Below, one piece after another: positions 1 to 64,000 of a DNA stretch of 64,000 bases. Made by a program: the position numbers and the translations under genes. Source of the stretch: Candidatus Goldiibacteriota bacterium HGW-Goldbacteria-1 (lineage in GTDB: Bacteria > Oederibacteriota > PGYV01). The notes under the pieces were generated by a model. That model ran no database searches, had not been told where the DNA came from, and worked only from the letters and a program-made list of their open reading frames with translations. Each line of letters opens with the position of its first letter. The stretch's first letter is position 1. The stretch lies in the NCBI GenBank assembly GCA_002839855.1, contig PGYV01000015.1, positions 30,882-94,881 of the forward strand. The letters run 5' to 3'.

Positions 1-1
1 G

Positions 2-220
2 GCAAGGGTTTTTAAATTGTACGGGCATAATATTAATGAACTTGCGTCCCGGGCGGAATTAAGGCCGGACGGCAGGGTGCTGGTAATACTTGCGGAAACT
101 GACCCGTGCCAGGGGCTTTCTTTATTAAGCGCGAATGCGCCCAAACTTCATTACTTAAGGTTTAAAAGCGCTGAAGAAAAAGCTAAATACGAAGAAGTGT
201 TAAAGGGTATGGTGGAATAA
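2..220 (+). CDS. transketolase, N-terminal subunit (3' end only)
   Basis: The reading frame is open from the first bases of the window, so this is the last ~72 residues of a gene beginning upstream. A TTG at 17 is in frame but is probably internal. It ends in TAATG, so its stop overlaps by one base the start of the next gene, which encodes the transketolase C-terminal half. In bacteria with split transketolase the thiamine-diphosphate-binding N-terminal subunit sits directly upstream of the C-terminal one, and this tail fits that place. The fragment itself has no diagnostic motif, so the call rests mainly on position. Confidence 0.6.
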   Translation, partial: ARVFKLYGHNINELASRAELRPDGRVLVILAETDPCQGLSLLSANAPKLHYLRFKSAEEKAKYEEVLKGMVE

Positions 221-1227
221 TGGAAATTCTATCACGCGTACATCAGAAAAATCTTGTGTCCTGGGCAAGGGACAGGGAAAATGTCCTTGTATTGTCCGCG
301 GACCTTACAGGTTCGTGCGAAGCTGACCTTTTCAGGGACACGTATCCGTCGCGTTTTATTTCCTGCGGAATTGCGGAGCAGAATATGATGTCGGTTGCCG
401 GAGGCCTTGCAAGGGAAGGGTTTATACCTTTAGTTCATACATTCGCGGTTTTTATTTACAGAAGGGCTTATGACCAGATTGCGATGTCTGTGGCATATCC
501 CAACCTTCCCGTTAAAATGTTTGGTTTTCTTCCCGGAATTGTAACGCCGGGCGGCGCCACGCATCAGGCAATTGAAGACGTATCTGTAATGAGGGCGCTG
601 CCAAATATGACAATACTTGAAACAGGGGACGCCACAGATGTGGAAAGCGTGCTTGATGTAATGAGAAATGTTAACGGCCCGGTTTATATCAGAATGTTAA
701 GAGGCGAACTGCCGCGCCTTTTTTCCGCGGATGAGCCCATGAAGTTTGACACGCCCAGAATAGTAAGCAAAGGTACGGATGTGACAATAATATCATCGGG
801 TATTTGCACGGAAGAAACCCTGCGCGCATGTGCGGCTATGAAGAAAAAAGGGGTGTCTGTAAATCACGTGCATGTTTCCACGTTGAAACCATTTAATAAT
901 AAAATGTACGCGGACATAATTAATACCGGTAAATACGGAGTTATAACGGTTGAAAATCATACTACTACCGGCGGTCTGGGTACAATAGTTGCGGAAAAAG
1001 CCGTAGCCTGCGGTATTAATAAAAGAATGGCAAGGCTGGGTTTAAGGGATACCTTTACACACGGCGCAAGCAGGCCATATCTTATGAAAGAGCACGGCTT
1101 TGATGCCGCTGCGATAATACATGCTGTGGAGAAACTGACAGGAAATAAGCTGAATATTTCCGATGATGAACTTGCTAAAGTCAGGATAGAAGCTGTTCAT
1201 TCCGAAGCAAAAGCCGAAGGCCTTTAA
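220..1227 (+). CDS. transketolase, C-terminal subunit
   Basis: 335 residues carrying the pyrimidine-binding and C-terminal domains of a transketolase. The GIAEQN motif near residue 50 holds the Glu that activates thiamine diphosphate, and the later stretch TVENHTTTGGLG is typical of the C-terminal domain. With the upstream subunit it should move two-carbon ketol units between sugar phosphates. The split form is common in Firmicutes, Thermotogae and candidate phyla. It is followed after 30 bases by an SMR exporter and a RuBisCO-like gene, so it may serve a specific sugar route rather than (or besides) the general pentose phosphate pathway. That last point is inference. A DXP synthase is less likely, since DXS is normally one chain. 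Confidence 0.88.
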   Translation: MEILSRVHQKNLVSWARDRENVLVLSADLTGSCEADLFRDTYPSRFISCGIAEQNMMSVAGGLAREGFIPLVHTFAVFIYRRAYDQIAMSVAYPNLPVKMFGFLPGIVTPGGATHQAIEDVSVMRALPNMTILETGDATDVESVLDVMRNVNGPVYIRMLRGELPRLFSADEPMKFDTPRIVSKGTDVTIISSGICTEETLRACAAMKKKGVSVNHVHVSTLKPFNNKMYADIINTGKYGVITVENHTTTGGLGTIVAEKAVACGINKRMARLGLRDTFTHGASRPYLMKEHGFDAAAIIHAVEKLTGNKLNISDDELAKVRIEAVHSEAKAEGL

Positions 1228-1257
1228 CAAATACCGTTAAAAAATCAGGAGAACACT

Positions 1258-1575
1258 ATGGACTGGATAATTCTGTTTATTGCAGGCATATTTGAAACGG
1301 CGTGGGCGCTGACACTTAAATACACGCAGGGATTTACAAAACCCATGTTCAGCGTGATTACCGTTATTTTTATGGTAATAAGTTTCTTTCTGCTTTCATA
1401 CGCGTTAAAGACAATTCCGGTGGGCACGGCATACGCGGTGTGGACGGGAATCGGAGCGCTTGGCGTGGCAATTATCGGTATAGTGTTTTTGGCAGAGCCT
1501 GTTAACGCCATGCGTATTATCAGCCTGCTATTGGTGGTGGCCGGTGTTGCCGGATTAAGGCTGGCGGGAAAATAG
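1258..1575 (+). CDS. gdx: SMR-family exporter, guanidinium (Gdx/SugE) type
   Basis: 105 residues with four hydrophobic helices, the standard length of a small multidrug resistance protein that works as an antiparallel dimer in the inner membrane. Glu13 in helix 1 is the proton/substrate carboxylate, and the segment PVGTAYAVWTGIGALG matches the SugE/Gdx branch, which exports guanidinium in exchange for protons. A purine-rich AGGAG precedes the ATG. The 30-base leader is too short for a guanidine riboswitch. Its stop overlaps the GTG start of the next gene, implying coupled translation. Assignment to Gdx rather than EmrE is by recalled sequence similarity. Confidence 0.85.
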   Translation: MDWIILFIAGIFETAWALTLKYTQGFTKPMFSVITVIFMVISFFLLSYALKTIPVGTAYAVWTGIGALGVAIIGIVFLAEPVNAMRIISLLLVVAGVAGLRLAGK

Positions 1576-2693
1576 TGGATAAGACAAAATGGTTTACCGC
1601 GCAGTACGCCATTACCGCGGGGAATATGGCGGAGGCTAAAGAGCGCGCTTTTGATATCTGCGTGGAGCAGACTGTTGAATTTCCTTATGACCTGATAAAG
1701 AAAAAAAGTATCAAAGAAAATATTGTCGGAAAAATAAGTTCTTTAAGTGAGATTAAAAAAGGTTTTTATAAAGCGGAAATATTATTTCCGTCTGCCGCGG
1801 CGGGTAATGAATTAACCCAGCTTTTAAATGTCCTGTTCGGCAATATCAGCATAAAACCCGGAATCAGACTTGAAAGATTTAATCTTACAGGCGCCATGTC
1901 AAAAACTTTTAGCGGCCCGCGTTTCGGGGTTAAAGGGATAAAAAAAATAACCGGCAATAAAAAACGCCCGCTTGTATGTTCCGCTTTAAAGCCAATGGGA
2001 ACAAGTGTTAAAGAACTGGCGGAACTTGCATATAAATTTGCGCTTGGCGGAATAGACATCATTAAAGACGACCATGGCCTTGCTGATCAGAAATTTTCAC
2101 CTTTTAATGAAAGGGTAAAAAGGTGCACGGAAGCGGTCAGGAAAGCAAATAAGCAGACCGGATACAATACGGTATATATGCCAAATGTTACAGGGGACGG
2201 GGCAGAGACTTTAAAGAGGGCAAAGTTTGCGTCAAAGTGCGGAGCAGGCGCGGTAATAATTTCAGGGGCGCTTTCAGGTTTTGCTTCCATTTTTGAAGTA
2301 TCGAAGGATACTAAAGTAAACGTGCCTGTCTTTTTTCACCCGGCTTTTGCCGGCAGTTTTACATCATGCCAAAATTCTGGTATAAGCCATTATGCCCTGT
2401 ACGGGCAGCTTACAAGGCTGTCAGGCGCGGACGCGGCTATCTTTCCAAGCTACGGCGGACGGTTTTCTTTTTCAAAAGAGGAATGCAGAAGCATTGTTAA
2501 TGGCTGTACTGATAAATTTGGGAAAGCAAAGTCCATCATGCCGGCGCCGGGCGGCGGTATGACGGTTGAACGCGCGGCAGAACTTAAGCAATTCTACGGT
2601 AATGATGCTGTATTTCTTATCGGCGGGGGATTATTCAGGCACAGTGATGATATAACCAAAAGCGTAAGGGATTTCATTTCCTGTTTAATATAA
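1575..2693 (+). CDS. RuBisCO-like protein (form IV type)
   Basis: 372 residues with the RuBisCO large-chain TIM barrel. The first active-site Lys is present (K139 in LKPMG) but the second Lys of the KPK motif is Met141. The metal loop reads GGIDIIKDDHG (158-168): the lysine that is carbamylated in true RuBisCO is kept (K164) and Asp166 is kept, but the partner Glu is His167. I see no loop-6 catalytic lysine. It is therefore not a carboxylase by motif. Known RuBisCO-like proteins act as enolases or isomerases on methylthioribulose phosphate or in apionate-type sugar catabolism. The GTG start overlaps the exporter stop by one base. The transketolase neighbours favour a sugar-phosphate substrate, but none can be named. 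Confidence 0.85.
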   Translation: MDKTKWFTAQYAITAGNMAEAKERAFDICVEQTVEFPYDLIKKKSIKENIVGKISSLSEIKKGFYKAEILFPSAAAGNELTQLLNVLFGNISIKPGIRLERFNLTGAMSKTFSGPRFGVKGIKKITGNKKRPLVCSALKPMGTSVKELAELAYKFALGGIDIIKDDHGLADQKFSPFNERVKRCTEAVRKANKQTGYNTVYMPNVTGDGAETLKRAKFASKCGAGAVIISGALSGFASIFEVSKDTKVNVPVFFHPAFAGSFTSCQNSGISHYALYGQLTRLSGADAAIFPSYGGRFSFSKEECRSIVNGCTDKFGKAKSIMPAPGGGMTVERAAELKQFYGNDAVFLIGGGLFRHSDDITKSVRDFISCLI

Positions 2694-2715
2694 TCCGTGT
2701 CTTGGGGGCAGATAT

Positions 2716-2731
2716 ATGACCGGGTGGTCAT
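2716..2731. promoter_or_regulatory. upstream TetR operator
   Basis: Perfect inverted repeat ATGACC-N4-GGTCAT just upstream of the -35 box of the tetR promoter. The same 16-base pattern recurs at 2775-2790. The matching halves, the 59-base spacing and the position next to a TetR gene make this the likely binding site of that regulator. Confidence 0.85.
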
Positions 2732-2738
2732 TTAATTG

Positions 2739-2767
2739 TTGACTTTTTAATTGAAATCTTGTATAAA
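2739..2767 (+). promoter_or_regulatory. sigma-70-type promoter of the tetR operon
   Basis: TTGACT (2739-2744), a 17-base spacer and TATAAA (2762-2767). It lies between two identical-arm palindromes, the second of which would cover the transcription start, an arrangement expected for negative autoregulation. Confidence 0.85.
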
Positions 2768-2774
2768 TCATTTA

Positions 2775-2790
2775 ATGACCACGTGGTCAT
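2775..2790. promoter_or_regulatory. downstream TetR operator
   Basis: Second copy of ATGACC-N4-GGTCAT, centred about 15 bases after the -10 box. A repressor bound here would block initiation. The GGAGG ribosome site of tetR begins two bases after it. Confidence 0.87.
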
Positions 2791-2801
2791 TGGAGGATTG
2801 A

Positions 2802-3449
2802 TTGCCAAAGATACAGGAAAAGCACTTATTTAAAAGGTTAAGCCCGGACAAACAGGAGCGCATAATGCATGCCTGTATAGACGAGTTCGCCAAAGCCGGA
2901 TATACCAATGCTTCCACCAATAAAATGGCAAAGGCGGCGGGAATTTCAAAAGGCAGCCTTTTTAAGTACTTTTCCAGCAAGAAAGAGTTATATGTTGAAG
3001 TTATAGACCACATTCTGGAGGATTTTTTTGGTTATGTACAGTCCAAGGATTACTATCTGGAAGAGAAAGACATTCTTGAAAGGCTGAAACTGGTAACCAA
3101 AGAGACATATTCTTTTTTCAGGAAGAAGACAAGCCTGTTTAAGGTGCTTATGCGGGTTAAGACCGAGGGCGGAATGAATGTTATGGAACATTTGAAAGAG
3201 CGCTGGGAGCCGAAGGTCGCGTTTTTTTACGGCAGGTTTTTTTCAGGCGTTGATTTTTCAAAGCTGGCTTTGTCACAGGAAGAATTTATCAGGCTCTGGA
3301 ACTGGATAGATTACGCGATAGATTCGGAAGTGCTTTCGGATTTAGGCGGCGAGTTTACAATGGATGACATAGAAGCTGCCTACGAAAACAGGCTTGGGCT
3401 TATTTACAGGGTTTTTAAAGACGGAATATATAAAAAGGAGAAAAAATAA
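2802..3449 (+). CDS. TetR/AcrR-family transcriptional regulator
   Basis: 215 residues. An N-terminal helix-turn-helix spans about residues 10-60, with the family pattern AGYTNASTNKMAKAAGISKGSLFKYFSSKKELY, here broken as AGYTNASTNKMA and GISKGSLFKYF. The rest is an all-helical ligand-binding domain of unknown specificity. It starts at TTG, five bases after a strong GGAGG; no nearer ATG fits. Its last codon overlaps the next start (TAATG). Two matching palindromes surround the promoter, so it very probably represses its own operon, which encodes an ABC exporter with periplasmic and outer-membrane partners. The inducer may be a lipid or hydrophobic compound (inference). Confidence 0.93.
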   Translation: MPKIQEKHLFKRLSPDKQERIMHACIDEFAKAGYTNASTNKMAKAAGISKGSLFKYFSSKKELYVEVIDHILEDFFGYVQSKDYYLEEKDILERLKLVTKETYSFFRKKTSLFKVLMRVKTEGGMNVMEHLKERWEPKVAFFYGRFFSGVDFSKLALSQEEFIRLWNWIDYAIDSEVLSDLGGEFTMDDIEAAYENRLGLIYRVFKDGIYKKEKK

Positions 3450-4681
3450 TGTTTTTCTTTCTTAAACTTGCTTATGGGAATATCACCAAGAATCTAAGGA
3501 ATTCGCTTACGATTATTATTGCGGTTTTTATCAGCGTGTTTTTCATGGAGTTTACAGTCGGGTATATGGACGGTTTTAAAATGAAGCTTTTAAAAGAAGG
3601 CCTTGATCTGGTGGGACACGTAAAAATATATAACAAAATGTATAAAGAGAACCTTGATTTTTCGCCCGTGGAATACAATATCCCCATTAACGACGGGTTA
3701 ATGAAAAAAATTAAAGATATCCCGGGTTTTAAGGATGTAAGGGCGGAAATAAATTTTGGAGTGCTTGCAAGCACCGGAGATTTAAGCCAGGAAACACTGG
3801 TTAAGGCAATAGACCTTTCCCGAAAGGATGAAGTTTACGCTCCGCGCGTGAAGAATATCAGGCAGGGCAGGTATCCTTCGGCTGAAAATGAAATAGCCAT
3901 CGGTTATAAAATGGCTCAGATACTGAAAGTTAAAGAAGGGGATTCTTTAGTGCTTTTTGGGCTGGACAGTTACGGCGGTATGAACGCCGTGGAAGGCGTG
4001 ATTACCGGAATATTTAATAACTTTAATCCGCCGGAAGATGAAAAACTTATATTGTGTTCGCTTGAACTGGCGCAGAGATTTCTTGGAATAGAAGGCACGG
4101 CAACAGAACTGTTTGTTAATCTAAATGACTCGCTTGCCGCCAAAGACGCGGCAAAGGCGTTAAGGGAAAAACTTCCGCCTGAATATACCGTGAATTCATG
4201 GGAAGACGAACAGCCTATGCTTGTATACGCTTTTCAGTCTATGGATGTCGCGACATTTATGATATGCGCTATTATTCTTGTGGCCGCGGCTTTCGGCATA
4301 GTAAATTCTTTCCTTATGAACATTATGGGAAGGATGCCGGAATTCGGAGTGCTGCGCGCAATGGGCGTGTCCAGGATGCAGCTTGTGCTTATGATTTTGT
4401 CGGAATCTTTCGCGCTTGGACTTATCGGGACGGCGGCAGGCATGCTGCCCGCTGTGGCGATTGTGGCTTATTTTCAGAAGCACCCCATTAATTATGAAAA
4501 AATGGGAGATATGATGGAAAGCATGGGCGGTATAGACGCGATGATAGGGACAGCGCTTACATTTGAATCCGCAGCGGCTGTTTTTGTGACCGGTGTGCTT
4601 ATATCTGTGGCGGCTTCGCTGTATCCGGCTTTATCGGCAGCGCGCAGAAAACCTGTAGAGATACTGAGGGTGCTTGAATGA
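3449..4681 (+). CDS. FtsX-type ABC transporter permease (LolC/E- or MacB-like), first of two
   Basis: 410 residues: one N-terminal membrane helix (about 20-40), a ~230-residue periplasmic domain of the MacB-PCD type, and three C-terminal helices ending in the FtsX domain (about 270-400). This topology belongs to the mechanotransmission exporters, which pull substrates out of the outer leaflet of the inner membrane rather than through it. It overlaps the second permease by four bases (ATGA). With that paralogue and the ATPase at 7901 it should form a heterodimeric complex like LolCDE. The start follows the AGGAG of the tetR tail. Confidence 0.87.
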   Translation: MFFFLKLAYGNITKNLRNSLTIIIAVFISVFFMEFTVGYMDGFKMKLLKEGLDLVGHVKIYNKMYKENLDFSPVEYNIPINDGLMKKIKDIPGFKDVRAEINFGVLASTGDLSQETLVKAIDLSRKDEVYAPRVKNIRQGRYPSAENEIAIGYKMAQILKVKEGDSLVLFGLDSYGGMNAVEGVITGIFNNFNPPEDEKLILCSLELAQRFLGIEGTATELFVNLNDSLAAKDAAKALREKLPPEYTVNSWEDEQPMLVYAFQSMDVATFMICAIILVAAAFGIVNSFLMNIMGRMPEFGVLRAMGVSRMQLVLMILSESFALGLIGTAAGMLPAVAIVAYFQKHPINYEKMGDMMESMGGIDAMIGTALTFESAAAVFVTGVLISVAASLYPALSAARRKPVEILRVLE

Positions 4682-5919
4682 ACAAAAAAACTTTAAAGAT
4701 GGCATTTTTTAACGTAATAAAACACAAAAGGCGCACATTCTTTAATGCGATGACTTTTTCCATAAATATGATCGCGCTAATATTTGTGCTGGGGCTGGTC
4801 CGCGGGCAGTACAACATGATGATAGACAAGACAATAGATTTGCAGGTGGGCCATTTAAAAATATATAAGGAAGGTTACGTTGAAGATAAAAAACGTATTC
4901 CCCTTGATATCGCCATAAGCAATCCGGATGACGTCGTGGAAGATATTCTTAAGGTGGGCAGGGTTAAAGGGGCTGCCAAGCATATAGTAAGCACAGGGAC
5001 ACTAAGCAGCGGCAGCAAGAAAACCGGAATGATGTTTATAGGGATAGATTATGAGAATGAAAAGAAAGTAACAAGCGCTTACGATAAAGTGTCGGGTACG
5101 GCGCTGGGTACTGATGCCGGAATATATATAGGAAAGAAAATGTCGCAGTTGATGCAGATTGAACTCGGCGGCACTATGATGATTTACGCCAGGACAAAGG
5201 ATAATTCCAATAATCTTGTGGATGCCGAAGTTAAAGGCATTTATTCCGCCGGTTTTGAATATATGGAAAAAAATATTGCGGTTGTGCCTTTTGATTTTGC
5301 GTCTGATTATTTAAACATGAACGGCGCGGCAACGGAAATTAAAATCGCGCTTGAGAATAAAAAGTACACGGCGCAGGTTAAAAAAGAGATACAGGAAATA
5401 CTCCTGAATAAGTATCCTTCGCTTATTGTGCGTGACTGGGCGGAAGAAGCGCCGGAAATAATTTTTGCCATTCAGCAGGACTTGGTTGTTTATTCAATCA
5501 TTTTTGCTATCCTGATATTTTTATCTTTTTTTATAATAGTAAACACGCTTACTATAAGCGTGTTTGAACGCACCGCGGAAATAGGGACGTTAAGGGCTAT
5601 TGGGATGCAGAAAAAAGAGATAAAAAATATGTTTCTGGTGGAAGGGCTGATATTGGGTGTTATAGGCGTAATAGTGGGCGGACTTCTTGTGCTTCCTTTG
5701 GTCTATCAGATGAATGTGACAGGTATAGATATGAGCGGAAAAGGGATGGAAGAGCTGTCCATGCCTTTTGATCCTGTTATGAAGGCGATAAGCGAGCCGT
5801 TTGACTGGCTTATATCGGGGCTGATATGCATTATCTCCGCGGCTTTCGGAGCATGGTTTCCCGCTTCGCGCGCCGCAAAGACGGATATAATACACGCGTT
5901 AAAAAGAGGCGTTAAATAA
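4678..5919 (+). CDS. FtsX-type ABC transporter permease, second of two
   Basis: 413 residues with the same plan as the preceding gene: one N-terminal helix, a large periplasmic domain, three C-terminal helices and an FtsX domain with ERTAEIGTLRAIGMQ near residue 300, the coupling-helix region that contacts the ATPase. The two permeases are clearly related but distinct, as in LolC and LolE. The ATG lies inside the end of the upstream gene. It is likely the second half of a lipoprotein- or lipid-extracting ABC complex. Confidence 0.87.
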   Translation: MNKKTLKMAFFNVIKHKRRTFFNAMTFSINMIALIFVLGLVRGQYNMMIDKTIDLQVGHLKIYKEGYVEDKKRIPLDIAISNPDDVVEDILKVGRVKGAAKHIVSTGTLSSGSKKTGMMFIGIDYENEKKVTSAYDKVSGTALGTDAGIYIGKKMSQLMQIELGGTMMIYARTKDNSNNLVDAEVKGIYSAGFEYMEKNIAVVPFDFASDYLNMNGAATEIKIALENKKYTAQVKKEIQEILLNKYPSLIVRDWAEEAPEIIFAIQQDLVVYSIIFAILIFLSFFIIVNTLTISVFERTAEIGTLRAIGMQKKEIKNMFLVEGLILGVIGVIVGGLLVLPLVYQMNVTGIDMSGKGMEELSMPFDPVMKAISEPFDWLISGLICIISAAFGAWFPASRAAKTDIIHALKRGVK

Positions 5920-5954
5920 GCGCGGTTTAATGAAAAAATATAACGGAGGACTTT

Positions 5955-6689
5955 ATGAAAAAATTACTGTTTGTCATGGCAGTGCTGCTTGCGGCATCCG
6001 GGCTTTTTGCCGCTGAAGCAAAATATTCAAAAGAACTTGCAAATGAACTTTTAAAATCCACAGATGACTCTTTATATCCGAAGATTTTTAAATCGGTAAT
6101 GAGTATGAAGACAATAAGGCCGGGCAGGAAAGCTTTGTCTTATACGTATCTTATCCACTCTAAGGGCACTGATAAAGCGCTTATGGAAATTACAGCGCCT
6201 GCAAGGGATAAAGGCAAAAAAATACTTATGACAGGCGATAATTTATGGATGTATGTGCCCGCGGTATCCAGGCCTGTGCGTTTAAGTAAAAAGGATTCTT
6301 TTATGGGCAGTTCTTTCAGTAATGAAGACCTTATGAATTCCACGATGGCGGATGATTATGAACCGGTAATAAAAGACAATAAAGGCGACCTGTATCTGCT
6401 TGAACTTACGGCAAAAAGGGCTGATGTAGCTTACGCAAAAATTGAAATATGGGTAAACAGGGCGCTTATGGTGCCGACAGAGGCTTCTTATTACGGCATG
6501 TCCGGCAAACTTATGAAGAGGATGATTTTTGATAAAGTAGGGGAAATGGCCGGCTTGAAAAGGCCGCTTCACATGAAGATGGAAGACGTCCTTGAAAAAG
6601 GCGCGTATACGGAAGTGGATTTTATATCCATGGAAGAATTAAAGTCGCTGCCTGATTACAAGTTTGACCAGACACAGATGGCAAAATAA
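5955..6689 (+). CDS. outer-membrane lipoprotein-sorting-like periplasmic protein (LolA/LolB fold)
   Basis: 244 residues with a clear Sec signal peptide (cleavage about residue 19, LFAAEA). The body has the pattern of the COG2834-type sorting family: the repeated strands of a half-barrel with a stretch like KGKKILMTGDNLWMYVPAVS near 80-100. Proteins of this fold carry lipids or lipoprotein acyl chains across the periplasm. Placed between FtsX-type permeases and a beta-barrel gene, it probably takes the extracted substrate from the ABC complex to the outer membrane. GGAGGA precedes the ATG. The cargo is unknown. Confidence 0.8.
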   Translation: MKKLLFVMAVLLAASGLFAAEAKYSKELANELLKSTDDSLYPKIFKSVMSMKTIRPGRKALSYTYLIHSKGTDKALMEITAPARDKGKKILMTGDNLWMYVPAVSRPVRLSKKDSFMGSSFSNEDLMNSTMADDYEPVIKDNKGDLYLLELTAKRADVAYAKIEIWVNRALMVPTEASYYGMSGKLMKRMIFDKVGEMAGLKRPLHMKMEDVLEKGAYTEVDFISMEELKSLPDYKFDQTQMAK

Positions 6690-6734
6690 AAACGTTTTTT
6701 TTAATAACAAAAGAATAATATTTTGGAGGAAGTA

Positions 6735-7889
6735 ATGAAAAGGTTATTGTTTTTGTTAATGGTTTTTATTTTTGCGGCTGGGTTAAGCGCGGATGATTTT
6801 GATATGTCTTTGGAATTTGAAAGTTCATACTCCAGGGCGTATTACAGGCAGGCTTTAATAAGCGGGTCTTATCTTATTCCGCAAATGCCTGTGTCTGCCG
6901 TGGCGCAGAAAGCAGAACTGACTCTTACAAAAGAACTTGATGATTTAAAACTGAACTTAAACGGAGAACTGACGCTTAACGAAAGTATTATTAACACTAC
7001 AGTGAACTATGCTTATGCGGTTATGTCAAATGGGCCGTTTACCGCTTCGTTCGGGAAACAGCGGGTAAGATGGGGCACCGGATATATGTGGAATCCGTCT
7101 GATGTACTGCAGCTTCCTAAAAATTCGCTTGACCCTGAAAGTACGGTAGAAGGCACATACAGCGCAAGGCTTGAATATTCAGGGGAGTTTTTTACGCCGT
7201 CAGTAATTGTATCAGCAGTGTCTGCTAATGATGAAGGCGGGCTGCCAAATTCCGTATCGTATGCTTTTCAGCTTTATAAACTTGTTGGCACTGCGGATAT
7301 CTTTATTAACGGCGCGTATCTGAAAGATTACGTGGAAAGCATAGGCGCGGCTGTTTCCTGGGACGCTGATATTTTTGTGGTTAATCTGGAAGGCGCGGCA
7401 ATCAGATACCGGTCAAATGCGCCCAATATCATGCACGTTTTAAAGCCGTCTGATTCGGGAAAAATACTTCCCGGGATAACCGCCGGGCTTTCAAAAAGGC
7501 TGTCGGATTCATTTTTCATTTCCGCTGAATATTATTATAACGGCTGGGGGTTGAACAACGCGGATTATGCCGCGGCCGCGGCAGGGGTAATAGATAATGA
7601 TACTTACATGTCAATTTCCCGCGGGCTTATGGCGTGGCCAAAACGCCATTATGCCGGTGCAAGTTTAAGTTATACGTGGCTTGATACAATTACTTTAACA
7701 GCCACCGGTATTTACGGCGCGGATGACGGGGCGTTTTATGCTTTTCCCGCGCTTGTATGGAACCCTTCCGAGAATTACGGCTTTACCGCGGAATTTTTGT
7801 ATAATTTCTGCGATTCAAGAAGCGCGCAGGGAGTGCTGTTAAACCCGGTGCGTTCGGTTTTAAATCTGAAGTTTAATGCATACTTCTAA
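6735..7889 (+). CDS. predicted outer-membrane beta-barrel protein
   Basis: 384 residues from the ATG at 6735, chosen because GGAGGA lies five bases upstream and a signal peptide follows directly; an in-frame TTG at 6723 would remove both. After the signal (cleavage near LSADD) the chain is built of alternating, aromatic-ended strands. It contains a conserved-looking stretch GKQRVRWGTGYMWNPSDVL near 115 and ends in Phe, the usual C-terminal signal of outer-membrane barrels. It resembles DUF1302-like proteins found with FtsX-type exporters. Probable role: outer-membrane end of the export route encoded by this operon. Confidence 0.72.
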   Translation: MKRLLFLLMVFIFAAGLSADDFDMSLEFESSYSRAYYRQALISGSYLIPQMPVSAVAQKAELTLTKELDDLKLNLNGELTLNESIINTTVNYAYAVMSNGPFTASFGKQRVRWGTGYMWNPSDVLQLPKNSLDPESTVEGTYSARLEYSGEFFTPSVIVSAVSANDEGGLPNSVSYAFQLYKLVGTADIFINGAYLKDYVESIGAAVSWDADIFVVNLEGAAIRYRSNAPNIMHVLKPSDSGKILPGITAGLSKRLSDSFFISAEYYYNGWGLNNADYAAAAAGVIDNDTYMSISRGLMAWPKRHYAGASLSYTWLDTITLTATGIYGADDGAFYAFPALVWNPSENYGFTAEFLYNFCDSRSAQGVLLNPVRSVLNLKFNAYF

Positions 7890-7900
7890 GAGGTGAAAAA

Positions 7901-8584
7901 ATGGGAAATATAATTGAAATTAAAGATGCAAAAAAGGATTACCAGCTGGGCAAAACTACAGTATCCGCGTTAAAAGGCGTTAATCTGGAGGTTAAAGAAG
8001 GCGAATTTATGTCAATTGTGGGGCCTTCCGGTTCCGGCAAGACCACGCTTTTGAATCTTATAGGGTGCCTTGATTCGCCAACAAGCGGGTTTGTAAAACT
8101 TTTTGGAAACCATGATGTTTCCAAACTTACAGACAAACAGGCAACAGAGCTAAGGCGCGACAAGATAGGTTTTATCTTTCAGACGTTTAACTTAATACCG
8201 GTTTTAAACGTATCTGAGAATATAGAATTCCCGTTAATAATACAGGGCGTAAAAACCGAAGAAAGAAAAAAGAGAGTGGCGCAAATAATAGAAGACGTGG
8301 GCTTACAGGAATTTGTGGGGCATAAGCCCGATGAACTTTCCGGCGGGCAGCGTCAGCGCATAGCAGTTGCGCGCGCCCTTATAACAAATCCGAAATTGGT
8401 ACTTGCGGATGAACCCACGGCAAACCTTGACAAAGAAAACGGCCTTAACATTCTTGCTATCATGAAGCACATGAACGAAGAACACGGCGTGACGTTTGTA
8501 TTTTCCACCCACGACCAGCGCGTAATGGAACACGCCAAAAGGGTGGTTGTCCTGGAAGACGGGGTAGTGACAGGGGACAAGTAA
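7901..8584 (+). CDS. ABC transporter ATPase, LolD/MacB type
   Basis: 227 residues with all nucleotide-binding motifs: Walker A GPSGSGKTT (near 42), Q-loop, signature LSGGQRQRIAVA (near 145), Walker B LVLADEPTANLD and a switch His in STHD. The LADEPTANLD form and the length are typical of LolD, MacB and FtsE ATPases. It closes the operon and should power the two FtsX-type permeases at 3449 and 4678. A GAGGTG ribosome site lies ahead of the ATG. A field of short tandem repeats follows the gene. Confidence 0.93.
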   Translation: MGNIIEIKDAKKDYQLGKTTVSALKGVNLEVKEGEFMSIVGPSGSGKTTLLNLIGCLDSPTSGFVKLFGNHDVSKLTDKQATELRRDKIGFIFQTFNLIPVLNVSENIEFPLIIQGVKTEERKKRVAQIIEDVGLQEFVGHKPDELSGGQRQRIAVARALITNPKLVLADEPTANLDKENGLNILAIMKHMNEEHGVTFVFSTHDQRVMEHAKRVVVLEDGVVTGDK

Positions 8585-8585
8585 T

Positions 8586-8706
8586 AAGTAACAAGTGACA
8601 GGTGACAGGTGACAGGTGACAGCTGGCAGGTAACAACTGACAGCTAACAACTTGCAGTTTTTATTTTTAAACCTGTAATTTGTAACTTGTAACCTGTCAG
8701 CTGTCT
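8586..8706. repeat. short tandem repeat block with imperfect inverted arms
   Basis: After the ABC operon, the 7-mer GTGACAG is repeated in tandem and degenerates into AACAACTGACAG-type copies. A complementary-looking segment (CCTGTAATTTGTAACTTG, CCTGTCAGCTGTC) lies 50 bases further on, so the RNA could fold into a long imperfect hairpin. No coding potential is evident. Confidence 0.7.
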
Positions 8707-8714
8707 TAAATTCC

Positions 8715-8741
8715 TTGATTACAGCCTTAAAATCGTATAAT
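8715..8741 (+). promoter_or_regulatory. putative msbA promoter
   Basis: TTGATT (8715-8720), a 15-base spacer and a consensus TATAAT (8736-8741), 38 bases ahead of the msbA ATG. The -10 box is perfect; the spacer is short, so the -35 choice is uncertain. Confidence 0.5.
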
Positions 8742-8778
8742 ATAAGGTATTATTTTAATTTCATTTTATTGGAGACTC

Positions 8779-10518
8779 ATGAAAACATACCTTAGAATGC
8801 TGCAATATGTAAAACCTTACCTTGCCCGTATCATTATCGCGTTATGCGTTATGGTCATTACCGCGGGGCTTACAGCGGCTTCTTTTTACGTGATAAAGCC
8901 CGTAATTGATAAGATTCTTGCCAATCCCGACAAGGCAGAGGCGTTAAGATACATACGGCTGCTTCCAATTGCGGTTATATTAATATACGCGCTTAAAGGC
9001 GTGTTTCTGTACATTCAGGGATACCTTATTAACTGGATAGGCAATAAAATAATCTGGGACATGCGCAATTCGCTTTACAGGCACATCACCAACCTTTCAA
9101 TGCGGTTTTTTAATAATCAGAAAATGGGGGTTCTTATCTCCCGTATCACTAATGACGTCACTCTTATGCAGGGCGCGGTGGCCAATGTGCTTGGCAATCT
9201 TATAGGCAGCGTCCTTAACATTATCGGCCTTGTAAGCCTTCTTTTTTATTTGAATTGGTTTCTTGCGTTAATGGCTATTATTGTTTTCCCTATAGCTGTG
9301 CTTCCTATTATTCAGTTTGGCAAAAAAATGAAAGCTGCGGCGCGCGGCACCCAGGAAAAAATGGGCGATATCACCGCGGTTTTAAATGAAAGTTTTAACG
9401 GCATCAGGATAGTAAAGGCGTTTGGCATGGAAGAGTACGAACGCAGGCGTTTTAATTCAGACCTGCAGAGGTTTTTTGACTATACCATGAGGGGGGTGCG
9501 CGCATCTTCGCTGTCATCACCCACAATGGAAACAATTGGCGCTATTGGAATCGCGGCCATTATTTTTGTGGCAGGCTCGGCGGTAATTAACGGCACGCTT
9601 ACCACAGGGACGTTTTTTGCCTTTATAGCGGCAATTACCGGTTTATATCCGCAGGTAAAAAAATTAAATGATATGAATAATGTCATTCAGCAGGCGCTGT
9701 CGGCAGGGGAGCGTGTATTTGAAATACTGGATACAAAGCCGGAAATAAATGACCTGCCGGGTGCAAAGGAATACCCTGAATTTAAAAACAGCATAACATT
9801 TACAGATGTGAAATTCGCTTATAATCCCGGTGAAAATGTATTAAAAGGAATTAACCTGGAAATAAAAAAGGGGCAGGTCTTTGCGGTAGTCGGGCCGTCG
9901 GGTTCCGGTAAAAGCACAACTGCCGACCTTCTTGCGCGTTTTTATGACCCGCACGAGGGTGAAATAAAAATAGACGGTATTGATATCAGGCACATAAAAC
10001 AGGAAGCGCTGCGCAAACTGATAGGAATAGTAACGCAGGAAACTATACTCTTTAATGACACTATAAAGGCAAACATTGCTTACGGGGACGGGGAAATAAA
10101 TGAAACAAAGGTATTGGACGCGGCAAAAGCGGCCAACGCGCATGATTTTATAGTCAAGCAGCCTGAAGCGTACGAAACAATGATAGGTGACAGGGGCGTC
10201 CGCCTCTCCGGCGGGCAGAGGCAAAGGCTTGCTATTGCAAGGGCAATCCTTAAAAATCCGCCTATTCTTATTTTAGATGAAGCGACATCATCCCTTGACA
10301 GCGAATCAGAAATACTTGTGCAGGAAGCCATAAATAACCTTATGAAAAACAGGACCACATTTGTCATTGCACACAGGTTATCAACGGTAAGAAACGCGGA
10401 TAAAATTGTGGTAATTGACGGCGGTGTAATAAAAGAAGAAGGCAAACACGAAGAACTGCTTGCCAAAAACGGGATTTATACAAAACTTTATAATATGCAG
10501 TTTAAACTGCACGAATAA
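8779..10518 (+). CDS. msbA: lipid A export ABC transporter MsbA-like (fused permease-ATPase)
   Basis: 579 residues, the normal size for MsbA. Six membrane helices fill the first ~310 residues, and an ATPase domain follows with Walker A GPSGSGKST (near 375), signature LSGGQRQRLAIARAI and Walker B ILILDEATSSLD. It probably flips lipid A-core across the inner membrane as a homodimer. The location next to heptose and KDO genes supports this over a generic exporter. GGAG precedes the ATG. The gene is followed by a long repeat composite rather than a simple terminator. Confidence 0.87.
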   Translation: MKTYLRMLQYVKPYLARIIIALCVMVITAGLTAASFYVIKPVIDKILANPDKAEALRYIRLLPIAVILIYALKGVFLYIQGYLINWIGNKIIWDMRNSLYRHITNLSMRFFNNQKMGVLISRITNDVTLMQGAVANVLGNLIGSVLNIIGLVSLLFYLNWFLALMAIIVFPIAVLPIIQFGKKMKAAARGTQEKMGDITAVLNESFNGIRIVKAFGMEEYERRRFNSDLQRFFDYTMRGVRASSLSSPTMETIGAIGIAAIIFVAGSAVINGTLTTGTFFAFIAAITGLYPQVKKLNDMNNVIQQALSAGERVFEILDTKPEINDLPGAKEYPEFKNSITFTDVKFAYNPGENVLKGINLEIKKGQVFAVVGPSGSGKSTTADLLARFYDPHEGEIKIDGIDIRHIKQEALRKLIGIVTQETILFNDTIKANIAYGDGEINETKVLDAAKAANAHDFIVKQPEAYETMIGDRGVRLSGGQRQRLAIARAILKNPPILILDEATSSLDSESEILVQEAINNLMKNRTTFVIAHRLSTVRNADKIVVIDGGVIKEEGKHEELLAKNGIYTKLYNMQFKLHE

Positions 10519-10815
10519 TTTGGATGCTTGGAAGGTTAGATGCTTGGATGCTTGGAATGCAGGTTTAGATTTGGTAGACGCGGGTCTTTAGCCCGCGGCA
10601 GTTGATTGAAATGAAAGCGAATTAAGCTATAAGCAATTAAGCAGAAGCGAAAGCAAAGAAATTTGTTCCGCTATAGCTTAAATGCTTAATCCGGTAATAT
10701 GCTATGTTTAAAGTTTCCGCTATAGCTTAAATGCTTAATCCGTTAATGTGCTATGTTTAAAGGTTCCGCTATAGCTTAACTGCTTAGTGTTTATAGCTTA
10801 TGCTTAGCGGCTAAA
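10519..10815. repeat. composite intergenic repeat (copy 1) with REP hairpin
   Basis: About 300 non-coding bases made of three parts. First come 8-mers of the type TGGATGCT/TGGAAGG. Next is a GTAG-headed hairpin at 10574-10601. Last are runs of GCTATAAGCAATTAAGC and the partly palindromic CGCTATAGCTTAAATGC, the latter in two nearly identical direct copies (about 10671 and 10722). The same order of parts recurs after tldD at 26290-26560. Confidence 0.85.
10574..10601 (+). repeat. GTAG-type REP hairpin
   Basis: GTAG followed by the stem CGCGGG, loop TCTTTAG, and CCCGCG, then GCAG. GTAG heads are the hallmark of one class of REP sequences handled by REP-associated tyrosine transposases. An almost identical copy is at 26346. 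Confidence 0.8.
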
Positions 10816-10828
10816 ATCAGGAGTACTT

Positions 10829-11407
10829 ATGAACAAAGCGGTCTTTCTTGACAGGGATGGAAACATAATTCATGACCCGGGTTATTTAAGCGACCTTAAA
10901 AAATTCCGTTTTTATAAAAACACCGTGAAAGGTTTAAAACTGCTGCAGGACAGCGGGTTTAAACTTATTGTCCTTACAAATCAGTCCGGCGTGGCGCGCG
11001 GGTTTTATGGCGAAGACTTTGTAAAAGCCACGCACAAATATATGGATAAGCTTCTGGCCTCGCATAACGTAAAAATAGACGCTTATTATTACTGCCCGCA
11101 CCACGTTGACGCTGAAGTGAAAAAATATAAAATGGACTGCAGCTGCCGCAAACCCAAAACAGGAATGATAGATATGGCGGTTAAGAAGTTCAAAATTGAC
11201 CTGAAACAAAGCTGGTCAATAGGCGATAAACTGACCGATGTTAAACTTGGAAAAAATGCCGGGACAAAAACTGTCCTTGTACTTACCGGCAAAGGGAAAA
11301 AACAGGTATTAAAGATTGAAACAAAGACAAAGCCGGATATCATCTCGGCAAACCTTTATTCAGCGGCTAAAAAAATAAAAGCCGGATTAAAGACGGAGGA
11401 CAAATGA
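10829..11407 (+). CDS. gmhB: D-glycero-D-manno-heptose-1,7-bisphosphate phosphatase
   Basis: 192 residues of the HAD superfamily. The catalytic motif is FLDRDGN with Asp8 (nucleophile) and Asp10. TNQSG and GDKLTD supply HAD motifs II and IV. A zinc-loop starts at Cys89 (CPHH) and continues with CSC, characteristic of GmhB. It removes the C1 or C7 phosphate of heptose bisphosphate on the way to ADP-heptose. GGAG lies upstream of the ATG. The last four bases overlap hldA (ATGA). A related histidinol-phosphatase role is possible but the context favours heptose. Confidence 0.9.
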   Translation: MNKAVFLDRDGNIIHDPGYLSDLKKFRFYKNTVKGLKLLQDSGFKLIVLTNQSGVARGFYGEDFVKATHKYMDKLLASHNVKIDAYYYCPHHVDAEVKKYKMDCSCRKPKTGMIDMAVKKFKIDLKQSWSIGDKLTDVKLGKNAGTKTVLVLTGKGKKQVLKIETKTKPDIISANLYSAAKKIKAGLKTEDK

Positions 11408-12390
11408 AAAAATATACAGCCCTTGTGGATAAATTCCGCGGCAAGCGCGTGCTTGTGCTGGGGGATTTTATCCTTGATGAATACATTTACGGCGAGACAG
11501 AGCGTATCTCGCGAGAGGCGCCCGTTCTTATATTAAGGCACACAAAAAGCACCTATGTGGCAGGCGGCGGTGCAAACCCTGTTATGAACATATCCGACCT
11601 TGGCGCAGTGCCTGTGCCGGTGTCAGTGGCCGGTACCGACAGGTATTCCGACATACTGCTTGGGCTGATGAAGGAAAAAGGCATAGATATTTCCGGTATT
11701 GTAAGGACCGGCGAGTATACCGTGCCGGTAAAGGCGCGCGTTATGGCGGGAAGCGTTCACACCGTTAAACAGCAGATTGTAAGGATTGACAGGTATAGTG
11801 ATAACGGGATTTCAAAAGAGATGGAAAAGAAGGTAATTGAAAACATTAAAAGGTTATTACCTTCTGTCTGCGCTGTGATAGTTTCGGATTACGGCGGCGG
11901 CATGATAACCGACGGGATAATAAAATACATTAATTCCGCGGCAAAGGCCGGGGCAAAAGTGGTGGTGGATTCCAGGTACGCTTTAAGAAAATACAAATAT
12001 ATTTCGGCAGCCACGCCAAATGAAACAGAGGCGGGGCCCGCGGTGGAAATAGAAAAATACGACGACAAAAGCGTGACAAAAATAATCAGAAAACTTTCAG
12101 ATGCCATGAAGGCAAAAGGCATGATAGTGACCAGAGGCAGTAAAGGTATGATGATTTTTGAAAAAGGCAAAATAACATCTATCGCGGCGCACGGCACAGA
12201 TGAAATAGTGGATGTATCCGGCGCGGGTGACACGGTATCTTCTGTTGTGGCACTTTCGCTTGGGTGCAGCGCATCGCTTGTAGATGCGGCAAAAACAGCA
12301 AACGTGGCGGGCGGCGTGGTGGTAATGAAGCGCGGAACAGCCACAATCACGGCGGAAGAATTAAAAAGGGAGCTTAAAAATGCTAAATAA
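11404..12390 (+). CDS. hldA: heptose 7-phosphate kinase (RfaE domain I), first paralogue
   Basis: 328 residues of the PfkB/ribokinase family. The catalytic GAGD motif is at 273-276 with Asp276 as base, and an N-terminal VLVLGDFILDEYIYG matches HldA. It would phosphorylate heptose 7-phosphate at C1. The sugar-binding glycine motif reads GGGANP (54-59) instead of the usual GGAANV seen in the second paralogue at 19404, a change at the substrate side. The gene overlaps both gmhB and hldC, forming a compact unit. Specificity for a related sugar phosphate cannot be excluded. Confidence 0.82.
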   Translation: MKKYTALVDKFRGKRVLVLGDFILDEYIYGETERISREAPVLILRHTKSTYVAGGGANPVMNISDLGAVPVPVSVAGTDRYSDILLGLMKEKGIDISGIVRTGEYTVPVKARVMAGSVHTVKQQIVRIDRYSDNGISKEMEKKVIENIKRLLPSVCAVIVSDYGGGMITDGIIKYINSAAKAGAKVVVDSRYALRKYKYISAATPNETEAGPAVEIEKYDDKSVTKIIRKLSDAMKAKGMIVTRGSKGMMIFEKGKITSIAAHGTDEIVDVSGAGDTVSSVVALSLGCSASLVDAAKTANVAGGVVVMKRGTATITAEELKRELKNAK

Positions 12391-12868
12391 GATAATGACA
12401 AGGGAAAAGATAGCGGTTATTGCCGCGAAATATAAGAAGAAAGGAAAGAAAATTGTTTTTGCTAACGGCTGTTTTGATATTCTTCATGTGGGGCATGTGC
12501 GTTTTCTGCGCGGCGCCAGAGCAAAAGGCGATATTCTTGTACTTGGCTTAAATTCAGACGCGTCAGTAAGAAAGTTAAAGGGCAAAGGCAGGCCCCTTGT
12601 AAATCAGCGCGACAGGGCGGAACTTATGGCTGCGTTTGAATTTGTGGATTTTGTCACGGTTTTTGGCGAACAGACAGTGGAAAAAACTTTAAGGATAATA
12701 AAGCCTGATTACCACGCAAAAGGCACCGACTATACAAAAGATACCGTTCCGGAAAAAGGCATAGCAAAAGAACTTGGAATAAAGATAGTAATTGTGGGTG
12801 ATAAGAAAAATCATTCCACAAAGGATGTCATTAAGACAATAGTTGAAAGATACGGTAATAATAAGTAA
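12380..12868 (+). CDS. hldC: heptose 1-phosphate adenylyltransferase (RfaE domain II), first paralogue
   Basis: 162 residues of the nucleotidyltransferase alpha/beta-phosphodiesterase family. The nucleotide site GCFDILHVGH carries the HxGH motif near residue 40, and an ISTG-like element appears as HSTKD near the end. It would join ADP to heptose 1-phosphate. In E. coli this domain is fused to HldA; here it is separate and its start overlaps hldA by 11 bases, with GGGAG just upstream of the ATG. A second copy is at 20458. Confidence 0.85.
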   Translation: MLNKIMTREKIAVIAAKYKKKGKKIVFANGCFDILHVGHVRFLRGARAKGDILVLGLNSDASVRKLKGKGRPLVNQRDRAELMAAFEFVDFVTVFGEQTVEKTLRIIKPDYHAKGTDYTKDTVPEKGIAKELGIKIVIVGDKKNHSTKDVIKTIVERYGNNK

Positions 12869-12906
12869 AAGCCGGTATCGGGTATTGACATAAAAACGGG
12901 GGATTA

Positions 12907-13866
12907 ATGAAAAAAGTACTGGTATGCCGCACGGACGGAATAGGTGATTTATTACTGACTACTCCGCTTATTCATGAACTGGCCGCGGCAGGATATGAAA
13001 CATACGTGCTTGCGGGGCTGTACGCGGGAACGCTTCTGGAAAACAATCCCGACGTAAAAGGGATAATCTATTATAATAAAGAAAATATTAAGTTTGTCCA
13101 GATGTCGGTAAAAGACCGCGGCTTTGACCTTGCAATATGCGCTTATCCCCGTTTTGAAATCGCGAGGATGTTAAAAAAAAGCTGCATAAAAGAAATATAC
13201 GGAACTTCAAGGCGGTGGTATTCGCCTCTTTTTTTTAATAGAAGAATAAATTTAAGCAGAAAAAAATCGGATAAACATGAAGCCGATTACAACCTTATGC
13301 TTGCGCCGTTTCTTGGCGGAAAGCAGGCTGCAGGTTATTACTATTTTCCCGCAAAAGAAGAAAAAGACAGGGCTGCGCAGGTATCAGCAAAACTTGGATT
13401 AAAAGAAAGGTTTGTAATAGTTCATCCCGGAAGTAAAGGTTCAGCATGGAACTTAAGCCCGGAAAAATACGCGGAGATTGCCTCGCTGATTTCTGTTGAA
13501 ACGGGAGCGGATGTCCTTATAACAGGCGCTGCATCAGAAAAAGAAATTATGGTTAAAGCGGGCGCGGGTTCTGTCAATGATAAAAGGATAAAGATTCTTG
13601 ATGAAAAAATGGATGTAAGGGATTTTGCGGCTTTAATCGGGATGTCATCGCTGGTGGTAAGCTGCAGCACGGGCCCAATGCATATTGCAGCCGCGCTTAA
13701 AGTTAAGACGTTAAGTTTTTTTCCGCCCAAAGAAATACCCCATATAAGCAGTGCAAGGTGGGGCGCACTGGGCAATAAAAGTGCTATAATAGAGTTAAAT
13801 CCGGATGGGGAAGCGCCGGATATGGAAAAAATAAAGGCTGAAATAAAAGGGCTGATTAATGGATAA
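12907..13866 (+). CDS. glycosyltransferase family 9 (ADP-heptose:LPS heptosyltransferase-like)
   Basis: 319 residues with the GT9 two-domain plan. The start RTDGIGDLLLTTPLI is the acceptor-side signature, and VIVHPGSKGSAWNLSPEKY and SCSTGPMHIAAAL form the nucleotide-sugar site. Enzymes of this family add heptose to KDO or heptose of the LPS core, using the ADP-heptose made by the flanking genes. Whether it is WaaC- or WaaF-like cannot be decided. It overlaps the next gene's longest possible start but not its preferred one. Confidence 0.87.
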   Translation: MKKVLVCRTDGIGDLLLTTPLIHELAAAGYETYVLAGLYAGTLLENNPDVKGIIYYNKENIKFVQMSVKDRGFDLAICAYPRFEIARMLKKSCIKEIYGTSRRWYSPLFFNRRINLSRKKSDKHEADYNLMLAPFLGGKQAAGYYYFPAKEEKDRAAQVSAKLGLKERFVIVHPGSKGSAWNLSPEKYAEIASLISVETGADVLITGAASEKEIMVKAGAGSVNDKRIKILDEKMDVRDFAALIGMSSLVVSCSTGPMHIAAALKVKTLSFFPPKEIPHISSARWGALGNKSAIIELNPDGEAPDMEKIKAEIKGLING

Positions 13867-13876
13867 GAAGGGTGGA

Positions 13877-14989
13877 ATGAAAAAAACAGGTGTGCTTATA
13901 TTGGCTGCGGTTTTGTGCGTTTTTTTTATTTCATGCGCGTCTGCCGCAAAAAAAATATCGGTTGTAAAAGCAACTGATGAAGAGCAGATAATAAGGGACC
14001 AGGTGGAAGAAACACCCGTACCCACGCCTTCTGCCGCAACGGCCGCTGCTGCTGAAAAGGTTGAATTAAGTGAATATATTGTACAAAAGGGCGACTCTTT
14101 GTGGAAAATATCCAGAAGTTATTATGGTAAAGGGGCGCTGTATCCTTCCATTGCTGATACCAATTCGGTTAATAATCCGGATTTGATTTTTGAAGGAAAA
14201 AAACTATTAATCCCCGCGCCTAAATACGCTGTTATGCCGGCCCCTACAAGAGCGGTACCGGCAAATGTTAAGTCCAAAAGCGGTTTTGAATACAGGGTCT
14301 CTTCCAATACAAGGGCTTTTGGCGTGGGGGAAAAACTTGTGTATGCCGTAAAATATTTTAATGTCACAGCCGGTATTGGGGTTCTGGAAATTGAAAATAT
14401 GGTGGAAATAAACGGCAGAAAAGTATATAAGCTTGGCGCGCTTGCCCAGACAGCGCCGTTCTTTGAAAGCTTTTTCCGCGTTCGCGACCGCATTGAATCA
14501 TATATAGATATAGTGGGATTGTTTTCGTGGAAGTACAGCAAGAAACTTGAAGAGGGCGCCTACAGGGCGAACACCGCGATAGAATTCAACCACGAAAAGG
14601 CAATTGCCACCAAGCATACAGGCGAGACCTATAAAATTGTCCCATTCACGCAGGATGTCCTGTCAGAACTTTATTACTACCGCACCTTTGACCTTTCGCC
14701 GGGCAAAAATGACGAGGTTTATATTGACGTATGCGCGGACGACGGTAAGTCTTATCAGATTGTCGTGAAAAAATTAAGGTATGAAACAGTGACGGTTGAC
14801 GCGGGCACGTTTGACTGCGTTGTGGTTCAGCCCTTTTTAAAATTTGAAGGTATTTTTAAACAGGCAGGTGATGTGGTAATCTGGATGACAAATGACGGTA
14901 ATAAAGTGCCGGTAAAAGTGGAAAGCAAAATCCCCATCGGCGCCATATACGCGGAACTTCAGAATGCAACGGTAGTTCAGGCAAGGTAG
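13877..14989 (+). CDS. LysM-DUF3108 lipoprotein
   Basis: 370 residues from the ATG at 13877, chosen because GGTGG lies ahead of it and a signal sequence follows (VFFISC, a probable lipobox with Cys18-20). A LysM domain at about 70-115 (YIVQKGDSLWKISR) should bind peptidoglycan. The C-terminal ~230 residues match the DUF3108 beta-rich pattern (GEKLVYAVKYFNVTAG; TVDAGTFDCVVV). DUF3108 proteins are periplasmic and of unclear role. The gene directly follows the GT9 enzyme. A role in envelope assembly is inferred from context. Confidence 0.75.
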   Translation: MKKTGVLILAAVLCVFFISCASAAKKISVVKATDEEQIIRDQVEETPVPTPSAATAAAAEKVELSEYIVQKGDSLWKISRSYYGKGALYPSIADTNSVNNPDLIFEGKKLLIPAPKYAVMPAPTRAVPANVKSKSGFEYRVSSNTRAFGVGEKLVYAVKYFNVTAGIGVLEIENMVEINGRKVYKLGALAQTAPFFESFFRVRDRIESYIDIVGLFSWKYSKKLEEGAYRANTAIEFNHEKAIATKHTGETYKIVPFTQDVLSELYYYRTFDLSPGKNDEVYIDVCADDGKSYQIVVKKLRYETVTVDAGTFDCVVVQPFLKFEGIFKQAGDVVIWMTNDGNKVPVKVESKIPIGAIYAELQNATVVQAR

Positions 14990-15218
14990 TTATTGGTTTA
15001 TATTTTTGTTGTTATGATGTGGTATTTGTTTTCGTAGGGGCAGCGCTCCCGCGCTGTCCGGCAGTTTTGTTTTTGTCCTGGTTGGAGTGAGCCTGCGAAG
15101 CGGAAATCCCGGCAATAAAGCGAGCTTGCGAGCGGAAGCAGGCGGGATAGTCGCTTCCTTTTAGGGCGCGTGTTCTTTTAATTTAAATATAACATATAAA
15201 ATCAATTTCCGCACGGAT
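14990..15218. repeat. repeat-filled intergenic region
   Basis: Contains a GTAG-headed hairpin (15034-15064: nine-pair stem around TCCC, one G-T pair) and a longer imperfect palindrome at about 15085-15160 with GCCTGC and GCAGGC arms. It ends in the tail of another REP-like unit (CCTTTTAGGGCGCG, to 15170). It abuts the next coding region so closely that it may have displaced that gene's 5' end. Confidence 0.75.
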
Positions 15219-16145
15219 GTGGCGGCGGCGCAGCAGGGGTATCAGGACAGCGTGCAGACATTTGCCGCGTCTGTGTCTTCTGAAACTGAATTTGACGGGA
15301 TGAAGAAGACCCTTACTTATGATTACGTCATGCAAACCAATGAAAACGGCGACAGTGAAGTTATGATAACCGGTACAGGCGCTTTGCAGATGCAGTTTTT
15401 GGTGGATACTGCGGCGGGTTCGGTTACTTATTTAATGGCTAACGGCACAACAAAAACATTCACGCTAACCCCGGAAGAAAAAGACGCTATTATGTCGCAG
15501 TACGCGGGGTTGGGAAGTTTTGGCGGATCTTCAATTAACACAATGTTTGCCGATAAAGACGGGAATAAATCATCTGACGTAAAACATCCAAGGGATTTAA
15601 GGGTAAAGGAAGCAGAAACCGCGGATTATAAGGTAAGGGTGAAAAAAGAGTTTTTTGGGAATAAAGCGGTTGTGGAATATGAAAATAAGAAAATGGCGCT
15701 GATGAAAGAGGGTTTTGACAGGAATATTATGATAGCAGAAGAAATCCCGGCAAAGAACGGTAAGGATAAAAAGATAAAGAAAAAGTATCTGCAAAAGTTA
15801 AGGGATGAAAAAGAGAACGTAAAAAGGCATATGATAGCGAAAAGGGTGGAAAAAATTAACCTTGATTCGGGAATAACGGAAGAGCAGGAATTTTATAATG
15901 AAGCAGGGGAAAAACTTGGACATGTAACGGTAAAACGCAGGCATAAAATAAGAGCCGTACCGCGGCACAGGGGTGCGGGTGTGGCAGGGGTAAAAGAAAG
16001 GGAAATAGAAATGCCGGCAGAATCAGAAGTGGAAATGTCCTCCCCACAGGGAAAGGCTAAGACCAATATTGTGATGAGTAATATTAAGGTAAATGAGGAT
16101 GTAAAGTTTGAATGGGTAAAGACAAAAAAGGAGGGGAAGAAATGA
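15219..16145 (+). CDS. LolA-like/outer-membrane lipoprotein-sorting-like protein, apparently lacking its signal peptide
   Basis: 308 residues from a GTG. The frame stays open upstream only to 15165, where it enters repeat DNA, and there is no convincing ribosome site. The first ~110 residues (QDSVQTFAASVSSETEF, ALQMQFLVDTAAGSVTYL) resemble the start of a mature sorting-type protein, and the rest is highly charged with many Lys and Glu. Such proteins normally begin with a Sec signal, which is missing. The simplest reading is a gene whose 5' end was replaced by a repeat insertion; translation from elsewhere is possible. Its stop overlaps the next start (ATGA). Confidence 0.6.
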   Translation: MAAAQQGYQDSVQTFAASVSSETEFDGMKKTLTYDYVMQTNENGDSEVMITGTGALQMQFLVDTAAGSVTYLMANGTTKTFTLTPEEKDAIMSQYAGLGSFGGSSINTMFADKDGNKSSDVKHPRDLRVKEAETADYKVRVKKEFFGNKAVVEYENKKMALMKEGFDRNIMIAEEIPAKNGKDKKIKKKYLQKLRDEKENVKRHMIAKRVEKINLDSGITEEQEFYNEAGEKLGHVTVKRRHKIRAVPRHRGAGVAGVKEREIEMPAESEVEMSSPQGKAKTNIVMSNIKVNEDVKFEWVKTKKEGKK

Positions 16146-17362
16146 GAAAAATAATTTTAACGGTTTGTATTATAGGGGTAATATCAGCGGGTCTGCTGTA
16201 CGCACAGGGAAAAAACGGTGTAACGGAGACGGCACAGCCATCTGCTGATACCACTACTGTACCCGTGGTAACCACGGCGGCAACTGTTTCTGTTGACACT
16301 AAAGAATCCAAAACCATAAAAACCGAAATTCAGTCTCCCGGTGTTGTGACAGAGTATAAAGAAGACGGGATAAAAGTCGTGACAATTAACCTGTCGGAAG
16401 TGGATGAAAACAAACTCCCGGAAAAGTATGAAGCAAAAGTAATCCTCGAAGCCCCGATATATGTTATGCCGGAAACTATAGAAGAACAAAAGAAATTCAA
16501 ATCGGAAGAAGTCTATTTTCTTCAGTTAAATGAATATCCGCAAGCTTTCGATGTAAAAATTGATGCAAAAGGAAACATATACGTTCTTGATACGTATGCT
16601 GAAAAAATACATAAATTTAATGATAAAGGTGTTCGTGTAAAACAGATACCCATTAAAGACACGATTAAAACCCACTTTGTAAAAGAAGGTGACGGGATAG
16701 GTTTTGATAAATTTAAAAATGAAATAGCGATAAATAGTGGTCTTTATATTCGTGATACAGCATCTAGTATAATAGAGTCTATAGACGAAAACGGTAAGGT
16801 TCTTGAAACAATAGATGTTCCCAAAGAAATAAATGGAAAAAGTACAAGAAAGATGAAGATGTGGGCAGATGAGGAAGGGGTTAGAATTGGGGAAAGCAAG
16901 AGTATAAGGGGAGAGTGGAAGAGTGATAAGAAGATAAAAAGCAATAAAACGGAAGAAGTTGTAATAAAACAGATAGACGTTAAAGGTTTTAAAATAGAAA
17001 AAGGCGTTATAAAAATGATAATAGTGCAAAACTCACCAAGCGCAATATCAAGTAAATTTATTGGGACTGACGCAAATAATAATATATTTATTTGGTTTTA
17101 TGCTGGATTAGGGAAGGAAACGGCAATAGTAAAAATTGACGCAGAAGGAAAGTTATTGTTTGCTAATCCGTATTGGAAATATATGTTTGGAAAAGAATGG
17201 TTTGATGAATGTGGGAATGCGCCGCAACCGTTATTGCTGAATTGGGAACAAAGCTTGCTGCTTGACGAGAATGGTAATTTATATATTTTTCAATTGATAT
17301 GTTGTACAAAAAAGCAAGATTGTGATCAGAAGATAAGAGTTATCCGGTTAAACGGAGTATAA
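16142..17362 (+). CDS. secreted protein with NHL/six-bladed-propeller-like repeats, function unknown
   Basis: 406 residues from the ATG at 16142, preceded by AGGAGG and overlapping the upstream stop. The signal peptide ends near LLYAQG. A low-complexity Thr/Val stretch follows, then a region with repeat motifs such as AFDVKIDAKGNIYVLDT and LLLDENGNLYIFQL, typical of blades in NHL-type propellers. An acidic-basic insert lies near 240-290. There is no catalytic motif. It follows a LolA-like gene, so it may act in the periplasm or at the outer membrane. Base composition falls from GC-rich to AT-rich in its second half. Confidence 0.65.
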   Translation: MRKIILTVCIIGVISAGLLYAQGKNGVTETAQPSADTTTVPVVTTAATVSVDTKESKTIKTEIQSPGVVTEYKEDGIKVVTINLSEVDENKLPEKYEAKVILEAPIYVMPETIEEQKKFKSEEVYFLQLNEYPQAFDVKIDAKGNIYVLDTYAEKIHKFNDKGVRVKQIPIKDTIKTHFVKEGDGIGFDKFKNEIAINSGLYIRDTASSIIESIDENGKVLETIDVPKEINGKSTRKMKMWADEEGVRIGESKSIRGEWKSDKKIKSNKTEEVVIKQIDVKGFKIEKGVIKMIIVQNSPSAISSKFIGTDANNNIFIWFYAGLGKETAIVKIDAEGKLLFANPYWKYMFGKEWFDECGNAPQPLLLNWEQSLLLDENGNLYIFQLICCTKKQDCDQKIRVIRLNGV

Positions 17363-17366
17363 TGAA

Positions 17367-17609
17367 ATGGATAAAAATTGTAAAAAAAATTTATTCTTCT
17401 TCCTGCTGTTATTATTTCCATGGGTGATATTTTCTTTGGATGGAAATGCGATAATATCTAACGCCGATTTTTATAAAGATCTTAAATGGACATGTAATGA
17501 TTGGAACGCAAGGGCTTCAAATACAGATGAACTTCCTGAAAATAATGATTTGGATTATCCGTTTTATCCTTCTGGCGCAGCTGTAAGTAGAGACTCGCAA
17601 AAAAAGTAA
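17367..17609 (+). pseudogene. 5' fragment of a secreted protein gene, cut by the Y1-transposase element
   Basis: 80 residues starting at an ATG nine bases after ACGGAG. There is a strong signal peptide (LFFFLLLLFPWVIFS) followed by about 50 residues (NADFYKDLKWTCNDWNARAS) that look like the beginning of a larger exported protein. The stop codon lies five bases before the left inverted repeat of the mobile element, and the last residues are Lys/Gln-rich junction sequence. I find no continuation on the far side at 18754-18825, so the remainder was deleted or lost. Confidence 0.6.
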
Positions 17610-17613
17610 ACTG

Positions 17614-18753
17614 ACACCGTGCCTTGACTCATGACATTGTAAGAATAAATGCCAATAAAATATAGGGTTTCTCGTATTTGTGAGTGGTTTTGCATATTTT
17701 GTTTCAAAACATAGAGGGGAAAACAAATTATGAGCAGACAGTTACGTATTATATTTCCTGGAGCTGTATACCATATAGGTGCCAGGGGATATGAAAGAAG
17801 TTTTATTTTTAAGGACGACAAAGAAAAGCAGCACTTTCTGGATATCTTGACCCGCGCATCAAAAAAATATGATTTTACAATTCACGCATACGCAATTATG
17901 GGCAACCATTATCACATCCTTGCGGAAACAAGCAGCCCTAATTTGTCGCAGGTAATGCACTATATTAACATGAGGTATGGCAAATATTATAATATCAGGC
18001 ATAAGAGAAAAGGATATGTATTTGAAAGAAGGTATAGTGCGTTTGTAATTCAAAAGGGAGAGGCTGTAAAAAGGCAGGTTCAATATATACATATGAACCC
18101 GATTCGCGCGAAAATAGAAAGCATTCTTGGCACGTATAAATGGACAAGCCACAACAGGTACGTTGGGATGGACAAGGAAAGCCCGGCAAAGTGTGATTAT
18201 GTTCTTTCTCTTTTTGGCGAAGATACAAAAACCGCCACAGCGGCTTATGAAGAATATATGTGTAAATCTAAGGTTCTAAATAAGGTGCGGGTTGAAACGG
18301 GTATGTATGGGGTAGGTATAATAGGCGATAAAAGTTTTGTGAAGAATGTAAAACTTTTGTTTGTCAATAAGAAGCTGTCTGAAGAAATAAACACAAGAAG
18401 CGAAATAAAAAAGATATTCGATTACAAAGAAATAATAAGGGCAGTTTGTGAATTCTATCAAATAACAGAGGTCTTATTGACGGCTAAAAAAGGGGCTTGG
18501 AACGTGTATAAAAAAGTCCTTATATATTTGCTGTCAGCAGATGGAGGATTAAGCGGAGCGGAAATAGGCCGGATGCTTGAAATACATCAAAGTTCAGTAT
18601 CGAAAGCAATATCAAGAATGGAGAAACAAATAAAGGCAATAAAGTGGAAAGCCGAGGAAATAGATAAAATACGTATTAAATACACGGTTTTAAAAGAAAT
18701 GCTAATAAAATAAGGTGAAATTTGTCATAATGTCATGAGTCAAGGCACGGTGT
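17614..18753 (+). mobile_element. Y1-transposase element bounded by perfect 25-bp inverted repeats
   Basis: The left end at 17614-17638 (begins ACACCGTGCCTTGACTCATG) is an exact reverse complement of 18729-18753. Both arms match over all 25 bases and stop matching directly outside. Between them lie a 91-base leader, one transposase gene and a 15-base tail. The flanks are A-rich (AAAAAAAGTAAA and TAAAAAAGAAAAA) without a clear target duplication. The unit truncates the gene at 17367. Confidence 0.88.
17730..18713 (+). CDS. REP-associated tyrosine transposase (Y1_Tnp, RAYT-like)
   Basis: 327 residues. The first ~180 form a Y1 HUH nuclease domain: GAVYHIGARGYERSFIF, then GNHYHILAE with the HUH pair near residue 59, and the helix YIHMNPIRAKI with its Tyr near 118-120. 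The C-terminal ~130 residues include a helix-turn-helix like the DnaA/sigma type (GGLSGAEIGRMLEIHQSSVSK), found in the longer members of the family. It should nick single-stranded hairpins at its element ends or at REP sequences. It sits inside the 25-bp inverted repeats and is probably intact. Confidence 0.88.
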   Translation: MSRQLRIIFPGAVYHIGARGYERSFIFKDDKEKQHFLDILTRASKKYDFTIHAYAIMGNHYHILAETSSPNLSQVMHYINMRYGKYYNIRHKRKGYVFERRYSAFVIQKGEAVKRQVQYIHMNPIRAKIESILGTYKWTSHNRYVGMDKESPAKCDYVLSLFGEDTKTATAAYEEYMCKSKVLNKVRVETGMYGVGIIGDKSFVKNVKLLFVNKKLSEEINTRSEIKKIFDYKEIIRAVCEFYQITEVLLTAKKGAWNVYKKVLIYLLSADGGLSGAEIGRMLEIHQSSVSKAISRMEKQIKAIKWKAEEIDKIRIKYTVLKEMLIK

Positions 18754-18825
18754 TAAAAAAGAAAAAGAAGAAGAACCGCTAATTATAATTAATTCCAGCA
18801 TATATATCACCCACAGGGAGAAATT

Positions 18826-19407
18826 ATGAAAGAATATTTCAGGCAAAATGTTGATGAAATTCGCGATGTTCAGGAAAAAAGTTTTGAAGCCCACAAGGAT
18901 ACCACCCTCCCAAAAATAGCTGACGCGATGCACAGCTGCCTGGCTGCAGGGAACAAGATAATGATATGCGGCAATGGGGGGTCGGCTTCTGATGCAATGC
19001 ACATAGCGGCGGAATTTGTTGTGCGTTTAAAGGAAAACAGGCGTGCTTATCCCGCCATGGCATTATCAAATGACCCTGTGATTATAACCGCCTGCGGCAA
19101 TGATTTGGGATATGAAATGATATTCGCGCGCCAGGTAGAGGCTTTTGGAAAAAAAGGCGACGTGCTTATAGCGCTTTCCACATCGGGCAATTCCCCCAAC
19201 GTTATAAAAGCGATAGAAGAATCCAAAAAACAGGGTGTTATAGTAATTGGTGTTACAGGCGAAGGCGGCGGGAAAATGGTATCTATGTGCGACGTACTGC
19301 TGGATATAAAATCAAAAAGCAGCGCCCGCATTCAGGAAACATACATGACCTTTCTTCATACCTTATGTTTCATCACCGAAAAAAGGCTGGCCGGCGAAAA
19401 AATATGA
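18826..19407 (+). CDS. gmhA: sedoheptulose 7-phosphate isomerase
   Basis: 193 residues with a single SIS domain. GNGGSASDAMHIAAEFV near 46-62 is the phospho-sugar loop of GmhA, and LSTSGNSPNV near 118 is the second. It turns sedoheptulose 7-phosphate into D-glycero-D-manno-heptose 7-phosphate, the first step of the ADP-heptose route, as a homotetramer. AGGGAG is upstream. It overlaps the second hldA by four bases. A DiaA-like DnaA partner has the same fold, but the heptose genes next to it decide the call. Confidence 0.92.
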   Translation: MKEYFRQNVDEIRDVQEKSFEAHKDTTLPKIADAMHSCLAAGNKIMICGNGGSASDAMHIAAEFVVRLKENRRAYPAMALSNDPVIITACGNDLGYEMIFARQVEAFGKKGDVLIALSTSGNSPNVIKAIEESKKQGVIVIGVTGEGGGKMVSMCDVLLDIKSKSSARIQETYMTFLHTLCFITEKRLAGEKI

Positions 19408-20387
19408 AAAACATAAAAATATCATCACTTAAAAAGATAGTAGGCAGGTTTAAGGGGAAAAAGATACTTGTAGTGGGCGATCTTATGATAGATGAATATA
19501 TCTGGGGGAATGTCTCCAGAATATCTCCGGAAGCGCCTATCCCGGTGGTGGAAGTATCGCGCGAAGAATCAAAACCCGGCGGCGCGGCCAACGTAATAAT
19601 TAACCTTATCGCTATGGGCGCCAAAGTATATTGCGCCGGCGTGGTGGGCGCGGATGCCAATGCCCACAAACTTGAAAAATATTTCAGGGACCATAAAGTA
19701 AATTATACCGCACTTATTGAAGACACAAAAAGGCCTACCACAATAAAGACCAGAGTTATCGCGCATAACCAGCAGGTGGTAAGGATTGATAAAGAAAAAA
19801 AACTTGCCATCAGTTCCGCTATAAGGGAAAAGATGCTTACAAAACTTAAGCCTGTCATAAAAGAAATGGACGGCATAATACTTTCTGATTACAACAAGGG
19901 AATGATGACAAAAGAAATAGTGGACGGCGTAATGAAGGCAGCTGCGGGTAAAATAGTGGCGGTTGACCCCAAACCCCAGAATATGGCCCTTTTTAAAAAT
20001 ACCACGCTTATCACGCCTAATAAAAAAGAAGCAGCCGGCGCGACAGGTATTGATATTGAAACAGAAAAAGATATTCTTACCGCGGGCAGTAAATTAAAAA
20101 AAGAGCTTGCTATAAAAGCGGTGCTTATTACACGCGGCGAAGACGGCATGTCCCTTTTTGAAGACAGCGGTATTTCGCACGTACCCACTGTTGCCCGTGA
20201 AGTGTTTGATGTGACAGGCGCCGGGGATACGGTTATATCGGTTGCCACGCTTGCGCTGTGCGCGGGCGCGGATTTTAAAGAAGCGGCGGTTTTGTCAAAC
20301 GTAGCGGCAGGAATATCGGTTGCCGAAGTGGGCGTTTACGCGGTTACGGCAAAAGAATTAATTAATGAACTTAAGGACAAATGTTAA
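19404..20387 (+). CDS. hldA: heptose 7-phosphate kinase (RfaE domain I), second paralogue
   Basis: 327 residues from the ATG at 19404, which overlaps the gmhA stop; longer in-frame starts would run into gmhA. It has the HldA signatures KILVVGDLMIDEYIWGNV, the canonical sugar motif PGGAANV and catalytic GAGD at 272-275. This copy is closer to standard HldA than the one at 11404 and directly follows gmhA, so it is the likelier housekeeping heptose kinase. It is followed after 70 bases by its adenylyltransferase partner. Confidence 0.9.
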   Translation: MKNIKISSLKKIVGRFKGKKILVVGDLMIDEYIWGNVSRISPEAPIPVVEVSREESKPGGAANVIINLIAMGAKVYCAGVVGADANAHKLEKYFRDHKVNYTALIEDTKRPTTIKTRVIAHNQQVVRIDKEKKLAISSAIREKMLTKLKPVIKEMDGIILSDYNKGMMTKEIVDGVMKAAAGKIVAVDPKPQNMALFKNTTLITPNKKEAAGATGIDIETEKDILTAGSKLKKELAIKAVLITRGEDGMSLFEDSGISHVPTVAREVFDVTGAGDTVISVATLALCAGADFKEAAVLSNVAAGISVAEVGVYAVTAKELINELKDKC

Positions 20388-20457
20388 TATAAATATAAGG
20401 CGAAGCGGAAAAGTTATATAAAGTTCTGCCGTTATTGTCTGTTACTTTAGGAGCCCC

Positions 20458-20949
20458 ATGAACAAGGTGATTTTCAGCAGAAAAAAACTTATAGAAGAAG
20501 TTAAAAAAATAAAAAAATCCGGTAAAAAAGTGGTCTTTACAAACGGATGTTATGACCTGCTTCATGTGGGGCATATAAGGCTTCTTCAGAGCGCAGGAAA
20601 AAAAGGCGATGTATTAATTGTCGCCATTAACAGCGATGCTTCTGTCAGGCGTATAAAGGGTGAAAAAAGGCCACTGATAAATCAGAAAGAACGCGCCGAA
20701 ACCCTGTCCGGCCTTGAATGTATTGATATCGTAACTGTGTTTAATGAAGACGACCCTTTTAATATAATAAAAGACATATTGCCGGACATACTTGTAAAAG
20801 GCGGCGACTGGCCGCTGAATAAAATAATAGGCAGTGATATAGTGATAAAAAACGGCGGCAAAGTGATGAACATAAAATATCAGGCGGGCAAATCCACCAC
20901 TAACCTTGTAGGCAAAGTAGTAAGCGCGTATGGGACAAAACCGCTGTAA
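20458..20949 (+). CDS. hldC: heptose 1-phosphate adenylyltransferase (RfaE domain II), second paralogue
   Basis: 163 residues, with GCYDLLHVGHIRLL carrying HxGH near residue 39 and STTNLV near the C-terminus. VKGGDWPLNKIIG near 117 is usual in the RfaE2 family. It completes ADP-heptose synthesis with the kinase just upstream. AGGAG precedes the ATG. It is clearly homologous to the copy at 12380 but diverged throughout. Confidence 0.9.
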   Translation: MNKVIFSRKKLIEEVKKIKKSGKKVVFTNGCYDLLHVGHIRLLQSAGKKGDVLIVAINSDASVRRIKGEKRPLINQKERAETLSGLECIDIVTVFNEDDPFNIIKDILPDILVKGGDWPLNKIIGSDIVIKNGGKVMNIKYQAGKSTTNLVGKVVSAYGTKPL

Positions 20950-20964
20950 AATTTAAGGAGTCAT

Positions 20965-21693
20965 ATGAATATTATAGGAATAATTCCGGCAAGGTTAAAG
21001 TCGTCCCGCCTTCCCGAAAAAATGTTAAAAAAGATAAAAGGCAAAACTCTTATAGAATATGTTTATGAAAACGCGAAAAAAGCAAAATCGCTTAAAAAGC
21101 TGTACGTGGCTACGGACAGCGTAAAGATAAAAGAGGCAGTGGAGAGGTCAGGAGGGCTGGTTATTATGACTTCTTCCAAATGCAAGTCAGGTACGGAACG
21201 CATACAGGAAGCGTTAAAAACGGTTAAAGCGAACATAAATGACATTGTTGTCAATATACAGGGGGATGAACCCCTGCTGGAGCCGAAACTTATAGATGCC
21301 GCTGTACAAGTGCTTGTCAATGACGACAGGTATGACTGTGCCACTATTGCATCGCAGATAACGGATTCTTCGCATATAAAGGACCCGTCGTGCGTGAAGG
21401 TGGTAACGGACATGGACGGCGGCGCGTTATATTTTTCGCGCGCGGTTATCCCGTTTTCCAGGGACGGCAAAAAGGTTCCTGTGTTTAAACACATAGGCCT
21501 TTATGCCTACAGGAAAATGGTGCTTGACCGGTGGAACAGCATGAAGAGCTGCTACGAATCAGTGGAGAAGCTGGAGCAGTTAAGAATGCTGGAAAACGGA
21601 ATGAAGATAAAAGTCATAAAGGCAAAAAGCAGGAGCGTAGGAATAGATACACCCAAAGATTTCGCGAACTTTAAAAAAATAATAACAGGATAA
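20965..21693 (+). CDS. kdsB: 3-deoxy-manno-octulosonate cytidylyltransferase (CMP-KDO synthetase)
   Basis: 242 residues, the usual KdsB length. The N-terminal nucleotide loop [16 protein letters not shown] is diagnostic, followed by ATDS, GTERI and [12 protein letters not shown], where Asp binds the catalytic Mg. It activates KDO with CTP for addition to lipid A. CTP synthase lies immediately downstream and KDO-8-phosphate synthase two genes further, so sugar and nucleotide supply are grouped. AAGGAG is upstream. Confidence 0.95.
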
Positions 21694-21697
21694 AAAA

Positions 21698-23329
21698 ATG
21701 TCAAAATATATATTTGTAACGGGAGGCGTTGTATCGTCTCTGGGCAAGGGAATAGCGGCATCTTCCATAGGCGCCCTGCTTGAAAGCAGGGGCTTAAGGA
21801 TTGCAATGCAGAAATTTGACCCATATATAAATGTGGACCCGGGCACAATGAGCCCTTTTCAGCACGGCGAAGTATATGTCCTTGATGATGGGGCGGAAAC
21901 CGACCTTGACCTTGGCCATTATGAAAGGTTTACATCGGCCTCTTTTTCGGCGCTTAATAATGTAACCACAGGCAAAATTTATCAGTCAATAATTGAAAAA
22001 GAAAGAAAAGGCGATTACCTGGGCAAGACAGTACAGGTGGTGCCGCACGTTACCAATGAAATAAAGAACAGGATAAAAATGGCCGCGCGTAAGGATATAG
22101 ATGTGGTGATAGTTGAAATTGGCGGCACAGTGGGCGACATTGAAAGCCTGCCGTTTCTGGAAGCTATAAGGCAGATGCAGATTGACGAAGGCCGCGACAA
22201 CGTGCTTTTTGCGCACCTGACGCTTGTTCCTTATATAAGGGCTGCCGGTGAAATTAAGACAAAACCCACGCAACACAGCGTAAGCGCCATGAGGTCAATT
22301 GGAATACAGCCGGGAATCCTGCTGTGCAGAAGCGAAAAGAAAATATCAAAAGGCGAAAGGGATAAAATAGCCCTGTTCTGCAACGTGGAAGAAAATGCCG
22401 TGATTCAGGCGCTGGATGTAAGCACCATATATGAAGTGCCAAGGATGTATCTTAATCAGAAGCTTGATGATATAATTTTAGAGAAACTTAAGATAAAAAA
22501 AGCGCGTAAAGCCGACCTGAAAAAATGGGACGCGATAGTCCGCAGGATAAAAAAACCGGCGCTGGAAACTGAAATTGCGGTTGTGGGAAAATACCTGGAA
22601 GTTCAGGACGCCTACAAATCAATTAAGGAAGCCATTCTGCACGGCGGTATTGCCAATAACTGCAGGGTAAATATTAAATGGGTGGATTCTGAAACAATAG
22701 AAAAAGCGCCCGCGGCAGCAAAAGCGTTAAAAGGCGTATCCGGCATACTTGTACCGGGCGGTTTTGGCAACAGGGGAATTGAAGGCAAGATTAACGCGAT
22801 TAAGTACGCAAGGGAAAATAAAGTGCCGTTTTTTGGAATATGCCTTGGAATGCAGATGGCAGTCACGGAATTCGCGCGCAATGTATTAAAGTTAAAAGGC
22901 GCCAATTCCACTGAATTTGACAGGGAAACTCCGTATCCTATAATCTCGCTTTTAGAAGAACAGAAGTGCGTAAAGGATATGGGCGGCACGATGAGATTAG
23001 GTTCATACCCGTGCAGGTTAAAGCCGGGTTCCAGAATTTATTCGGCGTATAAAGAAAAAGTGATATTTGAAAGACACAGGCACAGGTATGAATTTAACAG
23101 CATATTCAAAGAACGTATGGAAGAAAAGGGAATGACGGTTTCGGGATTATCTCCTGACGGGCTTTTAGCGGAAGCGGTTGAAATAAAAAACCATCCGTGG
23201 TTTGTGGCTGTACAGTATCATCCGGAATTTAAGTCCAAACCTGTATCGCCGCACCCTCTTTTTAACGGGTTCGTAAAAGCGTCCGTGGCAAAAAATAAAT
23301 TTAAAAAGGCAAAAGAAATAAAGGGGTGA
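21698..23329 (+). CDS. pyrG: CTP synthase
   Basis: 543 residues with both domains. The N-terminal amidoligase ([17 protein letters not shown], Mg/ATP loop) covers about 1-265. A class I glutamine amidotransferase domain follows, with nucleophile Cys in [10 protein letters not shown] (near 384) and the His/Glu pair in [10 protein letters not shown] near 513. It makes CTP from UTP, ATP and glutamine. The gene lies between kdsB and kdsA, an order found in many Gram-negative bacteria. Confidence 0.97.
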
Positions 23330-23332
23330 AGA

Positions 23333-23566
23333 ATGGAAGAAAAGAAACCGGAACCGGTTAACAAGCAGGCGTTAGAGGCGGATATGCTGAAAATAATGCA
23401 GATGCACGACAAGTCCGCCCAGGAAAAGTATAACGCGATACAGGACCTTGCAAGAAAATACAATATGCCGCTTGAAAAGCTTTTAAAAAACATAATAACG
23501 GACTGGTGCAATGAAGACAAAGAAAAAAAGTTCAGCCAAAAAGGTAAGTTTAAAAAAATTCTTTGA
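23333..23566 (+). CDS. small conserved-looking protein of unknown function
   Basis: 77 residues, acidic in the N-terminal third and basic at the end, predicted largely helical (QALEADMLKIMQMHDKSAQE), without a signal peptide or membrane segment. It begins three bases after pyrG with GGGGTGAAG in front of the ATG. Its last 56 bases overlap the start of kdsA in another frame. I do not recognise a family. The tight placement between pyrG and kdsA supports translation. Confidence 0.55.
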   Translation: MEEKKPEPVNKQALEADMLKIMQMHDKSAQEKYNAIQDLARKYNMPLEKLLKNIITDWCNEDKEKKFSQKGKFKKIL

Positions 23567-24353
23567 ACTGTCGCAGGAAGACTTTTTCTTTATAGGCGGG
23601 CCGTGCGTAATTGAAAATGAAGACATGGCTTTTAAAACCGCGTCCGCGCTTAAAGAAATCTGTTACAGTTTAAACATCCCTTTTATTTTTAAAGCGTCAT
23701 ATGACAAAGCCAACAGGACTTCGGCTTCGGCATTCAGGGGCGTGGGCATGGCAAAAGGGTTAAGGATACTTGGAAACATAAAAAAGAAGCTGTCAATTCC
23801 CGTCTTAACAGACGTGCATTCCCCGGAAGAAGCAATAGAGGCGGCAAAAGTGGTTGATGTGCTTCAGATACCCGCTTTTCTTTGCAGGCAGACAGACCTT
23901 TTAAATGCCGCGGCGGAAACGGGCATTCCGGTTAATATAAAGAAAGGGCAGTTTTTATCGCCTTATGAAGCGGAAAATATGGTCAACAAAGTCCTCGCTA
24001 AGGGCAATAAGAACATAATGCTTACTGAAAGAGGGTTTTCTTTCGGGTACAATAACCTTGTGGTGGATATGAAATCCATTGCCATAATGAAAAAACTTGG
24101 GTATCCTGTTATAATTGATGCAACGCATTCGGTTCAGCGGCCGGGCGGGGCGGGCACAAGCAGCGGCGGCGACGGCGAGTTTGTGGAAACAATAGCCAGG
24201 GCATCTGTGGCGGCGGGGGCAAACGGGCTTTTTATGGAAGTGCACCCAAGCCCGGAAAAAGCTTTAAGCGACAAAGCCACGCAGTATCCGCTTAAATCTG
24301 TTAAAAAGTTTCTTGAGGAATTAAAAAATATATTTGAGACGGTGAAAAGATGA
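23511..24353 (+). CDS. kdsA: 3-deoxy-8-phosphooctulonate synthase (KDO-8-phosphate synthase), metal-dependent type
   Basis: 280 residues. IGGPCVIE places Cys32 at the position that binds metal in class II enzymes such as that of Aquifex; the metal-free enzymes have Asn there. Other expected motifs are FKASYDKANRTS, LTDVHSPEEA and DATHSVQRPGG. It condenses phosphoenolpyruvate with arabinose 5-phosphate to KDO-8-phosphate. The first ~20 residues are Lys-rich and overlap the small upstream gene; no later ATG keeps the barrel intact. It overlaps the RNase H gene (ATGA). Confidence 0.95.
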   Translation: MKTKKKSSAKKVSLKKFFELSQEDFFFIGGPCVIENEDMAFKTASALKEICYSLNIPFIFKASYDKANRTSASAFRGVGMAKGLRILGNIKKKLSIPVLTDVHSPEEAIEAAKVVDVLQIPAFLCRQTDLLNAAAETGIPVNIKKGQFLSPYEAENMVNKVLAKGNKNIMLTERGFSFGYNNLVVDMKSIAIMKKLGYPVIIDATHSVQRPGGAGTSSGGDGEFVETIARASVAAGANGLFMEVHPSPEKALSDKATQYPLKSVKKFLEELKNIFETVKR

Positions 24354-24763
24354 GTAAATATGTGGGATTTGCGGATGGCGCCAGCAGCGGCAATCCGGGC
24401 GACGCGGGAATAGGCATAGTTATAAAGGAAGACGGAAAGGAAGTATTAAGGGTCTCAAAATCCATAGGGGTGGCCACCAATAACGTGGCTGAATACATGG
24501 CAATAATAAAACTTCTTGAAATGACGGATGACCTGGAAATTGACGAGATAGAAATATTTTCAGACAGCGAACTTGCGGTAAAACAGATTAACGGTGAGTA
24601 TAAAATAAATGACGAAAAACTGAAAGAACTTAACGCTAAAGTGCAGTCATTCAGGAGCATAACAAAATTTACCGTTACGCATGTAGGCCGTGAAAAGAAC
24701 AGCGACGCGGATAAACTTGCCAAAGAGGGAAGTAAAAGAGGGAGCAAGCTGCACAATGTATGA
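24350..24763 (+). CDS. ribonuclease HI-like protein
   Basis: 137 residues with the RNase H fold. Asp9 (FADGASSGNPG), Glu48 (NNVAEYMA) and Asp72 (IFSDSEL) form the Mg site, and Asp119 or Asp121 in HVGREKNSDADKLA the fourth position. It lacks the basic protrusion of E. coli RNase HI, so it belongs to the compact form widespread in Gram-positive and candidate-phylum bacteria. It probably removes RNA from RNA-DNA hybrids. It starts inside the kdsA stop and overlaps the next small gene. Confidence 0.88.
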   Translation: MSKYVGFADGASSGNPGDAGIGIVIKEDGKEVLRVSKSIGVATNNVAEYMAIIKLLEMTDDLEIDEIEIFSDSELAVKQINGEYKINDEKLKELNAKVQSFRSITKFTVTHVGREKNSDADKLAKEGSKRGSKLHNV

Positions 24764-24938
24764 ACTTTTAACCGGCATTTTTTTTACAATATTCGCGCTT
24801 GCGGTTTACGGCATGCTTAAATACGGTTTTAATATTGTATTTGTTTATATAGGGCTGTTTTCACTTCTTATTATCGTATGGGGTATGGCTGCCGTGCTGA
24901 AAGAAAGAAAAGGGAATCAAAAAGATGAGCAGGATTGA
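24756..24938 (+). CDS. small two-helix membrane protein, unknown
   Basis: 60 residues from the ATG at 24756, overlapping the RNase H stop. Two hydrophobic helices (LLTGIFFTIFALAVYGML and IVFVYIGLFSLLIIVWGMA) are followed by a charged tail KERKGNQKDEQD that should stay in the cytoplasm. The end overlaps the tldD start by 14 bases. No family is recognised. Overlap on both sides argues that it is a genuine part of the operon. Confidence 0.55.
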   Translation: MYELLTGIFFTIFALAVYGMLKYGFNIVFVYIGLFSLLIIVWGMAAVLKERKGNQKDEQD

Positions 24939-26286
24939 TAATGAAGCCGTCCGCAAAATGGCGGGGGCGGGTTTTGGTATCTGGGATATTTTCTATGAGA
25001 AGTCCGCTTCATTAAGCATTACCTTTGAAGACAACCGTGTTGATAAAGTACAGTCGGGCCTGGATGAAGGCTTTGGGCTGCGCGGGACAAAAGGCAATAA
25101 AACATTCTATGGCTTTACCAATAATATATCTTCCGTTAAAAATGTCGCTGATACCATTGCCGGTGCGGGAAAAAATTCATGCGCTGATTTTATATTCTCC
25201 GAAATGAAACCTTCTGTTTTTAATCCTGTTAAAATCATGCCGGATACAATTTCCGTGGATGCAAAAACGCTGCTGTTAAAAGAAGTAAATGACATGATAA
25301 GGTCGGGATATAAAGGGATAAGGCAGGTCAACGCCTCTTATCTGGAAAAGATACAGGATGTTGAAATAATAAATAATAACGGGGTCCTTGTAAAAGACAA
25401 ACGTGTTTACACGTCTTTTATAATCTTTGTTATTGCGGCAGGGGAAAACAGAATAGAGACCGCGCACGCTGTCATATCGGGCCATGCGGGGTTTGAAGTG
25501 CTTGATAAAAATACAGTTTTCAGCAGGGCTAAAGATGCCGCGGGGCTTGCGGTATCCATGCTTGATACTGACAGAAAGATAGCGGGACAGATGCCCGTGA
25601 TACTGTCTTCAACAGCCGGCGGCACAATGATACACGAAGCGGTAGGGCATTCGCTGGAAGCCGACCTTGTACAGAAAGATATGTCAGAGTATAAGGGCAG
25701 AATGGGACAGAAGGTAAGTTCGCCCCTTATCACGGTTATTGATGACGCAACCCTTACAAACAAGCGCGGCTCTTTCTCTTTTGATGATGAAGGCACTCCC
25801 GCGCAGAAAACAGTCCTTATAGAAAACGGAATACTAAAAAATTTCATGTATGACAGGGAAACTGCGGCCAAAGACAATACGCAGTCCACGGGCAACGGGC
25901 GCAGGGAATCTTACAGGTTCCGCCCCATTCCAAGGATGCGAAATACAATGATAGCGCCCGGCACCGGCAGCCCGCAAGATTTGATAAATGATACCAAAGA
26001 AGGCATCTTTGTGAAAAGAATGGGCGGGGGGCAGGTAAATACTGTCACCGGCGAGTTTATTTTTGAAGTCAAAGAGGGTTATTTAATAGAAAACGGAAAG
26101 GTAACAGTGCCTGTCAGAAATGCCACGTTAATGGGCAAAGGCGCGGATGTTATAAATTCAATTGATGCTGTCTGTAATGATATAGGGTTTGATGTGGGCA
26201 CCTGCGGGAAAGACGGGCAGGGAGTTCCGGTTTCAGACGCCCAGCCAACACTGCGTATTCCACAGCTGCTGGTGGGGAGTAAGTAG
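24925..26286 (+). CDS. tldD: TldD/PmbA-family metallopeptidase
   Basis: 453 residues. The zinc motif HEAVGH occupies 237-242, within GGTMIHEAVGHSLEAD, which is the TldD rather than the PmbA signature (PmbA lacks the histidines). Typical later motifs are GTPAQKTVLIENG and a C-terminal GGGQVNTVTGEF. TldD normally works as a heterodimer with TldE/PmbA on peptides such as microcins. No tldE is in this window. The gene ends the envelope block and is followed by a large repeat. Confidence 0.92.
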   Translation: MSRIDNEAVRKMAGAGFGIWDIFYEKSASLSITFEDNRVDKVQSGLDEGFGLRGTKGNKTFYGFTNNISSVKNVADTIAGAGKNSCADFIFSEMKPSVFNPVKIMPDTISVDAKTLLLKEVNDMIRSGYKGIRQVNASYLEKIQDVEIINNNGVLVKDKRVYTSFIIFVIAAGENRIETAHAVISGHAGFEVLDKNTVFSRAKDAAGLAVSMLDTDRKIAGQMPVILSSTAGGTMIHEAVGHSLEADLVQKDMSEYKGRMGQKVSSPLITVIDDATLTNKRGSFSFDDEGTPAQKTVLIENGILKNFMYDRETAAKDNTQSTGNGRRESYRFRPIPRMRNTMIAPGTGSPQDLINDTKEGIFVKRMGGGQVNTVTGEFIFEVKEGYLIENGKVTVPVRNATLMGKGADVINSIDAVCNDIGFDVGTCGKDGQGVPVSDAQPTLRIPQLLVGSK

Positions 26287-26289
26287 TAC

Positions 26290-26560
26290 TGGTAGAGGCT
26301 TGGATGCTTGGAAGGTTGGATGCTTGGAAGGTCGGTTTGGTAGTGGTAGACGCGGGTCTTTAGCCCGCGGTAGTTGATCAAAATGAAAGCAAGTTAAGCT
26401 ATAAGCAGTTAAGCAATTAAGCATAAGCAATTAAGCATAAGCGATGCATAGACATTTCTCCGCTATAGCTTAATTGCTTAATGCGCTTATGCTTAGTGAT
26501 CTTCTGCTTAGCGGTCTTCCGCTATAGCTTAATTGCTTAATATGCTTATGCTTAGTTTTA
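26290..26560. repeat. composite intergenic repeat (copy 2) with REP hairpin
   Basis: Same order of parts as at 10519-10815: TTGGATGCTTGGAAGG-type 8-mers, a GTAG hairpin at 26346-26373, then AAATGAAAGCAAGTTAAGC and several GCTATAAGCAGTTAAGC and CGCTATAGCTTAATTGC units. No genuine reading frame is present. The rest of the gap to 26674 holds the leader of the next operon; I see no clear promoter in it. Confidence 0.85.
26346..26373 (+). repeat. GTAG-type REP hairpin
   Basis: GTAG, stem CGCGGG, loop TCTTTAG, CCCGCG, then GTAG in place of GCAG. It differs from the copy at 10574 at one position within the 28 bases. Confidence 0.8.
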
Positions 26561-26674
26561 CTGTAATCATTTCCCCCCTATTTTACGTCAAATAATACAG
26601 GCAAAGATTAAAAGTGGACATCATAATTTTGGTATGTTACATTATTAATGCTTTTAAAAACACGGAGGAAACTG

Positions 26675-27403
26675 ATGAAAAAGTTTGTGATAATGGCTGT
26701 GGCAGTTGTATTTTTAACTGTTTCCGCGGCATATTCAGCTGATTCAGCCGGCAATACCTGTAACGCGGTGCCGGAATTATCATCAAGTTTCTATCCGATA
26801 GGCCTTCATAATATCCTTTATCTTAAAGGGTATAAAAAAGACAATCCTTCAAAAGAAATGTTTATTAAGGCAGAGGTCATAAAAATAGAAAAAAAAGACG
26901 GTAATGATTATTACTATTTTTTCGCGCCGCAGGTAGGGGTAAGGTATCTTGTAAGGGAAACAAAAGAAGGCATTGAAATGAGAGTGATAAAGTATCCATT
27001 TCCCTTTTTTGGATTTTCAATAGAGGTGGATCTAAAACCTGCGATGACCTTTCTTAAGTATCCGCTTAAGGTGGGTGAAAAGTGGAATTATAAGGGAAAA
27101 GCGGAAGCTACGGTACTTTTTATAAAATTGGGAAGGGAAATAAGTACGGATTTTGAAATTGTTTCAAAAGAAACCGTAAAGCTTCCTGCCGGAGAATTTG
27201 AAGCATATCATATTACGGCAAAAGTTGACGAAGGCGACGGAAAAGGTATTCATACAGAAAAATACTGGTATTCTAAAGGTTTGGGTTATTCCAGGGCGGA
27301 TACAAGCGGTCACTTTGCGGAGCTTGTGGGTTATAAGATTTTTGATGAAAAAACAGGCAAATTTGCCGAAAAGATACCTGACGGGGTGGAAAAATATGAA
27401 TAA
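26675..27403 (+). CDS. periplasmic DUF3108-like protein linked to a TRAP transporter
   Basis: 242 residues from the ATG at 26675 (GGAGGA five bases upstream); an earlier in-frame ATG at 26648 lacks a ribosome site. A signal peptide is cleaved near AAYSAD. The C-terminal half (GEKWNYKGKAEAT; KLPAGEFEAYHI; EKYWYSKGLGYSR) is the beta-sandwich pattern seen in DUF3108-like proteins. It overlaps the TatT lipoprotein gene, so it belongs to the transporter operon. A role in capturing or passing a hydrophobic ligand is possible but unproven. Confidence 0.65.
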   Translation: MKKFVIMAVAVVFLTVSAAYSADSAGNTCNAVPELSSSFYPIGLHNILYLKGYKKDNPSKEMFIKAEVIKIEKKDGNDYYYFFAPQVGVRYLVRETKEGIEMRVIKYPFPFFGFSIEVDLKPAMTFLKYPLKVGEKWNYKGKAEATVLFIKLGREISTDFEIVSKETVKLPAGEFEAYHITAKVDEGDGKGIHTEKYWYSKGLGYSRADTSGHFAELVGYKIFDEKTGKFAEKIPDGVEKYE

Positions 27404-28292
27404 GTTTAAAGCGGCTGTTATAACCGCATCATTATTTCTTTTTCTTTTATCCGGCTGTTCATTAAAGCGGACAATTGTTAATTCCACGGGCCTTATAATG
27501 GATGATGTAGAGGGCGCTTTTTATGAAGAAAACGATATTTTATTCGCCCAAGCCGCCATTCCCGGAAATTTAAAACTGTTGGACGGCCTTATAAGGGGTT
27601 CTAACCGTGAAAATGAAAGTTTATTAATCAAAGGAAGCAAACTTTACGGCATGTATGCCATGGCTTTTCTTGAAGATGCCACGGCAGATAAAAAAGATGA
27701 CAGAGAAAATATGGCAAGGGCAAAAAACTTTTATAAACGCGCCAGGGATTACGGTATGGCGGCGCTGATGAAGAATAACGATTTTAAAAAGGCGCAGGAA
27801 GGCAGTTATGACGAATTTAAAAGTTCGCTTCAGGCGTTCGGAAAAAATGACGTAGAGCCGTTATTTTGGACGGCTTTTTCCTGGGGCAGTTTTGTTAATT
27901 TAAGCAAAAATTCACCCATGGATATTGCGGACCTGCCCAAAGTAAAAGCAATGATAGAAAGGGTAATAGAAATAGACGACACTTATTTTTACGGACTGCC
28001 GCACCTTTTTATGATAGTTTATTACAGCATGCCAAAAATGTTCGGCGGCGATACGGACCTTGCAAAGAAAGAATATGACAGGGTAAAAGAGATATCCGGT
28101 GCAAAGCTTGCGCTGGTGGAAGTTTATATGGCAAAACATTACGCGGTGCAGTTACAAGACAGGGCGCTTTTTGACACCTTTATTGAAGCTGTAAATAATA
28201 CCGATGACGATGTAATACCCGAGATAATGTTCACAAAAGTGGCAAAGAAAAAAGCGGCGGTTATGGCTGAAAAAGCGGACCAGCTGTTTTAA
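27396..28292 (+). CDS. TRAP transporter TatT-type TPR lipoprotein
   Basis: 298 residues from the ATG at 27396, which gives a lipoprotein signal with lipobox LLSGCS; longer starts bury this signal. The mature chain is all-helical with TPR-like repeats (DRENMARAKNFYKRARDYGMAAL) and matches the TatT component described in Treponema pallidum. There a trimeric TPR lipoprotein partners the periplasmic binding protein of a TPR-protein-associated TRAP transporter. DctP, DctQ and DctM genes follow in order. The ligand may be hydrophobic, by analogy. Confidence 0.85.
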   Translation: MNKFKAAVITASLFLFLLSGCSLKRTIVNSTGLIMDDVEGAFYEENDILFAQAAIPGNLKLLDGLIRGSNRENESLLIKGSKLYGMYAMAFLEDATADKKDDRENMARAKNFYKRARDYGMAALMKNNDFKKAQEGSYDEFKSSLQAFGKNDVEPLFWTAFSWGSFVNLSKNSPMDIADLPKVKAMIERVIEIDDTYFYGLPHLFMIVYYSMPKMFGGDTDLAKKEYDRVKEISGAKLALVEVYMAKHYAVQLQDRALFDTFIEAVNNTDDDVIPEIMFTKVAKKKAAVMAEKADQLF

Positions 28293-28306
28293 AAGGAGGA
28301 AATAAT

Positions 28307-29317
28307 ATGAAAAAGTTAACTGTAATTCTTCTGGCAATGCTTTTAGCCGCGGGGGTTTTCGCGGCGGAAAAGAAAACTGTAATTAAGTTTGCGTCAGTTG
28401 CGCCGGATGGTTCAACGTGGATGAATATAATGGAAGAATTTGCCGAAGAAGTGACCGAAAAGACCGGCGGGGCAGTAGAGTTTAAATTCTATCCCGGCGG
28501 CGTAAGCGGCGATGAAAAAGACGTTCTGCGTAAAATGAAGATAAACCAGATAAACGCGGCCGGCTTTACTTCACAGGGGCTTGGCGAAGTGGTAAAGGAA
28601 GTAAGGCTTTTAAACCTGCCTTTCATGTTTAATTCATATAAGCAGATAGACTATGTAATGGAAAAAATGTCGCCATTCTTTGAAGCGCAGTATCAGAAAA
28701 AAGGGTACACAGTACTTGGCTGGCCGGAAGTGGGTTTTGCGTATGTGTTCAGCAAAGATAAAGTGGAATCGCTTGAAGATTTCAGGAAAGTTAAGATGTG
28801 GATATGGGGCGATGACCAGCTTGTAAATTCACTGTTTAAAAATATCGGGATTGTTCCCATACCGCTGGCGCTGTCAGACGTAAACCAGTCTTTGCAGACA
28901 GGGCTTATTGAAGGGGTTTACGGTTCGCCGCTTTCAGCAATTGCCATGCAGTGGAATACCAGCGTTAAGAATATGCTTAACATAAAGGTGGCAAACGTAC
29001 CGGGAGGGATCCTTATCAATAATAAGACCTGGGCGTCTTTAACCGACGAACAGAAGAAGATAATAAAAGAAGCGGGAAAAAAACATTTTTCAAAACTGAC
29101 GCAGGCAAGCCGCAAAGAGAACGAAGAAGCGATTGCGGCTCTTAAAAAAACAGGGACAAAAATATCTGATATCAAAGGGCAGGAAGATATAAAAGTGCTT
29201 GATGAAGTGGCAATAAAGACTGCCAATGACCTTGTGGGAAAATTCTACACAAAGGCGCAGCTTGATGAAATGCTTGGCTATATAGCACAAGCAAAAAAAG
29301 AAGAAAAGGTAAAATAA
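28307..29317 (+). CDS. TRAP transporter substrate-binding protein, DctP family (TatP-like)
   Basis: 336 residues with a Sec signal (cleavage near VFAAEK). The mature protein starts VIKFASVAPDGSTWMNI as in many DctP proteins. The conserved Arg/Trp region is represented by VKMWIWGDDQLV near 160 rather than the usual Arg-containing motif of carboxylate binders. That suggests a ligand without the standard carboxylate clamp, as proposed for TatP proteins. A strong AAGGAGGA precedes the ATG. Confidence 0.9.
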   Translation: MKKLTVILLAMLLAAGVFAAEKKTVIKFASVAPDGSTWMNIMEEFAEEVTEKTGGAVEFKFYPGGVSGDEKDVLRKMKINQINAAGFTSQGLGEVVKEVRLLNLPFMFNSYKQIDYVMEKMSPFFEAQYQKKGYTVLGWPEVGFAYVFSKDKVESLEDFRKVKMWIWGDDQLVNSLFKNIGIVPIPLALSDVNQSLQTGLIEGVYGSPLSAIAMQWNTSVKNMLNIKVANVPGGILINNKTWASLTDEQKKIIKEAGKKHFSKLTQASRKENEEAIAALKKTGTKISDIKGQEDIKVLDEVAIKTANDLVGKFYTKAQLDEMLGYIAQAKKEEKVK

Positions 29318-29320
29318 TAA

Positions 29321-29812
29321 TTGAAATTTTTAAGAAGTTTAAATTATAACGTTTACAGGACGCTTAAAGTAGTGGTGGTAACCCTTTTTATACTGCTGCT
29401 TGCTTTTTCAGCGCTGCAGGTGATTTTACGCCTTCTCTTTAAGACAGGTATACCCAATGCGGAATCGCTTTCAAGGTATCTTGTCCTTTGGGTAAGCTTT
29501 CTGGGCGCTTCGCTTGCCGCGTTCAAACACCGCCACATTAATCTGGATATCATCAGTAAATATCTGAAGAAAATAAACCCCGGCCTTGTGGGTGTTATTA
29601 TCAGCACGGCAGCCACGGTAATACTTGGTTTTCTTTCGTGGGCGGGAGTGGTTTTTATCTTTAACGAAATGCCGGATTCACATAAAGTTTTCTTTATCCC
29701 TGTATGGGTTATGGAATCCGTAATACCGTTAACGTTTATTACAATGATGTTTATATATTTTCAGGGTATCTTTGACAGTTTGAAAATTATGCGTAAGGCG
29801 ATTAAGAAATGA
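29321..29812 (+). CDS. TRAP transporter small permease, DctQ family
   Basis: 163 residues with four membrane helices and the central pattern GASLAAFKHRHINLD, diagnostic of DctQ. The start is TTG three bases after dctP, with AAAAGGT as a weak ribosome site; no ATG lies close. It overlaps dctM by four bases. It forms the membrane complex with DctM and links to the binding protein. Confidence 0.88.
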   Translation: MKFLRSLNYNVYRTLKVVVVTLFILLLAFSALQVILRLLFKTGIPNAESLSRYLVLWVSFLGASLAAFKHRHINLDIISKYLKKINPGLVGVIISTAATVILGFLSWAGVVFIFNEMPDSHKVFFIPVWVMESVIPLTFITMMFIYFQGIFDSLKIMRKAIKK

Positions 29813-31086
29813 CCGCGGCGATAATAGGGATAACAGCGGTACTGCTTGCCATAGTGGGAATGCCTTTGTTTCTTGTTTTTGCGGGGCTGGCTGTGGCGCT
29901 TTTTATAATGGCGGGCATAGACACATCAGCCGTTATTATAGAAATAAGCAGAATGGCCGCTTCTCCCGTGCTTATTGCAATTCCGCTTTTCACTTTTGCG
30001 GGCTATCTGCTGGCTGAAAGCGGCACCCCCAAAAGGCTTATTAAATTAACCCGCGCGCTTGTGGGTTCCATAAAAGGCGGCACCGCTATTGTGGCGCTTT
30101 TTGTCTGCGCTTTTTTTACGTCTTTTTCAGGCGCGTCAGGCGTAACTATTATCGCGCTGGGCGGCATTTTGTACCCTATGCTTATAAAGGATAAATATCC
30201 GCAGAACTTCTCGCTGGGGCTTTTAACCACGTCGGGCAGCCTGGGGCTTTTATTCCCGCCAAGCCTGCTGCTTATACTTTACGGCGTAATTGCAAACGTA
30301 AGTATTTCAAAACTTTTCATAGCCGGAATAATTCCGGGAATCATATTAATACTTCTTATGACGTTATGGTCTTTAAAACAGGGCGCTGTGCTTGATAATA
30401 CAGAGCCGTTTGAATGGGGAAAACTTGCAAGCGCCTTAAAAGAGACTGCGTGGGAAATACCTCTTCCGTTTGTGGTTATTGGCGGTATTTACAGCGGAAC
30501 ATTTACGGCGTCGGAAGCCGCCATCTTAACCGCCGCGTATGCATTCATTATAGAGGTTTTTATATATAAGGATTTATCTTTAACGCGTGATATTCCAAGG
30601 ATAATACGGTCAAGCATGATAGTGGTGGGCGGCATATTTGTAATACTTGGCGCGGCTATGGGCTTTACCAATTACCTGGTGGATGAACAGGTGCCCATGC
30701 AGATTCTTGACTGGTTAAGGACATATGTTCACGAAAAATGGCTGTTCCTTCTTCTGCTGAATATATTTCTTATACTTGTGGGCGCTGTGCTGGATGTTTT
30801 TTCGGCATTAATAGTGGTATTGCCTTTAATGCTGCCTATCGCAAAGGAATTCGGCATTGATCCCGTGCATATGGCAATTATATTCCTGGCTAACCTTGAA
30901 ATAGGGTATAACGCGCCGCCGGCGGGCTTAAACCTGTTTATAGCGTCATACAGGTTTAGAAAACCCGTTCTTACGCTTGCAAAGGCAGCGTTACCTTTTC
31001 TAGCCATGCTTATTATAGGGCTTATGCTTATTACCTATATTCCGGATTTAAGCCTTATCCTTATAAAGATTTTTAATGTACAGTAA
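29809..31086 (+). CDS. TRAP transporter large permease, DctM family
   Basis: 425 residues with about twelve hydrophobic segments. Motifs of the ion-transporter superfamily are visible: FSGASGVTIIALGG near 105, LLTTSGSLGLLFPPSLLLILYG near 140 and YNAPPAGLNLF near 370. It is the ion-coupled translocation subunit for the system at 26675-31086. The next gene has its own promoter, starting ten bases after this stop. Confidence 0.93.
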   Translation: MTAAIIGITAVLLAIVGMPLFLVFAGLAVALFIMAGIDTSAVIIEISRMAASPVLIAIPLFTFAGYLLAESGTPKRLIKLTRALVGSIKGGTAIVALFVCAFFTSFSGASGVTIIALGGILYPMLIKDKYPQNFSLGLLTTSGSLGLLFPPSLLLILYGVIANVSISKLFIAGIIPGIILILLMTLWSLKQGAVLDNTEPFEWGKLASALKETAWEIPLPFVVIGGIYSGTFTASEAAILTAAYAFIIEVFIYKDLSLTRDIPRIIRSSMIVVGGIFVILGAAMGFTNYLVDEQVPMQILDWLRTYVHEKWLFLLLLNIFLILVGAVLDVFSALIVVLPLMLPIAKEFGIDPVHMAIIFLANLEIGYNAPPAGLNLFIASYRFRKPVLTLAKAALPFLAMLIIGLMLITYIPDLSLILIKIFNVQ

Positions 31087-31095
31087 AAAAGGGTA

Positions 31096-31123
31096 TTGAC
31101 ATAAAAGTAAAAAAATGTATAAT
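31096..31123 (+). promoter_or_regulatory. promoter of the cold-shock gene
   Basis: Consensus TTGACA (31096-31101), 16 bases, consensus TATAAT (31118-31123). The expected start leaves a leader of about 55 bases before the coding region, ending in TTGGAGG. Confidence 0.88.
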
Positions 31124-31185
31124 TTTCCCATAAGTGTAGAAGAAGTGCTGCACGGATTTAAAAATTTTTTGGAGGTAGTAGAAGT

Positions 31186-31386
31186 ATGGCAAACGGAAAG
31201 GTGAAATGGTTTAATGAAAAGAAAGGTTACGGTTTCATTGAACAGGCAGGCGGAAAAGATGTATTTGTTCATTTTGACGCAATCAAGATGGACGGCTTCA
31301 AGACTCTTAGAGAAGGCGAAGAAGTGACGTTTGACATCGTAGAAGGCGCAAAAGGACCCCAGGCATCGAACGTACAGAGAGGCTAA
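31186..31386 (+). CDS. cold-shock domain protein
   Basis: 66 residues forming one cold-shock domain. The RNP1 motif KGYGFIEQ and RNP2 motif VFVHF are intact, with the start [14 protein letters not shown] of the CspA family. It binds single-stranded RNA or DNA and acts as an RNA chaperone. It is a single-gene unit: strong promoter ahead, perfect terminator behind. Confidence 0.96.
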
Positions 31387-31405
31387 TTAGCTCTCTCCCA
31401 ATAAA

Positions 31406-31440
31406 AGCCCGGCGGATATCCGCCGGGCTTTTTCTTTTTC
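31406..31440 (+). terminator. rho-independent terminator of the cold-shock gene
   Basis: A perfect 24-base palindrome with arms AGCCCGGCGGAT and ATCCGCCGGGCT at 31406-31429, followed directly by TTTTCTTTTTC. Confidence 0.92.
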
Positions 31441-31445
31441 CCGAA

Positions 31446-31586
31446 GGGAAAAAATAAAGGCCCAAGAAGTTAATGGGGCCTTTTTCCCTATGGGAAAAAA
31501 TAAAGGCCCAAGAAGTTGATGAGGGCTTTTTCTTTTTCCTATGGGAAAAAATAAAGGCCCAAGAAGTTGATGGGGCCTTTTTCCCT
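31446..31586. repeat. three tandem terminator-like hairpins
   Basis: Three near-identical units start at 31446, 31492 and 31543 (spacing 46 and 51). Each reads GGGAAAAAATAAAGGCCC, a loop AAGAAGTTGAT, then GGGGCCTTTTTCCC or a variant, so each folds into a hairpin ending in T-rich DNA. They lie directly after the cold-shock terminator. The gap from 31590 to the next gene holds only a likely promoter. Confidence 0.85.
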
Positions 31587-31686
31587 AAAGACCCCGAAAT
31601 GCCGGTGGTTTTTCTGCTAAAGCATCAAATTTATTCCGTTTAACCTTTAAAATAAAGCGAAATATTGAAAATCAACCAAAATAACC

Positions 31687-31714
31687 TTGACTTTTTTATC
31701 ATTCGGTATAAAAT
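31687..31714 (+). promoter_or_regulatory. putative promoter of the polyprenyl synthase-nuo unit
   Basis: TTGACT (31687-31692), 16 bases, TAAAAT (31709-31714), with an alternative TATAAA two bases earlier. It is the only good candidate in the 380 bases ahead of this operon. Confidence 0.55.
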
Positions 31715-31808
31715 ATAAAAATATTTTTAATTCTGCAGTTCATAAAACGGTAAAAACACGCAATAAACTGTGTTGGTTTTCAAAAAAAATGTCATTCAAA
31801 GGCGATTA

Positions 31809-32783
31809 ATGTTCAAAAATAAGGATATAAAACATAAGCTTGACCTTATTAATAAAAAGCTTGAAGCGGCGGCCAACAGCGACAGTAAGGGCGTAAAGTA
31901 CCTTATGGAAAATATAGATTTATCCAAAGGTAAAAGGATAAGAGGCCTTCTGGTTCTTCTTACAGCGCAATTAAACGGTGAAAAAGAGAGTGATACAGCG
32001 GCGGATACGGCTGCGGCGATGGAACTGTTACACCATGCAACGCTTATTCATGACGATATTCTGGATAATTCGGAAAAAAGAAGGGGAGAAAAATCCCTTT
32101 TTAAGATGGCCGGATATCAGATGTCAGTGCTTGGCGGGGATTACCTTTTTGCCAACGCGGCAAGCCTGCTTATAAAGCAGCAGAATCTGAAGCTTTATTC
32201 CGTTATGTTTGACGGTGTAAAACAGATATGCGAAGGGGAAATTGATGAAGTATATAATAAGAATAACCCTTTAATAACGCCAAAGCAGTATTTTGATATT
32301 ATAAAAAGCAAGACAGCTTCACTTATAATGGTAAGCGTGCAGGCGGGCGCGGTTTTAGCCGGAATAAGCGGCAAAAATTTCACGCTGCTTTCGGATTTTG
32401 GCACAGAAGCCGGAATGGCTTTTCAGATAAAAGACGACATACTGGATATCACTTCTGATGAAACAAAACTTGGCAAACCGGCAGGAAGCGATATCAGGGA
32501 AGGCAAGGCGACGCTTCCTTTAATAATGGCAATGCAGAACGCGGGTAAGGGAATAGAGACTGCGGCAATATGCAGGGTTTTTGAAAACGGCAAAGCGGCA
32601 GAAAATACAAATAATATAATTGAATTTATTCAGAAATATAAAGGCATTGAAGCCGCGGAAGAAGCGGCGGCAATTCACGTAAAAGCGGCAAAGAAAAACT
32701 TAAGGGCGGTCAGCGTGAAAAATGCCGATGCCTTAAAACGGCTTGAAGAAATGGCAGTCTATATGTTTGACAGGAAAAATTAA
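31809..32783 (+). CDS. trans-isoprenyl (polyprenyl) diphosphate synthase
   Basis: 324 residues from the ATG at 31809; a TTG at 31770 would add 13 residues. The first Asp-rich motif is HDDILDN near 89 and the second is KDDILDI near 213. GGDYLFA follows the first as in long-chain enzymes. It lengthens isoprenyl diphosphates. Standing 11 bases ahead of the complex I genes, it probably makes the quinone side chain, though farnesyl or other chain lengths cannot be excluded. Confidence 0.88.
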   Translation: MFKNKDIKHKLDLINKKLEAAANSDSKGVKYLMENIDLSKGKRIRGLLVLLTAQLNGEKESDTAADTAAAMELLHHATLIHDDILDNSEKRRGEKSLFKMAGYQMSVLGGDYLFANAASLLIKQQNLKLYSVMFDGVKQICEGEIDEVYNKNNPLITPKQYFDIIKSKTASLIMVSVQAGAVLAGISGKNFTLLSDFGTEAGMAFQIKDDILDITSDETKLGKPAGSDIREGKATLPLIMAMQNAGKGIETAAICRVFENGKAAENTNNIIEFIQKYKGIEAAEEAAAIHVKAAKKNLRAVSVKNADALKRLEEMAVYMFDRKN

Positions 32784-32794
32784 CGGAGGTAACC

Positions 32795-33148
32795 ATGGAA
32801 TACGGGACGCTTTTGGTCTTTCTTTTATTTTCAATTGTGTTTGTAGGCGGAGGCATAGCTGTAAATTACCTTATAATGCCGCAGAAACCCAATGATGAAA
32901 AGAACGAAACGTATGAATGCGGCATAGACCCGAAAGGGGATGCCGAAATAAGGTTTAATATGAGGTTTTATGTCTTCGCGTTAATGTATGTAATTTTTGC
33001 CGTGGAAGCGGCTTTTTTAATACCATGGGCTGTTGTGTATAAATCCGTTTCCGGATGGGCCCCTTTTATTGAAGCTTTAATTTTTATATTAATCCTTGTC
33101 CTGGGGCTGGCGTATGCCTGGAAAAAAGGAGACCTTAAATGGGAATAA
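32795..33148 (+). CDS. nuoA: complex I subunit A
   Basis: 117 residues, three membrane helices, with ETYECGIDP in the loop after helix 1, the conserved NuoA signature near the quinone site. GGAGG precedes the ATG. It overlaps nuoB by ten bases. First gene of an 11-gene complex I set. Confidence 0.95.
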
Positions 33149-33645
33149 TGAACGGTGTCCCCGCAAGCGTTTTAAAGATACCGGGCGGGCAGATAATTAC
33201 CACATCAATTGATTGGGCTTTAAATGAAGGCAGAAAGAATTCAATGTGGACTTTGACTTTTGGAATAAAGTGCTGTGCCATGGAAATGATGGCAGCCGGC
33301 GCCGCAAAGTATGACTGGTCCAGGTTCGGTTTTGAAGTGCCTGCGGCATCGCCAAGAAGGGCGGATGTAATGATTGTGGCAGGCACCGTGGTAAAGAAAA
33401 TGGCGCCTGTAATTAAAAGGCTTTATGAACAGATGGCTGAACCCAAATATGTAATAGCCATGGGCGCCTGCGCGGTATCCGGCGGCCCTTTTGTATATGA
33501 TTCCTATTCGGTAATACACGGTGTGGATGAAGTGATACCCGTGGATATTTACCTTCCGGGATGCCCTCCGCGTCCGGAAGCGCTTCTTGATGCCCTGATA
33601 AAACTTCAGAAAAAAATATCATCACAATCCATAGTGAGGAAATAA
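33139..33645 (+). CDS. nuoB: complex I subunit B (N2 cluster)
   Basis: 168 residues. The four cysteines that bind the N2 4Fe-4S cluster are visible: the adjacent pair in KCCAMEMM, one in [11 protein letters not shown] and one in [10 protein letters not shown]. It carries the last electron-transfer step to quinone at the peripheral arm-membrane junction. The start lies within the nuoA end. Confidence 0.97.
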
Positions 33646-33646
33646 T

Positions 33647-34105
33647 ATGACCACTCAGGAACTTCTTGAAAAGATAAAAGGCAAAATTCAGATAACGGAA
33701 AGCAAAGAAGACCTTGGAATTTTGAATGCGGTTATCAGCAAAGGCAATTCAAAAAACGCCATTGTCTGCCTTAAAAATGATTTTGGTTTTGACCACATGA
33801 ACTTTATGACGGCTATAGATAAACCGGCGGAATCCTGCATAGAGGTAATTTACAGGCTTTATTCAAATGAGACAAAAGATTCAATTGTAATAAGGGTGAA
33901 GCTTGACAGGGCAGAGCCCAAAGCGGACTCTGTCGCTGATATTTTCAGAACCGCCGACTGGCACGAACGCGAAGCAGCAGAAATGTTCGGGATAGAATTT
34001 ACCGGCCATCCGGATCCAAGGCGTTTTCTGCTGGATGAAGGCATCATAAACCCTTTAAGAAAAGATTTTACCCATCCTGATTTTAAACCAATGCCGAAGG
34101 TGTGA
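33647..34105 (+). CDS. nuoC: complex I subunit C
   Basis: 152 residues, a separate 30-kDa-type subunit (not fused to NuoD). The C-terminal signature DWHEREAAEMFGIEFTGHPD is present near 105-125, followed by RRFLLDEG. It is structural, in the peripheral arm next to NuoB and NuoD. One base separates it from nuoB. Confidence 0.95.
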   Translation: MTTQELLEKIKGKIQITESKEDLGILNAVISKGNSKNAIVCLKNDFGFDHMNFMTAIDKPAESCIEVIYRLYSNETKDSIVIRVKLDRAEPKADSVADIFRTADWHEREAAEMFGIEFTGHPDPRRFLLDEGIINPLRKDFTHPDFKPMPKV

Positions 34106-34107
34106 TA

Positions 34108-35241
34108 ATGGACAACTATTCAAACATTCCGGTATCTTTAGAAAAAACAGGCACAGAAGAATACATACTTAACATGGGGCCTCAGCACCCAAGCACCCAC
34201 GGCGTTTTAAGGCTGGTTTTAAAACTTGACGGCGAAACCATAAAGGACATAGTGCCCGACCTTGGCTACGTGCATAGGGGGCTTGAAAAATTATTTGAAA
34301 ACAGGACATACGGCCAGATTATCCCGTATCTTGACAGGACAGATTACCTGTCGGCAATGAACAATGAATGGGCTTACGTGATGGCTGTTGAAAAACTTAT
34401 GGGAATAGAAGCGCCCGAACGCGCCCAGTACATGCGCGTAATTTTCGCGGAGCTAAACAGGATAATGAGCCACCTTCTGTGGTATTCGGCTTACGGAATG
34501 GATATCGGCGCTTTAACACCGCTGCTTTACGCTTTCCGCGAAAGGGAAGAAATTATAGACATGGTGGAAGCCGCATGCGGCGGAAGGTTAACGCATAATT
34601 ATTACAGGATAGGCGGCTTCAGGCAGGACCTTCCAAAAGGATTTTTTGACATGCTGAAAAAATTCATATCGCACTTTAAGGATAAAGTGGATGAATACGA
34701 AGCGCTGCTTATTAATAACGTGATTTTTGTAAAAAGGGCGCAGGGTGTGGGCGTGCTTAAAAAAGACACGGCAATAAATTACGGCGTGACCGGCCCCAAC
34801 TTAAGGGCGTCCGGCGTGAACATAGACATAAGAAAACAGGACGCGTATGGCGTATACGGCAAACTTGATTTTAAGGCTTGCCTGCGCGATAACGGAGACA
34901 CATGGGACCGCTGCAAGGCAAGAATGGCGGAAATGCGCGAGTGTGTAACAATCCTTAAACAGGCAATGGACATGATACCCGAAGGCGACGTAATGGCGAA
35001 AGTGCCAAGGATAATAAAGCCGGCGGCAGGGGAAGTTTACACAAGAGTAGAAGGCCCCAAAGGTGAAGTGGGCGTTTATATAGTAAGCGATGGCACGGAC
35101 AAACCATACAGGATGAAATTAAGGCAGCCGTCGTTCAGCAATTTATCCGTTATCAAAGAAATTTCCGTAGGGCACAAGATAGCCGACCTGGTGGCTATAA
35201 TGGGAAGCCTTGACATTATAATTCCGGAAATAGACAGATAA
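34108..35241 (+). CDS. nuoD: complex I subunit D
   Basis: 377 residues from the ATG at 34108, with GAAGG upstream; an in-frame GTG lies at 34102. The 49-kDa motifs are present: MGPQHPSTHGVLR near 24, where His and the later Tyr line the quinone pocket, and a hydrogenase-like barrel with DYLSAMNNE. It ends in DIIIPEIDR, the usual C-terminus. It forms the quinone site with NuoB. Confidence 0.95.
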   Translation: MDNYSNIPVSLEKTGTEEYILNMGPQHPSTHGVLRLVLKLDGETIKDIVPDLGYVHRGLEKLFENRTYGQIIPYLDRTDYLSAMNNEWAYVMAVEKLMGIEAPERAQYMRVIFAELNRIMSHLLWYSAYGMDIGALTPLLYAFREREEIIDMVEAACGGRLTHNYYRIGGFRQDLPKGFFDMLKKFISHFKDKVDEYEALLINNVIFVKRAQGVGVLKKDTAINYGVTGPNLRASGVNIDIRKQDAYGVYGKLDFKACLRDNGDTWDRCKARMAEMRECVTILKQAMDMIPEGDVMAKVPRIIKPAAGEVYTRVEGPKGEVGVYIVSDGTDKPYRMKLRQPSFSNLSVIKEISVGHKIADLVAIMGSLDIIIPEIDR

Positions 35242-35279
35242 AATAATTTTATACCAATAAACAAAAAAGAGGTACATAA

Positions 35280-36350
35280 GTGGACTTCAAAAAACTTTTA
35301 TGGGAACTGTTTTACGATACAGGCAGGCCGCTTTCGCAGTTTTACGCGTGGGCGCATAATCTTTGGATGCAGACCGGGCTTCCGGGCTTTATTCTTGATG
35401 TATTCTTTCAGCTGGTCATAGCCGCAGTAATAGCGGTCTTTATCGCGTTAAACGCGCTTTGGATTATATATTATGAAAGAAAATTTGCGGCTTTGCTTCA
35501 GATAAGAAAAGGGCCAAACAGGGTAGGGCCTTTTGGATTATTTCAGACAGTGGCAGATACCATTAAAATGCTTCTTAAAGAAGACATAAATCCGGATAAA
35601 GCCGATATCCTTACATTCTGGGCGGCGCCCTTTATTGTTTTTGCCGCGTCATTCGGCGTATTTCTTGTAATACCTTTTGGCAACGGGCTTATAGCGGGCG
35701 ATGTAAATATAGGTATACTGTACGTGCTGGCGATAAGCGGGCTTGCGGTAATAGGTATTTTATCCGCGGGTTTTGGTTCTAACAGCAAGTACTCCCTGAT
35801 AGGCGGCTTAAGGTCAGCCGCGCAGGTAATAAGCTACGAAATCCCGATGGTGTTAACCGTGCTTGCGGTTGTCATGCTGGCGGGCTCTTTAAAGATGAGC
35901 GACATTGTGGCGGCGCAGACAGGCAACCCTTTAAACTGGTATTTTATTCCGCAGATAATTGGTTTTGTTTTATTTCTTATAGCGGGCAACGCGGAAATAA
36001 ACAGGGGGCCTTTTGACCTTCCTGAAGCTGAATCTGAACTTGTATCGGGTTTTATCACCGAATACTCCGGTATGAAATTTGCCATGTTCTTTCTGGCAGA
36101 ATACACAAACCTTTTTCTTACCTCCGCGCTTGCGGCCACGCTTTTTCTTGGCGGCTGGCAGGGGCCTTTTCTTCCTCCGGTAGTCTGGTTTATGTTAAAG
36201 ACCTATTTTGTGGTCACTATCCTGATGTGGGCAAGGTGGACTTTCCCGCGTATAAGGGTGGACCATCTTATGGCATTTTCGTGGAAGATACTTCTTCCTA
36301 TCGCGCTTTTAAACCTTATTATTACGGCATTTTTAGTTAAAGTTTTATAA
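35280..36350 (+). CDS. nuoH: complex I subunit H
   Basis: 356 residues, eight membrane helices. YYERKFAALLQIRKGPNRVGP and NRGPFDLPEAESELVSGF are the two most conserved NuoH stretches, with Glu and Arg residues at the quinone-to-proton channel. The start is GTG with AAAGAGGT in front. It links the quinone chamber to the membrane pumps. Confidence 0.96.
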   Translation: MDFKKLLWELFYDTGRPLSQFYAWAHNLWMQTGLPGFILDVFFQLVIAAVIAVFIALNALWIIYYERKFAALLQIRKGPNRVGPFGLFQTVADTIKMLLKEDINPDKADILTFWAAPFIVFAASFGVFLVIPFGNGLIAGDVNIGILYVLAISGLAVIGILSAGFGSNSKYSLIGGLRSAAQVISYEIPMVLTVLAVVMLAGSLKMSDIVAAQTGNPLNWYFIPQIIGFVLFLIAGNAEINRGPFDLPEAESELVSGFITEYSGMKFAMFFLAEYTNLFLTSALAATLFLGGWQGPFLPPVVWFMLKTYFVVTILMWARWTFPRIRVDHLMAFSWKILLPIALLNLIITAFLVKVL

Positions 36351-36380
36351 TCTGACGGAATCAATCAGGGAGAAACAATA

Positions 36381-36863
36381 ATGATAAAGTATATAAGTGA
36401 AATAATAAAAGGTATCATAAGCCTTATGCAGGGGCTTGGAGTTACGCTTAAACACGCGTTTCGTAAACCCATTACCATGCAGTATCCGGAAGTAAAAGCG
36501 GATCTGCCCGTGCGCGTGCGCGGCAGGCTTGTAATGCCGCTTGACCCGGAAAAAAATGACAACAGGTGCACCGCCTGCAATATCTGCGTAAAGGCGTGCC
36601 CGAACCTTTCCATAACCACTGAAAAAGTTATGGAAGAGGGAAAACCAAAACCCAAGGCCGCGAAATATAATTACAACCTTGCCACCTGCATGTTCTGCAA
36701 CCTTTGTGTGGAAGCGTGCCCGTTTGGCGCCATTATAATGTCTGAAGAATACGAACTTGCCACGCAGAATAAATCTGACCTTATGATAGACCTTGTGGCG
36801 GAAAGATACGTATTAAAAGGAAAGAAAGAAAAATACTTTCTTTCCAAATATAAAGAAGAATAA
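36381..36863 (+). CDS. nuoI: complex I subunit I (two 4Fe-4S clusters)
   Basis: 160 residues with two ferredoxin motifs: CTACNICVKACP near 61 and CMFCNLCVEACP near 103, each contributing to clusters N6a and N6b. An N-terminal amphipathic segment anchors it to the membrane arm. With nuoEFG absent it is the outermost iron-sulfur subunit encoded here, so it may be where an alternative electron donor docks. Confidence 0.96.
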   Translation: MIKYISEIIKGIISLMQGLGVTLKHAFRKPITMQYPEVKADLPVRVRGRLVMPLDPEKNDNRCTACNICVKACPNLSITTEKVMEEGKPKPKAAKYNYNLATCMFCNLCVEACPFGAIIMSEEYELATQNKSDLMIDLVAERYVLKGKKEKYFLSKYKEE

Positions 36864-36889
36864 ATAAACGATACTTTAAGGAGAGTTAA

Positions 36890-37399
36890 ATGGTTGAAAC
36901 CATACTTTTTTACGGTTTTGCGGCCCTTATTTTAATCAGCGCGTTATTAATGGTTTTTGCGCCGAATATTTATCACAGCGCTTTGTTTTTGGCGCTGTCG
37001 CTTTTTGGCGTGGCGGGTATTTACGTTGTTCTAAACTCGTATTTTCTTGCCGGTATTCAGGTGCTGGTTTACATAGGCGCGGTTGTTGTGCTTTCACTTT
37101 TTGTAATTAACCTTACCCGCAGGATAATAGAATCGGATTCAGACCAGCACAATGAACAGCTGCTTCCGGCGGTTATAATTTCCGCGCTTACCGCTTTCCT
37201 TATAATAAGCGCGGCTTTAAAAACAAACTGGGGAACAATGATTGCCCACAGGGTGGCGCAGGACAACACGGCGCTTACCGGACGGCTGCTGCTTAATGAA
37301 TTTGTGGTGCCTTTTGAAGTGGTATCTGTCCTGCTTCTGGCGGCTTTGATAGGCGCCATAGCAATTGTGGCAGGGGACAAAAAGGGGGCGGCTAAATGA
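36890..37399 (+). CDS. nuoJ: complex I subunit J
   Basis: 169 residues, five membrane helices. The helix near 55-70 contains the flexible pi-bulge stretch LAGIQVLVYIGAVVVL, characteristic of NuoJ. AAGGAG lies ahead of the ATG. It overlaps nuoK by four bases. Confidence 0.94.
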   Translation: MVETILFYGFAALILISALLMVFAPNIYHSALFLALSLFGVAGIYVVLNSYFLAGIQVLVYIGAVVVLSLFVINLTRRIIESDSDQHNEQLLPAVIISALTAFLIISAALKTNWGTMIAHRVAQDNTALTGRLLLNEFVVPFEVVSVLLLAALIGAIAIVAGDKKGAAK

Positions 37400-37707
37400 C
37401 CATTACACTTGTGCATTATGTGGTTTTAAGCGCGCTGCTTTTTTCAATCGGCATGATAGGCGTGCTTACAAGAAGAAATGCCATAGGAATTTTAATGTCA
37501 CTGGAACTTTTATTTAACGCGGCCACAATTAATATGGTGGCGTTTGCCAAATATGTAACCCCGCAGGAAATAACCGGCGATATATTCACAATATTCATAA
37601 TAGCCATTGCCGCGGCGGAAAGCGTGCTTGGCCTTGCCATAATACTGGCGCTTTTCAGAAAAAGGGAAACAATAAACGCCGACGAAATGAACATAATGAA
37701 ATACTAA
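37396..37707 (+). CDS. nuoK: complex I subunit K
   Basis: 103 residues, three helices. LMSLELLFNAATINMVAF holds the conserved Glu of helix 2, and AAAESVLGLAIILALFRKR is the typical C-terminal helix with the second Glu. It is an antiporter-like subunit related to MrpC. Confidence 0.95.
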   Translation: MTITLVHYVVLSALLFSIGMIGVLTRRNAIGILMSLELLFNAATINMVAFAKYVTPQEITGDIFTIFIIAIAAAESVLGLAIILALFRKRETINADEMNIMKY

Positions 37708-37744
37708 TGATAAAATTTAATACGATAATACGGAGGAATAACCT

Positions 37745-39646
37745 GTGGAACAATTAAACGTGCTTGGGCTTGCAATACCGGCCCTGCCATTACTGGCGTT
37801 TCTTGTAATAACAGCTTTTACCCAAAAACAGAAGATGTTAAGCGCGGTACTGTCAATTACGTGCATGTTCGCGGCTTTTTCAATTTCCGTTTACCTTTTA
37901 ATCCTGCAGCTGAACTTGGGGCACGGCGCTTCACATGAATTTTCATTCCCGTGGCTGTACCTTGGCGACGTGAAAATGAGCCTTGGAATACTTATAAACC
38001 CGTTAACCACGGTAATGCTTATAGTTGTGACAACGGTCAGTATGCTTGTGCAGGTATATTCAATAGGGTATATGAAGGGCGATTACGCTTTTTCAAGATT
38101 TTTCTCGTACATCTCTTTATTCTCTTTTTCAATGCTTGGAATAGTCCTTGCCAACAACCTTATACAGATGTACATTTTCTGGGAGCTTGTGGGCCTGTGT
38201 TCATATCTTCTTATCGGTTTCTGGTGGTTCAAACCGGAAGCCGCGGAAGCATCCAAGAAAGCTTTTGTGGTTACAAGGTTCGGCGATTTTGGATTCTTAA
38301 TCGGCATACTTATCCTGTCATATATTACCGGCACTTTTAATTTCGCGGAAATTCAGGTGCAGATAACAGCCGGCGTTTTATCGCCGGGCATGCTTACGCT
38401 AATAGCCCTTTTATTATTCAGCGGCGCTGTCGGTAAAAGCGCGCAGTTTCCGCTGCACGTCTGGCTGCCCGACGCCATGGAAGGCCCCACGCCGGTATCG
38501 GCATTAATTCACGCGGCTACAATGGTGGCGGCCGGTGTATTTATGGTGGCAAGGCTGTTTGGCATATTTTCCGCGTCGCCCCATGCAATGCTTGTCATTG
38601 CCTATCTTGGCGGCTTCACTGCAATCTTTGCCGCGACAATCGCGCTTACGCAGAATGACATAAAAAGGGTGCTTGCGTTTTCCACGTTAAGCCAGCTTGG
38701 CTACATGATGCTGGCGCTGGGAATAGGCGGCTACACATCGGGCATGTTCCACTTAACCACCCACGCGTTTTTCAAGGCGCTTTTGTTCCTTGGCGCGGGT
38801 TCGGTGATTCATGCTGTTCACACAAATGATATTCAGCTTATGGGCGGGCTGCATAAAAAGATGCCGATTACGTCCATTACTTTTTTAATTGCGTCGCTAT
38901 CAATCGCGGGAATATTTCCGCTGTCAGGTTTCTGGAGCAAGGATGAAATACTTGTTAATATAATGGAATCGGGGCATATGGGGCTGTATTACGTTGCCGC
39001 AGCCACGGCTTTTTTAACGGCCTTTTACATGTTCCGCCTCTACTTAATGACCTTTACGGGCAAACCGCGCGACGCGCACGCTTATGACCACGCGCACGAA
39101 TCGCCTTTGACAATGACAATACCGCTTATGATACTGGCAGTGCTGTCAATAGTAACGGGGCTTGCCGGCATACCGGGAAAAGAACAAAGCGTATACAACT
39201 TTTTATTTTTTGGCGCCCACCCGCACGAAACTCATTTTAACATGGGCGTGGCTTTGTCATCCAGCGCCATTGCCGTATCGGGGATTCTGCTGGCGCTTTT
39301 GATGTACTCTTTTGGGGTTATAAAACCGGAAGCGGTAAAGAAAGTATCCGGCCCGCTTTACAAACTTTCCTATAATAAATATTACATAGATGAGATATAC
39401 ATGTTTTTCATCAAGAACGGGTTTTTTGTTATCGCCTCCGCGGTCAAGTGGTTTGACAGGCACGTGGTGGACGGCGCCGTTAACCTTGTGGCGTTTTTGT
39501 GCAGGTGGTCGGGAAGCAAGTTAAGGCTTACTATAAACGGCGGGGTTCAAAGTTATGCGCTGATAATATTTGGCGGGCTGGTGCTTATAGCGGCGGTTTT
39601 TGCCGTATGGAATCCGGACGCCCTGAAGCTTTTGGGAGGCAGATAA
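37745..39646 (+). CDS. nuoL: complex I subunit L
   Basis: 633 residues with 14 or more antiporter helices and the C-terminal lateral helix region (about 540-633). FWELVGLCSYLLIGFWW carries the conserved Glu, and HVWLPDAMEGPTPVSALIHAATMVAAGVF carries the channel Lys/His region, here cited as its ends HVWLPDAMEGP and AATMVAAGV. It starts GTG, preceded by GGAGG. It is the distal proton pump. Confidence 0.96.
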   Translation: MEQLNVLGLAIPALPLLAFLVITAFTQKQKMLSAVLSITCMFAAFSISVYLLILQLNLGHGASHEFSFPWLYLGDVKMSLGILINPLTTVMLIVVTTVSMLVQVYSIGYMKGDYAFSRFFSYISLFSFSMLGIVLANNLIQMYIFWELVGLCSYLLIGFWWFKPEAAEASKKAFVVTRFGDFGFLIGILILSYITGTFNFAEIQVQITAGVLSPGMLTLIALLLFSGAVGKSAQFPLHVWLPDAMEGPTPVSALIHAATMVAAGVFMVARLFGIFSASPHAMLVIAYLGGFTAIFAATIALTQNDIKRVLAFSTLSQLGYMMLALGIGGYTSGMFHLTTHAFFKALLFLGAGSVIHAVHTNDIQLMGGLHKKMPITSITFLIASLSIAGIFPLSGFWSKDEILVNIMESGHMGLYYVAAATAFLTAFYMFRLYLMTFTGKPRDAHAYDHAHESPLTMTIPLMILAVLSIVTGLAGIPGKEQSVYNFLFFGAHPHETHFNMGVALSSSAIAVSGILLALLMYSFGVIKPEAVKKVSGPLYKLSYNKYYIDEIYMFFIKNGFFVIASAVKWFDRHVVDGAVNLVAFLCRWSGSKLRLTINGGVQSYALIIFGGLVLIAAVFAVWNPDALKLLGGR

Positions 39647-41128
39647 ATGGCAGAGTTTCTTGGAACTATACCTTTTCTTACAATAATTTACCTTATGCCG
39701 CTGTGCGCGGTTATTGCGCTTTTTTTTATTCCGGGAAGCAATCAGAAAGCGGTAAAAATTGTATCGCTTGTCTTCTCCGTGATTTCATTTATTCTATCTG
39801 TAATACTGTTTATTTCATACGACTACAAAAAGGGCGGGCTTCAGTTTGTGGAACGAATGGACTGGATACCATCCATAGGCGTTAATTATTTCATGGGTGT
39901 AAACGGTATTAACGTGGCGCTGGTGCTTTTAACAGGTATAATAATCACCGCCGGCATACTTGCAAGCTGGGACTTAAATTACAGGCCTAAAGAATTCTTT
40001 ATATTATTGCTGACGCTTACAACCGGTGTTTATGGCGTGTTTATGACGTACAACCTTTTTCTTTTCTTCTTTTTCTATGAAATAGCTGTGCTGCCCATGT
40101 ACCTTTTAATCGGCATCTGGGGAACAGGGGATAAGGAATACGCGGCAATGAAACTGACTTTATATCTGCTTGTGGGTTCCGCCCTTATACTTGCGGGCCT
40201 TCTTGGCATTTACTTTGCGACAGGCATGCACACGTTTGATTTTGATAAAATAGAAAAGTTCGCGTTTGACCCGACGTTCCAGAAAATTTTCTTCCCGATA
40301 CTATTTGTGGGCTTTGGCATATTGGCCGCACTGTGGCCTTTCCATACCTGGTCTCCGGACGGACACGCCTCCGCGCCTACGGCAGTTTCCATGCTGCACG
40401 CGGGAGTCCTTATGAAACTGGGGGCATACGGGTGCCTTATAATTCCTGTCTGGCTGTTCCCAATTGGCGCAAAGTTCTGGCTGCCTGTGGTGGCTTTGAT
40501 GACTCTGGTTAATATCGTGTACGGCTCTATCGGCGCTGTTAAACAGACAGATTTAAAATACATAGTCGCGTATTCCAGCGTAAGCCATATGGGTGTTGTG
40601 CTTTTAGGTATTGCCGGAATGAATTCGGTGGCTTTAAGCGGCGCGGTGTTCCAGATGGTATCTCACGGTATCATGACGGGGCTGTTTTTCGGATTAATAG
40701 GCATGACATACGGAAGGACGCATACAAGGGATATTCATAAAATGCACGGGCTTGCAAAGGTAATGCCGGTGCTTGCGGTATTTTTTGCCATGACAGGGCT
40801 GTGTTCGCTTGGGCTTCCCGGGCTGTCCGGCTTTGTGGCGGAACTGACAACCTTTGTCGGTGTTTATAAAACCTTTCCCATACTTACCATAATTTCGGTT
40901 ATCAGTATTGTTGTAACCGCTTTTTATGTGTTAAGGGTTGTTCAGATAGTGTTCTTAGGGCCCATTGACGCGGAATATAAAGATTTAAAGGACGCCAAAT
41001 TTACGGAAATTGCATCGCTTTCCATACTGATGTTTTTTATAGTCCTGTTTGGTGTTTATCCTTTTTACATGATGGAACTTATTCACAGTTCTGTACTGCC
41101 GATAGCGGCAAAAATAGGAGGTATGTAA
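39647..41128 (+). CDS. nuoM: complex I subunit M
   Basis: 493 residues, about 14 helices. FFYEIAVLPMYLLIGIWG holds the conserved Glu and PFHTWSPDGHASAPTAVSM the central channel motif. It directly abuts nuoL (no gap) with GGAGG inside the upstream end. Proton-pumping antiporter-like subunit. Confidence 0.96.
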   Translation: MAEFLGTIPFLTIIYLMPLCAVIALFFIPGSNQKAVKIVSLVFSVISFILSVILFISYDYKKGGLQFVERMDWIPSIGVNYFMGVNGINVALVLLTGIIITAGILASWDLNYRPKEFFILLLTLTTGVYGVFMTYNLFLFFFFYEIAVLPMYLLIGIWGTGDKEYAAMKLTLYLLVGSALILAGLLGIYFATGMHTFDFDKIEKFAFDPTFQKIFFPILFVGFGILAALWPFHTWSPDGHASAPTAVSMLHAGVLMKLGAYGCLIIPVWLFPIGAKFWLPVVALMTLVNIVYGSIGAVKQTDLKYIVAYSSVSHMGVVLLGIAGMNSVALSGAVFQMVSHGIMTGLFFGLIGMTYGRTHTRDIHKMHGLAKVMPVLAVFFAMTGLCSLGLPGLSGFVAELTTFVGVYKTFPILTIISVISIVVTAFYVLRVVQIVFLGPIDAEYKDLKDAKFTEIASLSILMFFIVLFGVYPFYMMELIHSSVLPIAAKIGGM

Positions 41129-41129
41129 A

Positions 41130-42557
41130 TTGAATATCGCGCTTTTAAGCCACGAATTCGCCCTTGCGGGAATTGCTTTTCTTATATTCATTCTTGACCT
41201 CTTTGGAGCCGGTAAAAAAACAACAGGCCGCGTATTTACTTTTTCAATGCTGGCTATGCTTGTATATGTTATTCTTTCAAGGAAAGACGGAGTTATGCTG
41301 GACGGCGCTTATGCAACGGACGGCATTTCATGGTTTGCCAAGATAATTTTTCTTTCCGGCGCGTTTTTAACCGGAATGCTTTCTGTTGATACCCTTAAAT
41401 TAAGCGATAAAAGGGCGGGTGCGTATTATTTTCTTTTAGCTTCTTCCACGCTTGGAATGATGTTTCTTGCCTCGTCAAAAGAATTAATAACCCTTTACGT
41501 ATCCCTTGAACTTGCCACAATAAGTTTGTACGCCCTTGCCGCCATTTACAGGGAAGAGGCGCTGTCGCTTGAAGCGGGTATTAAATACCTTATTCTTGGC
41601 GCGGTGTCGTCAGGCATACTGCTTTACGGGCTAAGCCTTATCTACGGTGTGACAGGCACCACATATCTTGACAGAATATTATTCTATACAACAGCTAACG
41701 GTTTTCAGCCCGTGTTTGTGCTGGCTGTAATAATGGTGATACTTGGAATAGGGTTTAAGTTATCCATGGTACCCATGCACGTATGGACGCCTGATGTATA
41801 TCAGGGGTCGCCCACGCCTGTTACAGCTTTTATTTCTGTGGCGTCAAAGGCGGCTGGGTTTATATTTGCCATAAGGCTGCTTTCGTACACGCTTATTAAA
41901 GCGGGATTTGTATGGGAGCCAATCCTGGCAATTCTGGCGCTGCTTACTATGACTATCGGCAACTTAATAGCAATCCCCCAGAAAAATATTAAACGCCTTC
42001 TTGCGTATTCAACAATATCGCAGGCGGGATTCTTGCTTGTAGGTTTCATAGGCGCGCCTGTAATAGGGGTAAGTTCTGTCCTTTTTTACCTTCTGGCATA
42101 TACGGTGACCAACATAGCGGCTTTTGGAGTGGTGGCGGTTTTTGAAAAGTCCACCGGTTCCAATGAAATTGACGATTACGCCGGGCTGGCGCAGACACAG
42201 CCGGTAATGGCATTAACCCTTATGGTGGCGTTATTATCGCTTGCCGGAATTCCGCCCCTTGTGGGATTTGCGGGAAAAGTGTACCTGTTCTACGCTGCAA
42301 TGGAAAAAGGGTATCTATGGCTGGTAATTGCCGGCGCTTTAAACAGCACTATCTCGCTTTATTATTACCTGTTAATCCTCAAAAGGATGTATATATGGGA
42401 TAAAAGCAAGACTTCAACCCTGCCAAAAGTACACGTGCCTGCAATGGTGACCGCCGCGCTTATTATATGCTGCGCTGCCATGCTGATATTGGGAATAATG
42501 CCGGGCTTTGTAATTGACATAACCAACGCGGCCGCGGAAGGTATGTTCAGGCCGTAA
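41130..42557 (+). CDS. nuoN: complex I subunit N
   Basis: 475 residues, about 14 helices, starting TTG one base after nuoM with AGGAGGT upstream. YVSLELATISLYALAA and MHVWTPDVYQGSPTPVTAF are the NuoN versions of the Glu and channel motifs. It closes the 11-gene set. There are no nuoE, nuoF or nuoG genes on either side within the window. Confidence 0.95.
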   Translation: MNIALLSHEFALAGIAFLIFILDLFGAGKKTTGRVFTFSMLAMLVYVILSRKDGVMLDGAYATDGISWFAKIIFLSGAFLTGMLSVDTLKLSDKRAGAYYFLLASSTLGMMFLASSKELITLYVSLELATISLYALAAIYREEALSLEAGIKYLILGAVSSGILLYGLSLIYGVTGTTYLDRILFYTTANGFQPVFVLAVIMVILGIGFKLSMVPMHVWTPDVYQGSPTPVTAFISVASKAAGFIFAIRLLSYTLIKAGFVWEPILAILALLTMTIGNLIAIPQKNIKRLLAYSTISQAGFLLVGFIGAPVIGVSSVLFYLLAYTVTNIAAFGVVAVFEKSTGSNEIDDYAGLAQTQPVMALTLMVALLSLAGIPPLVGFAGKVYLFYAAMEKGYLWLVIAGALNSTISLYYYLLILKRMYIWDKSKTSTLPKVHVPAMVTAALIICCAAMLILGIMPGFVIDITNAAAEGMFRP

Positions 42558-43098
42558 AAAATAGCGAATTAAGCTATAGGCAGATAAGCATAAGCATAAT
42601 CAAACAACGTAACTTAAAAGCATGCGGCATTGTTTTTAAGTGTATGTAGTGGTAGGCGCGTCCCTTTAGGGCGCGGCAGTTGATTTATTCTTTGTTTTTA
42701 CTTCCGACCCTCCAACTTGCTGACTTGCCGAGCTGCCGAGCTGCAGCCTTCCAGGGTTTGGGTATATTTTTTCAGTACGCGCCGCAAATTGGTAATCTTG
42801 TATCCAAATAACCTTGAAAGCAATAGTCAGTTAACGTCATTGGCAATCGGGAGCCCGCGGCACATACGCGTATGCCGCCGTTGCATTACACTGCTCCTGC
42901 CGTATACACACTATGCGAACGCGGCGCATACTGAAAAAACACACCCAACCCCTGTATTGTCCTTGTCCTTCCAATTTTCCAATTTCGAATTCTCAATATT
43001 TCTCTCGTCTTTGCCGACCCTCCGAGCTGCCGAGCTGCCGCAAAAATGATTTTACAGCAGCCGAATATTGTTGTATCATAAGGGTATATGAGGGAAAA
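42558..43098. repeat. non-coding region with REP hairpin and degenerate repeats
   Basis: Holds AATTAAGCTATAGGC-type repeat fragments and then a GTAG hairpin at 42652-42679 (GTAG, GCGCGTCCC, TTTA, GGGCGCG, GCAG). Two blocks follow of the degenerate repeat CCGACCCTCCnAnCTnGCCGAGCTGCCGAGCTG, at about 42706 and 43013. A 110-codon frame across this area is repeat-derived and not convincing as a gene. Confidence 0.75.
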
Positions 43099-44307
43099 AT
43101 GGAAATAAACAAGATTCTTCAGGTTAAATTTACGGACAGGGAAATTTTAATTATTTCTCTGCCTCCATCCGCGGCAGGCACATTGGCTGCTGTCGTTATA
43201 TCTCTGTCTTCTGGTTTCTCTTTTGCCCAGTTTTTATTGACACTTCTGGCCGGTTTAATTTCGGGTATTGCCGCCGGGCTTGCAGCGGTCTATATTTATG
43301 AAGGTATGCTGTTAAAAAGTGTCAGGGAAAACCAGGAAAAAATGGCTGCAGGTGAGATTATTATTACACAGCCGCTTCTTATTAATTCTTTGGTTCACTG
43401 CGCGGCACCGAAGGTTGTTGAACAAAAAGGAATGACAACCGTAAATGAAGAAGCGTTTCTGCTTATATCCGATAAAATTAATGAGATATCAAGAAATAAC
43501 AATGAACTTATGGAATCCGTGAAAAAGGCAAATAATGACGCGCTTTTTAACGAAGATAAACTGCGCAAAGTAAACGGCATTACTAAAAGTGTTACCAAAG
43601 CAATTACTGTAATAATAGAAGATATTAAAAGAATTAATGACAGGGCGGCAGCAATAGTAAAACTTGCAAAAAGCGGAAGTTCGGTTACCGGTTCGGAAAT
43701 TCAGGCGATGAGCAGTATAAAAAACGCGGTGGTTGAATCCACGGATGTCATAGAAAAATTAAGGTTAAGTTCCAAACAGATAAAAGGCATTGTTAATACG
43801 GTTGCTGAAATTGCCAAAAAGACCAATATGCTGTCGTTAAACGCGGGTATTGAAGCGGCGCGCGCCGGTGAAGCCGGAAAAAGTTTTGCTGTTGTAGCCC
43901 AGGAAATACGCTCTTTGGCGGAAGGCGCCACAAAAGCCACACAGGAAATATCCGAATTTCTTCAGAGAACAGAAGAACTTGCGCAGAAAGCGGTAAATGT
44001 AATTTCCGAGCAAAACAGGGTGGAAGACGCGGTAAATGTGGTATATTCCGCAAGTGACTCGTTTATTAAAATTGTTGAATCGCTTGGTGAAATATCCAAA
44101 ATGCTGGCAGGTATCTACGCCGCGGTTGAAGAACATAAAATTGACAATGATTTATTGGGAATTCTTTCGGGAAATATGACTGAAAAATTAAACGGGCTTA
44201 CCGGGAACATAAGCATTGTCACGGATAAAATGAAGTCCAATGTCATGATGATGGAAGATATTAGAAGTGAAGTGCAGATGCTTAAAAACAACAGGGAGGC
44301 GATGTGA
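43099..44307 (+). CDS. methyl-accepting chemotaxis-like signalling protein without a ligand domain
   Basis: 402 residues from the ATG at 43099, preceded by GAGGGAAAA; longer frames begin in repeat DNA. Two hydrophobic helices (about 15-75) are nearly adjacent, so there is no periplasmic sensor domain. The signalling hairpin tip is well conserved: [38 protein letters not shown], cited as [14 protein letters not shown] and [15 protein letters not shown]. It would contact CheA/CheW-type partners, none of which is nearby. It overlaps the PilZ gene. It may sense membrane state or a partner protein. Confidence 0.85.
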
Positions 44308-44669
44308 TGGAAAATGGGGATCTTTTTATTGAAAGAAGAAAGCACAAAAGAATGGATAAAAAGTGTTCTGTGAAATATAAACTTATTTCGGCTGATGAAA
44401 GCGTTGAAATAAAAAAGACAGCGCTTAAAATGAATTCGGAAAGCGCGGACATAAGCCTTGGCGGAATCAGGATGACTGTGGAAACAAACGCACAGATAGG
44501 TGATATTATCAGGGTGGAAGTGGTTGTGGATGAAAAAAAAGATATAGTCACCACTTTTGCGGAAGTTAAATGGGTTAAAGGGAAAGAAGCTATAAAGGAA
44601 ATAGGGATTGAATTCCTTATTTTAAAGGATAAAGACAGGGAGCTTATTTACAATTTGTTGGGAGATTAG
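44307..44669 (+). CDS. PilZ-domain protein (probable c-di-GMP receptor)
   Basis: 120 residues from the ATG at 44307 (a GTG at 44304 is also possible); AGGGAGG lies upstream. The two ligand motifs are present: an Arg-rich RRKHKR at the start (RxxxR) and ADISLGGIRM (D/NxSxxG) near 50. It is a single domain with no partner domain. It directly overlaps the chemoreceptor-like gene, pointing to a joint pathway in which c-di-GMP adjusts signalling. Confidence 0.87.
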   Translation: MENGDLFIERRKHKRMDKKCSVKYKLISADESVEIKKTALKMNSESADISLGGIRMTVETNAQIGDIIRVEVVVDEKKDIVTTFAEVKWVKGKEAIKEIGIEFLILKDKDRELIYNLLGD

Positions 44670-44722
44670 CCCCTTAAATATAATAAAAATTTGCATAATC
44701 CATTGTGCCGGGGTTATGTTTG

Positions 44723-44751
44723 TTGACACAAAAAATTAAATCTGATAATAT
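44723..44751 (+). promoter_or_regulatory. promoter upstream of the beta-propeller lipoprotein gene
   Basis: Consensus TTGACA (44723-44728), 17 bases, TAATAT (44746-44751). It begins a new unit that can run through five close genes to the hairpin at 51911. Confidence 0.75.
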
Positions 44752-44815
44752 ATTATAATTACAGTAAAAATAGGTATTTTGTAAAGTTTGATCAAAAAAA
44801 TGAAAGGGGCGTATA

Positions 44816-46171
44816 ATGTCCAAAAATGCTATTTTGTATGCTGCAATTATTATTGCGGTTTTTTTATTTCCGGGGTGTTTTGGCGGGCAGCCGGAAGAAG
44901 AAGCCAGCATTGATATAAATATCAGCGAGGAAATTAAAGAGATGGAAGGGCTGCAGAAGCAGATTAAGACACAAAGCACACAGCTTCAGAAAATGCAGCG
45001 GGATTTAAAGACGAAAAAAGCATCCACTGCCGGCGCGAATTCCGCAGAGGTAAAAAAACTTGAAAAACAGATAGAAGTGCAGCAGCAGGAAATTATAGTT
45101 GCTTCAAAAAAAGTCACCACCGTTAAAGCTGAAAAAGGGAAATATGTCTGGTCCATGTTCAGGGGAGTCCCAAGCCATGATTTTTATACGGGATACAACA
45201 TACTTCCGCCGCTTGATTTTAAATGGAAATTCAAGGCCATATCGGGTTTTAAAGCGTCGCCTGTAATGGATGCGGAAAATATTTATGTTGGATGCATGGA
45301 TAATAATTTTTATGCAATTGAAAAAAGCACAGGCCAGGCAGTCTGGAAAACACCCTGTCAGGGCGGTATTTCATCTTCCGCGGCATTATACGGAACTACA
45401 CTATATTTTGGCACGGAGACCGGAATGTTCTATGCGCTTTCTGCTTCCACCGGAAAAGTAATCTGGAGCAAAAAGATAGGCCCAATTCAGGGTTCTTCGC
45501 CGGCGGTATTTTCGTCGGTGGTTTATGTGGGGTCAATGGATAACACCGTTTACGCTATGAACAGAACGACAGGCGAAATAATCTGGAAATACGCAACGCT
45601 TATGCCGGTTGTTTCTTCTCCTACGGTGGCGAACGGGCTTGTATACATTGGTTCAATTGACGCCAATATGTACGCACTTGATGTGGACAGCGGTAAAGTG
45701 GCGTGGCAGTATGCCACGGGCAAGGGAATTGCATCCACCGCAGTTGAAAGCGAAGGGGTGCTTTATTTTGGTTCGGATGATAAAAAAATATATTCCGTGG
45801 ATTCTTTAAGCGGCGCTGTTAAGTGGGCGTTTCAGGCGGAAGGCTGGATAACATCAGGCGTTATTAAAGAAGGCGTATTTTTTGCCGGGTCAAACGACAA
45901 AAATATTTACGCGTTAAATTCGTCAAACGGCAAACTGCTGTGGAAGACTGCTGTTGAAGGCAAGGTTTTAACCACGCCTTTGGCTGTTAATAATATACTT
46001 TACTTGGGCGCGGGGAAAGAAGTGCTTGCGCTTGATTCAAAGACAGGCGAAAAGAAATGGTCACAGAAATACGAATTTAATGTGGTGACGTCTCTTATCG
46101 GCGAAGACGGCATAATTTATTTTGGCGATTCCGACAGCTCTTTTTACGCGCTGGAATCTGTAGCTAAATAA
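44816..46171 (+). CDS. PQQ-type beta-propeller lipoprotein with coiled coil
   Basis: 451 residues. The signal ends in the lipobox FPGC (Cys21). A charged coiled coil follows (about 35-100, EEIKEMEGLQKQIKTQ), then seven or eight propeller repeats of the form VYVGSMDNTVYAMNRTTGEI with a Trp in each, as in BamB and PQQ-repeat proteins. No PQQ or catalytic site is evident, so it is likely a protein-binding scaffold in the periplasm. It begins the run of genes that contains the Hsp70 and GspE-like proteins. Confidence 0.85.
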   Translation: MSKNAILYAAIIIAVFLFPGCFGGQPEEEASIDINISEEIKEMEGLQKQIKTQSTQLQKMQRDLKTKKASTAGANSAEVKKLEKQIEVQQQEIIVASKKVTTVKAEKGKYVWSMFRGVPSHDFYTGYNILPPLDFKWKFKAISGFKASPVMDAENIYVGCMDNNFYAIEKSTGQAVWKTPCQGGISSSAALYGTTLYFGTETGMFYALSASTGKVIWSKKIGPIQGSSPAVFSSVVYVGSMDNTVYAMNRTTGEIIWKYATLMPVVSSPTVANGLVYIGSIDANMYALDVDSGKVAWQYATGKGIASTAVESEGVLYFGSDDKKIYSVDSLSGAVKWAFQAEGWITSGVIKEGVFFAGSNDKNIYALNSSNGKLLWKTAVEGKVLTTPLAVNNILYLGAGKEVLALDSKTGEKKWSQKYEFNVVTSLIGEDGIIYFGDSDSSFYALESVAK

Positions 46172-46190
46172 AAAACGAAAGAAGGCAAAA

Positions 46191-47642
46191 ATGGCATCAA
46201 GAAGAAAGGTGAGATTCAGTTTAAGCTACAAGATAAGCATACTTATTTTTTCCCTTATTCTTGTAACCCTCACCGCTATCGTCGGTTATTATATGACGAT
46301 GAACTGGAATGACAGTATAAATGAAATGAAAAACAGCGCTAAAAAAGCGGCAAAAACTTTAGGCGCGCTTTGGCCTGTGGCGCAGGGCCGGTCCGGAATA
46401 AACTGGGGCATTTATGAAAACTACATGAAACAGTTTGTGCAGATAGATAAAAATATTGTTTTTATGGCTATTATTGACGGCAAGGAAAACGTAAGGGCGG
46501 CTGCGATAAACGACCGGCTGATTAAAACTAAATTTTCAAAAATTAAACTTACCGAAGATAAAAAAGAAACAGTAAAAGCCCTTGCGGGAAATAAAATAGA
46601 TGATACGGTTAAGATTATAGGCAATATAAAAATAAAAGACAAAGACATAGGGCTTGCCACGCTTGTAATAAAGTTTTCCAAATATGGCACTTACAGGGCG
46701 CAGAACATGATGATTTTAAATACATCTATTCTGGCATTCTTTATACTGCTTGCCGGCGGTTTGGGCGCGTGGGGGCTTGCTAAGATTATTACAAGAAATT
46801 TTAATATAATAGCGGGCGGAATGAGAAAAGTGGCGGAAGGAAACCTTGATGTCTCTGTTGATGTGAAAACAAATGACGAAACCGGAGTCCTTGCCGATGA
46901 CTTTAACCGCATGATAGTTGAATTAAAAGAAAAGGTAAGGATAAAAGACGCGTTTGAAACAGTGGCTGACGGTTTGAAAGATATGGACAATCTGAAAAAA
47001 GCTTACGAGACTCTTACATATCAGGAAATGACGGATAAAATTACAAAAGGTTATTATCCGGTTTCGCAGACGGATGATAATAAAACGGTATTTGTGTTTG
47101 TGGACACTTCGGCGTTTGCGGGTTTTACCTATGAACTTATCAGCGAGGAACTTAAGGAAATAATAAAGAAATTTATAGAAAAGATATCATACACCGTACT
47201 GGAATATCAGGGTGCTGTTTTTAAAGTTACGGAAAAGTTTATACTAATCAGTTTTGGGTATCCGTTTAAACACAATGACGATTTAAAGCGCGCCCTTATT
47301 TCCACTGTAGAGATAAGAAAAGAACTTGTGAATATGGTAAAAAGCAAACTGACACTGGGTTATAATGTGGAAGATTTTGATATTAATTTTGTAATAACAA
47401 AGGGAAATATAACCGGTAATTTTGTAGACAGAAAATCCGTTGATGCTTTTAACGCGATTACTGATTACCTGAATTTTGCTTCGCGCTACGGCGAAAAGAA
47501 AAAGTTTAACACAAATATATACGCGTCAAAGCAGATTGCGGATGAAACTTTCGCGCTTGCAAATTATGAAAAAACAGACGATATAAGCATGAATGACGGC
47601 CGTGTGGCCGAACTGTTCAGGCTTAAGGGAACAAAGTTCTGA
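46191..47642 (+). CDS. HAMP sensor with a degenerate class III cyclase-like domain
   Basis: 483 residues. Helix 1 is at about 15-35, a periplasmic sensor follows to ~170, then helix 2 (LNTSILAFFILLAGGLGAWG) and a HAMP domain (about 195-250). The C-terminal ~180 residues follow the adenylate cyclase pattern: VFVFVDTSAF keeps the first metal Asp (D305), but the second metal position is Lys349 in GAVFKVTEKF where active enzymes have FIGD. GNITGNF and LNFASR retain other cyclase landmarks. By motif it should not be catalytically active and may bind a nucleotide or a partner instead. Confidence 0.72.
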   Translation: MASRRKVRFSLSYKISILIFSLILVTLTAIVGYYMTMNWNDSINEMKNSAKKAAKTLGALWPVAQGRSGINWGIYENYMKQFVQIDKNIVFMAIIDGKENVRAAAINDRLIKTKFSKIKLTEDKKETVKALAGNKIDDTVKIIGNIKIKDKDIGLATLVIKFSKYGTYRAQNMMILNTSILAFFILLAGGLGAWGLAKIITRNFNIIAGGMRKVAEGNLDVSVDVKTNDETGVLADDFNRMIVELKEKVRIKDAFETVADGLKDMDNLKKAYETLTYQEMTDKITKGYYPVSQTDDNKTVFVFVDTSAFAGFTYELISEELKEIIKKFIEKISYTVLEYQGAVFKVTEKFILISFGYPFKHNDDLKRALISTVEIRKELVNMVKSKLTLGYNVEDFDINFVITKGNITGNFVDRKSVDAFNAITDYLNFASRYGEKKKFNTNIYASKQIADETFALANYEKTDDISMNDGRVAELFRLKGTKF

Positions 47643-47654
47643 TAAAAGGAAAAG

Positions 47655-48221
47655 ATGGCAAATAAACTTAACTATTATGAACTGCTGGAAATTTATCCGG
47701 CGGCAACACAGGAAGAAATAGACGGCGCTTTCAGGATGATGCTGTACAAATACCATCCTGACCATAATCCGGACAGGCCGGACTGGGCTCATGAAAAGAC
47801 TTCAGAAGTGGTGGAAGCGTATAACATACTTTCCAACTCTTTAAAGCGTAAGATATATAATTTTATAATATTTGCTTCTTTAAAACAGGCGCCTGCTGAA
47901 AAAAAGTTTGGTATTTTTCAGGGTAATGACAAGAAAAAATTTGAAGAGGCCTGTGTAATTTTTAAAGAAGGCGCAGCATCATTTGATACAAATAAAAATA
48001 CCGCGCTGATTAAGTTTCAGCAGGCTTGTGCGGTATATAAATTAAGCGAAGGTTATTACAATATAGGGGTAATTTATACTGTAACCAACAAGCTTATTGA
48101 CGCCAAGAGGGCGTTTGAAGAGGCGATAAAACTGGACCCTGAAAATCAGCACTATAAAAGGGTTATTGATAAGCTTCAGGAACTGATGAGAGAAATTGAC
48201 AGGGTAAGAAAAGCGCAGTAA
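47655..48221 (+). CDS. J-domain protein with C-terminal TPR region
   Basis: 188 residues. An N-terminal J domain (about 6-70) has the essential HPD in YKYHPDHNPDRP near 34. There is no Gly/Phe linker, zinc domain or DnaJ C-terminal domain. The last ~90 residues contain TPR-like helices (EGYYNIGVIYTVTNKLIDAKRAFEEAIKLDP, cited as its start EGYYNIGVIYTV). J proteins stimulate Hsp70 ATPase, and the Hsp70 gene is 24 bases downstream. The TPR part would choose the client, so this is probably a dedicated co-chaperone and not general DnaJ. Confidence 0.87.
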   Translation: MANKLNYYELLEIYPAATQEEIDGAFRMMLYKYHPDHNPDRPDWAHEKTSEVVEAYNILSNSLKRKIYNFIIFASLKQAPAEKKFGIFQGNDKKKFEEACVIFKEGAASFDTNKNTALIKFQQACAVYKLSEGYYNIGVIYTVTNKLIDAKRAFEEAIKLDPENQHYKRVIDKLQELMREIDRVRKAQ

Positions 48222-48245
48222 GAAAACACGGGAAAGGGTGCTTAA

Positions 48246-49964
48246 GTGGCAAAAATTATCGGGATAGACCTTGGAACGACAAACTCTTGTATGGGTTTGA
48301 TGGAAGACAACAGGCTTTTGGTGATACCGAATGACGAAAATTTCAGAACAACCCCGTCGGTAGTGGCGTTCACCAAAGAAGGGCAGATACTTGTAGGCAA
48401 TGCCGCAAAAAGGCAGCAGGTAATGAACCCTGAAAATACTATTTTTTCAATTAAAAGGTTTATAGGCCGTAAATTTAATGACCCTACAGTTGCAAATGAT
48501 TTAAGGCTTATGCCATATAAACTTGTCCGCGCCGCAAACGGCGATGTATGGGTGGAAGTAATGGGAAGGACGTATTCGCCCCCGGAATTATCTGCAATGA
48601 TACTTATGAAGTTAAAAAAAGACGCTGAAAATTATCTTGGCGAAGCCGTGGATAAAGCGGTAGTTACTGTTCCGGCGCATTTTAATGATTCGCAGAGGCA
48701 GGCTACAAAAGACGCAGGCAAAATAGCCGGCCTGGAAATCGTAAGGATAATAAATGAACCCACTGCCGCGGCTTTGGCCAGCGGTTTTGACAGCAAGACA
48801 AAAATGAGAGTTGTAATTTATGACCTTGGCGGCGGAACTTTTGATGTATCCATACTGGAACTTGGGCAGGGAATTTTTAAGGTCTTATCCACAAGCGGCG
48901 ACACGCACCTTGGCGGCGATGACTTTGACCAGGCAATTATAGATCACCTTGTTGCGGAATTTTTAAAAAAAGAAGGAATTGACCTGAAAAATGACAGGGT
49001 TGCGCTTCAAAGGTTAAAAGATGCGGCGGAAAAAGCAAAGATAAACCTTTCCACGCTGGAATCCGTGGAAATAACGCTTCCATTTTTAGCAGCTACAAAT
49101 GACGGGCCAAAGCATCTTCAGACAGTTCTTTCAAGGCCCACGCTGGAAGCAATAACGAAAATAATAGCCGAAAAAACAGCCGGCCCATGTGAAATGGCGC
49201 TTAATGACGCGGGGATGAGGGCAAGCGATATAGATGAAGTGGTCCTTGTAGGCGGGCAGACAAAGATGCCCCTTGTACGTGAAGTGGTAAAAAGAATTTT
49301 CAGAAAAGACCCTTTTTCCGGCGTAAATCCGGACGAAGCGGTTGCGTCAGGCGCTTCAAAACAGGCGTCTGTTTTAAAGGGTGATATCAGGGACATATTG
49401 CTGCTTGATGTTACCGCGTTTTCGCTTGGTATTAAAACAGAAGGCGGTATCTTTTCAAAAATAGTTGAAAAAAACAGTTCCATACCGCTTAGAAAAACAG
49501 AGGTATATACCACTACGCAGGAAAATCAGTCTTTTGTAAGGATAGAAGTTTTCCAGGGTGAAAAACCAATGGCTTCTGATAATAAGATGATTGGTACTTT
49601 TGACCTTGTGGGAATTCCTCCCGGGCCTAAAGGTTCGGCAAAAATAGATGTTATTTTTGACATTGACGCGAACGGAATCATAAGGGTTTCCGCTAAAGAC
49701 CAGTCTACCGGAAAAGAGCAGGCGATAAAAATAACGGCGGACAGCGGGCTTTCAAAATCGGAACTTGAAAATAAAACCAGGGAAATTGGCGCTGAATTTG
49801 CAAAGAAAATCTCTAAAGGCGAGAAGATTCAGGCGAAACAGGATTACAAAGAAGTTCCCGCGCAGGATGGCGAAGGCGGCGGTTTAGCGTCTGCGACCGA
49901 AGAAGAAAGCGAATCAAAAAAGAAAAAATCAATTTTTGACATATTCAAGAAAAAAGAGGGGTAA
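48246..49964 (+). CDS. Hsp70 (DnaK-like) with shortened lid
   Basis: 572 residues, about 60 fewer than usual DnaK. The ATPase domain is complete ([13 protein letters not shown] at the start; [33 protein letters not shown]). The interdomain linker LLLDVT is near 392, and the substrate-binding beta sandwich follows. The helical lid is reduced to one partial helix, ending in a charged tail [19 protein letters not shown]. The start is GTG. No grpE is near. Together with the J-TPR gene it looks like a specialised pair serving the neighbouring membrane or GspE-like proteins. Confidence 0.9.
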
Positions 49965-49967
49965 ACA

Positions 49968-51872
49968 ATGAGCAAACCCAAAAAGAACATGCTTATCGGT
50001 GAAATGCTGGTAGACGAAGGCATCATAACAAAAGAACAGTTAAAAGACGGCCTTGAAGAACAGAGGCGCACAGGAGAAAAAATAGGGGAGATACTTGTAA
50101 GAATGGGGTATCTTTCAAAAGAAATTTTGTGGACTTTTCTTGGATATCAGATGGGAGTCCCGTTTGTTAACCTTGATGAAGTAACCGACATTAAGCAGGA
50201 TATTTTAAAACTTCTTCCCGAACAGCTTATGAGAAATGAAAAACTTATACCCGTTACAAGGCATGGCAGGGTAATTACCGTTGCTATGGCGGAACCAATG
50301 AACTTTCTTGTGATAGATGATTTAAAAGCAACAACAAAAAGTGAAATTGACGTAAGGCTGGCACCATCTGAAGAGATTTTAAAACAGATAAATAAATATT
50401 TTGGATATAAGGCGGAAGAAACCGGCGCGGTGGCAAAAGCAAGCGTTGAAGACCTTGATGATATTTTATCCGCGCCAATGGGAAATTCTTCCAGGCAGGA
50501 ATCTTCGGGTATGAAGATTCAAAGGTCTATTTATGGAGAGCAGCCTCCTCCTCCGGCGCCTTCGCAGCCGGCTGCTGCGCCCGCGCAACAATACGCGCCT
50601 CCGCAGCCGCAGTATTCTCCGGCTCCGCCTCCTCCGCCGCAGCAGTACGCACCTCCGCAGCCGCAGTACACACCGCCGCCGCCACAGGTTCAGACAGCAC
50701 CTAATATGGCACAGGCAGTTGTATCGCAGGATACGCCGGTTAACGTGTTTTTAACCACGCTGCTTTCAACCGGGTATGACGCCGGCGCCACGGATATTCA
50801 TATAGAGCCGCTTGCCGATAAATGCCGGATAAGAAGAAGGATAGACGGCACCTTATACGAAGTGGAATCGCCGCCGCGCACCCTTTATAACGGACTTTTA
50901 AATAAAATAAAAGAACTGGCGCAGATGAATCAGGCGGAAAAATCCGCGCCGCAGGAAAGCAAACTTAAAATCCGCGTGGGCGGCAAAGAAATTAATATGG
51001 CGGTATATACATTCCCCACTTTGTTTGGTGAAAAGATAGTCCTTAAAATAATGAGGACAGATGCAGCAGTTTTAACCCTTGACCAGAGCGGAATGGAAGA
51101 CGACATGGTGGAAACATACAGAAGGTTTATTAAAAAGCCGCACGGGCTTATAATCCTGTCAGGCCCCACAAACAGCGGAAAAGAAACCACAATGCATTCC
51201 ACCCTTGTGGAAATGAACAGGCCGGATATCAATATTTTCTCCATAGATGACACAAGCACCGGCTATGTGGTGCCGGGGGTAAATCAGACTAAAGTCAGCA
51301 GAAAAAATTACGGGCAGGTGCTTCATTATCTTGCGGAACAGGACTGTGATGTAATAACAATAGGGGATATATCCAATAAAGAAACGGCAGAAGCTGTCTT
51401 TGATATAATTGCCAGCGGGCATCTTTTAATCTCGCGCCTTCGCGCGTCTGACCCTTATCAGGCGCTGCAGACAATAGTGAATTTTGGAATTGAACCGTAT
51501 ATAGTTTATTCAAATACAATTCTGGTTATGGCACAGCGCCTTGTAAGAAAGATATGTACAAGCTGCAGGCAGCCATATCAGGCAGCGCCGGATATTGTAA
51601 AAATGCTTGGCGGGGAAGAAAGCAAGTCGGTTACTTTATATAAAGGAAACGGGTGCGCAAGCTGCGCCCAGACCGGATATAAAGGAAGGACAGCCGTGTT
51701 TGAAGCCGTTGTCATGACCGATAAAATTAAAGACATGCTTATGGCCAAAGAGCCGCTTAAAAAGATAAAAGAAGAAAATGCCAAGACCGGATTAAAGACT
51801 CTTAAAGAAGCGGCATTATTGAAGCTGATAGAAGGCACCACGTCCCTTGAAGAGTACATGAAGATAAATTAG
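49968..51872 (+). CDS. GspE/PilB-like protein with degraded ATPase motifs
   Basis: 634 residues. An N-terminal MshEN domain (about 5-150; two copies of the pattern GEMLVDEGIITKEQL and GEILVRMGYLSKE) can bind c-di-GMP in relatives. A Pro/Gln/Tyr-rich linker spans ~185-240, then the secretion-ATPase core. Key residues are changed: Walker A is GPTNSGKETT with Glu406 after Lys405, where Thr or Ser is needed. The Asp-box reads SIDDTST rather than EDPVE. Walker B is GDISN (466-470) rather than GEIRD, and the His box is SRLRASD rather than STLHTND. The zinc cysteines (CTSC, CASC) remain. It is probably a non-motor regulator or scaffold. Confidence 0.85.
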   Translation: MSKPKKNMLIGEMLVDEGIITKEQLKDGLEEQRRTGEKIGEILVRMGYLSKEILWTFLGYQMGVPFVNLDEVTDIKQDILKLLPEQLMRNEKLIPVTRHGRVITVAMAEPMNFLVIDDLKATTKSEIDVRLAPSEEILKQINKYFGYKAEETGAVAKASVEDLDDILSAPMGNSSRQESSGMKIQRSIYGEQPPPPAPSQPAAAPAQQYAPPQPQYSPAPPPPPQQYAPPQPQYTPPPPQVQTAPNMAQAVVSQDTPVNVFLTTLLSTGYDAGATDIHIEPLADKCRIRRRIDGTLYEVESPPRTLYNGLLNKIKELAQMNQAEKSAPQESKLKIRVGGKEINMAVYTFPTLFGEKIVLKIMRTDAAVLTLDQSGMEDDMVETYRRFIKKPHGLIILSGPTNSGKETTMHSTLVEMNRPDINIFSIDDTSTGYVVPGVNQTKVSRKNYGQVLHYLAEQDCDVITIGDISNKETAEAVFDIIASGHLLISRLRASDPYQALQTIVNFGIEPYIVYSNTILVMAQRLVRKICTSCRQPYQAAPDIVKMLGGEESKSVTLYKGNGCASCAQTGYKGRTAVFEAVVMTDKIKDMLMAKEPLKKIKEENAKTGLKTLKEAALLKLIEGTTSLEEYMKIN

Positions 51873-51910
51873 TAAGATGTTAACTGAAAAAGTTATTAAT
51901 GACATTTAAC

Positions 51911-51940
51911 AGCCGCGGGTATTTGGCCCGCGGCTTTATA
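51911..51940 (+). terminator. hairpin after the GspE-like gene, likely terminator
   Basis: Arms AGCCGCGGG (51911-51919) and CCCGCGGCT (51927-51935) pair over nine bases around TATTTGG, followed by TTATAAAA. The T run is short, so termination may be partial. Confidence 0.65.
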
Positions 51941-51964
51941 AAAACAACAAACCCAGGGGTTCAT

Positions 51965-53728
51965 ATGAAAAAAAACATATTTTTAGTGGCAATCATATTT
52001 AGCGTAATAACCTGCGTAAATGCGGCTGACCTTAGAAACTTTACTGTTGTTATGCCGGCCGGTAATCCAACCGCGGGCGCGGAAATACCGCTTACTATTA
52101 CGGCAATAGGGACGGATAATCTGACAAAGGCGGATTATACGGGAAATGTGACTGTAACCGCATCAGTGGGTGATATCACGTTTGTTGAAACGGGCGCAGC
52201 AGCTTCAACTGCTTTTACGGCAGGAAAATGGATGGGAAAAGTGAAGATCCTTGGCGCTGATCCCGCGCTTTTAATGACGTTTACAGATGTATCAGGTGCT
52301 ACGGGCACCGCGACAAAGCTGGTAAATCCGGGGCCTTATTCAAAACTGCTTGTTCTTACTCAGGGGCAGGAATACGCGCCGGGTACGGCTTTAGGTTCTT
52401 CAGGAATACCTGAAACCCTTATGACATACCGTGAATTTTATGTGACGGTCACCGCTTGTGATGATTATTATAACAGGATAAATTCCGGTTATCCGTCAGC
52501 TGTATGGCTGCAGTCAAGCGGCGCTTTATATGAAAAATATTCAGTCACTCCAACCGCCACTGATTTTGCCGTAGCAGACATTCCCGGCACCACAATTTAC
52601 GCCATGACGCTGATGCCTAATCCCGATATCGGAGGGCTATTTGATATAAATGCCATGGATTATGCAAATTCCGTTTTTGGAATAAATCAAAGGACGTTTT
52701 CAACTTTAAATACGTATTTTATCTGGCCGGAAATAAACAACATCACATATACTGCGGCGGAAATTCCAGTATTTGCGGGAAGTTTTTTGACAGTAACAGT
52801 TAAAGCGTCAAATTATTCAAGGGAAGCGGAAAAAGGGATTCTGCCTGACTTTGATAAAGTAGTGTCAATTAAAGCTGTTGAATATGACAATCATTCGGCA
52901 TTTTTGCAAACTCTTTCGCCGGATAACGTGGTTGTAACGGCAGGGCAGGGGGATGCAATTGTTCAGTATCTGAAAATGGACAGGATAAAAATAATGCCGG
53001 ATTGTACTGATTATGATAACGGCACAGGCACTTATTATTATGTAACCAAGTCACCGTCTGATGTGGTGCAGGTATATGCGGCTGCACCGCAAAGTTTTTC
53101 GTTTACAGCGGATAAAGTGCAGATAAAACCCGATGAGACCGCGAATTTAAACGTGGCTGTGTTTGATGCGTACATGAATCCTGTTTCAAGGACTGCTGTT
53201 TCGTTTGATATTCTTCCGGCAGGGACAGGAATTTTAAGCGTGACAGATACAATAACCGGTGATTATGATTATTCAATAAATGTAATGGGCGGAACGGCTT
53301 CGTCAGTTTATACTGCGCCGTTACTTGCACCTACAAATGTGACTATTACAGTTACAGTAGATGGAATAGCCGCATCGCAGTCAATTGTACTTGAATTTAT
53401 TTCCGCCACTTCCACGGCAGATAAACAGACGGTAAAGAACACGCCAAACCCGTTTAACCCGGATAAAGGCGGCACAAAGATAGGGTATTACCTTGAAGCG
53501 GACAGCAAGGTAACCTTTAAACTTTTTAATATGTTTGGCGGACTGGTATGGAGCAAGCAGGTGCAGAAAGGCGAAGGTTTAGGTTTAAAAGGCCCCCGCG
53601 AATTATTATATGAAGGCCGGACCGACGGCGGGTTTAAGATAGGGGTAGGGCTGTATGTGCTTAAAATTTATGTTGAAAACGACAGTGAAAAATATGTACT
53701 GGAAAGAAAGATAGCTGTTAAAAAATAA
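51965..53728 (+). CDS. secreted Ig-like repeat protein with C-terminal FlgD-type domain
   Basis: 587 residues from the ATG at 51965, giving a signal peptide (VITCVNAADL); a longer frame from 51899 crosses the hairpin. The body consists of beta-sandwich segments (PAGNPTAGAEIPLTITAIG; DETANLNVAVFDAYMNPVS) like invasin or Big-type domains. The C-terminal ~90 residues begin NTPNPFNPDKGGTKIGYYL and end YVLKIYVENDSEKYVLER, the FlgD Ig-like module often found at the ends of surface proteins in such bacteria. It is likely exported to the cell surface. No enzyme motif was seen. Confidence 0.75.
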   Translation: MKKNIFLVAIIFSVITCVNAADLRNFTVVMPAGNPTAGAEIPLTITAIGTDNLTKADYTGNVTVTASVGDITFVETGAAASTAFTAGKWMGKVKILGADPALLMTFTDVSGATGTATKLVNPGPYSKLLVLTQGQEYAPGTALGSSGIPETLMTYREFYVTVTACDDYYNRINSGYPSAVWLQSSGALYEKYSVTPTATDFAVADIPGTTIYAMTLMPNPDIGGLFDINAMDYANSVFGINQRTFSTLNTYFIWPEINNITYTAAEIPVFAGSFLTVTVKASNYSREAEKGILPDFDKVVSIKAVEYDNHSAFLQTLSPDNVVVTAGQGDAIVQYLKMDRIKIMPDCTDYDNGTGTYYYVTKSPSDVVQVYAAAPQSFSFTADKVQIKPDETANLNVAVFDAYMNPVSRTAVSFDILPAGTGILSVTDTITGDYDYSINVMGGTASSVYTAPLLAPTNVTITVTVDGIAASQSIVLEFISATSTADKQTVKNTPNPFNPDKGGTKIGYYLEADSKVTFKLFNMFGGLVWSKQVQKGEGLGLKGPRELLYEGRTDGGFKIGVGLYVLKIYVENDSEKYVLERKIAVKK

Positions 53729-53755
53729 ATTTTTTACTTTGTTTTGTATTTACTC

Positions 53756-54057
53756 GTAGAGACGCAATATATTGCGTCTCGTTCTTGTATTATATTTTAG
53801 TATTGGTAGGCGCACCCTTTAGGGTGCGGTTGTTGAACTAAAAGTTAATATTCAGAGGCGCAATAAATTGCGCCTCTTTTTTTTTAGTATTTAAATACCT
53901 GGTAGACGCGGGTCTTCAGCCCGCGCGTCTTTGATTTGTTTTGTGTTGTTATTTTTGTCTTGGTAGGCGCACCTTTTAAGGTGCGGCAGTTTTTTTTAAA
54001 ACGGATGTTTAAATGTGTGAAAAATCAAAATCCCGCGGGCTGAAGACCCGCGTCTAC
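53756..54057. repeat. cluster of REP-type hairpins
   Basis: Six hairpins within 300 bases. They are a perfect 22-base palindrome at 53759-53780 preceded by GTAG; GTAG units at 53806-53832, 53902-53930 and 53963-53989; an inverted unit at 54032-54057 (ends CTAC); and an 11-pair stem at 53854-53877 followed by a T run, which could end transcription of the upstream gene. No gene lies here. Confidence 0.82.
53854..53887 (+). terminator. strong hairpin with T run, probable terminator
   Basis: Arms AGAGGCGCAAT and ATTGCGCCTCT around AA, followed by TTTTTTTTT. It lies 126 bases after the stop of the Ig-like protein gene, inside the REP cluster. Confidence 0.7.
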
Positions 54058-54069
54058 CAAACCTAAACC

Positions 54070-54209
54070 AAGCCACCAAGCCGCCAAGCCGCCAAGCCGC
54101 CAAGCCGCCAAGCCACCAAGCCGCCAAGCCGCCAAGCCGCCAAGCCACCAAGCCACCAAGCCGCCAAGCCGCCAAGCCGCCAAGCCGCCAAGCCGCCAAG
54201 CCGCCAAGC
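54070..54209. repeat. 8-bp tandem repeat (about 17 copies)
   Basis: AAGCCGCC repeated with occasional AAGCCACC copies, adjoining an inverted REP unit. The period is 8 bases, so no single reading frame is maintained and the apparent Leu/Ala/Trp-rich frames on the other strand are artefacts. Related but degenerate AAGCCTCC and AAGCATCT units continue to about 54260. Confidence 0.9.
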
Positions 54210-54302
54210 GCCTCTAAGCCTCTAAGCCTCCAAATATCTAAGCGTCCAAGCATCTGCCAAGACCACATTCTGCATTACAAAACCCAATTCCTAAATTTAC
54301 CA

Positions 54303-54331
54303 TTGACATCAAAACAATGTTACCCTATACT
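54303..54331 (+). promoter_or_regulatory. promoter of the large surface protein gene
   Basis: TTGACA (54303-54308), exactly 17 bases, TATACT (54326-54331). It leaves a leader of about 85 bases before the ATG at 54422. Confidence 0.85.
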
Positions 54332-54421
54332 CAGAAAGCCTTTTAATTTATGGCTATTTTTGTGCGAAACTAAATTTATTTGTTGTTGTCTAAACGCTTA
54401 ACTAAAAATAGGAGTTTTATT

Positions 54422-57400
54422 ATGAAAAATGTATTAAAAAAAATTAAAATAGCTGCACTTTTTGCCTTTGTTTTTTGGGGCATATCTATAAGCAGTATTT
54501 TTGCCGGTGCCAAAATAACATCTTTGACAATGAATCCTCCTACGCCTGTTTTTGGGCAGTTGGTTACTGTAACTGTGCAGTATTGTGCTAATGCATATGT
54601 TGCAAATATGTTTGCTATGGCTTTTAGTACTCAGCCGACTTTGGTTGACGCACGATTATCAGGACTTGGGCAGGTTTTTGTTGTATCAAGGGCTGGTATA
54701 GATGTGGCAACATCCAAACCGTCATTAACTCCCGGCGGTGCAATTGACTGGACAGCAAACACAGGGTGGGGATATATGAACCCTTTTCCGTGTACAATTT
54801 GTAACGGTACCGACGGCGGGCATATTGCTACGGATGTATATGTTGTTCATGTGCCGTCTGCTGATAATTTCCCGGGATGTAATAATACTAATTTATACCT
54901 TCATGCCGGTTTTAAAGACGCCAATATTCAGGAACCTGACTGGCATACAATTGGAGCCTGCGAATCTGAATCACTGACATGGTCGCTGCCTTTAATGCCC
55001 CCTGACTTTACCCTGCATAAATCAGCAGAAGGCGTTATTGAAGATGTTGGTGATTTAATTCTTTTTTCAATTGATTATACATACCAGAACGGGCCGCTTA
55101 CAATTACTGATTCCATTCCCGGCGCCGGCAAGCTTGAATTAGTATCTGTAGGCCCGTCTTCAATAACCGGAGGCAGTGTAACTCATCCGGGAGTTGGCGC
55201 GGATAACGGAATTGTAACGTGGACACTTGATTCAAGAGCGGGTGATAAGGGTGTGGCGGAAGGTACTGTATGGATGCTTTTAAAGGTAAAAACTGCATTT
55301 AATCCGGGGGAACCGGTTTTAAATACCGCTACGGGAAACATGTCGGGTACCATTAAAACAAGCGCTGTCACAATTGCGGCAGGCAAAGCGGCGACAAGTA
55401 TTAGGAAAAGTCAAAGTGATAACATTGTAAGGTATGGCGACACAATCACGTATTTTGTTGAATATGAAATAAATGGTATGAAACTGAAAGCTTACAGGCC
55501 GATGGATGATATACCGATTGGCACTTATTCGTCAAGTCCTCCTCCCGGTTTTAAATTTGCTCCTGAAAGCGGAACCAATGGTACTTGGTATATTGAAGAC
55601 GCTTGTAATACAGGCGATAGAATAATAAGGGGAGACGCAGACGCTGGAAAGTATCCTGCATTATTGCTTGATGGGCTGGATGCGGAGTTTTGTGACGGCG
55701 GTATTGTTCAGACGGACGCAATGATAGGTTATGGGACGGCTGCTTATGAAGGTGCGGACGCGCTGGTTATTATTAGAAATAATGGTTTAACCGGAAGTCT
55801 TTCAAGGGCGTATGCCGTTTTATTATCTGTTGATGAAGCGCCGGGAGTTGCAGGTACTTTTGTGAAGTTTCAGAAGACTGTGGGTACTACTACTACATGG
55901 CCGGCCGGTGCTGCAACCCCGCATATCTTGTCAAATAAATGGTATAGGGTTAAAGTTGTAGTTGCGCAGGGAGCACCATATACGTTTAATATAAAAGTCT
56001 GGCCTAAAGGCGATCCGGAACCTACGGGATATTCACTTGTTTACACAGACAATAATGGTGCTGCTGACGGTATGTCTTGCACAAGCGGTGATACCTGGAC
56101 CCCCGGTTTTGGTGAACAGAGCGGTGCTAATGGTGATCCGCAGGATAGTTATAATAATTTCATTGTTTTTGAGCCAAAGACATCTTCAAATTCTTACGTG
56201 TATGACACTGTCCCGCAAGGTGTAACTTATCTGGGCGCAAATACCGCTCCCACTTCATTTACAGGCAATGTTTTAAAGTGGAATGTTGCAGGTGCAACCA
56301 GTGGGACCTACGAATGGTGGGGGGAAGTCACCGGCTGTGATCCTCTTACTAATAAAGCTTTTATTGCGGGAGATTCACCATCAGTTGGTTCAAATGAAGT
56401 AATAGCGGATGTTCTTTGCGGGACGCCGACAAACACAGTAACGCTTACAGCTACGCGCACAAACACGCCGTCGGCTACACCCACGCCGTCAAGGACGCCG
56501 TCGCCCACTTCAACCGCCACAAGGACTAATACTCTTACAATAACACCGTCTTCGTCAATGACCTCGACGCGCACTGTAACTGTCACGCAGACAACAATGC
56601 CTACTAACACTGCCACGCCTACAATGACGCCGTCTTCCACGGCAACGCTTACAAACACCACTACAATTACTTATACGGCAACCCCTACAAGGACGGCCAC
56701 TACAACAGTAACATATACGTCCACGGTGACTGCAACAAGGACAAGCACGCCTACAAGCACTGCAACCCCGACAATAACAATTACATACTGGGAAAGCATG
56801 ACCAATACACCCACGGTTACAGTGACAAGGACTATTACAGAAACTGCAACTCCGACAGTGTCATTTACGGATACCGCGACTGTGACATTTACATCCACTG
56901 TTACGGTAACGCGCACTGCCACGCCTACAAGTTCGCCGACTCCGACAATAACAGTTACGTATTGGGAAAGTATGACAAATACGCCAACTGCCACGCCTAC
57001 TGCTACTATAACACTTTCTTCTACAGCCACATCGTCAATGACAGCCACACGTACATCAACACCTACAAATTCAATTACGATGACAGTAACGGAAACAGCA
57101 ATGAACACGGCAACAAATACGCGCACTGCCACGCCTACCGCGACGGTATCCATGACTTCAACGGAAAGTTCCACTATGACAGCGACAAGGACAATTACGC
57201 ATACCGCGACAGGAACGGTAACCTGGACAGACACTCCCACGATTACTTTAACTGCTACAGAAACGGCCACATCCACGGAAACGCTGACAATAACAGAAAC
57301 CATGTCGCCTACATCTACGCCGACAATCACGCCGACGCTTCCGCCTTTCCCGTACATGGTAAGGATAGGCATATATAATGAAGCGGGAGAGCTTGTAAAA

Positions 57401-58324
57401 ATAGTTGCGGAATCAAGGGCCAATAAACTTATGTCTGTGGTTAAATTCCTTACGGTTGCGGAAGGTAATAATTTACCGGGCACGGCAGAAGGTGCTGAAT
57501 CTGAAGTGGTAACCAACAAACAGGTCATGGAAATATTTATGGGCGGCCTTGAAACCCCTGAAAGCATAGGTACAGGCTTCACGGTTTTTGAATGGGGCGC
57601 GACAAATAACGCCATGCAGGATATCAGAAACGGCGCGTATTACATAAAAATAGAACAGAAAGACGAATATGGACATTTAAACATATTAATTAAAGACATA
57701 CAGGTAATTAAAATAGAAGAGTACGTGGAAATAAATATTTTTAACAGCGGCGGCGAGCTTGTAAGGGTAATAAAAGAAAACCGCGCCAGCGATACAGACA
57801 GGGTTTCTTTGAAAATAGATGACATGCTGATTATTGATAAAGATGGCGGCGACCTTACACTTGTGTACGGCGAAGGAATAGGCGAATATGTACGATGGGA
57901 CGGCCTTAATAATCAGGGCAAAGCCGTATCAAGCGGAACTTATGAGATTCAGGTGGTTGTGAAAAATATTCAGGGGCAGACAATAGAGGCAAGCAAGACG
58001 GTTATTATACTGAACGAAGGAAAGAAATTTTTGGAATCGGTTTCAATCACGCCTAACCCGGTTGATAAGAAAATCCTGCCCGCTGTTCTATTCAGGTGGA
58101 CAGGAACAGGTACGGGAGACATGACCGTAAGTATTTACACAATAAACGGGGAGCTTGTAAGAAGGCTGTCAGCTAAGTTTGAAACGTTCCTTCAGTTTAT
58201 ACCGTGGGATTTAAGGACCGCCAACGGAGATAACGTCGCGCAGGGGTATTATGTGGTTGTTTTTGAAACGGTTAATGACGAAGGTTTTACAGACAGAAAA
58301 GTTGAAAAATTAGCGATAAAATAA
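54422..58324 (+). CDS. giant secreted surface protein: DUF11-like and LamG-like N-terminus, Thr/Pro linker, FlgD-type C-terminus
   Basis: 1300 residues from the ATG at 54422 (AGGAG upstream; signal peptide to about SIFAGA). Residues ~30-660 hold beta-sandwich modules: DUF11-like stretches (VGDLILFSIDYTYQNGPLTI; YGDTITYFVEYEI) and a lectin-like segment (NKWYRVKVVVAQ; IKVWPKGDPEPTGY). Residues ~668-976 are a Thr/Pro-rich linker with YWESMTNTPT twice. Three FlgD-like units follow (YNEAGELVKI, FNSGGELVRV, YTINGELVRR) ending VEKLAIK. It is probably displayed outside the cell, with a glycosylated linker (inference). The N-terminus is paralogous to the gene at 58764 and the C-terminus to that at 61172. 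Confidence 0.82.
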   Translation: MKNVLKKIKIAALFAFVFWGISISSIFAGAKITSLTMNPPTPVFGQLVTVTVQYCANAYVANMFAMAFSTQPTLVDARLSGLGQVFVVSRAGIDVATSKPSLTPGGAIDWTANTGWGYMNPFPCTICNGTDGGHIATDVYVVHVPSADNFPGCNNTNLYLHAGFKDANIQEPDWHTIGACESESLTWSLPLMPPDFTLHKSAEGVIEDVGDLILFSIDYTYQNGPLTITDSIPGAGKLELVSVGPSSITGGSVTHPGVGADNGIVTWTLDSRAGDKGVAEGTVWMLLKVKTAFNPGEPVLNTATGNMSGTIKTSAVTIAAGKAATSIRKSQSDNIVRYGDTITYFVEYEINGMKLKAYRPMDDIPIGTYSSSPPPGFKFAPESGTNGTWYIEDACNTGDRIIRGDADAGKYPALLLDGLDAEFCDGGIVQTDAMIGYGTAAYEGADALVIIRNNGLTGSLSRAYAVLLSVDEAPGVAGTFVKFQKTVGTTTTWPAGAATPHILSNKWYRVKVVVAQGAPYTFNIKVWPKGDPEPTGYSLVYTDNNGAADGMSCTSGDTWTPGFGEQSGANGDPQDSYNNFIVFEPKTSSNSYVYDTVPQGVTYLGANTAPTSFTGNVLKWNVAGATSGTYEWWGEVTGCDPLTNKAFIAGDSPSVGSNEVIADVLCGTPTNTVTLTATRTNTPSATPTPSRTPSPTSTATRTNTLTITPSSSMTSTRTVTVTQTTMPTNTATPTMTPSSTATLTNTTTITYTATPTRTATTTVTYTSTVTATRTSTPTSTATPTITITYWESMTNTPTVTVTRTITETATPTVSFTDTATVTFTSTVTVTRTATPTSSPTPTITVTYWESMTNTPTATPTATITLSSTATSSMTATRTSTPTNSITMTVTETAMNTATNTRTATPTATVSMTSTESSTMTATRTITHTATGTVTWTDTPTITLTATETATSTETLTITETMSPTSTPTITPTLPPFPYMVRIGIYNEAGELVKIVAESRANKLMSVVKFLTVAEGNNLPGTAEGAESEVVTNKQVMEIFMGGLETPESIGTGFTVFEWGATNNAMQDIRNGAYYIKIEQKDEYGHLNILIKDIQVIKIEEYVEINIFNSGGELVRVIKENRASDTDRVSLKIDDMLIIDKDGGDLTLVYGEGIGEYVRWDGLNNQGKAVSSGTYEIQVVVKNIQGQTIEASKTVIILNEGKKFLESVSITPNPVDKKILPAVLFRWTGTGTGDMTVSIYTINGELVRRLSAKFETFLQFIPWDLRTANGDNVAQGYYVVVFETVNDEGFTDRKVEKLAIK

Positions 58325-58346
58325 GGATAACCAGGGAATTTCGGGA

Positions 58347-58384
58347 GATAAATGCCGGCTGCAAAGCCGGCATTTATCGTTTTT
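58347..58384 (+). terminator. rho-independent terminator of the giant surface gene
   Basis: A perfect 14-base stem, GATAAATGCCGGCT with AGCCGGCATTTATC, around GCAA, followed by GTTTTT. Confidence 0.93.
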
Positions 58385-58479
58385 AGGGGTATTATTAAAG
58401 AAATAAGACTTTAAAAAAAGTGTATAAAATTCAAGTTTTATCAGTTAATATTGTATTTTTATAGTTGTTTTATGTTTTG

Positions 58480-58540
58480 GTAGACGCGGGTCTTTAATAC
58501 CGAATCTATATCAAACATCATTCGGTATTATCCGCGGTTG
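58480..58540 (+). repeat. REP hairpin split by a small inverted-repeat insertion
   Basis: Starts GTAGACGCGGGTCTTTA like the copy at 10574, but a ~34-base segment with perfect ends AATACCGAAT and ATTCGGTATT (58496-58529) stands where the loop should close; it then resumes TCCGCGGTTG. Confidence 0.72.
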
Positions 58541-58584
58541 TTGGTTTTTTTAAAATGTTTTGTGCACTGGGTGTTTTTGTACTG

Positions 58585-58610
58585 GTAGGCGCGGGCTTCA
58601 GCCGGGGCAG
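58585..58610 (+). repeat. GTAG-type REP hairpin
   Basis: GTAG, then GCGCGGGC, TTCA, GCCGGGG, GCAG. The stem is imperfect compared with other copies. It lies in the gap upstream of the next surface gene. Confidence 0.65.
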
Positions 58611-58642
58611 TTGTTTTGTTGTGTTACGTCATTTTTATGAAG

Positions 58643-58671
58643 TTGACACGTGTTGGTTTATCCAGTAAAAT
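58643..58671 (+). promoter_or_regulatory. promoter of the second surface protein operon
   Basis: TTGACA (58643-58648), 17 bases, TAAAAT (58666-58671), about 85 bases ahead of the coding start, a layout matching the promoter at 54303. Confidence 0.82.
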
Positions 58672-58763
58672 ATGCAGTGCGAAATACAGCGGAACTTTTT
58701 TGCAGGTATTTTGTCTAATTAGTATAACTTAATGCGTTTTATAAAATGAAAATGAGGCGCATA

Positions 58764-61166
58764 ATGAGTATTCAGGAGAATAAAACAGTGATTAACAAGA
58801 TTAAAAAATTAATACTTTTAGCGGTTTTAACTTCAATTATTCCTTTTTCATTATTATATGCCAATCCGCAGATTCTTGGACTTTCAATGGATCCGCCAAA
58901 TCCCGGGTTTGGTGAAGCTGCAACTGTAAGAATAACATACTGCGCGCAGGGTTATAATGACGCTACTATTGCTATGGCTGTAAGCGTAAATCCTCTAGCT
59001 ACCAACGCAAATGTATCAGGCGCCGGACAGGTTTTTGTATTATATGGAAATAGGACTGTAAACTGCCAGAATATGCTTCCGCCGAATTCAACACCGGGCG
59101 ATGCATACGCGGACGCGCAGATAGGGTGCCGCGCTAATATTCAGCCCGGAAACAGTGTTTGGGATTGTACTCATTGCAGCGGGCCGCAGGGCGTCACTTT
59201 TTACAGGGAGTATACCATCAGAATACCTGCAGCGGATAATTTTCCGGGATGTACAAATGACAGGTTATATCTGCATGTTGGAATGAAAGACCAGCAGCTT
59301 GCGGAAAGTGAATGGGTTACAAGGGGTACTGACCCTTGTACATCTGAAACGCTTTTCTGGGATATACCCCTTTTTGACCCTGATTTTACCGTGAATAAAA
59401 AAGTTGAAGGCGTGCTGCAGCAGGTTGGCGATTTAATGGTTTATTCAATAGATTATTCTTATCAGAATGGACAGTTGGTAATAACAGATACATTGCCAAC
59501 GCCTCCCGGCGGAGGAGCTTTAAGGATAGTATCAATAGGGCCCGTTCCGTTTAGCGGTGCCGCGCCCGGCGATATGTTGCCGCGCACTATTACATGGACT
59601 CTTCCAAACAGGACGGGTGACACGGGAAAGGCAGAAGGTACTGTGTGGGTGCTTCTTGAAATGACGACAGAAATACCCGCAGGTTTAAGGCTGGAAAACA
59701 ACGCCACAGGAACAATGGGTTCAATTACAAAAAATACCAGTGCGGATATTGTAGTCGGTGAAGCTGCAGTAAATATTGCAAAATCACAGAGCCTTGATAG
59801 TGTGCCGTTTGGCGATACGGTTACATATTTTCTTGAATATGATATTAACGGCTCCAAACTTATAGTTTATGAACCATTTGATAACGTTAATTCAGTTACA
59901 TACACTGCCACCGCGCCTACCGGATGGGCAATTGCAGCACCGGGAGGCACCGGAAACGGCTGGTATATAATGGATGTGTGCGGTACGGGCGACCGTATTA
60001 TAAGGGGTTCTTCAAATGCTAATGTATATCCCGGGCTTATTCATACATCGCCAAATGATTTTTGTACAGGGACAATTGTAACGGACGTTATGATAGGCGC
60101 AAGCTATGAAGGTGCTGATTCACATGTATTTATAAGAACTAATAATCTTGGCGGAACAGCACAGGCTGTTGCTTATGGTGTTGTATTATCGGTTGATGAA
60201 TTTATAGGAAGTAATTCTGGTGGCGAGCTTGGTTTTCAAAGATGTTATGGAGAACCGGCTAATTGCAGCTGGCCGGCATCTGCGCAGCCAAGGTATAATA
60301 TAGAAACAAACAGATGGTATGTATTGAAAGTAGAAGCTATTTCAGATTATTCTTTTCGTGCGAAAGTATGGCCAAAAGGCGAACCGGAACCTGCAGGATG
60401 GGATGTATCATGGACAGACACAGCACCTCCTGCAAATTCTTCGTGCGCTTCAGGAAACTGGTACGTGGGTATAGCACAGCAGGGCGGCGACCAGTATTGG
60501 GTTAATGATTATTACAACAACTTTATGGTTTATGAACCAAGGGCCATCAATGACCCTATTTTAATAGTGGATGATTACCCTGAAACGCAGTTAACTTCTT
60601 CCGGAACATGGGCATCGGGTCCTCATGCAGGTACGCTTGCCGCAGGACAGTGGAACTGGAATTTCAGCGTAACAGGCGATGAAGCAGGAACTCTAACTTG
60701 GTGGGGAGTTGTTAATTCCTGTGACCCTATTACAAATATGTCTTCTATTACAGGCCTTGGGGTAACACAGGATTCAAACGAAGTGGTACTTGACCCAATA
60801 TGTCCTGACCCTGAAGTAAGCGTCACAAAGACGGCACAGCCAACTTCTGCAAGGGTTGGCGACACAATCACATACACAATTGCTTATACCAATGTAGGAA
60901 CAGTAGATGTTGATACTTTTTATATCTGGGACACAATTCCACAGTCTCCTCCTGCGACTTTGATGGCTATAAATTTAGGTGGTGGAAGCCCGGGCCCTGG
61001 AAACCTTATAATTTGGAATCTGGGAAATCTTAGTGTTGGCGCTTCGGGATCTGTGTCCTGGACAGCTGTTATTATGTCAATTCCTTATCTGCCGATGTTT
61101 GACAAAGAGTATTTAGGGTATCTGATTGACAGGTACACATTTGGCACCGAAAGAAAAGGGAGCTGA
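58764..61166 (+). CDS. secreted surface protein paralogous to the N-terminal part of the 54422 product
   Basis: 800 residues from the ATG at 58764 (GAGG five bases upstream); in-frame ATGs at 58746 and 58752 are alternatives. A signal peptide ends near LLYANP. It then follows the 54422 protein module by module: LSMDPPNPGFGEAATVRITYC, cited as its start LSMDPPNPGFGEA; VGDLMVYSIDYSYQNGQLVI; a lectin-like segment with KVWPKGEPEPAGW. There is an extra DUF11 unit near the end (TKTAQPTSARVGDTITYTIAY, cited as VGDTITYTIAY). It lacks the Thr/Pro linker and FlgD-type end and finishes in an atypical tail (DRYTFGTERKGS). A partner gene with those parts begins five bases later. Confidence 0.78.
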   Translation: MSIQENKTVINKIKKLILLAVLTSIIPFSLLYANPQILGLSMDPPNPGFGEAATVRITYCAQGYNDATIAMAVSVNPLATNANVSGAGQVFVLYGNRTVNCQNMLPPNSTPGDAYADAQIGCRANIQPGNSVWDCTHCSGPQGVTFYREYTIRIPAADNFPGCTNDRLYLHVGMKDQQLAESEWVTRGTDPCTSETLFWDIPLFDPDFTVNKKVEGVLQQVGDLMVYSIDYSYQNGQLVITDTLPTPPGGGALRIVSIGPVPFSGAAPGDMLPRTITWTLPNRTGDTGKAEGTVWVLLEMTTEIPAGLRLENNATGTMGSITKNTSADIVVGEAAVNIAKSQSLDSVPFGDTVTYFLEYDINGSKLIVYEPFDNVNSVTYTATAPTGWAIAAPGGTGNGWYIMDVCGTGDRIIRGSSNANVYPGLIHTSPNDFCTGTIVTDVMIGASYEGADSHVFIRTNNLGGTAQAVAYGVVLSVDEFIGSNSGGELGFQRCYGEPANCSWPASAQPRYNIETNRWYVLKVEAISDYSFRAKVWPKGEPEPAGWDVSWTDTAPPANSSCASGNWYVGIAQQGGDQYWVNDYYNNFMVYEPRAINDPILIVDDYPETQLTSSGTWASGPHAGTLAAGQWNWNFSVTGDEAGTLTWWGVVNSCDPITNMSSITGLGVTQDSNEVVLDPICPDPEVSVTKTAQPTSARVGDTITYTIAYTNVGTVDVDTFYIWDTIPQSPPATLMAINLGGGSPGPGNLIIWNLGNLSVGASGSVSWTAVIMSIPYLPMFDKEYLGYLIDRYTFGTERKGS

Positions 61167-61171
61167 GTATT

Positions 61172-63439
61172 ATGTTTAGACATGTGTTTAAAACAGCTTT
61201 CATAGCGATAATAATTAGTGTTTTTATGGCGGTATCGTCATTTGCTGCGATTTCAATAAATTCTGCGGCAAGTATAAAAGGTTCTTGTTATACTGCGGGT
61301 CAGAACCTGACAATAAACATTAATGCTACTAATGTTCAGTCTTATGGAGATTTAGAAATTCTTGTTGTCGCATCTAATGATGCCACTGTTACTTATTTGG
61401 ACAACACCACTATTGATGATGATGAGTGTTTGTTTGGATTAGTAGCCGGAGGCGGGCATGCACCGGATAATTTACCGCCGTGGGTATCATCTTTTACTGC
61501 GGCTGCAGGAACGGCTTCAGGTTCTTCTGTTACAAATTATAATGTGATTGTTCCTGTGCCTGCAAGTTATACACTTGTTGGGCCAAAATATTTTCATGTT
61601 TTTATTAATGGGAACGGCTATGGTCTTGAATTATCACAGTACAGTACACAGGGAAATCCTGAAAGTGCAAGCATCATGCTTTCGGAATGTTCACTTGATA
61701 CACCCACGCCAACACCCACAATCACCCCGACATTATACGCTGTTTGGAACTGCGCGGAAGGATCGTGGTCAAACAGAAGCTGTGCGCCGGTTGAACTTTT
61801 GGTTTCCACGCCGACCAATACACCCACAAGGACCCCCACGCAGACTTCTACCCCTACAAGGACTTCTACAGAGACCAATACCGTAACATCTACGCGTACC
61901 AGCACGCCTACTTCAACAGAAACGCTTACTGTTACGCCTACTATAACCATTACATTCCTGGAAACAATGACAAACACGCCGACGTCAACACCCACGCCTT
62001 CGGTCACACATACTTTAACAGCCACGCCGACAACAACGGTAACAATCACATTCACCGCCACGCCGACTGCCACGCCTTCTTCAACTATTACGATAACAAG
62101 AACGTCAACCCCTACGGTTACAGTGACGATAACTTACACGCCCACTGCAACTATTACAATTACATATTGGGAAAGTATGACAAATACCCCGACAATAACT
62201 GTTACAAGGACTGCTACAAATACTGCTACAGAGACAATTACATATACAGACACGCCCACAATGACAGCCACAAGGACTATTACTTTTACAGCTACAGAAA
62301 CAATAACATTTACCGATACACCCACAATAACGCTTACTTCCACGCCCACTTCCACGCCCACAGAAACGCTTACGATAACTGAAACAAGAACTCCCACATG
62401 CACGCCTACAATAACGCCCACGTTGCCGCCGTTCCCTTATATACTTACCATTAATCTTTATAATGAAGCAGGTGAGCTTGTAAGGTCAATTGCAAAAACT
62501 AGAACATCAGATTTAATAGGCGGAGTGGGTATTTATGTTAAGGATGTAGGCGCGTCGGATACGAAATACGCGGATACAAATAATGTCGCCACAAGCCAGA
62601 TGATGAGGCTGTTTTTTGGCGGAATAGAAACCCCTGACACGGTGGGTATGGGTTATACTGATTTCTACTGGTATGTTGACAATGACGCGTCGCAGATGTT
62701 AAACAGCGGAATGTATTATATGAAGTTTGAACAGAAAGATGAATACGGGCACACCAATATAATAGTTGAAGAAATCCATGTAATAAGGGTTGAAGAATAC
62801 GTTGAATTAAACATATTCAACAGCGGCGGCGAACTTGTAAGAAAAATAAGGGAATACAGGACGCCTTCTTCGCAGAGGGTTTCGCTTGCCATAAAGGACA
62901 TACTTGTAATAGAAAAAGACGGCTCGCTGATATCCATACCGTACGGGACCGGGGTGAATGACCTGGTAAAATGGGACGGCCTTAACAATCAGGGCAAAGC
63001 TGTGTCAAGCGGCACATATGAAATTCAGGTTGTCGTAAAAACTTCCGACAACAAATACATTGAAGCCACAAAGACGGTTGTTATACTAAATGAAGGAAAA
63101 AAATATCTTGACGACGTAAAAATAATTCCAAACCCTTACACAGCGCAGGATAAAAAAGACGGAAGGGAACTGGTTATCACATGGAGCGCCGGCACCGATA
63201 ACAACGGCGAAACAACGGTAAGAATTTATAACATGGCAGGGGAACTGGTAAAGACGTTCGGAGCGGAAATGCAGATTTCGTTTATGGGAATTAATACCGG
63301 AATGGGCGGAGTATCATGGAACATGCGCACCGCTTCCAATGATTATATTGCATCAGGTTATTATGTAGTTGTCGTTGAAACAAAGAATGACGAAGGTTAT
63401 ATAGACAGAAAAGTGGAAAAGCTGGCAATTAAGAAATAA
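61172..63439 (+). CDS. secreted surface protein with Thr/Pro linker and FlgD-type C-terminus
   Basis: 755 residues with a signal peptide (cleavage near SSFAAI). A beta-rich domain unrelated to the upstream proteins fills ~25-175. A Thr/Pro linker (~176-420) follows, interrupted once by a Cys/Trp-containing block (YAVWNCAEGSWSNRSCAP) and containing YWESMTNTPT and FLETMTNTPT. The C-terminal ~335 residues match the 54422 protein closely (FNSGGELVRKI; WDGLNNQGKAVSSGTYEIQV; VEKLAIKK). GGGAG precedes the ATG. Likely co-transcribed with the gene just upstream. Confidence 0.8.
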   Translation: MFRHVFKTAFIAIIISVFMAVSSFAAISINSAASIKGSCYTAGQNLTININATNVQSYGDLEILVVASNDATVTYLDNTTIDDDECLFGLVAGGGHAPDNLPPWVSSFTAAAGTASGSSVTNYNVIVPVPASYTLVGPKYFHVFINGNGYGLELSQYSTQGNPESASIMLSECSLDTPTPTPTITPTLYAVWNCAEGSWSNRSCAPVELLVSTPTNTPTRTPTQTSTPTRTSTETNTVTSTRTSTPTSTETLTVTPTITITFLETMTNTPTSTPTPSVTHTLTATPTTTVTITFTATPTATPSSTITITRTSTPTVTVTITYTPTATITITYWESMTNTPTITVTRTATNTATETITYTDTPTMTATRTITFTATETITFTDTPTITLTSTPTSTPTETLTITETRTPTCTPTITPTLPPFPYILTINLYNEAGELVRSIAKTRTSDLIGGVGIYVKDVGASDTKYADTNNVATSQMMRLFFGGIETPDTVGMGYTDFYWYVDNDASQMLNSGMYYMKFEQKDEYGHTNIIVEEIHVIRVEEYVELNIFNSGGELVRKIREYRTPSSQRVSLAIKDILVIEKDGSLISIPYGTGVNDLVKWDGLNNQGKAVSSGTYEIQVVVKTSDNKYIEATKTVVILNEGKKYLDDVKIIPNPYTAQDKKDGRELVITWSAGTDNNGETTVRIYNMAGELVKTFGAEMQISFMGINTGMGGVSWNMRTASNDYIASGYYVVVVETKNDEGYIDRKVEKLAIKK

Positions 63440-63470
63440 TTTCCTGCCATAATGTCTTAAATCCCGTTTA

Positions 63471-63495
63471 AAAATGCCCAAAAACAGGGCGTTTT
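63471..63495 (+). terminator. probable terminator of the surface operon
   Basis: AAAATGCCC pairs with GGGCGTTTT (one G-T pair) around AAAAACA, 30 bases after the stop. The T stretch is part of the stem, so strength is uncertain. Confidence 0.6.
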
Positions 63496-63537
63496 ATACG
63501 GGTGTTCCAGACTGTGAAAAAAAGATTAAAAAAGCGC

Positions 63538-63566
63538 TTGACAAGTAAGGCTAAATTTGATAAATT
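63538..63566 (+). promoter_or_regulatory. promoter of the tRNA-Thr-tuf unit
   Basis: TTGACA (63538-63543), 17 bases, TAAATT (63561-63566). It is the only good candidate upstream of the tRNA; the start would lie about 135 bases before it. Confidence 0.7.
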
Positions 63567-63705
63567 CTAAACTCCACGTGTTTTACACGGCGTGGTTTTT
63601 TTTTATATTAATAACACGTTTTTTTTGCCCAGAGATGCAAAAAAAGTGATGCAGGATAACTGTGTGCTTTTTATTTGATTTATTTCAGGGTAAAGGCGGA
63701 ATTAA

Positions 63706-64000
<295 letters not shown>

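What the first reader, a model, noticed from the sequence alone, without database searches (positions are those of the whole stretch)
43099..51935. Possible undescribed signalling assembly built around an Hsp70/J pair and a non-motor GspE-like protein
Seven same-strand genes run from a chemoreceptor-like protein and PilZ through a promoter into propeller lipoprotein, HAMP/cyclase-like sensor, J-TPR, Hsp70 and GspE-like protein, ending at a hairpin. Two of the proteins carry folds whose ligand is c-di-GMP in relatives (PilZ, MshEN), and two have enzyme folds with lost catalytic residues. Pilus or type II secretion operons would normally include pilins, a platform protein and a secretin; none is present. 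A dedicated chaperone pair could control assembly of a membrane-to-cytoplasm regulatory complex. Function is inferred from neighbourhood only.
Basis: partly seen in the sequence, partly recalled or inferred. Interest (0 to 1): 0.8.

Follow-up and report, generated by a model that had tools for sequence, protein, structure and literature searches.

The report
Conserved chaperone operon with broken pilus motor
An uncultured bacterial phylum keeps, always in the same order, five genes for an outer-shell propeller protein, a membrane sensor, a dedicated chaperone pair and a pilus-motor relative that has lost its engine residues, which looks like a regulatory switch made from old pilus parts and has not, as far as I could find, been described.

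Summary
Window 44816-51872 encodes a PQQ-propeller lipoprotein, a HAMP sensor with a cyclase-like domain, a J-TPR protein, a lid-less Hsp70 and a PilB/GspE-like protein with an MshEN domain. This five-gene order is conserved in 10 genomes of the same order and in 7 genomes of two distant families, where the flanking genes are entirely different. The MCP/PilZ pair upstream belongs only to the window's order, so the core has five genes, not seven. The PilB-like protein forms one clade inside PilB. All 17 members tested lack several catalytic residues that 43 canonical PilBs of the phylum keep without exception, yet it is under strong purifying selection. The window genome has a complete type IV pilus locus and two intact PilBs elsewhere, so this protein is not its motor. 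The two distant families keep pilin-PilMNOPQ but lack PilC, PilD (at the locus) and every canonical PilB, and their PilT has decayed too. Best reading: a pseudo-motor, handled by its own Hsp70/J pair, that regulates a pilus-derived envelope complex, comparable to PilB-Hsp70 signalling in Myxococcus and cyanobacteria. The gene unit is shown. The mechanism is inferred (about 0.45).

The parts
43096..44307 (+). MCP-like protein, two membrane helices, no sensor domain, conserved signalling tip (lineage-specific neighbour)
   Evidence: Pfam MCPsignal 2.1e-30; start set by homologues; tip motif intact in most relatives
44304..44669 (+). PilZ domain protein with RxxxR and DxSxxG c-di-GMP motifs (lineage-specific neighbour)
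   Evidence: Pfam PilZ 3.3e-12; both motifs kept in 11 of 11 relatives
44723..44751 (+). promoter-like site upstream of the five-gene core
   Evidence: TTGACA-17-TAATAT with extended -10; consensus match only
44816..46171 (+). PQQ-type beta-propeller lipoprotein with coiled-coil stalk (core gene 1)
   Evidence: PQQ_2 8.8e-51; lipobox pattern found in 22 of 23 relatives
46191..47642 (+). two-TM HAMP sensor with degenerate class III cyclase domain (core gene 2)
   Evidence: HAMP 2.9e-10; CyaB profile hit 1.1e-13; AlphaFold/Foldseek CyaB TM 0.74; alignment A2
47655..48221 (+). J-domain/TPR co-chaperone, HPD motif intact (core gene 3)
   Evidence: DnaJ 3.1e-17, TPR; HPD in 21 of 21 relatives
48246..49964 (+). 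specialised Hsp70: intact ATPase and J-interface motifs, lid missing, conserved C-terminal [13 protein letters not shown] tail (core gene 4)
   Evidence: HSP70 1.8e-216 matching profile 1-539 of 599; tails; motifs; second Hsp70 besides canonical DnaK
49968..51872 (+). PilB/GspE-like pseudo-motor with MshEN domain, Pro/Gln-rich linker, decayed catalytic site (core gene 5)
   Evidence: T2SSE 7.2e-80, MshEN 1.6e-14; catalytic table; monophyly
51911..51935 (+). GC-rich hairpin after core gene 5 (weak terminator or attenuator)
   Evidence: -21.1 kcal/mol, z -4.23
51965..53728 (+). secreted protein, conserved downstream neighbour in the window's order only
   Evidence: homologues directly after core gene 5 in L046, L048, L050-L052, L055-L057
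53854..53877 (+). strong terminator-like hairpin after the downstream gene
   Evidence: 10-bp stem followed by T8

Best explanation
The five genes are one conserved regulatory unit. Shown: the gene set and order, the single origin of the PilB-like and Hsp70 branches, purifying selection, loss of motor residues, and a second, specialised Hsp70 with an intact J interface. Inferred: the propeller lipoprotein and the periplasmic domain of the HAMP protein sense envelope state. The HAMP/cyclase-like domain passes this on as a conformational, non-catalytic signal. The PilB-like protein acts as a c-di-GMP-responsive ring-shaped pseudo-motor that docks on the pilus inner-membrane complex (PilM to PilO) without driving extension. 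The J-TPR/Hsp70 pair remodels it, loading or releasing it. In the window's order this would tune a working type IV pilus or polysaccharide output together with the adjacent PilZ and MCP. In the two distant families it would act on a motorless pilin-PilMNOPQ complex.
For: Ordered cassette in 10 genomes of the order and 7 of families f10/f11 with unrelated flanks (nuo/MCP/PilZ versus smc and recJ-/2-isopropylmalate-synthase-like genes). One clade each for the PilB-like and Hsp70 proteins, support 1.0. 43 canonical PilBs keep 11 of 11 catalytic positions while all 17 cassette proteins lost the second Asp-box Glu, the Walker-B Arg and the N2D Arg, and 16 of 17 lost the catalytic Glu. dN/dS 0.02-0.05 for the core genes. 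Two intact PilBs, PilT, PilC, pilin, PilD and PilMNOPQ elsewhere in the window genome. Cassette genomes checked also hold PilM-PilQ genes. Precedents: ATPase-dead PilB still signals, and Hsp70 StkA acts between the pilus and the MCP-like DifA (PMC5544727; PMC4319316); cyanobacterial DnaK1, partner of DnaJ3, binds PilB in a two-hybrid assay in Nostoc (PMC9239167); the PilMNOP alignment complex relays a surface signal to a cyclase (PMC12288467).
Against: No direct interaction evidence. The cassette is not linked to any pil gene. MshEN half-motif 1 has Leu for Arg in the window's order. Walker-A Lys and, in f10/f11, Walker-B Glu and the His box are often kept, so weak ATP turnover cannot be excluded. 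The Hsp70 tail is not more amphipathic than shuffled sequence. The MCP/PilZ link is absent in f10/f11.
Confidence: 0.45

Rival explanations
1. The PilB-like protein is a real but divergent pilus extension ATPase whose assembly needs a dedicated chaperone pair; in f10/f11 it is the only PilB and serves the reduced pilus locus.
For: In f10/f11 no other PilB exists; several members keep Walker-A Lys, Walker-B Glu and His box; pilin and PilMNOPQ are present.
Against: PilC and PilD are missing from the f10/f11 pilus locus and only Tad-type platform proteins were found; two f11 members have Walker-A Lys to Arg and His to Asn; the f10/f11 PilT is itself degenerate; in the window's order intact PilBs are present.
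Confidence: 0.15
2. The unit controls polysaccharide or adhesion through the chemosensory system (Dif-like): PilB-like and Hsp70 act upstream of the MCP, whose CheA/CheW lie elsewhere in the genome.
For: Same kinds of parts as the Myxococcus PilB-StkA-DifA pathway; the genome has CheA, CheR, CheC and CheW, including an MshEN-CheW fusion; the MCP signalling tip is intact in most relatives.
Against: MCP/PilZ linkage holds only in the window's order; no polysaccharide genes in the cluster; the pathway is assigned by analogy.
Confidence: 0.2
3. The five genes are an envelope quality-control or secretion-assistance unit: the Hsp70/J pair keeps secreted clients soluble and the PilB-like ring is only a scaffold; the propeller acts like BamB.
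For: BamB-like propeller lipoprotein; a conserved secreted protein follows in the order; Hsp70 catalytic motifs are intact.
Against: BamB equivalog cut-off not reached (198 versus 285 bits); the downstream secreted gene is not part of the core; does not explain the conserved MshEN and HAMP domains.
Confidence: 0.12
4. Neutral remnant: genes kept together by operon inertia without a joint function.
For: None beyond slow gene-order change.
Against: Retained order while both flanks changed completely and strong purifying selection.
Confidence: 0.03

Closest known systems
Myxococcus xanthus PilB-StkA(Hsp70)-Dif (MCP) exopolysaccharide pathway (PMC5544727, PMC4319316)
   Same: PilB with MshEN-type motif acting as signal without ATPase; Hsp70 acting between pilus and an MCP-like receptor
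   Different: There the signal protein is the working motor itself and the genes are scattered; here a separate decayed PilB paralogue, a J-TPR partner, a propeller lipoprotein and a HAMP pseudo-cyclase form one operon
Cyanobacterial DnaK1/DnaJ3 system (PMC9239167)
   Same: Specialised Hsp70/J pair besides the housekeeping one; DnaK1 contacts PilB and controls polysaccharide
   Different: No pseudo-motor, propeller or HAMP protein reported with it
PilB/MshE type IV pilus extension ATPases
   Same: MshEN plus T2SSE domains, about 33% identity to the genome's own PilB, nested in the PilB tree
   Different: Catalytic Glu, Asp-box Glu, Walker-B Arg, Arg fingers and (in the order) His box lost; no pil gene nearby
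Class III adenylyl/guanylyl cyclase receptors (HAMP-cyclase, CyaB-like)
   Same: Membrane-HAMP-cyclase fold architecture
   Different: Second metal Asp (in GDG) not kept; predicted inactive
BamB
   Same: Periplasmic lipoprotein with PQQ-repeat propeller
   Different: Below the BamB equivalog score; long coiled-coil stalk

Membership tests
[quoted passage not shown]
[quoted passage not shown]
   43 of 43 canonical PilBs intact, 0 of 17 cassette proteins
[quoted passage not shown]
   the pilus locus lies on another contig
[quoted passage not shown]
   needs biochemistry and genetics
MshEN c-di-GMP receptor | Domain-level match to the c-di-GMP motif model | tested here: met
   NF053729 64.5 bits, cut-off 38
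MshEN c-di-GMP receptor | Both RLGxxL...Q half-motifs with Arg | tested here: inconclusive
   Arg replaced by Leu in half 1 and Lys or Arg in half 2 in the order; Arg then Lys in f10/f11; Gln kept
Canonical DnaK | Hsp70 ATPase and J-interface residues | tested here: met
Canonical DnaK | Complete helical lid, housekeeping DnaK role | tested here: not met
   profile match ends at 539 of 599; a separate full-length DnaK exists at C4 and grpE-dnaJ at C4
Class III nucleotide cyclase | Cyclase fold | tested here: met
Class III nucleotide cyclase | Two metal-binding Asp residues | tested here: not met
   first Asp kept, second replaced
BamB | Lipoprotein with PQQ propeller at BamB equivalog score | tested here: not met
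   TIGR03300 198 bits versus 285; blade count not determined (fold job unfinished)
Myxococcus/cyanobacterial Hsp70-PilB signalling | Dedicated Hsp70 physically or genetically linked to a PilB protein | tested here: inconclusive
   gene linkage shown; interaction not testable here
Myxococcus/cyanobacterial Hsp70-PilB signalling | Output is polysaccharide or motility | not testable with these tools
   needs mutants

The most novel reading that the evidence does not exclude
A type IV pilus machine has been turned, in whole lineages, into a static trans-envelope sensor: both motors (PilB-like and PilT) have decayed, PilC and PilD are gone from the locus, and the pseudo-motor is now operated as a switch by its own Hsp70/J pair under control of a propeller-HAMP-pseudo-cyclase sensor.
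Probability: 0.25. Interest if true: 0.88.

Novelty: new variant of a known kind. Interest (0 to 1): 0.68.

Why it matters
Hsp70 proteins have been tied genetically to pilus motors in Myxococcus and cyanobacteria, but the client and the logic are unknown. Here evolution has put a dedicated Hsp70, its J partner and a motor-dead PilB paralogue in one operon with an envelope sensor, which points to the PilB-like ring as the client and makes the question directly testable with a few purified proteins. The parallel decay of both pilus motors in related families suggests the pilus envelope complex can outlive its motor function.

Tried and rejected
Housekeeping DnaK in an odd place: rejected, a full-length DnaK and grpE-dnaJ exist elsewhere. 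The window genome's missing PilB: rejected, two intact PilBs at C4. Defence system: no PADLOC match for any of the eight genes. Hsp70 tail as amphipathic membrane anchor: a hydrophobic-moment test gave no support (fractions 0.52 and 0.97 of permutations at least as high). Type II secretion or Tad: no such genes in the cluster; Tad is on other contigs. A literature search for the gene set found nothing relevant. Finding the cassette outside the phylum: the J-TPR model hit 0 of 339 other genomes, but only the top eight candidates per genome were scored. Propeller fold prediction did not finish. The genome-contig scan found only one close relative.

Full report
Observation. The window encodes, on one strand, an MCP-like protein, a PilZ protein, a PQQ-propeller lipoprotein, a HAMP sensor, a J-TPR protein, an Hsp70 and a GspE/PilB-like protein. 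The sensor's C-terminal half has a class III cyclase fold. The hairpin after the last gene is real, but the next gene (51965-53728), a secreted protein, is conserved at the same place in the window's order and is followed by a much better terminator-like hairpin.

Conservation. Using the HAMP sensor as bait in the 45 genomes held for the phylum and reading the neighbourhoods, the order propeller, HAMP sensor, J-TPR, Hsp70, PilB-like is complete in 10 genomes of the window's taxonomic order (G000, G033, G034, G037, G038, G039, G040, G041, G043, G044) and in 7 genomes of families f10 and f11 (G013-G019). Four more (G012, G035, G036, G042) are cut by contig ends without contradicting the order. 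In f10/f11 the sensor is only 25-30% identical and the flanks are unrelated (smc upstream; recJ- and 2-isopropylmalate-synthase-like genes downstream, named from their sequences by eye), so five genes were kept together while everything around them changed. The MCP-PilZ pair is upstream only in the window's order, 4 kb away in one genome (L048), and is not near the cassette in f10/f11. One genome of the order, G032 (89% complete), gave no match. A J-TPR profile found relatives in f7, f13, f15 and f16 too, next to a related Hsp70 in most, but in other contexts (rplU-rpmA-obg-proB ... nadD in f15/f16, by eye); it found none in 339 genomes of other phyla at the sensitivity used.

The PilB-like protein. 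Of 43 canonical PilB sequences from the same phylum, every one keeps the eleven catalytic positions examined (Thr/Ser allowed at one). All 17 cassette proteins have lost the second Asp-box Glu, the Walker-B Arg and the N2D Arg; 16 of 17 have Asp for the catalytic Glu; the window's order has also lost the Walker-B Glu (to Asp), the His-box His (to Arg) and both Arg fingers. They form one clade within PilB with support 1.0. They are not pseudogenes: dN/dS is 0.02-0.05. Identification as 'non-motor' is therefore well supported by sequence for the window's order and probable for f10/f11, where some residues remain.

The chaperone pair. The J-TPR protein keeps HPD in all relatives; the Hsp70 keeps nucleotide and J-interface motifs, lacks the lid, and ends in a conserved short basic-hydrophobic tail ([13 protein letters not shown] in the order, KKKGLFGLFGG in f10/f11) after a variable linker. 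It is the second Hsp70 of the genome; the canonical DnaK is elsewhere. What the tail binds (TPR partner, pseudo-motor or membrane) is open; a simple amphipathicity test did not favour a membrane anchor.

Pilus context. The window genome has, on another contig, pilZ-pilT-pilC-pilin-pilD-pilMNOPQ, with two intact pilB genes on a third contig and Tad-like genes elsewhere. The same pilT-pilC-pilin-pilD-pilMNOPQ-aroC locus occurs in other genomes of the order with intact PilT. In f10/f11 the locus is pilT-pilin-pilMNOPQ-aroC: pilC and pilD are missing, platform-protein hits are Tad-type pairs, no PilB other than the cassette protein exists, and PilT has lost its His box and Walker-B Arg (six PilTs and a seventh, G013; one keeps an Arg near the Walker-B site, G019). 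So the cassette co-occurs with PilMNOPQ where this was checked, but not always with working motors.

Mechanism. The closest precedents are Myxococcus PilB, whose ATPase-dead form still signals for exopolysaccharide upstream of the Dif MCP with Hsp70 StkA in between, and cyanobacterial DnaK1/DnaJ3, where DnaK1 binds PilB and the pair controls polysaccharide. The pilus alignment complex is itself a surface-signal relay in Pseudomonas. By analogy I propose that the cassette's PilB-like ring is a regulatory pseudo-motor on that complex, set by c-di-GMP and by the propeller/HAMP/pseudo-cyclase sensor, and loaded or removed by its own Hsp70/J pair. In the window genome, 13 GGDEF matches, an intact PilZ and an MshEN-CheW fusion in the chemosensory cluster fit such wiring. 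Every step after 'one conserved unit' is inference.

Limits. No interaction could be modelled. The library of papers is partial. The propeller fold job did not finish.

Noticed in passing
L200, L203, L204 (families f10/f11): Type IV pilus locus with pilin and PilMNOPQ but no PilC, no PilD, no canonical PilB and a PilT that lost its His box: a motorless pilus complex conserved across two families.
   Followed up: yes
L126:14783-15388 (window genome, contig C7): MshEN (c-di-GMP motif, 61.6 bits, cut-off 38) fused to CheW inside a chemosensory gene cluster; a possible direct c-di-GMP to chemosensory link.
   Followed up: partly
window 48246-49964 and relatives: Specialised Hsp70s end in lineage-specific conserved tails: [20 protein letters not shown], and LTGDMINxxLKDPD in f15/f16; function unknown.
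   Followed up: partly
L111-L113, L115, L117-L119: J-TPR plus Hsp70 pair placed between obg-proB and nadD in families f15/f16, without the sensor and PilB-like genes.
   Followed up: partly
L065:7886-9324: The HAMP sensor of G016 is split over two frames (frameshift or assembly error).
   Followed up: no
L038 and L064: The HAMP-sensor sequence in G015:C313 is identical to that of G018, suggesting cross-contamination between assemblies.
   Followed up: no
window 54380-58324: Large secreted protein with long Thr-Pro-type repeats, with homologues near the cassette in some relatives (L056, L057).
   Followed up: no
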